Source: a virus. From it: a stretch of DNA of 26,611 nucleotides. How positions within the stretch are numbered: the stretch's first letter is position 1; every line of letters begins with the position of its first letter. Positions 1 through 26,611 of the stretch are shown here, one piece after another. The translations under genes and the position numbers were made by a program. The notes beneath the pieces were generated by a model that was not told where the DNA came from, did no database searches, and was given only the letters and a program-made list of their open reading frames with translations. Where the stretch lies: positions 1 through 26,611 of the IMG/VR virus record IMGVR_UViG_3300034418_007296; one strand, given 5' to 3'.

Positions 1-14
1 CCACCTCTCGGTGG
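1..14 (-). terminator. Hairpin at window edge, possible terminator
   Basis: CCACC-TCTC-GGTGG forms a five-base-pair stem. Read on the minus strand it lies 10 bases beyond the stop codon of the small gene at 25-264 and has a GAGA (GNRA-type) loop. A terminator would need a U-tract, which would fall outside the window, so this is only a candidate. Confidence 0.4.
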
Positions 15-24
15 GTTCGTGGTA

Positions 25-264
25 TTAGGCGTGGTAGCCTTTTAGTTGGGTGGAACGTATCTTTCTAAGTACATCTGCAACTTCTTTGAGGCCTTTACTA
101 GCAGCTTTCAAATCCATGATGCATTCGAGTTCAGACCCATCAACATCATCTGCATTTGATGGCTTTGATTTAGCTATCTCTTCTCGGTGCTCGTCTAGAA
201 GAAACATAGCAGTGTAAACGTTGTTGATTTGTTCTGTCAATTCTTTGTTAGTAACAATACTCAT
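25..264 (-). CDS. Small helical phage protein, unknown function (79 aa)
   Basis: I do not recognise this protein. It is predicted to be almost entirely helical, with an acidic middle (residues about 28-50) and a basic C-terminus (about 58-75). It has no signal peptide, membrane segment or cysteine cluster. It is the last gene of the left arm inside the window and stands apart from the other minus-strand genes. The 349 bases upstream hold no gene but do contain two terminators for the preceding run, so it probably has its own promoter or starts a new unit. I could not find a clear Bacteroidota-type promoter ahead of it. A hairpin lies just beyond its stop. Confidence 0.7.
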   Translation of the reverse strand: MSIVTNKELTEQINNVYTAMFLLDEHREEIAKSKPSNADDVDGSELECIMDLKAASKGLKEVADVLRKIRSTQLKGYHA

Positions 265-334
265 AATAAATAATTAATAGTTAAATAATAATATCACTCT
301 TCGTTGGTGACAACTCTAAGATAGGTAAAAAAGT

Positions 335-400
335 TGAGACCACAAAATTTTTTTTTAGAATGACTGAGACGACAGGACGACAGGACGACAGGACTGAGAC
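335..400. repeat. TGAGAC hexamers at exact 30-base spacing plus 8-base tandem repeat
   Basis: TGAGAC starts at 335, 365 and 395, exactly 30 bases apart. Between the last two lie three direct copies of GACGACAG (368-391), and the nonamer GACTGAGAC flanks this block at 362-370 and 392-400. The spacing is close to three helical turns, so bound proteins would sit on roughly one face of the DNA. An iteron-like or regulatory role is inference. Confidence 0.6.
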
Positions 401-495
401 CATGAAAGGTAGAACACTACACTCTACAGATACAAAGTAGGTAGTCAAAATAAATTTGTAGGGGGTAGCAAAAATTTTTTTTGTGGTGGGAGTCT

Positions 496-509
496 GTAAT
501 ATATATTAC
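496..509. repeat. Perfect 14-base palindrome
   Basis: GTAATATATATTAC reads the same on both strands. It lies in the gene-free region between the minus-strand terminators and the phased repeats. It could be a dimeric regulator's site or a simple A+T-rich unwinding element. Confidence 0.5.
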
Positions 510-532
510 CCACACCCCCAACATGCAGAAAT

Positions 533-557
533 AAAAAACCCCCAACCTGGTGGGGGG
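533..557 (-). terminator. Second minus-strand intrinsic terminator
   Basis: On the minus strand a C-run (552-557) pairs with a G-run (539-543), extended by one A-T pair around a six-base loop, and is followed by six T (complement of 533-538). It lies just downstream of the stronger terminator at 560-585, making a tandem pair that ends the run of genes finishing with 614-892. Confidence 0.7.
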
Positions 558-559
558 AT

Positions 560-585
560 AAAAAAAACACCCTCCGAAGAGGGTG
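560..585 (-). terminator. Strong minus-strand intrinsic terminator with UUCG loop
   Basis: On the minus strand the sequence is CACCCTC-TTCG-GAGGGTG followed by eight T (complement of 560-567). The 7-base-pair stem, the very stable UUCG tetraloop and the perfect U-tract make this a textbook intrinsic terminator. It lies 28 bases after the stop of the HNH-like gene. Confidence 0.9.
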
Positions 586-613
586 CAAAACTAAAAAACG
601 AGGATGGGATTAG

Positions 614-892
614 TTATTTTCTTTTCTTTTTCTTATTTGCGTTGGCAATAGCAGCACCTCTCTTTCTGTTAGCAGTACGAGATGTTACCTTTAAGTTGCT
701 CTTTGCATTTGTTCCTCCCTTAGAGAGAGGTTTCTTGTGGTCTACTTCTTTACCGTCTCCCTTTTTGAGGCGGCCTTCTTTAGTAAGGATACGTCTTGCC
801 TTGTTACGCTCGGAGCGTTCAGCAATCGCTTTCTTAGAACCCCAATACTTCTTGTAGTTCTTCTTGTTATATTCTTTACTGTTCGTAGCCAT
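614..892 (-). CDS. Small basic HNH-like protein (92 aa)
   Basis: This very basic protein has a Lys/Arg-rich N-terminal half followed by a segment (residues about 50-79) with the pattern VDHKKPLSKGG, then N-x-L near residues 66-67, and ends with an N/R/K-rich tail. The D51-H52 pair and the downstream Asn residues match the shortened HNH nuclease-like proteins common in phages. The CxxC zinc pairs of full HNH enzymes are missing. Phage HNH proteins can be homing endonucleases or act with terminase in DNA packaging. Here the gene is the last of the minus-strand run, next to two terminators and far from terminase, so the role is open. It may bind DNA without cutting it. Confidence 0.7.
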   Translation of the reverse strand: MATNSKEYNKKNYKKYWGSKKAIAERSERNKARRILTKEGRLKKGDGKEVDHKKPLSKGGTNAKSNLKVTSRTANRKRGAAIANANKKKKRK

Positions 893-982
893 GTGTATAT
901 ATTAGTCCTTCGTGGTATGTAGTTGTTATAGTATATATCAATCTATCCATCTCTAGGGTGTTATCCGAGGGAATATGTTCCA

Positions 983-1150
983 TTACTTCTTTTTACTTTT
1001 GTGTACCTTCTGAATACCAATCTTTTTTTGCTTGTCATATTGATTGTCTATATACTTTAATTTATATCTTCCGTCTTCCTGCTTCACCCACTTAAAACCT
1101 GCGGGTGCAGGTGCAAATTCAAAACTTATTCCTGGTCTATCAAAACCCAT
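983..1150 (-). CDS. Short unknown protein (55 aa)
   Basis: This short gene starts with ATG at 1150-1148, sharing one base with the stop of the upstream gene (TAATG), the same coupling used throughout this arm. The product begins MGFDRPGISF, has a Pro/Ala-rich stretch (residues 13-17), a KWV segment and a basic Lys-rich C-terminus. It has no cysteines or membrane segment, and I do not recognise a family. The overlap and sensible composition make it a likely real gene despite its size. Small basic proteins here could be minor virion components or nucleic-acid binders, but that is inference. Confidence 0.65.
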   Translation of the reverse strand: MGFDRPGISFEFAPAPAGFKWVKQEDGRYKLKYIDNQYDKQKKIGIQKVHKSKKK

Positions 1151-1467
1151 TACTTCTTTTTCCTTCCGCCACCTTTCAAGTCGTTGTCTTGAGAGTGGCC
1201 TCCTTTAATAAATGAATTAACTCTGCCCATAGCCCATTGGTGTGCAGTCATTCCTGGTCTACTACCGCTAGATGCATAGGCTCCTAATCCTCTCTGATAT
1301 ACCTTCTTCAGAGTGGATTTGGAAAACCTTGAGTTAGCTGCCTTTGTGGCAAGCTTGGAGTCTACAGAGGCTCCTCCTTTCTTTGACGTTTTACCGCCTT
1401 TCTTGTATTTTTGTATACCCATCCCACTACCATCAGCGTATTGACTTGTAAATGGTGACTTTCTCAT
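1150..1467 (-). CDS. Basic Gly/Lys-rich protein with DUF5824-like core (105 aa)
   Basis: The central and C-terminal part contains VYQRGLGAYASSGSRPG followed by T-A-x-x-W-A-x-x-R-V (about residues 56-83). This pattern recurs in small phage and large-DNA-virus proteins classed, from memory, as DUF5824; the function is unknown. The N-terminus (residues 3-17) reads SPFTSQYADGSGMG and closely matches a stretch of the post-capsid protein at 18169-18774, hinting at a common virion partner. Both ends are basic and glycine-rich, probably flexible. The start overlaps the upstream stop by four bases (ATGA) and the stop overlaps the next start by one. Confidence 0.75.
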   Translation of the reverse strand: MRKSPFTSQYADGSGMGIQKYKKGGKTSKKGGASVDSKLATKAANSRFSKSTLKKVYQRGLGAYASSGSRPGMTAHQWAMGRVNSFIKGGHSQDNDLKGGGRKKK

Positions 1468-1676
1468 TTTTTCTTTCGTTTTACAGATTTTTTACTGGTG
1501 GTGGTTTTCTTCTTTGTATCCCGAACTTTCTTCTCCATCCTTTCTCTAAGTTCAGCAGCTTGTTTTACTTTACCTTCTCGATAAAGCTTTCCCGCTTTGC
1601 GAATCATCTTCTCCCTAGCAGAGCCAGGGGCAGCTTTGTACCTCTTCGGTAGGGGTTTACGTGCTTTCTTAGGCAT
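1464..1676 (-). CDS. Very basic small protein, unknown (70 aa)
   Basis: The ATG at 1676 was chosen over a longer reading starting at 1778 because the extension would run across the gene at 1669-1827, and because the 1676 ATG overlaps that gene's stop (ATGCCTAA), as in neighbouring gene pairs. The product starts MPKKARKPLPKRYK, has a helical charged middle (residues about 15-50) and ends in a Thr/Lys/Ser/Arg-rich tail. Such a lysine-rich protein could bind nucleic acid. I do not recognise a family. The stop overlaps the downstream start (ATGA). Confidence 0.7.
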   Translation of the reverse strand: MPKKARKPLPKRYKAAPGSAREKMIRKAGKLYREGKVKQAAELRERMEKKVRDTKKKTTTSKKSVKRKKK

Positions 1677-1827
1677 GACTTTCGATGTTAAAGGTGAATG
1701 TTGCCACAAAAAGAAAGATTTGGACAGTATGCCAATTGTCTTTTGGTGTGGGGCGTAAATATTCCCACCCAAGAGCAAGCCTATCGTGAGGCCAGTGCAG
1801 TGATAGCGTTAAATCCCAATCTCTCAT
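1669..1827 (-). CDS. Short aromatic/hydrophobic protein of a phage mini-protein type (52 aa)
   Basis: The ATG at 1827-1825 overlaps the upstream stop as ATGA, and the stop at 1669-1671 overlaps the next gene's start. The product has DLTLSLHWP, then LGWEYLRPTP, then a charged HTV segment leading into a hydrophobic run QIFLFVATFTFNI (residues 36-48). The arrangement W-x-Y, a polar loop, then a hydrophobic beta or membrane stretch recalls short phage proteins I have seen without a known function. The hydrophobic stretch is short for a membrane helix and more like beta strands. The double overlap makes it very likely real. Confidence 0.7.
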   Translation of the reverse strand: MRDWDLTLSLHWPHDRLALGWEYLRPTPKDNWHTVQIFLFVATFTFNIESHA

Positions 1828-1961
1828 TTCTTATTTTTAAAGTATTGAATTTGTCGCTCTCTTTCTTGAGCTTTCTTCTTACTCCTAAAAGTACCTAAAA
1901 CTTTGCTACCATCCTTAGAAAAAAGCTTCCATTGATTCTTATTTCGAGTTTTTCTAATCAT
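1824..1961 (-). CDS. Short basic phage peptide with LG-x-F-x-SKKKA motif (45 aa)
   Basis: The gene begins one base after the stop of the triple-repeat protein and ends with an ATGA overlap into the next gene. The product reads as QWKLFSKDGSKVLGTFRSKK followed by a helical AQERERQIQYFK tail. This matches a widespread type of tiny phage protein in which a beta hairpin (W-x-x-x-S-x-DG-K-x-LG-x-F/H-x-S) is followed by a short charged helix. Function is unknown. Closely related short ORFs are often near structural genes, but no role is established. Confidence 0.7.
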   Translation of the reverse strand: MIRKTRNKNQWKLFSKDGSKVLGTFRSKKKAQERERQIQYFKNKK

Positions 1962-1962
1962 C

Positions 1963-2658
1963 TTAGAAATCCTTTACAATAGCTAAGAAAGCTGGATTAC
2001 CTCTATCATCCTTAAGTATAAACATATCACATTCGATAAGACCTGCGGCTCGAGCATCAGCTTCAGACTCATAAACAGGAAGAGATGAAATAATTTGACT
2101 TAACGTAATATATCCTCTTGGAATGTTGCAGTTTCTATAGAGAATGTCGTCTTTAGGCACAGCAACATCAAAATAAGGTATTTCTTTTGACTCTGCACCA
2201 ACTGCGCTACCAGCTGGGGCGGGAGAAGGTACAAAGCTTAAAGAAGCATCTCCTGCTGAATTTTTTAAGTAAGCATCACAAGCTTTCAAACCATCTCCAA
2301 CAGCTGCTTCAGCAGTATTATATACAGGAAGTCTTCCTAATACAGAAGATAATTTAACATATCCCCTTGGAAGAGGTCCGCATCCTTGCTTGATAACTTC
2401 TTCTTTAGGAAAAGAAATATCAAGAGAGTTTCCAGTAGCATTTGCACCTGAAGCTCTTGTAGTGTCTCCAACTACAGCAATTCTTCCTGACCACTGATAA
2501 ATATCACAGTCTCTTAATCCAGCTGCTTTTGCTGCTTCGTCTCCTGTATATGTAGGTAATTTTGAAATTACTGAAAGTAATTTTACATAACCTGCAGGCA
2601 CATCACAATTGTGCTTTACTAGGTGTTCTTTTTTGATTGATAAATCGTAACTAGGCAT
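1963..2658 (-). CDS. Three-repeat protein sharing its repeat motif with the fibre genes (231 aa)
   Basis: The protein consists of three tandem repeats at about residues 3-54, 78-130 and 162-213, joined by Gly/Ala/Ser-rich linkers. Each repeat has a strand (DLS, DIS, DVA), a Lys/Pro-Lys step, a Cys (18, 93, 177), P-x-GY followed by a Leu/Ser-containing helix, LP-x-Y, an Ala-rich helix with GL, and CD-x-Y/F (second Cys at 51, 127, 210). The two cysteines sit 33-34 residues apart in every repeat, suggesting a conserved structural pair. The first part of the repeat matches the N-termini of proteins at 23300 and, more distantly, 24361 and 26499. The Ala-rich GL-x-x-C/G-D-x-Y half resembles short domains seen in other phage proteins. 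A virion surface, adaptor or tail role is inferred from this kinship. Confidence 0.75.
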   Translation of the reverse strand: MPSYDLSIKKEHLVKHNCDVPAGYVKLLSVISKLPTYTGDEAAKAAGLRDCDIYQWSGRIAVVGDTTRASGANATGNSLDISFPKEEVIKQGCGPLPRGYVKLSSVLGRLPVYNTAEAAVGDGLKACDAYLKNSAGDASLSFVPSPAPAGSAVGAESKEIPYFDVAVPKDDILYRNCNIPRGYITLSQIISSLPVYESEADARAAGLIECDMFILKDDRGNPAFLAIVKDF

Positions 2659-2682
2659 TATTTCTCGTTTTCTATTTTATTT

Positions 2683-3402
2683 TTAGTTATTCTCAGCTTC
2701 CCATTCAAGCTGTTCTTTTAATTCATTTAGTGCTTCGGTTAATCTTTCGCTTCCCTCAGCGTATTGTTCAAGGCTATCTGTCCATTTTGTGTTAAACCAT
2801 CCAAGTTTGACAGTAAACCCTTTCCCATTTGTACTTCCTCCCCCATCATCTTCTAATTCTTTACCATCATAGTAGAGTTTTTCTATAAACTCTCCAAAGT
2901 TTGTTTCTAGTATTCCAGCAGAGAGTTTTTTCTCATCGAACTCTTCTCCTTCCTCTAGTTCTAGAGTCCAAGTATTCAACCATCCCTTCTCTTCGCTCAT
3001 ACAAGCCACTACAGGCACGTAATCTTCTTTGCTGATGTCTTGGTGCAAATTATCCCAATCAGGCTCCTCCTCGTCAAAGAAACCGCCTTCTCGCCCCCAT
3101 AAGAACTGATGTTCTACTTCTCGTTCCTCATCAGTGTCTGTATCTACTAAAGTTACGGTTGAACTAGCGTGACTTCCGTAAAAATGTAGGATATCATCAA
3201 TATCATGCCAGTAGTGGTCTCCATTTTCTGTCATTTCAGGGATATCTTCGTTTTCATTGTCTTCCCAAGCATCTAGAATGTAATCAGCGAACTCTTCTTC
3301 GTCTGAACCCGCCCAATAATTATAGAATTCTTCTGTTACTCGTCCGATAGTAATCTCACCACCATAACGATACCCTATAATGTTATAAACTTTTTTACTC
3401 AT
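2683..3402 (-). CDS. Strongly acidic protein, unknown (239 aa)
   Basis: Asp and Glu far outnumber Lys and Arg across the whole length, with clusters such as SDEEEF (about residue 33), DNENEDIPE (48-56), DTDTDEERE (88-96) and ELEEGEEFDEKK (148-159). Tryptophans and tyrosines are also frequent, suggesting a folded rather than disordered protein. No membrane segment or known motif is visible. The start overlaps the holin-like gene by eight bases. Such composition occurs in DNA-mimic inhibitors and in proteins that handle basic partners, but this is only a possibility. A candidate internal promoter in the holin-like gene may express it separately. Confidence 0.75.
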   Translation of the reverse strand: MSKKVYNIIGYRYGGEITIGRVTEEFYNYWAGSDEEEFADYILDAWEDNENEDIPEMTENGDHYWHDIDDILHFYGSHASSTVTLVDTDTDEEREVEHQFLWGREGGFFDEEEPDWDNLHQDISKEDYVPVVACMSEEKGWLNTWTLELEEGEEFDEKKLSAGILETNFGEFIEKLYYDGKELEDDGGGSTNGKGFTVKLGWFNTKWTDSLEQYAEGSERLTEALNELKEQLEWEAENN

Positions 3403-3637
3403 GGTTTTGGTTTTTTCTTTTACTAAGTATTTCGGAAAACTTTTCCGATGCTGTGAATCCTAGTCCTGCCATGACTATCCATTGTAAGGATTCAAACATA
3501 TGTTGTTCTACGGTGTAATCACAAAACAAGTTTGATGTAAAAGCAATCAGCATAAAAAGCAGGCACATTGCTGTAACCACTCTTTTAGAGGATACTTCTC
3601 CTCCTTCTGAAAACATTGCTTTAAAAAACTTTCTCAT
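3395..3637 (-). CDS. Putative holin-like membrane protein (80 aa)
   Basis: A short amphipathic and polar N-terminus (residues 1-18, containing SEGGEVSSKR) is followed by a clear membrane helix (about 19-38, rich in Leu, Met, Phe and Ala) and a second, weaker hydrophobic segment (about 50-63) ending in GLGFTASEKF, then a basic tail. Length, two hydrophobic segments and charged tail fit a small phage holin, which would permeabilise the inner membrane at lysis. The pattern SSKR plus GLGFTA-x-EKF recurs in small membrane proteins of Bacteroidota phages, as I recall. No endolysin is visible in the window, so the lysis role is not confirmed. It is coupled to two tiny genes upstream. Confidence 0.6.
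   Translation of the reverse strand: MRKFFKAMFSEGGEVSSKRVVTAMCLLFMLIAFTSNLFCDYTVEQHMFESLQWIVMAGLGFTASEKFSEILSKRKNQNHE
3493..3525 (-). promoter_or_regulatory. Candidate internal promoter in the holin-like gene
   Basis: On the minus strand TTTG (complement of 3522-3525), a 21-base spacer and TATGTTTG (complement of 3493-3500) match the Bacteroidota consensus TTTG-N19-21-TAnnTTTG. It would start transcripts about 80-90 bases before the acidic protein at 2683-3402. It lies in coding sequence of A+T-rich DNA, so chance is possible. Confidence 0.3.
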
Positions 3638-3708
3638 GACTTACGTAGCCTGTCAATAATGATATATGCTAATAATAATACAGTAACTATAGCAGTTTCT
3701 ATTGACAT
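3634..3708 (-). CDS. Single-span membrane micro-peptide (24 aa)
   Basis: The ATG at 3708-3706 shares one base with the upstream stop (TAATG) and the stop overlaps the holin-like start as ATGA. The product is MSIETAIVTV, then a Leu/Ala/Ile-rich stretch through residue 18, and the basic end DRLRKS. That is one short membrane span with a positive C-terminus. Its position directly before the holin-like gene suggests a holin modulator or lysis accessory, which is inference. The perfect tiling of overlaps on both sides is the main evidence that it is translated. Confidence 0.6.
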   Translation of the reverse strand: MSIETAIVTVLLLAYIIIDRLRKS

Positions 3709-3800
3709 TATTTTTTTCTACAATTTTTTACCTCACAATAACCCAGGCAAACTTTGCCAAGGGTAACCCATTTTACAAATAAGCAAACTAATCGTTTCAT
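3708..3800 (-). CDS. Cysteine-containing hydrophobic micro-peptide (30 aa)
   Basis: The start overlaps the upstream stop as ATGA and the stop overlaps the next start as TAATG. The peptide begins MKRLVCLFVKWVTLGKVCLG and ends in a Cys/Lys-rich tail, giving four cysteines in 30 residues. A basic start followed by a hydrophobic run could be a membrane or signal-like segment. The first Cys lies too close to the N-terminus for a typical lipobox. I know no function. Its place just before the membrane peptide and holin-like gene suggests a membrane-associated or lysis-related role. Confidence 0.6.
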   Translation of the reverse strand: MKRLVCLFVKWVTLGKVCLGYCEVKNCRKK

Positions 3801-4051
3801 TCTTCTTCTTTTTTATCATACCACTGTGTAGTATGAGTATCTATATCTTTTTTTGGCTCTTCCTCCTGTTTCTCCTCCTCATGAAGAACATCATCGTTAC
3901 ATAAAAACTTCATCATATCGTAGCTCCATATGCCCACCATATCAGGGTATTTCTCAAATAGTTCCCCCGAAGTTTTTAAATCATCATACCTAGCTCTAGA
4001 GTCCCAAAAGGACTCCTCTTTTATAGGTTTGTACTGTTTTCTTCTAGCCAT
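3797..4051 (-). CDS. Unknown charged protein (84 aa)
   Basis: The N-terminus is basic (MARRKQYKPIKEE), the middle contains aromatic residues (FWDSRARYDD, GIWSYDMMKFLC), and the C-terminal third is a highly charged Glu/Lys/Asp-rich tail, probably disordered. No family is recognised. It heads the tightly overlapping chain of tiny genes that leads to the holin-like gene. It is separated by 42 bases from the gene upstream. Confidence 0.65.
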   Translation of the reverse strand: MARRKQYKPIKEESFWDSRARYDDLKTSGELFEKYPDMVGIWSYDMMKFLCNDDVLHEEEKQEEEPKKDIDTHTTQWYDKKEEE

Positions 4052-4093
4052 GTAATATAGTAAAAATTATTCAATTATCCAAATTGTTGACAA

Positions 4094-4303
4094 TTAGTTG
4101 GGGCAGCAATCGAAACCCCATTTAACTCTATGTTTTATTTCGTCTACAATGATAAGTGCATCTTCAACATTTAATCCTATATGCATAATATTTTCTAGGA
4201 GGTCATCTTCTATAACTTGTTCGTCATAGCCTAATCTCCTGTGGTCTAGCCAACTTTTTGATAGCTTATGTAATAGTTTTAAATGTTTCTCACTTAAATT
4301 CAT
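4094..4303 (-). CDS. Small helical protein, unknown (69 aa)
   Basis: The product starts MNLSEKHLKLLHKLSKSWLD and is predicted to be mainly helical. It contains several His and Asp/Glu residues and ends in two adjacent cysteines (CCPN). It shares one base with the preceding gene's stop (TAATG). No motif identifies its function. A short inverted repeat, AATTGT-TG-ACAATT, spans its stop codon region (4082-4095). Confidence 0.65.
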   Translation of the reverse strand: MNLSEKHLKLLHKLSKSWLDHRRLGYDEQVIEDDLLENIMHIGLNVEDALIIVDEIKHRVKWGFDCCPN

Positions 4304-4665
4304 TATACAATTGTAATATAATCTTTTACTCTTTCTATGACTGATTCATACGTGTCGTCATATAGTCTAGGCATAAAGCTGTGTCTAGACTGAATAATAA
4401 CTTTACCTTTGGAGTTTTGAGATATGTTCTTTATATCTTCTACTCTAATTAATATTTTTTCTTTTTTCAAATCAGATGTGTCCACCTCTTCTAAATCGTC
4501 TGCACAAATTTCCTCACAAGCTTCTTCAAAACGTTCTGAAGACAATCCTAAATTCTCAGCTTTTTCTTTTGCTTCTTCCAAACACTTTTCACAATCTAAA
4601 GTATCAGCAAAATTGTTTGAAGTTGCGTAGTAACCTGTTAATTCTATAAATACTATTTTACTCAT
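4303..4665 (-). CDS. Unknown protein, acidic N-terminal half (120 aa)
   Basis: I chose the ATG at 4665 rather than a GTG one codon earlier, because the ATG overlaps the exonuclease stop by one base (TGATG), as elsewhere in the arm. The protein opens with a beta-like MSKIVFIELTGYYA, then an acidic helical region with Cys at about residues 24, 27, 48 and 53, and closes with beta-rich sequence (KILIRVEDI, KVIIQSR). No family is recognised. Coupling to the exonuclease gene suggests coordinated expression with the DNA metabolism genes. Confidence 0.65.
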   Translation of the reverse strand: MSKIVFIELTGYYATSNNFADTLDCEKCLEEAKEKAENLGLSSERFEEACEEICADDLEEVDTSDLKKEKILIRVEDIKNISQNSKGKVIIQSRHSFMPRLYDDTYESVIERVKDYITIV

Positions 4666-5654
4666 CACACTGATTTAGTCAGTAGCCTTCTAGCCTCTGT
4701 TGTCAGAGAGCTCGCTCTTGACCTGTTAATACTTCCACAAGAATCACATCTAAGAGCATCGTACTCAGACATGTATGTCTTGTAAGTTCCTACAATAGTT
4801 AAGTCTGTTCCTCCACAAGTTGCACAACAAGTTACGTTTTCACCTATGTGAAGTCCCATATTTGGATGAGGAGTAATCCAAGAACGTATCCTTAAGTATA
4901 CTTCCTCTAGAAGAGTCACATCTTTAATGTTATACTCCTCCATCTTGTTGAGAGATTCTTGGTCTCCTTCCATACATCCTTTCCACAATTCAAAGCCCCC
5001 AGTCTCCATCTTACCTCCAAGCTCTAGAAACTTAGCAACATAGTCTAGTTTGTTAGACGAAATGTTAAACTTCTTCCTGACATGTTTAAGGGTGTCAATA
5101 GTCTGGTACGGTGTCGGTGGGTGTAAGCCCAGTTTCAGGAAGCGAGTGTTAACTCTTTTGATATCAAACTTGTCTCCATTGTGAGCGATTACAATGTCTG
5201 CATCGTTCAAGAGCTGCCAAAAGTTTCTTACTATTCTAGAATCATCTTGATTCTTTGCTTCTTCAGGTGTTAATTTACCTGTAAATACTTCTTCTTCAAA
5301 TAACCATTTTGCTGACCAGGTGATGATAAACCAGTCTGATTCTAGCATTGATAGGTTGTGCCCTACGTTTTGATTCCACAGCCCCCATATGTTAGACATC
5401 AGTGGTGCAGTTTCAATATCAAATATAAGAACTCTCGCAGGGCTAATGCTTTGGGCTTCTTCTCTTAATGCTTCGTCAGCATCAATTTCGGGTAAAGAGT
5501 TGATATACCTACTAACAGCTCTTCTCCAAGAATCAGTGTATTTGTACTTATGTTTTTTGCAAAACTCTTCTGCTGTATACGTAAAGTTACCGTGTTTACC
5601 ATATATTGCTAATATTTCCTCGATGTGTTTACGTATAATATCCTTTATAACCAT
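4665..5654 (-). CDS. DnaQ-like 3'-5' exonuclease with C-terminal zinc ribbon (329 aa)
   Basis: The core is a ribonuclease H-fold 3'-5' exonuclease. Exo I is FDIET (D79, E81), Exo II is AHNGDKFD (H158, N159, D164) and Exo III is YNIKD (Y241, D245), giving the acidic residues that bind two metal ions. Residues 1-60 look like a helical, possibly helix-turn-helix, DNA-binding segment. A C-terminal CxxC...CxxC set (C277, C280, C303, C306) should bind zinc. No polymerase domain is present, so this is a stand-alone nuclease that would trim single-stranded 3' ends in replication, recombination or host DNA breakdown. It is in one operon with a GIY-YIG nuclease, a PhoH-type ATPase and RecA. Confidence 0.88.
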   Translation of the reverse strand: MVIKDIIRKHIEEILAIYGKHGNFTYTAEEFCKKHKYKYTDSWRRAVSRYINSLPEIDADEALREEAQSISPARVLIFDIETAPLMSNIWGLWNQNVGHNLSMLESDWFIITWSAKWLFEEEVFTGKLTPEEAKNQDDSRIVRNFWQLLNDADIVIAHNGDKFDIKRVNTRFLKLGLHPPTPYQTIDTLKHVRKKFNISSNKLDYVAKFLELGGKMETGGFELWKGCMEGDQESLNKMEEYNIKDVTLLEEVYLRIRSWITPHPNMGLHIGENVTCCATCGGTDLTIVGTYKTYMSEYDALRCDSCGSINRSRASSLTTEARRLLTKSV

Positions 5655-5655
5655 C

Positions 5656-6132
5656 CTAACAGTTTAAGTCTCCTGGGAAATATTTCCCTAGAATGTTACC
5701 GTTATAAAACCTCCTACTATCTCTAATAACATCCATCTTGAATTGAGCTTCAGTTTCAAGGAAAGAGAGTTTCTTTTCACAATTAGAAAACTCCCAAATC
5801 ACCTTTTCAAACCTATCTCCATTCTTTATATCCTCGTTGAGCTGTGTATTCGAACCCGTGTACAACAACCAATCAGACTCTAATCTAGCCTTATGTACCC
5901 AAACAGGCAAGCCTTTTTTGGATTTTTTTTTGTTTTTATGTCTTTTTACTTGACAACCCTCTAGTTTTAGCTCTTGAAATCTCTTGATTCCAACCCTTTT
6001 CCAGTGATACAAGCTTTTTTTACCTATGTACATCCTATCCTTGGATAGATTGGTTATGCAATACACAAAGCCAATTGCATCGGTAGGTATCTGCTCTATA
6101 GAGCTTATCTTCTTGTCATCGTAAACCCACAT
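5656..6132 (-). CDS. GIY-YIG family nuclease (158 aa)
   Basis: The motif FVYCITN...MYIGKKS (residues about 22-40) is a GIY-YIG variant in which VYC replaces GIY. Downstream are basic residues around 45-70, the sequence ESDWLLYTGSN (about 89-99), and a Glu-rich FLETEAQF segment (near 128-135) that could supply the metal-binding glutamate. This is the layout of phage SegE-like GIY-YIG proteins, usually single-domain DNA nucleases that may be mobile. ATG at 6132 is preferred over an in-frame TTG four codons earlier because it overlaps the PhoH-like stop (TAATG). It is well embedded in the operon, so a recruited repair or recombination role is as likely as homing. Confidence 0.82.
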   Translation of the reverse strand: MWVYDDKKISSIEQIPTDAIGFVYCITNLSKDRMYIGKKSLYHWKRVGIKRFQELKLEGCQVKRHKNKKKSKKGLPVWVHKARLESDWLLYTGSNTQLNEDIKNGDRFEKVIWEFSNCEKKLSFLETEAQFKMDVIRDSRRFYNGNILGKYFPGDLNC

Positions 6133-6806
6133 TACCAGCCGCAAATTTTTTCGTACTGTTCCATAAATTTAGCAACCATAGGGTCTCTGTAATTCTGCTG
6201 AAGTTCCACGTGAATCATTTCATCCAGTCTGTCTGCAGTTTCTATCAGTTGATTAAAACCGCTTCGACTAGGCTGCTTCAAATCATTCTGTCTCAAGTCC
6301 CCTGTAAATATCATAAGAGAGCCTTTACCAAGTCTTGTACAGAATAGATACGTTTGAAGCTTAGTCAGGTTCTGTGCTTCATCAATAATCATTATACTGT
6401 TGGTCACTGTCCTTCCTCTAGCAAATTGTAAAGGTAGTAACTCTAATTGACCATCTTTCAACCACTTTTCTACCTCCTTCTTACCGTTCTCTCTTAGAAT
6501 CTCCATGTTTTCTATAACAGGAGCACACCACTGCCTCATCTTCTCATCTTTGTTCCCTGGAAGGTATCCCATGTCCTCTGTAGAGACCTGTGGGCGAGCT
6601 ATATACATCTTCTCTACTCCTCCCTTCAAAAACAAATCTAAGGCTATCTGTGAAGCTAAGAACGTCTTTGACGTACCTGCTTTACCAGTGATGATAGCAA
6701 TCTTAGAGTCAAGAATTTTTTCTTTTGCAAGTTTTTGTTCTTCACTCAATTCGTACTTAAAAGACGGGTTGGTTTTTGTCTTTCTAGTACTTAAGTCCTC
6801 TCTCAT
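6132..6806 (-). CDS. PhoH-like P-loop ATPase (224 aa)
   Basis: Residues 41-48, GKAGTSKT, form the Walker A motif and IMIIDEAQN (about 138-146) the Walker B. The segment IARPQVSTEDMGYLPG after the P-loop and the late QNYRDP stretch are typical of the PhoH family, superfamily I helicase-like ATPases often carried by marine phages. The domain fills nearly the whole length, with no PIN or KH domain. Activity as an RNA or DNA helicase is expected from the family but not proven. The gene overlaps RecA by four bases (ATGA), so the two are translationally coupled. Confidence 0.9.
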   Translation of the reverse strand: MREDLSTRKTKTNPSFKYELSEEQKLAKEKILDSKIAIITGKAGTSKTFLASQIALDLFLKGGVEKMYIARPQVSTEDMGYLPGNKDEKMRQWCAPVIENMEILRENGKKEVEKWLKDGQLELLPLQFARGRTVTNSIMIIDEAQNLTKLQTYLFCTRLGKGSLMIFTGDLRQNDLKQPSRSGFNQLIETADRLDEMIHVELQQNYRDPMVAKFMEQYEKICGW

Positions 6807-7795
6807 TGATTATAATGTTTAGTTATCTCCTCCCTCAAGATATCCTCAAGGTCAGGATTATCTTCAAGTAAAGCGAACACCGCTTTCTTGCCTTGTCCTA
6901 GCTGCGAGCCATCATAGCTGTACCATGCTCCCTTTTTCTCTATGAGACCAAGAGCTATGGCCATATCTACTATTTCTTCCTTTGCATCAATCCCCACTCC
7001 AAACTTTAACTGAAAAGAATGCTTTTGCAAAGGTGGATATGTTTTATTTTTTTCTGTTGTTGCAGTTACTAAGTTAGATACTTGCCTATCAACACCATCA
7101 ACTTTCTCTTTGTTACCAGCAGACTTGCTTGATGTAAGTTTTATCCTAATAGACGAATAGAACTTCAAAGCGTTGCCCCCTGTAGTGACATCTGGAGAAC
7201 CATACATAACACCAATTTTTTGGCGAAGCTGGTTCACAAATATAAGAGTGCAGTTGTTTCTACTTGCAATAGGAGACAACACACGCATTGCTTGTGACAT
7301 CAATCTTGCATGTACACCCATCTTGCTCTCTCCTGCTTCACCTTCAGCTTCAACAGAAGGTACCATAGTTGCAACTGAGTCCACAACCACTAATCCTATC
7401 TCACCAGTGTTAGCAAGTGTCTTAGTTATTTCTATAGCTTCTTCTCCGCTATTAGGTTGGCAAAAAATAAGCTCTTCAGTGTTTACACCTAGAGCTTCTG
7501 CATAGTTCTTATCAAACGCATGTTCCATATCAACAAACGCACACTTCTTGCCCATTGCTTGTGCCTGTGCTATTGCGTGGATGCATAATGTACTCTTCCC
7601 TGAAGACTCCCACCCAAACAACTCTATAATTCGTCCTAGAGGATATCCCCCTCCTGTTATTGTATCTAGTCCTAGAGAACCTGTAGGTATTCTCTCTAGT
7701 TTTTCAAATGCTTCGTTTTCACCGAGATGAAAAACAGAACCCGAACCAAAATTTTTATTTAAACTCTTTAGAGCTTCATCTAGCTTACTTCCCAT
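6803..7795 (-). CDS. recA: RecA recombinase (330 aa)
   Basis: This is a bacterial-type RecA that coats single-stranded DNA and drives strand exchange using ATP. Visible parts are the Walker A GWESSGKST (61-69; the bacterial consensus is GPESSGKTT, so Pro to Trp and Thr to Ser changes), DMEHAFD (89-95) with the catalytic Glu91, Walker B LVVVDS (135-140), MGVHARLMSQAMR (159-171, loop L1 region), NQLRQKIGVMYG (188-199) and TTGGNALKFY (204-213, loop L2). The C-terminal IEKKGAWYSY block is also present. At 330 residues it is slightly shorter than cellular RecA, with a shorter acidic tail. The start lies 11 bases inside the upstream small gene. Confidence 0.95.
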   Translation of the reverse strand: MGSKLDEALKSLNKNFGSGSVFHLGENEAFEKLERIPTGSLGLDTITGGGYPLGRIIELFGWESSGKSTLCIHAIAQAQAMGKKCAFVDMEHAFDKNYAEALGVNTEELIFCQPNSGEEAIEITKTLANTGEIGLVVVDSVATMVPSVEAEGEAGESKMGVHARLMSQAMRVLSPIASRNNCTLIFVNQLRQKIGVMYGSPDVTTGGNALKFYSSIRIKLTSSKSAGNKEKVDGVDRQVSNLVTATTEKNKTYPPLQKHSFQLKFGVGIDAKEEIVDMAIALGLIEKKGAWYSYDGSQLGQGKKAVFALLEDNPDLEDILREEITKHYNQ

Positions 7796-8018
7796 TGTTT
7801 AGTTTTGTTTTAAATAGTTTGAACATTGTCTCCACAAAATGAGTGGCAATACCACATCTGACATCATGTAGAAATAATTCGAAAACAAAATCCTCTATCT
7901 CTGCTCGTAGTTCGTCATATAGCTCATCTGACAAGTGCTCAGTGTCCACATAATCTACTACACACTCGAAGTAATCTTTAAAGTACTCCCTGTCTAACAA
8001 TTCATTAGGGTCTGTCAT
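7785..8018 (-). CDS. Small acidic protein, first gene of left arm (77 aa)
   Basis: The protein is rich in Asp and Glu, starts MTDPNELLDREYF and has a helical composition with a basic end (KLFKTKLNNGK). No family is recognised. As the first gene after the divergent promoter region it would be the first left-arm product made, and it overlaps RecA by 11 bases, so it may be an accessory to or regulator of the recombination genes. That role is inferred from position only. Confidence 0.65.
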   Translation of the reverse strand: MTDPNELLDREYFKDYFECVVDYVDTEHLSDELYDELRAEIEDFVFELFLHDVRCGIATHFVETMFKLFKTKLNNGK

Positions 8019-8042
8019 AATTGTGGTTTTGTGTGAAACTAC

Positions 8043-8075
8043 GAAATATATCTGACATAAACAAGTAATTTACAA
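8043..8075 (-). promoter_or_regulatory. Candidate left-arm promoter (imperfect)
   Basis: On the minus strand TATATTTC (complement of 8043-8050) matches seven of eight positions of TAnnTTTG and is preceded by TTG (complement of 8073-8075) with a 22-base gap, slightly long. It lies about 25 bases upstream of the first minus-strand gene, where a promoter is required. The match is weaker than those of the plus-strand promoters. Confidence 0.35.
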
Positions 8076-8106
8076 TATTTTTTTTACTTGTAAATTTTTT
8101 TTACAA
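8061..8106. repeat. Nested inverted repeats ACAAGTAA/TTACTTGT and TTGTAAA/TTTACAA
   Basis: ACAAGTAA (8061-8068) is inverted as TTACTTGT (8084-8091), and TTGTAAA (8088-8094) is inverted as TTTACAA (8100-8106), with a further TTTACAA at 8069-8075. They lie between the divergent promoters, and the same TTACAAA-type half-sites recur before the scaffold gene. An operator for a phage or host regulator is plausible. Confidence 0.5.
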
Positions 8107-8111
8107 AAACC

Positions 8112-8143
8112 CTTGACATTGTCAATTTTATTTACTATGTTTG
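8112..8143 (+). promoter_or_regulatory. Promoter of the virion arm (Bacteroidota type)
   Basis: CTTG (8112-8115), a 20-base spacer and TATGTTTG (8136-8143) fit the Bacteroidota primary-sigma consensus TTTG-N19-21-TAnnTTTG, with a perfect -7 element. Transcription should begin at about 8149-8151, giving an untranslated leader of about 76 bases before the first gene at 8227. TTGACA here also resembles a conventional -35 box. Confidence 0.7.
8113..8125. promoter_or_regulatory. Inverted repeat TTGAC-ATT-GTCAA overlapping the -33 box
   Basis: Five-base arms flank a three-base centre and cover the upstream promoter element. A dimer bound here would block sigma factor access. The winged-helix protein encoded just downstream is one possible ligand. 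The site is short, so this is tentative. Confidence 0.35.
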
Positions 8144-8157
8144 CAATGTCCAAACAA

Positions 8158-8209
8158 GGGGAGAGAGGAAAGGGGGACTACAGGGGGTTTGGTGAGAGGG
8201 GTTCTAGGG
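8158..8209 (+). promoter_or_regulatory. G-run-rich 5' leader, possible G-quadruplex
   Basis: In otherwise A+T-rich DNA the predicted leader carries GGGG (8158-8161), GGGGG (8172-8176), GGGGG (8183-8187), GGGG (8198-8201) and GGG (8207-8209), separated by 10, 6, 10 and 5 bases on one strand only. Four or five runs could fold into an RNA or DNA G-quadruplex, though two loops are long. It may tune translation or stability, or be a recognition site on the DNA. Confidence 0.5.
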
Positions 8210-8226
8210 TGAGTAAATAATATAAT

Positions 8227-8592
8227 ATGTCTAAATACACAGCACTTCCTTTTGACATACAATATACAGATAAAATTGACCTTATCAAGAAGGTCTTAGA
8301 GATATATTCTGTTTCTGTTACATCTTTAACTAAAAGAGACATGGATATTTTACTTTTGTGTTTATTGTATGACATGAATGATAAGAAATTTAAAAATAAA
8401 GTTATTTCATCTGGTATAGGTGTAAATACAGAGCAAAATGTTGCTACAATGCTTTCTAGGTTAAAAAAGAAAGGATTAATAGATAAAAACAACAGAGGTA
8501 AAAAAGTATTTAACACTGATTTAACTCATCTTAAATCAGCATTAGACTCAGAGCATAATGTAGCCTTCATTATGAAATTCAATGGAATATAA
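8227..8592 (+). CDS. Winged-helix DNA-binding protein, first gene of virion arm (121 aa)
   Basis: Residues about 38-100 have a winged-helix pattern: a helix starting SLTKRDMDIL, a second helix around KFKNKVISSG, a recognition-helix-like NTEQNVATMLSRLKKKGLI, and a wing at DKNNRGKKVFNTDLTHL. This resembles MarR-type or replication-initiator DNA-binding folds. As the first gene after the virion-arm promoter it could be an autoregulator of the divergent promoter region. A small-terminase role is also possible, since the large terminase lies in the same operon and small terminases use helix-turn-helix DNA binding. It overlaps the next gene by 11 bases. Confidence 0.7.
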   Translation: MSKYTALPFDIQYTDKIDLIKKVLEIYSVSVTSLTKRDMDILLLCLLYDMNDKKFKNKVISSGIGVNTEQNVATMLSRLKKKGLIDKNNRGKKVFNTDLTHLKSALDSEHNVAFIMKFNGI

Positions 8593-8986
8593 AGATAAAA
8601 TATATTTCCTAGAGGATATTCTAGATGAGTTTGAAAAGAAAGGTGGAGATAAGGAAGCAGCAGAAGCTATATACTGGTACTTTCTTGATAAGACACTTCA
8701 AGAGATGTCTAAAACAGATAACGTAGTATTTAAGATACCTAAGTTTGGTAATTTGTATTACACGATATCTTCTCTTCATGGTCTAAAGAAAAAAGTCGAG
8801 AGAGAACTAAAGTACACAAAGAAAAAAGAACCAAAAACTATTGCAGAAATAGAAAATGTTCTTTATATTGTAAATACAAAACTAGACAAAGTAGATGCCC
8901 TAGTGCAGAAAGCTTTGGACAACAAAGTGAAAAACATATGGTTTTTTAGGAAGAGATTTAATCCTAAATCAATTAAAAATGGGTAA
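8582..8986 (+). CDS. Unknown protein with possible IHF/HU-like segment (134 aa)
   Basis: Residues about 30-65 read as a helix (EAIYWYFLDKTLQEMSKTD) followed by VVFKIPKFGNLYYT. This looks like the HU/IHF core, where a helix is followed by V-x-(I/L)-P-x-(F/L)-G-x-(F/L). The usual beta-arm sequence after it is not obvious, and residues 66-134 are basic, Lys-rich and helical instead. Proteins of the HU/IHF type bend DNA and could assist packaging or late transcription. I regard the resemblance as suggestive only. The gene sits between the winged-helix and zinc-ribbon genes with overlaps at both ends. Confidence 0.6.
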   Translation: MEYKDKIYFLEDILDEFEKKGGDKEAAEAIYWYFLDKTLQEMSKTDNVVFKIPKFGNLYYTISSLHGLKKKVERELKYTKKKEPKTIAEIENVLYIVNTKLDKVDALVQKALDNKVKNIWFFRKRFNPKSIKNG

Positions 8987-9593
8987 GATTAGACCAAAGA
9001 GAATTATTGAAGGATGGAAGAATCATTTAACAGGTAAGATACCTGAGTTTAGTGAACTTCGTTATGAAACTTGTATGTCTTGCGAACATAAGACACAAAT
9101 CGTTGGTGGACATATATGTGGTATTTGTAAATGCCCTTTGAAAGCAAAAACAAAGGTAGCTGATGAAGTTTGCCCAGCCAACAACTGGCATGATATTAAA
9201 GAGTTTCCAGAGCAGGGTATAGCAGTTAGAATACACGATGCAGAAAAGGTATACATGACTGTTGAAGGAGAAAAAATAGTAATTGAATATGTAGATGATT
9301 TAATTCTAAACTCAAACCCAAATACATCTAAATTTAAGTTTAGTCTCATTAACCTACGAGGGGACTATGATGGATTTGAAGATAATGAAATAGATATCGA
9401 ACTTTTAAAAGCAAAAATTTGCAGTTGCTTTGAGGTAAGGTACACAAAAAACAAGATAGGAGATGGGGATTCTTTGGATATTACAGCAATGTACAACACA
9501 AAGATTCCAGGAGAAATACAAAAGCATTTAAGTTTAGTAACTAATGTCGGTACGTATAAAATATTATTTAAAGGAAATGTTATAGAAGAATAA
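8979..9593 (+). CDS. Zinc-ribbon protein with DUF1573-like C-terminal domain (204 aa)
   Basis: Residues about 32-70 carry C-x2-C, then CGIC-x-C, then VCPANNW, a zinc-binding cluster of the type found in small phage and Bacteroidota proteins. The C-terminal domain (about 120-204) resembles DUF1573: KFSLINLRGD, an SCF segment where the family has a CGC-like turn, a Gly-Asp-Gly step, ITAMYNTKIPGEIQK, then LVTNVGTYKILFKGNV. DUF1573 is an Ig-like (ASH/MSP) fold common in Bacteroidota, usually in exported proteins. Here there is no signal peptide, so it is cytoplasmic or part of the virion. The pairing with a zinc ribbon is unusual to me. It precedes the terminase genes. Confidence 0.65.
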   Translation: MGKIRPKRIIEGWKNHLTGKIPEFSELRYETCMSCEHKTQIVGGHICGICKCPLKAKTKVADEVCPANNWHDIKEFPEQGIAVRIHDAEKVYMTVEGEKIVIEYVDDLILNSNPNTSKFKFSLINLRGDYDGFEDNEIDIELLKAKICSCFEVRYTKNKIGDGDSLDITAMYNTKIPGEIQKHLSLVTNVGTYKILFKGNVIEE

Positions 9594-9805
9594 TGAACTC
9601 ATTAAGAAAAACACATATAGCTGACTTAGTTACAAAAGTACTTACAGAAAGTAACGACCATACAGCAATGGACCTAATCAGGGCTACACTAAGAAGAAAA
9701 AACTTTAAAAGGAAGAGTGTGACACCCGTAGCTTTAAACTGCACGGATGAAGAATTTGCACAAGCTCTAGAAAAAACTTTAGAAGAAATAAGAAATGGCA
9801 AATAA
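9593..9805 (+). CDS. Small basic helical protein, unknown (70 aa)
   Basis: The ATG shares one base with the upstream stop (TAATG) and the end overlaps the next gene by 11 bases. The product has a basic middle (RATLRRKNFKRKS, about residues 30-42) between helical segments and ends ALEKTLEEIRNGK. No family is recognised. Lying two genes ahead of the large terminase, it could be DNA-binding and packaging-related. Confidence 0.65.
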   Translation: MNSLRKTHIADLVTKVLTESNDHTAMDLIRATLRRKNFKRKSVTPVALNCTDEEFAQALEKTLEEIRNGK

Positions 9806-10187
9806 TACTTTAGAACAACAGGAACAGTACTTCAAGAATACTATCAAGTATTCAGAAGAGATGTACGAAGAACTCACAAAGAGAGCCAACAAACTTTCTG
9901 ATGAGGACGAAGCAGAACGATACATAAAAGTAATGCTAATATCTTCAGCACAAGAATGTTTGTTTAAAATCAGAGAAGCTAACTCAGCTGCTAAACAAGT
10001 GTTTGGTAAAGACTTTGATGTCAATGAAGAACTAATCCCCCTAATAAACGAACTAAAGCCTGCTTTCTATTTTGAAGGAGACAAGCTTATGAATGTTTCA
10101 GGTATGGAATATAGTGAAATGATTGAATTTATTAGAGGTGCTGTAGCTGAAAGAAATACCAAGAATGCAGGAGGTAAGGATTCCTAA
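9795..10187 (+). CDS. Helical protein directly upstream of large terminase, candidate small terminase (130 aa)
   Basis: The protein is mostly helical and rather acidic. The first 55 residues contain Glu/Lys-rich helices typical of coiled coils (EQQEQYFKNTIKYSEEMYEE), followed by another helical region and a C-terminal helix (SEMIEFIRGAVAERN). Size, helical content and overlap with the large terminase by 23 bases fit a small terminase subunit, which recognises packaging sites and forms a ring. No helix-turn-helix is evident, so this is a positional guess. The winged-helix protein at 8227 is the rival candidate. Confidence 0.6.
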   Translation: MANNTLEQQEQYFKNTIKYSEEMYEELTKRANKLSDEDEAERYIKVMLISSAQECLFKIREANSAAKQVFGKDFDVNEELIPLINELKPAFYFEGDKLMNVSGMEYSEMIEFIRGAVAERNTKNAGGKDS

Positions 10188-12312
10188 AATAGCATATAGC
10201 TCTTTTCTTATCCATCAGGTGCTACCTGAGAGAGATGATGAAAATTATGTCTCATTTTGGATGAGGCATATAGGCTATTGTAAATCAGGTGTAGAAGTAG
10301 GAGGAGTTCACATTACAGGATGGCTATACTGGCACCTTAATTTTTTTAAGTTGTCTATAGATAAGCGTGATGAGTTTGGTAATTCTGTAAGAGTTGTAGA
10401 TAATCCTAATCTAAGAGATAACGAATGGCTTATAAATTGGTGCTATGAACAAGCTGATAAAAACGGTAAACAACCTATACTTGCATTTGGTACAAGACGA
10501 TTTGCTAAGACATCTTTTATTGCATCAAGAGTCGCATACAATACTTTTATTTTTCAGTATAGTAATCCTTTAATTATTGGAGGGTCACAGTCTGACCTTA
10601 ACAACATTACCAAGTATCTAGATGAGTTCTACGAGAAAAGACCTGATTGTTTTTCAGACTTTGTAAAGATTAGCGATTGGAACAAAGCAACATCTTCTGA
10701 TGTTGAGATAGAGTTTAACAAAAGAATTGTAACGAAAGGGAGAAACCCAATCAATCCAATTAGTTATGAATTCTTTCCTATAACTGATAAACCTAACGAT
10801 AACTCATTTGCTTTTTCAAGAATATCAGTTAGGAACCTTCAGCAGGGACAAGTTACTTCAAAAGAAGAATTACTTGCAGGTATCACACCTACCGAGGCTG
10901 TATGGGATGAGGTAGGAAAGTATTTGTATTCTAAACAACGTTCAGCACTTCTGCCTGCTATTGAAAATGACCTTGGCGAAAGAAGATTTGTTGAGCTATT
11001 GATTGGTACTGGAGGTAACACAGACTTTGCTGCAGATGCAGAAATGGATTTCTTGTTTACAGAAAAATCAGACTTTTTCCACTTTGATGTAAAAAAATAT
11101 TTAGAAGAAGTAAAAGATGAACATTTTCAATACGTTCAGGATACTGATAAACAAGTTAGTCTTTTTGTTCCTGCCCAGATGTCTAACAAGGGAGGCCAGA
11201 AGAAAAAAATACCTTTGGTACAATACCTCAACAGAAAGTTCAACGAGGAGGAACTTAAGGCACTTGAAGGGTTTGATATCTTTGTTACTGACTGGGAAGA
11301 GTCACAACAGAAAGTAGAAGGGTTTATAAACTCAGAACATAGGAAATCATCAGACAAAGGAAAGAAGGCACAGATGTACTATCCTTTCCAACCAGAAGAT
11401 TGTTTCTTGTTTTCAGGTAACAATCCTTTCCCTGTTGAAGAAGCTAAGAAAACACAAGACAGAATAAGGCTGGATGGGTTAACAGGAGAGTACGTAAGAC
11501 TTGAACAAACCCCACATGGCATAATAACAATCACCCAATCTGCCCTAGAACCCGTAACAGAATATCCTTTTAGAGGAGGAGCATACGATGCGCCTGTAGT
11601 TGTATATGAGAGACCTATATTTGATGACCCTAGACAAATCAAAAGAGGAACGTACATAGCAGGGTTTGACGGTGCAAAAGTTGCTACATCTACAACATCT
11701 GATTCTTTGAACTGTCTTTACATATTCAAAAGACAGGCTGGTGTTTCAGGATTTCAAAATCAAATAGTTGCACAGCTTACAGGTAGACCACACATGGATA
11801 CCATTTACTACAGACAAGCGATGCTGCTTCTTAAGTTATACAATGCAGAGTGCCTACCAGAGGCAGACGTTCCTTTTGTCAAGTATCTACGTAGCCAAAA
11901 AGCAGAACATTATATCGCACAAGCAAAAGGAACAAACCTTAGAATTAACGAGAATAGTAGGGCAAACGTTGATTATGGGTTACCAGCCACAGCTAGAAAC
12001 AAAGAACATCTTCTTAAATTATTGAAGACTTACTGTTGGGACCAAATACCCACAGGAGAAACTACCCAAGATGGTGATGAGGTAACAGTTCTAGGTGTGT
12101 CTAGGATAACAGACCCTATGCTGTTGGAAGAGATTATCAAGTTTGGTAACTACAAAAACTATGACCGAATAATGTCTTTTGGACATGCTCTTATATGGGA
12201 CGAAGAATTATCTATAAATAATATCAAAGGTTCTGAAGATAAGTATCAAGTCAAGAGAGATACTTTTTCTAAACTCACAGACAAGAATTTCGGTAGGGGT
12301 AGATACCGATAA
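10165..12312 (+). CDS. terL: Terminase large subunit (715 aa)
   Basis: This is the ATPase-nuclease motor that packages DNA into the prohead. Motifs seen are a Walker A variant GTRRFAKTS (109-117), Walker B AVWDE (245-249) and a coupling motif IGTGG (280-284). The likely RNase H-fold nuclease starts around AGFDGAK (Asp at about 501), with further acidic residues toward the C-terminus. The N-terminal GVHITGWLYWHLNFFKL (about 47-63) resembles the conserved opening of large terminases in crAss-like and related Bacteroidota phages. At 715 residues it is longer than T4-type enzymes. It overlaps the upstream helical gene by 23 bases and is followed by the portal after 61 bases containing a promoter. 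Confidence 0.92.
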   Translation: MQEVRIPKIAYSSFLIHQVLPERDDENYVSFWMRHIGYCKSGVEVGGVHITGWLYWHLNFFKLSIDKRDEFGNSVRVVDNPNLRDNEWLINWCYEQADKNGKQPILAFGTRRFAKTSFIASRVAYNTFIFQYSNPLIIGGSQSDLNNITKYLDEFYEKRPDCFSDFVKISDWNKATSSDVEIEFNKRIVTKGRNPINPISYEFFPITDKPNDNSFAFSRISVRNLQQGQVTSKEELLAGITPTEAVWDEVGKYLYSKQRSALLPAIENDLGERRFVELLIGTGGNTDFAADAEMDFLFTEKSDFFHFDVKKYLEEVKDEHFQYVQDTDKQVSLFVPAQMSNKGGQKKKIPLVQYLNRKFNEEELKALEGFDIFVTDWEESQQKVEGFINSEHRKSSDKGKKAQMYYPFQPEDCFLFSGNNPFPVEEAKKTQDRIRLDGLTGEYVRLEQTPHGIITITQSALEPVTEYPFRGGAYDAPVVVYERPIFDDPRQIKRGTYIAGFDGAKVATSTTSDSLNCLYIFKRQAGVSGFQNQIVAQLTGRPHMDTIYYRQAMLLLKLYNAECLPEADVPFVKYLRSQKAEHYIAQAKGTNLRINENSRANVDYGLPATARNKEHLLKLLKTYCWDQIPTGETTQDGDEVTVLGVSRITDPMLLEEIIKFGNYKNYDRIMSFGHALIWDEELSINNIKGSEDKYQVKRDTFSKLTDKNFGRGRYR

Positions 12313-12322
12313 TTGTAAGAAA

Positions 12323-12354
12323 TTTGTTTAATTAAAATATTATACATATATTCG
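12323..12354 (+). promoter_or_regulatory. Promoter upstream of portal gene
   Basis: TTTG (12323-12326), a 20-base spacer and TATATTCG (12347-12354) match the Bacteroidota consensus with one mismatch in the -7 box. The 14 bases TTGTAAGAAATTTG ending in the -33 element are identical to those of the scaffold promoter at 15171-15184. The portal ATG begins 20 bases after the -7 box, so the leader is only about a dozen bases. Confidence 0.7.
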
Positions 12355-12373
12355 CTAGATATTAAATTAGCAT

Positions 12374-15079
12374 ATGTTTTTCGACATAAATCTTAAAGAT
12401 GCACCATTTTTGGGGGATAGTCTAAGACTTCCTGCTCAGGCGTTACCTGACAAAAAGAAAACCAAAATATGGTTTAAGGACTGTATGGATACTCTAGAAA
12501 CTATAGGTATTCGACAGCTCAATGTCGCAAGACATAGATTTGAAGATGCTTATCGCATCGTAGAAGGAAGTTACTCATACAGTGCTGTAACTAATACTTC
12601 TGCATTTTTATCAGAGGTTGACATGTTAAGACAACAGTCAGACCTTCCCGAAGACTTACAACACTATGGCTTTATAGAACCTATAGTTAACACTCTTATA
12701 GGTGAGTATATTAAAAAGCCCAATCCTACCATAATCTACACTAACGACCCAACTTCTACGAATGAATACCTACGTGTGAAGAAAGACCTTTTATGGAAAA
12801 AGGTAGGAAAATCAATAGACACAGAAGTTAATTTGAAGCTATTGGCGATGGGAATGGACCCAATGGGTCAAAAGTTTGAAAGCGAGGAGCAGAAGCAGCA
12901 GTTCATGCAGCAACTTCAGCAAGAAAAACAAAAAAATATACCACAGGAAATACAAGATTATATGGATTCCGAATGGAAACCAATATACATAGAGTGGGCT
13001 GAACAACTTATTGAGGAGGGGGAGACAAGATTCCAAATGGATGAACTCTACAGAGAATTATTTAGAGATTACTTAATTACTGGTAGATGTTTTATGCACT
13101 GGAGAATAGGTCACGATTTCTATCAACCTGAAAGATGGTCACCTTTAAACACTTTTACATCAATTACTCAACAAGAAAAGTATCCTGAATTAGGCGAGTA
13201 TGTGGGTCGTATACAATATCTATCTCCCAACCAGGTAGTAGTGAATTATGGCCACATGATGACAGAAAGTCAAAAAAGAGACTTACTGAAATCAAAGCAC
13301 TATACTCAGTCTGAGGTTGCTGTGTCTGATAGTATAAAAGATACACAGTCTTGGTTAGAAAACTTTGGAGGTTATAATAAAAGAGTTTCTCATCCTAATT
13401 ACATTGCTTACGAAAATTTAGGTGTACTACAGGACCAAACTGGTATTGATTTTGGTTATAGAGGACACTTTCCTAATCAAGACCAAAATTTTAATTTGTT
13501 CTTTAACGATTACGAAAATCGTTATGACATGATTAGAGTTGTAGAAGCATATTGGGTATCCTACAAAAGAATAGGATTTCTTACAATGAAGAAAGGAGAT
13601 ACTCAGCAACTTGTAACAGAAATTGTAACAGACGAAATTTTAAAAGATATTATCAACGAGTATCAAATAAAGAGCCTAAGAACAGTTTCTCTAGAAGAAA
13701 ACCAAAAGAATCCAAAAGAGAATACTATTCTTTGGGACTACGTTCCTGAAGTTTGGAAAGGAGTTAAGATACTAAACGATAATACAGACCTACCAGAACA
13801 TTTATACCTCTACGGAGAACCTATGGAGTATCAATTAAGAGGAGAGAGCTCTTTATTTCATACTCTCCTGCCTGTTAATGGTCTATTCGAACACACATCT
13901 CTCGTTTCTAGAGTAGAGATAGACCAAATTGAATATTCTCTCGCTATGAATATGGCTAGAGACTATATGTCTAAGGAACTTGGATTGTTCTTCTTGATGG
14001 ACCTAGCATACATGCCTGAGTTCTTAAAAGACTTTGGAGGAGATGAAGCTATTGGTAAACTAATGGAAGTAACAAGAAACCTTGGCCTTCTTCCTGTGGA
14101 TTCGTCCCAAGCTAGAGGAACTGCCTTCAATAACTTCCAAATGGTCAACATGGACCTAACGGCAGCTATGATGGGTAAACTAAATTTTGCTCAAGCTATT
14201 AAAAATAGAGCGTTTGAAAAACTTGGTTTACACCCCCAAAGAATGGCGGGACAAGTTGAACAAACAACTGCTACAGGTATACAAGTAACTCAGGATGCAT
14301 CATACGCTCAAACAGAGGTTTGGTTTGATAAGTTTTCTAAATTTCATCAAAGGTCTGCTGAAATGCACATTAACGTTGCACAATGGCTACAACAACAAGG
14401 CAAAGATATTACGGTTAGCTACACTGATAGCGATAAAATACGTCACTTTGTTTCTATGATAGACCCTGAACTTCCGATTAGAAGATTTAAAATCTATACT
14501 CAAAATAATTCTAAGAGAAGAACTGAGTTAGAGACCTTACAGAAAACATTCTTTAGCGATAATACTATTTCTAAAACTTTAGAGGATATGGCTGAGGTAA
14601 TATCTGCTGACTCTACATCTAAAATCATACAAATAGCTAGATTGGGGAGAAAAAGAGCAGAACTTCAATCACAAATGCAACAAAAACAGCAGCAACAACA
14701 GCTGCAGATTGAAAAAGCAAATGAATTTGAACTTGAGCAGCTTAAACATCAGCACAAGATGGAATTAGAAAAGCTTAAAGGAGAGATTGCATTGAATAAA
14801 CAAACTATTTTGTCTTTAGGATTTGTAAAAGATGATGGACAAACTCCAGATGAAGAAGAAACACCTAAAGTTGTAGAGCAATTAGAAACTGCAACCAAAG
14901 ACCTTGACATGAGATTCAAGATGAGGCAAATGGAATTACAAAATAGGTTGAAAGAAACTCAAGAAAACAGACAATATCTCCTAAAACAGCAAGAATTAGC
15001 TCTTAAACAACAAGAAATAAACGCTAGAAAAGAGATAGCTGACAAGCAAATGCAAATAGCTAAGATAAATAAAAATTAA
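12374..15079 (+). CDS. Portal protein (901 aa)
   Basis: The size, position directly after the large terminase and before scaffold and capsid, and its domain order identify this as the dodecameric portal that forms the DNA entry vertex. The N-terminal two thirds are an alpha/beta region with many Trp/Tyr. Around residues 620-670 lie the helical AMMGKLNFAQAIKNRAFEKL and a TTATGIQVTQDASYAQTE segment typical of phage portals. From about residue 750 the protein is a long Gln/Glu/Lys-rich coiled coil (with MQQKQQQQQLQIEK), interrupted by an acidic loop near 825-845. Large portals with Q-rich tails are seen in crAss-like and other Bacteroidota podoviruses; in those families they may form the barrel or help eject DNA. 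Confidence 0.88.
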   Translation: MFFDINLKDAPFLGDSLRLPAQALPDKKKTKIWFKDCMDTLETIGIRQLNVARHRFEDAYRIVEGSYSYSAVTNTSAFLSEVDMLRQQSDLPEDLQHYGFIEPIVNTLIGEYIKKPNPTIIYTNDPTSTNEYLRVKKDLLWKKVGKSIDTEVNLKLLAMGMDPMGQKFESEEQKQQFMQQLQQEKQKNIPQEIQDYMDSEWKPIYIEWAEQLIEEGETRFQMDELYRELFRDYLITGRCFMHWRIGHDFYQPERWSPLNTFTSITQQEKYPELGEYVGRIQYLSPNQVVVNYGHMMTESQKRDLLKSKHYTQSEVAVSDSIKDTQSWLENFGGYNKRVSHPNYIAYENLGVLQDQTGIDFGYRGHFPNQDQNFNLFFNDYENRYDMIRVVEAYWVSYKRIGFLTMKKGDTQQLVTEIVTDEILKDIINEYQIKSLRTVSLEENQKNPKENTILWDYVPEVWKGVKILNDNTDLPEHLYLYGEPMEYQLRGESSLFHTLLPVNGLFEHTSLVSRVEIDQIEYSLAMNMARDYMSKELGLFFLMDLAYMPEFLKDFGGDEAIGKLMEVTRNLGLLPVDSSQARGTAFNNFQMVNMDLTAAMMGKLNFAQAIKNRAFEKLGLHPQRMAGQVEQTTATGIQVTQDASYAQTEVWFDKFSKFHQRSAEMHINVAQWLQQQGKDITVSYTDSDKIRHFVSMIDPELPIRRFKIYTQNNSKRRTELETLQKTFFSDNTISKTLEDMAEVISADSTSKIIQIARLGRKRAELQSQMQQKQQQQQLQIEKANEFELEQLKHQHKMELEKLKGEIALNKQTILSLGFVKDDGQTPDEEETPKVVEQLETATKDLDMRFKMRQMELQNRLKETQENRQYLLKQQELALKQQEINARKEIADKQMQIAKINKN

Positions 15080-15137
15080 AATTTACAAATTTTGTAAATT
15101 TACAAATCGTGAGCTATAAATATTACAAAGTTTGTAA
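15079..15137. repeat. Two ATTTACAAA/TTTGTAAAT inverted repeats between portal and scaffold genes
   Basis: AAATTTACAAA (15079-15089) is perfectly inverted as TTTGTAAATTT (15091-15101) around one base, and TTACAAA (15123-15129) is inverted as TTTGTAA (15131-15137) around one G. A further TTTACAAAT begins at 15099. The repeats lie 44 to 102 bases upstream of the scaffold -33 box, a usual place for a regulator. No U-tract follows, so they are not typical terminators. Confidence 0.6.
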
Positions 15138-15180
15138 AACTAAATAATAAAAATTAATCAAATTTAACTCTTGTAAGAAA

Positions 15181-15212
15181 TTTGCATAAGTTAGATATTA
15201 TTTTTAAGTTTG
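15181..15212 (+). promoter_or_regulatory. Promoter upstream of scaffold and capsid genes
   Basis: TTTG (15181-15184), a 20-base spacer and TAAGTTTG (15205-15212) are a perfect match to the Bacteroidota consensus. The -7 box is followed 19 bases later by the scaffold ATG, nearly the same layout as at the portal promoter. This promoter would boost scaffold and capsid over upstream genes. Confidence 0.82.
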
Positions 15213-15230
15213 TACCGTAAAATAACCACC

Positions 15231-16412
15231 ATGTCAGAAAAAGACCAACAAAATCCATTTACTATTGGGAACCCTTTCACTATACAATTAGAAGATAGTG
15301 AAGAAGATACACCGACAGCAGAAATGGAAGACATTTCTTCAGATGTTTTAGAAAAAAATATTGAAGAGGACAAAAAAGAAAGAGAATCTTTAGCAAAAAA
15401 TCCCAAACCTTCTACAGAAATGGAAATAGAAGGAGAAGAAGAGGAAGAAGCAGAGACTAAAGAAATTGAAATAGAAGATATCCTTGATAAGCCAGTTGCT
15501 TTCGATGATGAGGGGTCAAAGGAGTCTAAGAAAAAGGTAGATGAGGCATTATCTACAAACGATGCTTTCTTTGACTATCAATCCGCAGCAGAACAACTTA
15601 TAGCTACGGGGTTCTGGGAGGACTTTGAAGGCCGAGATGGGCTTGATATAGACAAAGATGTTTTTGAACAGTTATCTAAGCAACAAGACGAGTGGAAAAA
15701 ACAAAACATTGGAAGTTCTATCTACAATAGCCTACATCCAGCTGAAAGAGAGTATTTAGACTTTAAAAGGATGGGTGGAGATTTAGACACCTATTATCAG
15801 TCTAAAACTAAAGTTGACAGAGTTAATAATCTAGATTTAGACTCTGAACAAGGAAAGTTAAGTGCCATCTATACCTACTATAAAAACTTTGTAGGTTGGA
15901 ATGACGATAAAATAAATAAGTACATTGGAAAATTAGACTCCAACGACTTAGAAGAAGAAGCTGGTACAGCCGCAGCACATGTACAAGCACATGTTCAAAA
16001 ACAACATGCGCAGATGATGCAACAGCAACGGATACTAGCAGAAAAGAGGAACAATGCAATCTCCAACTATAAAAAGAATGTGAGAGGTGTCCTCAAAAAT
16101 CAGCAAGTCAACGATAGACAAGCTAGACAAGTAGTTAAGAGCTTGACTGACATTGACCCTAAGACTGGTTTTACTGCTGTAGACGAGGCGTATTTGTCAT
16201 TTAGAAATGACCCTGAACGTTCAGTTCTACTGTATAGATTTCTTTCAGACCCTGAGTCGTTTATCGATGAGGTTTCATCTGGTAAGCAACAAGAGGAAAG
16301 AAAGAAATTATTTTTTGAATTAAAGAAAAAAGGGAAGACTACTGAAAAGAAAGACTTCTCATTTAAGCCTACAAGGGATAAACAAACTCGTAATCCTTTT
16401 ACTAATAAATAA
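15231..16412 (+). CDS. Putative scaffolding protein (393 aa)
   Basis: The ATG at 15231 was chosen over an in-frame TTG at 15210, because the earlier codon lies inside the -7 promoter element. The N-terminal third is extremely acidic (Glu/Asp runs at about residues 20-85) and probably disordered. The middle is helical, and residues about 235-290 form a Gln/His/Ala/Lys-rich coiled coil. The C-terminus is basic. Such charge-polarised, helical proteins between portal and capsid genes are usually internal scaffolds that guide prohead assembly and are lost or cleaved. The tripeptide NPF occurs near both ends (NPFTIGNPFTI and RNPFTNK), an oddity that might be a binding motif. No protease domain is seen. 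Confidence 0.75.
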   Translation: MSEKDQQNPFTIGNPFTIQLEDSEEDTPTAEMEDISSDVLEKNIEEDKKERESLAKNPKPSTEMEIEGEEEEEAETKEIEIEDILDKPVAFDDEGSKESKKKVDEALSTNDAFFDYQSAAEQLIATGFWEDFEGRDGLDIDKDVFEQLSKQQDEWKKQNIGSSIYNSLHPAEREYLDFKRMGGDLDTYYQSKTKVDRVNNLDLDSEQGKLSAIYTYYKNFVGWNDDKINKYIGKLDSNDLEEEAGTAAAHVQAHVQKQHAQMMQQQRILAEKRNNAISNYKKNVRGVLKNQQVNDRQARQVVKSLTDIDPKTGFTAVDEAYLSFRNDPERSVLLYRFLSDPESFIDEVSSGKQQEERKKLFFELKKKGKTTEKKDFSFKPTRDKQTRNPFTNK

Positions 16413-16438
16413 AATATTAAACACACAATCGAGTAAAA

Positions 16439-18109
16439 ATGGGAAAAGAAAATTTTAACGGACAATTTATTGGAGCCAATTTTAATGACTCCACTGTGAT
16501 TGGGGTTACTAACAAAAGTGACATCCAGTCTCAATTTGGGTATATTGACTCAGTTGCCCTCAAAGCAGCTGATTATGTAGATGACAGAACATCTCTAGGG
16601 ATGCTTGAGCTATTTGAAAATGCTCGCATCGTAAACGTTCCTTTTATCAAGGATGCGTTGAAGAACTCTGATAAAATCTATGTGAATGGTATTAGAGGAA
16701 GTTTCGACTACGAAATCGCAATGGACATTGAAAAACCTTGCGTTGTACAAAACGTAGAAGAAGGAGATTTCTTAGGTGTTGACGGTTCATTCTTCGACAT
16801 CAAACTATCTCACCCTTTCTCTCCTGGTGACATTCTTACTTACGACCCAGTAGATGGTGAGCAAGTAATCGTTATTGAAGATTCAGAAGTTGTTGACGAA
16901 GGTGACGGATATGTTCACACTGTACAACTTGTAACAAGAGATAGAAGCAAGTATTTCCCTTCTTCTAAGTTGAAGCCAGGTACTGAGTACGTTAAAATTG
17001 ACCACGTTGCTGGTGAGTTTGACTCTCAATACTCTGCTCCTAACATGATGGGACTTGGTAAAAACTCTGTTAAACTTCAGTATACTCTAGGTGACTACCG
17101 TGCAGTACAAGTTGGATACTCTGCTTACGCAGACGTTCTTACTGTAAACGGAAAAGAAGCTTCTCACTTAACTGACAGATTGCAAAAAATGCAAGACAAA
17201 CTTGGAGGAGATTACTTCTTCGTAGGACAAATGAATCCTCGTTCAGGCCGTCTTGTTAAAAACACAGTTAGAGTTCAGCCTATCATGGAAGCTCTTGCAA
17301 TGGCTGAGTTAATGAAGCTCACTGCAATGGGTATGATGTTTGACCGAGGTGCTACAATCACTGGTATCAACGGTTCGAAGTTAATCAACGAAGGACTTTA
17401 CCACCAGTTACGTAGAGGTCACAGATTCATCTACAAAAACGTAAGTGAATTACGTCAGTTGATTCAACGTGCTGCTGAGATTATCTATCATGGTACATCT
17501 ATCCAAATCCACGACAGAAAATTAGTTTTCAAGGCTGGATTCCACGCACACAACTTAGTTCGTGAGCTATTCAAAGAAGAGTTCAAGAACACTACTCCAG
17601 TACATATCGACCAAGATGCTCTTCCAGTGAAGATTCTTTCTGGTAGCGATAGATACAACTTAACTTACGCTTCTTATGCTATTGGTGAGGCATTCCTAAA
17701 CGGAATCGGTCACGTAAGAGTTGAGCACGACCCATCTCTTGACTACGATAGCTTCGGAGATTACATCAGCCGAGGATACTCTGCAGGTCTCTCTAAGAGA
17801 GCTTACACATTAGTAATGTATGATATCTCTGACCCAATGTACTCTAACGTACTTGACCGTAGCGTATTCCCTAAAGGAGTTGATATCGATAACAAATCTA
17901 AAGGTACTAGTAACCTTTACATTGTTAAGCCTAAGAATGTGCCTGATTTCTCTTATGGTTCTACTAATGGACCTGTATTCGAATCAGGATTCAACTACTC
18001 GCGCCCACAACCTGGTAGAGAGTTCACTGCTATGTCTTCAATGTCAGCATGGATTCCAGACAAGTCTAGAGTTGTAATGATTGAGAAACTCGAAACTAAT
18101 GAGTTTTAA
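16439..18109 (+). CDS. Major capsid protein (556 aa)
   Basis: Identification rests on its place after the scaffold, its size and the mixed alpha/beta sequence expected for an HK97-fold capsid protein. It has a helix-rich region at about 255-350 (for example MEALAMAELMKLTAMGMM and SELRQLIQRAAEIIY) and beta segments on both sides. Codon choice is distinct from neighbours: it uses more C-ending codons (TTC, AAC, GAC, TAC), suggesting adaptation for high expression. A hairpin follows its stop. An aromatic-rich C-terminus ends MIEKLETNEF. I cannot map the HK97 E-loop or P-domain with certainty. The alternative, another abundant head protein, is less likely because no other capsid candidate lies nearby. 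Confidence 0.82.
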   Translation: MGKENFNGQFIGANFNDSTVIGVTNKSDIQSQFGYIDSVALKAADYVDDRTSLGMLELFENARIVNVPFIKDALKNSDKIYVNGIRGSFDYEIAMDIEKPCVVQNVEEGDFLGVDGSFFDIKLSHPFSPGDILTYDPVDGEQVIVIEDSEVVDEGDGYVHTVQLVTRDRSKYFPSSKLKPGTEYVKIDHVAGEFDSQYSAPNMMGLGKNSVKLQYTLGDYRAVQVGYSAYADVLTVNGKEASHLTDRLQKMQDKLGGDYFFVGQMNPRSGRLVKNTVRVQPIMEALAMAELMKLTAMGMMFDRGATITGINGSKLINEGLYHQLRRGHRFIYKNVSELRQLIQRAAEIIYHGTSIQIHDRKLVFKAGFHAHNLVRELFKEEFKNTTPVHIDQDALPVKILSGSDRYNLTYASYAIGEAFLNGIGHVRVEHDPSLDYDSFGDYISRGYSAGLSKRAYTLVMYDISDPMYSNVLDRSVFPKGVDIDNKSKGTSNLYIVKPKNVPDFSYGSTNGPVFESGFNYSRPQPGREFTAMSSMSAWIPDKSRVVMIEKLETNEF

Positions 18110-18127
18110 TATAACCTTTTTTAACTG

Positions 18128-18149
18128 AGGGGGAGGTCAAACTCCCCCT
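18128..18149 (+). terminator. GC-rich hairpin after capsid gene, possibly a partial terminator
   Basis: AGGGGGAG (18128-18135) pairs perfectly with CTCCCCCT (18142-18149) around the loop GTCAAA. It begins 19 bases after the capsid stop. A run of U does not follow (ATCTTAAATT), so it may instead protect the 3' end of a processed capsid mRNA or end only part of the transcripts. Confidence 0.6.
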
Positions 18150-18168
18150 ATCTTAAATTAAAATAATC

Positions 18169-18774
18169 ATGGCTAAAAAAAGAAAATATCAAAATTCAGG
18201 CTCAAGTTCAAACGCTGGTTCACGCTCGGGTTCACGTTCTAGTTCTAGCTCAAATGCTAGTGGTAACACTATGAACTTTTCAGGTGCTAACATTGGCTCT
18301 GGAATCATGGATAACTCAATTACAGATAATAGAGGCAGCGGAAAGCGTTCTCCTTTTAGTAACTATCAAGATGGAAGTGGCTTTGGAACTTCTAATATGC
18401 CTTCTAATATGCCTAGTTCCGCAGACTTGGATGCAGCAAGAAAAAGAACAACATCTAAGCCTGGTCGTGGAGGATTACTCCAGGATAAGCCTGGAAAGGG
18501 TAGATTAAAGGCTAAACCTAGAAAAGCGAAAATGCAGGATGCTACTAATAGACCTAAAGGCTTAATCATGCCTAGTGTTGAGGAACTAGCGAAGTCTCAA
18601 AAGAGTCCTAAAAAGATGAAAAAAACGCTTAAAAAAGCAACACCCCCTAAACCTAGGAATCAGGGTGCTCGTTTTGATTTAAATTCAAAAGGTCTTAAGA
18701 GGGGACGAAAAGGTCCTATCAGTGATAGACGAGCTAAAAAGTTGGATAGAAGAATCCGTAGAAACGCACTATAA
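18169..18774 (+). CDS. Ser/Gly-rich to basic virion-type protein, unknown (201 aa)
   Basis: The N-terminal 50 residues are a low-complexity Ser/Gly/Asn/Arg segment, followed by RSPFSNYQDGSGFG (about residues 64-77), which matches the start of the basic protein at 1150-1467. The second half is strongly basic (Lys/Arg clusters with Pro) and ends in RRAKKLDRRIRRNAL. There is no predicted globular domain. Low-complexity basic proteins next to capsid genes could be minor head components that contact DNA or the capsid interior, but I do not recognise the family. It is separated from the capsid gene by the hairpin. Confidence 0.68.
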   Translation: MAKKRKYQNSGSSSNAGSRSGSRSSSSSNASGNTMNFSGANIGSGIMDNSITDNRGSGKRSPFSNYQDGSGFGTSNMPSNMPSSADLDAARKRTTSKPGRGGLLQDKPGKGRLKAKPRKAKMQDATNRPKGLIMPSVEELAKSQKSPKKMKKTLKKATPPKPRNQGARFDLNSKGLKRGRKGPISDRRAKKLDRRIRRNAL

Positions 18775-18783
18775 TCTTCTGAT

Positions 18784-19098
18784 ATGAATTATAGAAGAAT
18801 GTATCAACAAGGAGGAAGACCAATGCCCCAAAGAGGGGCGGGTCAACCTGCTTCACCTGCTAAGGAAGTGTCTCCCCAAGAACTATTCAATAGATTAGTT
18901 GAAGAGTTAATGGCTCAAGGACTTTCAGAGGAAGAAGCTGTTGCTGAAGCTAATAAAGTAATGGCTAGTAAAGGAGGAGCAGTTCAAGCTAAAGACGGGG
19001 GTAAAATATCTAAAAGGAAAAAGAAAAAGAAATCTACCCCTAAATATAAAGATGGAGGCACCTTTGGTGTACAAGGAGGCAGGTCGCCTTTCTCCTAA
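18784..19098 (+). CDS. Small Gly/Lys-rich head-region protein (104 aa)
   Basis: The N-terminus is Arg/Gln/Gly/Pro-rich (MYQQGGRPMPQRGAGQ). Residues about 30-60 form a UBA-like short helical segment (SPQELFNRLVEELMAQGLSEEEAVAEANKVM). The C-terminus is Lys-rich and ends GVQGGRSPFS, with the same SPF tripeptide as two other proteins in the window. Function is unknown. Being between capsid and connector genes it is probably a virion component or assembly factor. It starts 9 bases after the preceding stop. Confidence 0.68.
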   Translation: MNYRRMYQQGGRPMPQRGAGQPASPAKEVSPQELFNRLVEELMAQGLSEEEAVAEANKVMASKGGAVQAKDGGKISKRKKKKKSTPKYKDGGTFGVQGGRSPFS

Positions 19099-19133
19099 AA
19101 AGACCATTTAAAAACCACTTAAAACAACCAATT

Positions 19134-20045
19134 ATGTATTCAGAATGCTTTGAAATAGTCAAAGGTAGAGTTTATCGTATTGTAGAAAAAGTAGACGATT
19201 CAACTCCAGGAGGATTAAGAGATATCAATAGATATAAAATGGTATCATACACCGCTGAACCAGCAAGATGCTTGTACATCGGTAACCCTGAAACAGGTAG
19301 ATATGATACTGGATTTGATGAGAACTCAGTTGAGTTTGCAGGAAAATCTAGCTCTGAAGCCGCGAAAGTTATAAAAGAAAGAAAGGACCTTATCGATTGG
19401 TTTAACAGAAAGAAAGAAAATTATTTCAAGACCAATCCTACAGCTACCGAAAATGATTTTATAGCTTCCGATAACTGCGGTATTGATTTGTCTCACAATG
19501 TGATTATTGATACAAATGACATGGACCAATACTTTAAGCTTTACATGGCTTATAGAGGAGGTCAACTTACTCCGCACTGTGACCAAAGTAACCCGAGATA
19601 TAACGGGTCTTTATATTCAGTAGTAGATACTACTAAGAGTGCAGAGGACCAAACTACAGCATCTGAAAAGAAATTAGAAGTAATGACTTGGTTTGGAAAC
19701 TTACACAAGAAAGATTCTGACAGGTTGAAGCAATACTTACAGTATGTAGGAGCTTTACGAAGAGGTCAGAGTGCAACAAAAGGTGTAATGCTTTCACTCT
19801 TAGAAAAATGGATTGCAGACTCTAGAAACTTAGAATACATTCTAGAGACAATCAAAGAAACTGATTACGAAGAAATCTTAATTAAGAATAGGATTAACGA
19901 TTTCGTAAAAAGAAGAAAAATTATTAAAGAAGACGGAACCTATTATATAGACGGTGAAAAGCTAGGAAGAACTGTTAATCAAGCTTATGTTACCCTAACT
20001 AAGGTTGGAAACGAAGAACTCCTAGAGAAACTTCAACTTGACTGA
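19134..20045 (+). CDS. Unknown structural or assembly protein (303 aa)
   Basis: No known domain is recognised. The first 90 residues look beta-rich (FEIVKGRVYRIVEKVDD) with two cysteines, residues about 85-170 mix helices and loops, and the last 120 residues are largely helical and charged, with LYSVVDT at the boundary. Its place between capsid and the putative connector fits a head or neck protein, or an assembly factor. It overlaps the next gene by one base (TGATG), so the two are likely made together. Confidence 0.65.
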   Translation: MYSECFEIVKGRVYRIVEKVDDSTPGGLRDINRYKMVSYTAEPARCLYIGNPETGRYDTGFDENSVEFAGKSSSEAAKVIKERKDLIDWFNRKKENYFKTNPTATENDFIASDNCGIDLSHNVIIDTNDMDQYFKLYMAYRGGQLTPHCDQSNPRYNGSLYSVVDTTKSAEDQTTASEKKLEVMTWFGNLHKKDSDRLKQYLQYVGALRRGQSATKGVMLSLLEKWIADSRNLEYILETIKETDYEEILIKNRINDFVKRRKIIKEDGTYYIDGEKLGRTVNQAYVTLTKVGNEELLEKLQLD

Positions 20046-20713
20046 TGGATATACAAGAAGCATACTTAAGATTTTTAACTAAGGTAAATAAGAACTTAAG
20101 TTCTAATAATATAACTGCTTCTAAAGACAGGTTCGTTCTTCTTTATAATGAAGAACAGATAAGACGGGTAGAGTACATTCTTGACAATAAGAATGATGAC
20201 GAGATTAGAGAGATTAACACTTTTCTTGTTCAAAATAACAACCTACCTCAAACATCACAGATAGATGACAAGGCGATAGTAGCACTGCCAGATGATTACC
20301 TAGACCTTTCCAGTGCTTATGCTTATGCAAAGTCAGCCGATTGCGAAGGGATTCGATTGAGTCTCTTTGAAATAAAAGACTTTGACTCTGAAAGCTACAT
20401 ATTCGACCCAAACAACGGTCCCTCTCTTAAGTGGAGAGAAGCTCCTTTCTATGTCGGAGCAAGAGCCTTGAACATCATTACAGATAACTTTGAAATAGAA
20501 CGAGTACATTTATCGTATTATCGTCATCCACGAACAATTGATATTTCGGGATACATAGACATAAATGGAAACGCTTCTACAGATATAGACCCCGAAGGTG
20601 ACGATGCTTTTGTTAATAAAGTAATTTCGATGTGCGCAGAGTCATTCTTCAGGAACTATGGGGATGCCAATCAATTTGGTATTCAAAGGGATAGGATTAT
20701 TAATAACATTTAA
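20045..20713 (+). CDS. Putative head-tail connector protein (222 aa)
   Basis: The N-terminal helical region has many charged residues (MDIQEAYLRFLTKVNKN). A middle portion contains ALPDDYLDL, then an acidic stretch, then REAPFYVGARALNIITDN, LSYYRHPRTIDISGYID and a C-terminal helical segment. A DY-L patch followed by VxLxYxRxP-like beta strands and a closing helix is what I associate with adaptor or ring proteins that sit under the portal in podoviruses. Size and position fit. The function is not proven, but connector is the most likely role. Confidence 0.6.
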   Translation: MDIQEAYLRFLTKVNKNLSSNNITASKDRFVLLYNEEQIRRVEYILDNKNDDEIREINTFLVQNNNLPQTSQIDDKAIVALPDDYLDLSSAYAYAKSADCEGIRLSLFEIKDFDSESYIFDPNNGPSLKWREAPFYVGARALNIITDNFEIERVHLSYYRHPRTIDISGYIDINGNASTDIDPEGDDAFVNKVISMCAESFFRNYGDANQFGIQRDRIINNI

Positions 20714-20734
20714 ATTTAACTAAAACTCGAAATT

Positions 20735-23152
20735 ATGAATTCACGTTCTCACAATTCAGCGTATTCACGCTTGATGGTTCTCTCAGAATTGGGAGGCCAA
20801 TCAGTGGCCACTGCAGGAACAGGGTCACTAAGACTTGCTAATGGGCAGGTTGGTTTATTTAGAATGGCCTCTAAAACTGCAAACGGGCCAACCGCAGTAG
20901 CAAACCTTGACGGTTACGGAGCAAAAGAATTGTTCCAAATTCAAGTTGGTACAGGTCGCACACAGGATGCTGGTAACATGACTAACAAGAACTTTTCAAC
21001 AATCTCTTTCACAAGAGATGATATTCTTGATGTCACTGTTGACACAGCTAAAGCTCCTGTATATTCTTCTGTAACTTTAGGTTACAACGGAGTAGCTGGT
21101 ACTGGTATCAAACTAAAAGAAAATGAGGCTACTACAGTTTCATTAAAATTATTCGGTGAGCAACTTTCTTACCTCGGTTTCCGTGATGGAGTTGCTAATA
21201 TGGAATTCAGCGTATTCTCAGGCTCTCCTGATGCTTGTGATAACTGTTTAAATCCATGTGCTACTACTTCTTGTACTTCTATCGTAAGAGACCTAGTTGA
21301 AAACATTAGAACTTACGAACTTCGTGCTGGTTCTGATGCTGGAACAGGTGCATCTATCAAAGTAGGTGACTTAGTAGACGTTATCGGTACTTACTCTTGT
21401 ACTCCTGACTTAGTACCTTCTGCTACTACTGTTAAATACAGCCTCACAATAGAGGATGAAGGCACTGGCGAAGCATTAGCTGCAGTTGCTTCTCAATATA
21501 CCGAAGATGTAGAAAGAATTTCTAGAGAAGGAATTACTTCTGTTTATCAATTAGTATCAGGAGGAGGTCTTCCTGCAGCTTTCCAAGCACCTGCTAGTAT
21601 ACTTATTGATGCCTCTGGAGATGAAAGAGAGGTTCGAATTCTTGAAGATTGTGATACATGCCCTGCAGGTTTCACTCAGTTTCCTGCAAGTGGGGATGGA
21701 TTCCTTTACCAAGTAGTATTACCTGAAGGCGTAAATACAAGTAACGTTCTTGCTCAACTTCAAACTGATACTGCTGTTACTGCTGCTAACTCTTCACTAT
21801 TAGATACAAATACAAGAGGAACTGGTCCTGTAGGAACAGAAATCATTATCTTGAATCTAGATGTGGAAATTACTGTTGAAGAATTAATCGCATCATTAGA
21901 TAACGATGCAACATTAGCCTTGACTCCTGCTGAGTACGAAGCTTCTGCTGTTTCACCAGCTGATGCCATCTGTGTTGGCGATGTTGACTATGTAGCTACA
22001 ACTGCTTGGGTTGCAGGTGAAACTTGTAATCTTTACCAAAAAACAATTCAACTTGATGTAGACTTGGATTGTGGTCCTTTCGCTACACCAGCGGCTAAGA
22101 CTACTGCTGCTAATGCTAAATTAGCTGAGTTACAAGCTATCTATCCTGATTTAAGTGTAACGCTTAACGCTGCTAATATCGGAGATTGTAGAGCACGTTT
22201 TGACGGAGTATTGACTTCAGAACCAGTATGTGATGGTTGTGAGGTTGAAGAGCCAATCTTCCCAGCTATGCCAGATGACTATGAGTTTTCTGCTTGGTCT
22301 GAAAGAACTGTAGCAGAAGGTGAAATTACTTCTTACACTATCGCAGCAGGTACACTTTCTGTAGATGCCGCTGATGGAGGTGCAGCAGGAGCTGAAACTT
22401 TAACTCAAGGAACTTCTGCAGCATTTGTTTCTACAAGTGGTAGCGGAACAGGAGCAGTTGTAAAAGTTGAGCTTGATGCTGCAAGTAACACTGTTACTTC
22501 CGTAGCCCTTGCTGATGGAGGTGAAGGATTTGCAGTAGGAGATACTATTTCTCTTAACATTGCTTTAGCACCATTCTCTACATCTTCAACAGGTACAATC
22601 ACTCTTACTATTACAGGAGTTGGTGGAGAGTTCCCAGACGATTGCGAATGTGGTATCAAATTCGTTGCTAAGAACGCTTTCTTATGTCCTCCAGCAATGC
22701 TTGCAGAGCAAATTGGAACTTTCACTCCTAAAGGAGTTAAAATCCAAGTTTCTGGTGGTGAAGCTCCTTCAGTACTTCAAGAGGGTTACCAATATGTAAC
22801 TACTCCATTCCGTGTAACTCGTCACGAAAGAGACTTTGACGGAACTAGCTGGGGTATTAACTACGTGAAGCAAGAGAAAGCTTCTGCTGAGTACTTCGCT
22901 GGAATTTCTCCACGAATGAGCTACGCTGAAGGTTACTTGAGTGGATTCGAAACTAAGCTTGAGCCTTGTTTACAATATGACAAGTTCACAGTTAAGTTGA
23001 GAAGAAACAACTACGCTGGAACAGCAAGCCGCAGAATGGCTGAGGAAATCAGATACGTATTCTTGATTCCTCAAGGTGCTCAGTGCGCATACCAAGACTT
23101 CATTGAAGCTCTAGGTGGAGTGACTGAATGTCCCACAGTAGCAGGAGTCTAA
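20735..23152 (+). CDS. Large abundant-type structural protein with CxxC pairs and beta repeat (805 aa)
   Basis: The protein starts MNSRSHNSAYSRLMV and is beta-rich. It has no signal peptide. Cysteine groups are scattered: CDNC and CATTSC (about residues 168-180), CDTC (about 307), CDGC (about 500) and CECG (about 640). Near residues 568-610 lies a segment with GSGTGAVVKVEL, then VTSVALADGGEGFAVGDTI, a beta repeat known from phage fibre and structural proteins. Like the capsid gene it favours C-ending codons in its conserved ends, and it is followed by a strong terminator, both signs of high expression. It could be a major tail, spike or decoration protein. The last 150 residues look more conserved in style than the variable-looking middle. 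Confidence 0.65.
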   Translation: MNSRSHNSAYSRLMVLSELGGQSVATAGTGSLRLANGQVGLFRMASKTANGPTAVANLDGYGAKELFQIQVGTGRTQDAGNMTNKNFSTISFTRDDILDVTVDTAKAPVYSSVTLGYNGVAGTGIKLKENEATTVSLKLFGEQLSYLGFRDGVANMEFSVFSGSPDACDNCLNPCATTSCTSIVRDLVENIRTYELRAGSDAGTGASIKVGDLVDVIGTYSCTPDLVPSATTVKYSLTIEDEGTGEALAAVASQYTEDVERISREGITSVYQLVSGGGLPAAFQAPASILIDASGDEREVRILEDCDTCPAGFTQFPASGDGFLYQVVLPEGVNTSNVLAQLQTDTAVTAANSSLLDTNTRGTGPVGTEIIILNLDVEITVEELIASLDNDATLALTPAEYEASAVSPADAICVGDVDYVATTAWVAGETCNLYQKTIQLDVDLDCGPFATPAAKTTAANAKLAELQAIYPDLSVTLNAANIGDCRARFDGVLTSEPVCDGCEVEEPIFPAMPDDYEFSAWSERTVAEGEITSYTIAAGTLSVDAADGGAAGAETLTQGTSAAFVSTSGSGTGAVVKVELDAASNTVTSVALADGGEGFAVGDTISLNIALAPFSTSSTGTITLTITGVGGEFPDDCECGIKFVAKNAFLCPPAMLAEQIGTFTPKGVKIQVSGGEAPSVLQEGYQYVTTPFRVTRHERDFDGTSWGINYVKQEKASAEYFAGISPRMSYAEGYLSGFETKLEPCLQYDKFTVKLRRNNYAGTASRRMAEEIRYVFLIPQGAQCAYQDFIEALGGVTECPTVAGV

Positions 23153-23174
23153 TCGACTGATTCATTAACCTAAG

Positions 23175-23202
23175 AAGGGGGAGGGTATCCTCCCCCTTTT
23201 TT
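23175..23202 (+). terminator. Strong intrinsic terminator after 805-residue structural gene
   Basis: AAGGGGGAGG (23175-23184) pairs perfectly with CCTCCCCCTT (23189-23198) around the loop GTAT, and six T (23197-23202) follow. The next gene begins 15 bases later with no visible promoter, so read-through probably feeds the fibre genes at lower level. Confidence 0.92.
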
Positions 23203-23216
23203 ATAAATATATTATC

Positions 23217-23303
23217 ATGGCTAGTAATCCAGGACTATCAAAATTTTTTGAAAGAATGCGTGAACTCGCAGAAAAAATTAAACAACAAAATAACGGGAAA
23301 TGA
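23217..23303 (+). CDS. Helical micro-protein coupled to a fibre gene (28 aa)
   Basis: The ORF starts MASNPGLSKFFERMRELAEK and ends with a basic, Gln/Asn-rich tail. It begins 15 bases after the terminator U-tract and its stop overlaps the next start as ATGA (23300-23303). Residues 7-25 can form an amphipathic helix. It could serve only to couple translation of the following gene or encode a tiny structural peptide. The overlap and spacing make it likely to be translated. Confidence 0.6.
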   Translation: MASNPGLSKFFERMRELAEKIKQQNNGK

Positions 23304-24349
23304 GTTTATCTAAGTACACAGCGAGTACGCCCACATACGACTTCTCTATACCAAAGGAAAGAGTAATTAAACAAAATTGCAACATTCCTGTAGGGTATAA
23401 GAGACTTTCGTGTTATTTCGCAAATACTGCGGAAAATGGCGTTTATTTTAAAGTAGGACAAGAAGGTGCAAAGACTATTGCACTTGGAGGACCTTTAACA
23501 GAAGACACAATTGTAGGAAACACTGAAACTGACTTTTCTATCGCCATCAGTACAGGTGATGATAAGAAAGGAGGTGCAGGTTTTATAGCTATTGAGAAGT
23601 TAGATGATAATGGGAAACTGCCTCAAGGTTTTCCCCTTAGAGACTTCTTTACAATAACTGATGCTACCGCATTCCCAGGCACCCAAAAAGTAATTAATGA
23701 AGAAGGTGCAGTACTATATGTTTCTAAGTTTGAAAACGATTTAACTAGAGGACAGTTTGCAATAAAAACAGTCGGTCTAGACTCAGAAGGAACATTAAAC
23801 CTTCTAAATCCAGGTCAACCTGCTATTTATAGCACAGACATTACAACCTCCTATGAGAGTGATGCATATTCCTTTTTAGCTATTAACAACTTAGGAAATC
23901 CTGCTACTTTTGGTACGGCAGGAAAGGCTGGTATAATTGTAAGTGCAACTTCTGTAAGAGAGGATGCAGTCATAAATGTGCTGTCTAGAACTCAGGATGC
24001 TACCAAAAATGCAGTAACTACGGTGTCTGCCGAGGATTTTACCACGGATATAGGACATTCTTTAGTCCTGCAAGTAAATGCAGGGGTTAAAAACTTTAAC
24101 TATTCTAAAGTTGTACCAAGCACTAATACCACAACACCAGTCTATAGCTTTCCCACACCTAACACATCACCTGGAGCAAATCAAATGCTCATAACAGATA
24201 GTAACAGTGTACTTCAGTTTTCTGATATACAAGCTGTACTAGCCCTTGTACCTGCATATGTAGACAATGCTACTGCTGTTGGAGCAGGATTAGTTGTGGG
24301 TGATACCTATTATAACACAACTAGTACTACATATACTAGAGTAGTATAA
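23300..24349 (+). CDS. Fibre-region protein with shared IPK...C N-terminal module (349 aa)
   Basis: Residues 13-40 read YDFSIPKERVIKQNC, then NIPVGYKRLS, the same module as in the triple-repeat protein at 1963-2658 (for example SFPKEEVIKQGC). The rest is beta-rich with repeated Ala/Thr/Gly/Val patterns, has almost no cysteine beyond residues 27 and 38, and ends DNATAVGAGLVVGDTYYNTT, a GL-x-x-GD-x-Y end-motif. This end-motif is analogous to the GL-x-x-CD-Y half of the opposite-strand repeats. It is probably a tail fibre, spike or virion surface protein anchored by its N-terminus. Function is inferred. Confidence 0.7.
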   Translation: MSLSKYTASTPTYDFSIPKERVIKQNCNIPVGYKRLSCYFANTAENGVYFKVGQEGAKTIALGGPLTEDTIVGNTETDFSIAISTGDDKKGGAGFIAIEKLDDNGKLPQGFPLRDFFTITDATAFPGTQKVINEEGAVLYVSKFENDLTRGQFAIKTVGLDSEGTLNLLNPGQPAIYSTDITTSYESDAYSFLAINNLGNPATFGTAGKAGIIVSATSVREDAVINVLSRTQDATKNAVTTVSAEDFTTDIGHSLVLQVNAGVKNFNYSKVVPSTNTTTPVYSFPTPNTSPGANQMLITDSNSVLQFSDIQAVLALVPAYVDNATAVGAGLVVGDTYYNTTSTTYTRVV

Positions 24350-24360
24350 AATAAAATAAA

Positions 24361-25032
24361 ATGGCAAAAGAAGTATTAATACCAAAAAAATGGATATGGG
24401 ATGGAAGTTGTACTTATTCTACTAAGTATGAATTTCTTTCCAATTACTTTATAAAGCAACCAGCAACAGCTGGCACTGCAGGACAAGTTCTTGCACTTAA
24501 CTCTGATTTAGAGCCTGTATGGACAGACGAAGGAGAACTTCCTGCTCCAGGTACGGAAGGGCAAGTTTTGGCACTAAATGCTTCTTTAGAGCCTGTATGG
24601 CAAGATGACAAGACTACTACAATTTATCAAACATCAGATGTACCTAGTTCTTTTAACTATAAAGGAGATGTTTATATTCCAACCGCAACTGGTGTAACTT
24701 TAACTATAGGAAGTGTGCATTATTTAGCAGACAGTGGTGGTGATGATAGACTAGCTGTAGTAAATGATGTAACATCTGCAGCGCAAATGACTGCATTTGT
24801 AGGTATTGCATTTGATACAGATGATACACAAGGTGTTCTTATAAAAGGTATTATCAACTTGGGTTCTAACCCTGGAACTAGTATTGGTGAACCTCTTTAC
24901 TTAACTGGTTCAGGTGCATTATCTTCTACAGCACCATCTGGTGCAGGAGAATACGTAAGAGTGATGGGATATTATTTAGGGAATAACAAAGTATTCTTCA
25001 ATCCATCACAAGACTTTATATTATTATCATAA
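24361..25032 (+). CDS. Tail-fibre-like protein with IPK module and tandem GQVLALN repeats (223 aa)
   Basis: The N-terminus MAKEVLIPKKWIWDGSCTYS matches that of the gene at 26499 (IPKTWITDGTCTVS), so they are paralogues at this end. Residues about 34-80 contain two tandem copies of a unit with GTAGQVLALN or GTEGQVLALN followed by LEPVW-x-D, common in phage fibre proteins. The last 140 residues are beta-rich with a stretch VLIKGIINLGSNPG and a turn (GEPLYLTG), typical of a trimeric fibre body. It is probably a minor fibre or collar protein. Confidence 0.7.
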   Translation: MAKEVLIPKKWIWDGSCTYSTKYEFLSNYFIKQPATAGTAGQVLALNSDLEPVWTDEGELPAPGTEGQVLALNASLEPVWQDDKTTTIYQTSDVPSSFNYKGDVYIPTATGVTLTIGSVHYLADSGGDDRLAVVNDVTSAAQMTAFVGIAFDTDDTQGVLIKGIINLGSNPGTSIGEPLYLTGSGALSSTAPSGAGEYVRVMGYYLGNNKVFFNPSQDFILLS

Positions 25033-25042
25033 AAATAAAAAC

Positions 25043-25318
25043 ATGTTACAAGGTTCATTTACATTTAAAGGAATTTCATTACGTACAGCATATCTAGACT
25101 TAGCTAAGATAACTCTAGAGAATGGTACAGCAGTAGCTGAGTATAGAGTATATGCAGACAAAGCTGCTTTTGAAGCAGACAAGACTCAATACTTAACAAC
25201 TCACTCTGAAAGTTTTCCTTATACAACAAAGCAAATTGAAACTCTGTTGGATAACGGTAAAGCCGAAGCTAAAAAAGAAGGTAAAAGGTTTAACGGTTTT
25301 ACTGACCCTCCAAAATAA
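25043..25318 (+). CDS. Small protein in fibre cluster, unknown (91 aa)
   Basis: It starts MLQGSFTFKGISLRTAYLDL and continues with a short beta-hairpin-rich sequence and a helical C-terminal end (TTKQIETLLDNGKAEAKKEG). Similar short FTFKG-start proteins occur in Bacteroidota phage tail clusters, as I recall, without a known function. Spacing is 10 bases after the upstream stop and 6 before the next start, so it belongs to the same unit. Confidence 0.65.
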   Translation: MLQGSFTFKGISLRTAYLDLAKITLENGTAVAEYRVYADKAAFEADKTQYLTTHSESFPYTTKQIETLLDNGKAEAKKEGKRFNGFTDPPK

Positions 25319-25324
25319 TAATCT

Positions 25325-26215
25325 ATGCCTACCATAGACAAACTTAATGGAGTAACAGCTACTGATATATCATCAGTGGATAACCACAATGCATCTGCTA
25401 TTGCAAGCATTAATGGTCAAAGTTTAGTTACGTCTACGTTATTGTTAGATTTATATGGTGCTAATGTAGCTGCTGCTTACTCTTTACGTAAACTTAGAGC
25501 AGGATACACAGGTGCAGCAATAAGGGTTAGAGAATCCGTTTTTAATACTGAACAAGATATTGGATTTGATTCTAATGGTGATTTAGATGAAGCAGCATTA
25601 ACAGCTTTTACAAGTTATCCTGGAATGAATGGGCTCATAGTTAAATGGTATGACCAAAGTGGTAATGGTAATGATGCTGTTCAACTTAGCACAGGAAGTC
25701 AGCCACATATTGTATTAAATAATGTAATACAAAAACATAATGGTAAACCTGCTGTTGTCCAGGATACAACCCTAGGTAATCCAAGTAATCAGTTTTTAGA
25801 TACTCCTACAATTAGTGCAGTGCATAACTTTATTGTATTCTACCAACCTGCCGCAGGTGGTGGTCGAGCATATTACGCTGAATCAGCCACTAAAAAAGTA
25901 TCACACGATGGATTTAGGATTGACTACGAGGATGGAGTAAACCCACGCATAGATGGGGTTGCTAATATTAGAACTGATTACGTATTAAGTGAGGTAAAGT
26001 CCTTGAGTGGTACAGTCACAAGTATAATTAATGGGTCAACAGATGCAAGTGGCACGGCAAATGTACTGCAAGTTGAAGCACTTATGGGTAATCCAACATC
26101 AGGAGGCGGTGCAATTGTAAAAATGCAAGAGATGATATTTTTTAGTGCAGACAAGTCTTCTGATGCAACAGCTATATCTACAGATATTAACACATACTAT
26201 TCAATTTATCCATAA
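25325..26215 (+). CDS. Tail protein with arabinofuranosidase-B-type lectin-like fold (296 aa)
   Basis: The N-terminal 40 residues (KLNGVTATDISSVDN, then IASINGQS) are a short motif seen at the start of phage tail proteins. Residues about 50-120 contain LRKLRAGYTGAAIRVR, then EQDIGFDSNGDLDEAALTAF, and VKWYDQSGNGNDAVQ. This sequence series marks the alpha-L-arabinofuranosidase B catalytic-like (concanavalin-type) domain known in fungal enzymes and many phage tail proteins. The following part is a beta sandwich ending in a DAT-rich C-terminus. The family can bind or cleave glycans. In phages the usual role is receptor recognition. I cannot confirm the catalytic residues. Confidence 0.78.
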   Translation: MPTIDKLNGVTATDISSVDNHNASAIASINGQSLVTSTLLLDLYGANVAAAYSLRKLRAGYTGAAIRVRESVFNTEQDIGFDSNGDLDEAALTAFTSYPGMNGLIVKWYDQSGNGNDAVQLSTGSQPHIVLNNVIQKHNGKPAVVQDTTLGNPSNQFLDTPTISAVHNFIVFYQPAAGGGRAYYAESATKKVSHDGFRIDYEDGVNPRIDGVANIRTDYVLSEVKSLSGTVTSIINGSTDASGTANVLQVEALMGNPTSGGGAIVKMQEMIFFSADKSSDATAISTDINTYYSIYP

Positions 26216-26499
26216 TGCATTTATATTATCCATTTCCTGACGAAGCATCTGTTATTACAGCAAGTGAAGACATTTATGATTTGAATGCTCCCCCAAGAGA
26301 TGAGCGTACAACCTTATATGCTTTTGATTGGTTTCCTAACTCAGGCAACCCAACCTATGTTCTTGCATGGAATGATGAGCCACAGACATTTGATACAGGA
26401 GATGTATTAGATGGTATCACTGCTCTTACAGAACAGGAAGCTATTGATGCTGGTTATGAGATAGATGATGAGCACAGTGGTATGAGGAACTTAGAATAA
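26215..26499 (+). CDS. Acidic small protein in fibre cluster (94 aa)
   Basis: The ATG shares one base with the upstream stop and the stop shares one with the next start (both TAATG). The protein is acidic, with aromatic-rich MHLYYPFPD, a DWFPNSG turn, a hydrophobic VLAWND stretch, and the C-terminal DGITALTEQEAIDAGY, similar to short helices next to tail-fibre domains. It may be a fibre chaperone, since such proteins are often encoded directly after fibre genes, but no chaperone family is recognised. Confidence 0.6.
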   Translation: MHLYYPFPDEASVITASEDIYDLNAPPRDERTTLYAFDWFPNSGNPTYVLAWNDEPQTFDTGDVLDGITALTEQEAIDAGYEIDDEHSGMRNLE

Positions 26500-26611
26500 T
26501 GGCACACAGAAGCAAAGACATAGTAATACCAAAAACTTGGATAACTGATGGCACTTGCACTGTTAGCAGTAAGTATACCTCTTTACTAGATTTTCTAGAT
26601 GAGAGGCAAAC
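26499..26611 (+). CDS. Partial fibre-like gene with IPK module, cut by window end
   Basis: Only the first 37 codons are present: MAHRSKDIVI, then PKTWITDGTCTVSSKYTSLL, then DFLDERQ. They match the start of the gene at 24361, including the W-I, DG and Cys-Thr positions, so the gene is likely a further member of this set. The start overlaps the upstream stop (TAATG). The body lies outside the window. Confidence 0.75.
   Translation, partial: MAHRSKDIVIPKTWITDGTCTVSSKYTSLLDFLDERQ

Follow-up and report, generated by a model that had tools for sequence, protein, structure and literature searches.

A single-chain triple repeat of fibre-end sequences outside the structural arm of a crAss-like phage, a candidate adaptor or cap for a fibre socket

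Introduction

Why would a phage encode, far from its fibre genes and on the opposite strand, a protein that repeats parts of a fibre-like protein three times? The question is raised by one gene in a linear virus record of 26.6 kb, IMGVR_UViG_3300034418_007296, the whole of which (positions 1-26,611) was analysed and is called the window here. The initial annotation of this DNA proposed that the gene reuses a fibre-gene module and that its product may be a mimic, an adaptor or an extra virion surface protein. We followed this up by comparison with related viral contigs, profile searches and structure prediction.

The window has two arms. Leftward genes extend from ~8.0 kb down to 0.6 kb, with RecA-, PhoH- and exonuclease-like genes coming first, and rightward genes extend from 8.2 kb up and include the terminase, portal, capsid and fibre genes. 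The triple-module gene lies near the end of the leftward run, outside the structural arm. The terminase and MCP are ~30% identical over >90% of their length to those of Cellulophaga phages phi17:2 and phi4:1 and of the gut phage csAssE-Sib, and because of these matches the phage can be classed as crAss-like (Crassvirales and relatives). Window genes also match PHROG terminase, portal and virion families, and the homologous terminase, portal and capsid proteins by which crAss-like phages are recognised are all present. Downstream of the fibre cluster in contig L005, positions 9988-10786, 14169-14867 and 15332-15901 hold matches to R2 (crAss001 gp40), R1 (gp43) and the tail hub THA (gp38); the R2 ring-protein match has an E value of 1e-4, and the R1 and THA matches are weak and collinear with the crAss001 order.

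Results

The predicted reading frame with three repeats of ~70 aa was found, and the paired Cys are spaced by 33, 34 and 33 residues (Table 1). The repeats scored 114-137 when aligned with one another (BLOSUM62), the means of shuffled sequences being 22-23 (z 21.6-30.9), and each repeat scored 76-90 against the N-terminus of the 23300 protein (z 12.7-17.8); in both comparisons 0/300 shuffles reached the observed score. The pattern said to be common to the repeats and the 23300 gene, and its distance of about 20 kb (20.6 kb to 23300), were borne out, except that the literal IPK is relaxed to IKK, FPK and VPK in the repeats. Each module has a docking half, D-x-x-[IFV]-[PK]-[KQ]-E/D ... C-x-[IVL]-P-x-G-Y-[VI]-x-[LF], and an end half, L-P-x-Y ... 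A-x-x-x-G-L-x-x-C-D-x-Y, and both Cys are kept in 38/38 distinct modules. Since modules R1, R2 and R3 form one clade each, the triplication evidently predates the window's phage group. No informative family in Pfam, PHROG or NCBIfam covers the protein, the one hit being weak and to an unknown PHROG, and the Rfam library had no relevant match; a PDB sequence search with the module profile gave chance matches only, and tblastn of the modules against annotated phages gave no credible match.

Table 1. Coordinates of the features discussed (positions in the window unless a contig is named)
Feature	Position	Strand	Remarks
Two terminator-like hairpins	539..586	-	close the leftward gene run
Triple-module protein, 231 aa	1963..2658	-	ORF and repeat analysis
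Module R3, residues 159-231	1966..2184	-	Cys177 and Cys210
Module R2, residues 77-143	2230..2430	-	Cys93 and Cys127
Module R1, residues 1-66	2461..2658	-	Cys18 and Cys51
Conserved neighbour, 239 aa	2683..3402	-	24 bp upstream of the triple-module gene
Fibre-like protein, 349 aa	23300..24349	+	module split between both ends
Docking half, N-terminus of 23300 protein	23330..23413	+	~residues 11-38
End half, C-terminus of 23300 protein	24230..24346	+	residues 311-349; Gly replaces second Cys
Fibre-region protein	24361..25032	+	possible degenerate N-terminal docking half; hhalign probability 4-67
Receptor-binding-type protein	25325..26215	+	
Complete module fused to 25325-type domain, in a relative	L052 7986-9170		
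[RK]SPF-tag protein	1150-1467	-	
[RK]SPF-tag protein	18169-18774	+	
[RK]SPF-tag protein	18784-19098	+	
[RK]SPF-tag protein	L043 9957-10412		
[RK]SPF-tag protein	L048 10149-11492		
[RK]SPF-tag protein	L053 3619-3888		

When the N-halves of the repeats were compared with the 23300 family profile to profile (hhalign), the probability was 98.6 and the E value 7.5e-16, and the docking half at the 23300 N-terminus was recovered at an iE of 6e-9. The second half of the repeat lies at the other end of the 23300 protein, the C-terminus, which the initial annotation had missed; four records gave per-genome E values of 1e-5 to 2e-4 for it. With the docking half at one end of the 23300 protein and the end half at the other, the module is best described as both ends of that protein joined without the shaft, a putative "mini-fibre". 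More distant phages have the end half by itself and without the Cys, at or close to the C-terminal ends of large fibre-like proteins and of smaller ones (per-genome E 1e-4 to 7e-3). The C-terminal LPxY...AxxxGLxxGDxY motif of fibre-like proteins from distant crAss-like phages and from Leptolyngbya phage Lbo-JY46 matches this second half, whereas the triple-module protein has an invariant Cys in place of the Gly and joins the motif directly to a docking half. Docking halves were also considered in the 24361 and 184-aa families; the signal is weak (hhalign probability 4-67) and we do not claim homology. Two fibre-region proteins (window 24361-24450; L005 8055-8150) start with IPKxW...C...KY..L, which resembles the docking half weakly.

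In related contigs the slot after an 805-aa structural gene is occupied by a 23300-type protein, a stand-alone module of 67 aa, both of these, or a 278-aa protein with a complete module at its start; these alternative cassettes all start with the docking half. A 395-aa protein in record G002 combines a complete module with a domain that is a homologue of the 25325-26215 product in the window (E 3e-18). The same N-terminal piece is found on unlike C-terminal parts with broken synteny, as in an N-terminal anchor.

AlphaFold, given an alignment of 12 relatives, modelled the triple-module protein with a mean pLDDT of 82.8 and a pTM of 0.81, each module having a predicted beta-beta-beta-alpha-alpha-beta-beta fold. 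Since the pTM is high for three short modules, the model implies that they are packed in a defined arrangement, around what we infer to be a pseudo-threefold axis. A fold search of this model in the PDB and viral models found nothing significant, and the 23300 protein was modelled at a pLDDT of 30 only.

The triple-module gene lies beside the 239-aa neighbour in 12/12 related records holding that neighbour, being cut by the contig end in two of them. Its dN/dS is 0.21-0.40, and it is under purifying selection. Between the window and G005 or G006 the upstream DNA is mostly 86-98% identical over ~1.6 kb, and 94-100% in the last 300 bp; at the start codon identity drops to ~40-80% within the triple-module gene. 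The triple-module proteins of these genomes are 49-54% identical to that of the window, against 97-100% for RecA, PhoH and MCP, and the G005 protein shares 88-90% identity with its counterparts in G002 and G003, which are more distant genomes. The window and G004 have an 83% identical allele, and here identity rises at the same start codon. Ranked by divergence from G005, the triple-module gene is the most divergent of the leftward arm and keeps company with the fibre genes. It has evidently been exchanged as a unit, with the break at its start codon, as fibre genes are.

The alleles may follow the type of receptor-binding protein. Allele A (window and G004) occurs with the 25325-type and allele B (G005, G002, G003 and G006, the last assigned from an 81-aa fragment) with a 467-type receptor-binding protein; G002 has a module-fused 25325-like domain besides its 467-type. 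The association is suggestive, with a one-sided exact value of 1/15 (~0.067) for six genomes, ancestry uncorrected. The 25325-type domain is widespread in viral contigs (268 stretches). Additional contigs with either receptor-binding domain have no module, and the allele-receptor sample stays at n=6. We also observed that each type has its own small partner gene, the 25325-type a 26215-type gene and the 467-type an 88-aa gene (window 25325-26499), which may be fibre chaperones. An apparently unrelated phage group (L111, L113 and L114) carries the 25325-type or the 467-type behind one common, different N-terminus, partner genes included, as would be expected of a receptor-binding cassette.

Discussion

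The reading we tentatively prefer, as a good possibility short of a probable one, is that the triple-module protein is a virion adaptor or cap that fills a fibre socket with three shaftless fibre-end copies, as part of the adsorption apparatus. Of the roles first proposed, an adaptor or extra virion surface protein built from a fibre module receives indirect support from the homology to both fibre ends, the single and fused copies in the fibre operons of relatives, the fibre-like cassette exchange and the suggestive receptor-type link, while nothing in the analysis supports a mimic, a controlled ratio to the fibres or a different expression programme. The N-half, being at the extreme N-terminus of otherwise unlike fibre-region proteins, would dock into a virion socket. 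Fibres are normally trimers, and a chain that carries three modules may therefore occupy a trimeric socket by itself, as a single-chain pseudo-trimer; this fits the confident module arrangement of the AlphaFold model. An adaptor or cap in such a socket would have to suit whichever receptor-binding protein the phage uses, and this would account for alleles that are swapped like fibre genes. We favour a role in adsorption over a housekeeping role, given that the gene is exchanged as a cassette and may be linked to receptor-binding type. The picture in full, an opposite-arm, single-chain pseudo-trimer of a docking-plus-end module that serves as an exchangeable adaptor or cap in a trimeric socket, with alleles travelling with a receptor-binding type >20 kb away, is doubtful as a whole. 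It should be considered that the gene lies outside the structural arm and that the short contigs of phages sharing a receptor-binding domain but having a different backbone contain no module, both of which count against an adaptor or cap.

Known systems offer partial precedents. The first 26 residues of the trimeric tail fibre of crAss001 anchor it in the tail-collar hub, and the head fibres of that phage, trimeric and dimeric, are held in pockets of the capsid by N-terminal domains (PMC10172136). The head fibres (gp21 and gp29) and the tail fibre gp22, by its N-terminus, parallel the proposed docking of the module in that small N-terminal parts sit in sockets, trimeric or dimeric, of a crAss-like virion with a disulfide-stabilised collar (PMC10172136), but they have no sequence similarity to the module and no three-in-one chain has been described. 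Homology of the docking half to gp21, gp22 or gp29 is unsupported, the module profile having no match in the crAss001 genome and the sequences having been read directly, and a 9-residue match to the tail-hub protein gp38 is due to chance. Klebsiella and coli phages are known to use common N-terminal anchors, short docking peptides and separate adapter proteins (PMC6872550). The adapter- and anchor-branched receptor-binding systems of K1-5, G7C and Klebsiella phages share with the present case a conserved N-terminal piece on unlike receptor-binding proteins and synteny broken at the fibre genes, and their adapters carry receptor-binding proteins (PMC6872550). They differ in that here no T4gp10-like or other known adapter family is involved (Pfam, PHROG, NCBIfam and PDB fold searches of the triple-module protein found no T4gp10-like domain) and in that the N-terminal piece is fused to a fibre-end motif, triplicated in one chain and placed on the opposite arm. 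In our reading the triple-module protein would work like an adaptor without belonging, by the searches made, to the T4gp10-like or crAss001 head-fibre families.

The protein could instead be a short surface decoration in its own right, for instance a mini-fibre of the head or tail with affinity for surface sugars, its alleles serving different ligands. Homologues of the small crAss001 head fibres, which dock by their N-termini, are absent from most crassvirus groups, which may use uncharacterised proteins instead (PMC10172136), and such a role would suit both the allelic exchange and the occurrence of the end half alone at the C-termini of other phages' fibre-like proteins. Yet the triple-module protein has no recognisable ligand-binding domain, and the recurrence of the module fused to receptor-binding-type domains suggests a part for attachment and not for recognition, and we regard decoration as unlikely.

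Roles outside the finished virion are less probable still. The protein might be a chaperone of fibre assembly, keeping fibre ends in place or in register while they fold and then being absent from the virion. Its composition from both ends of the fibre protein would suit such a chaperone; fibre chaperones are often matched to fibre type, with which the suggestive link to receptor-binding type would agree. The 26215-type and 88-aa partner genes are better candidates for that task, however, since they accompany each receptor-binding protein even in unrelated phages, and a chaperone is improbable here. Action in the infected cell, for example competition for fibre sockets or exclusion of other phages, with alleles recognising self, would account for single-gene exchange between near-identical flanks and for a location outside the structural arm. 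Against this, the gene is present in every relative covering the locus, neither a signal peptide nor a membrane segment is evident from its sequence, and a defence library gave no match; we consider it very improbable.

Should the adaptor or cap reading be right, a phage is able to derive a matched adaptor from a triplication of both its fibre ends, encode it away from the structural operon and swap it along with its receptor-binding proteins. This would give a likely role to a conserved family without annotation, and the possible receptor-type linkage would be a handle on how crAss-like phages change receptors in nature.

The initial annotation also suggested expression under a different programme from that of the fibres. 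The gene belongs to a leftward run closed by the hairpins, and a tag of the structural arm recurs in its downstream neighbours; late expression is therefore at least as plausible as a separate programme. Promoter content was uninformative, with 7 sites of the Bacteroidota-type consensus against 4.4 expected. The tag, [RK]SPF and often then G-x-GI, lies near the ends of Lys-rich proteins of both arms and is present in full in 11 proteins against 0.05 expected from shuffles. It is perhaps a common packaging or maturation signal and, if anything, points to the leftward-arm neighbours being virion-related. The leftward run also encodes, immediately ahead of the 239-aa gene, an 80-aa protein (window 3395-3637, minus strand) that has no family match, is 92-99% conserved and contains two hydrophobic segments, a size and layout that are holin-like.
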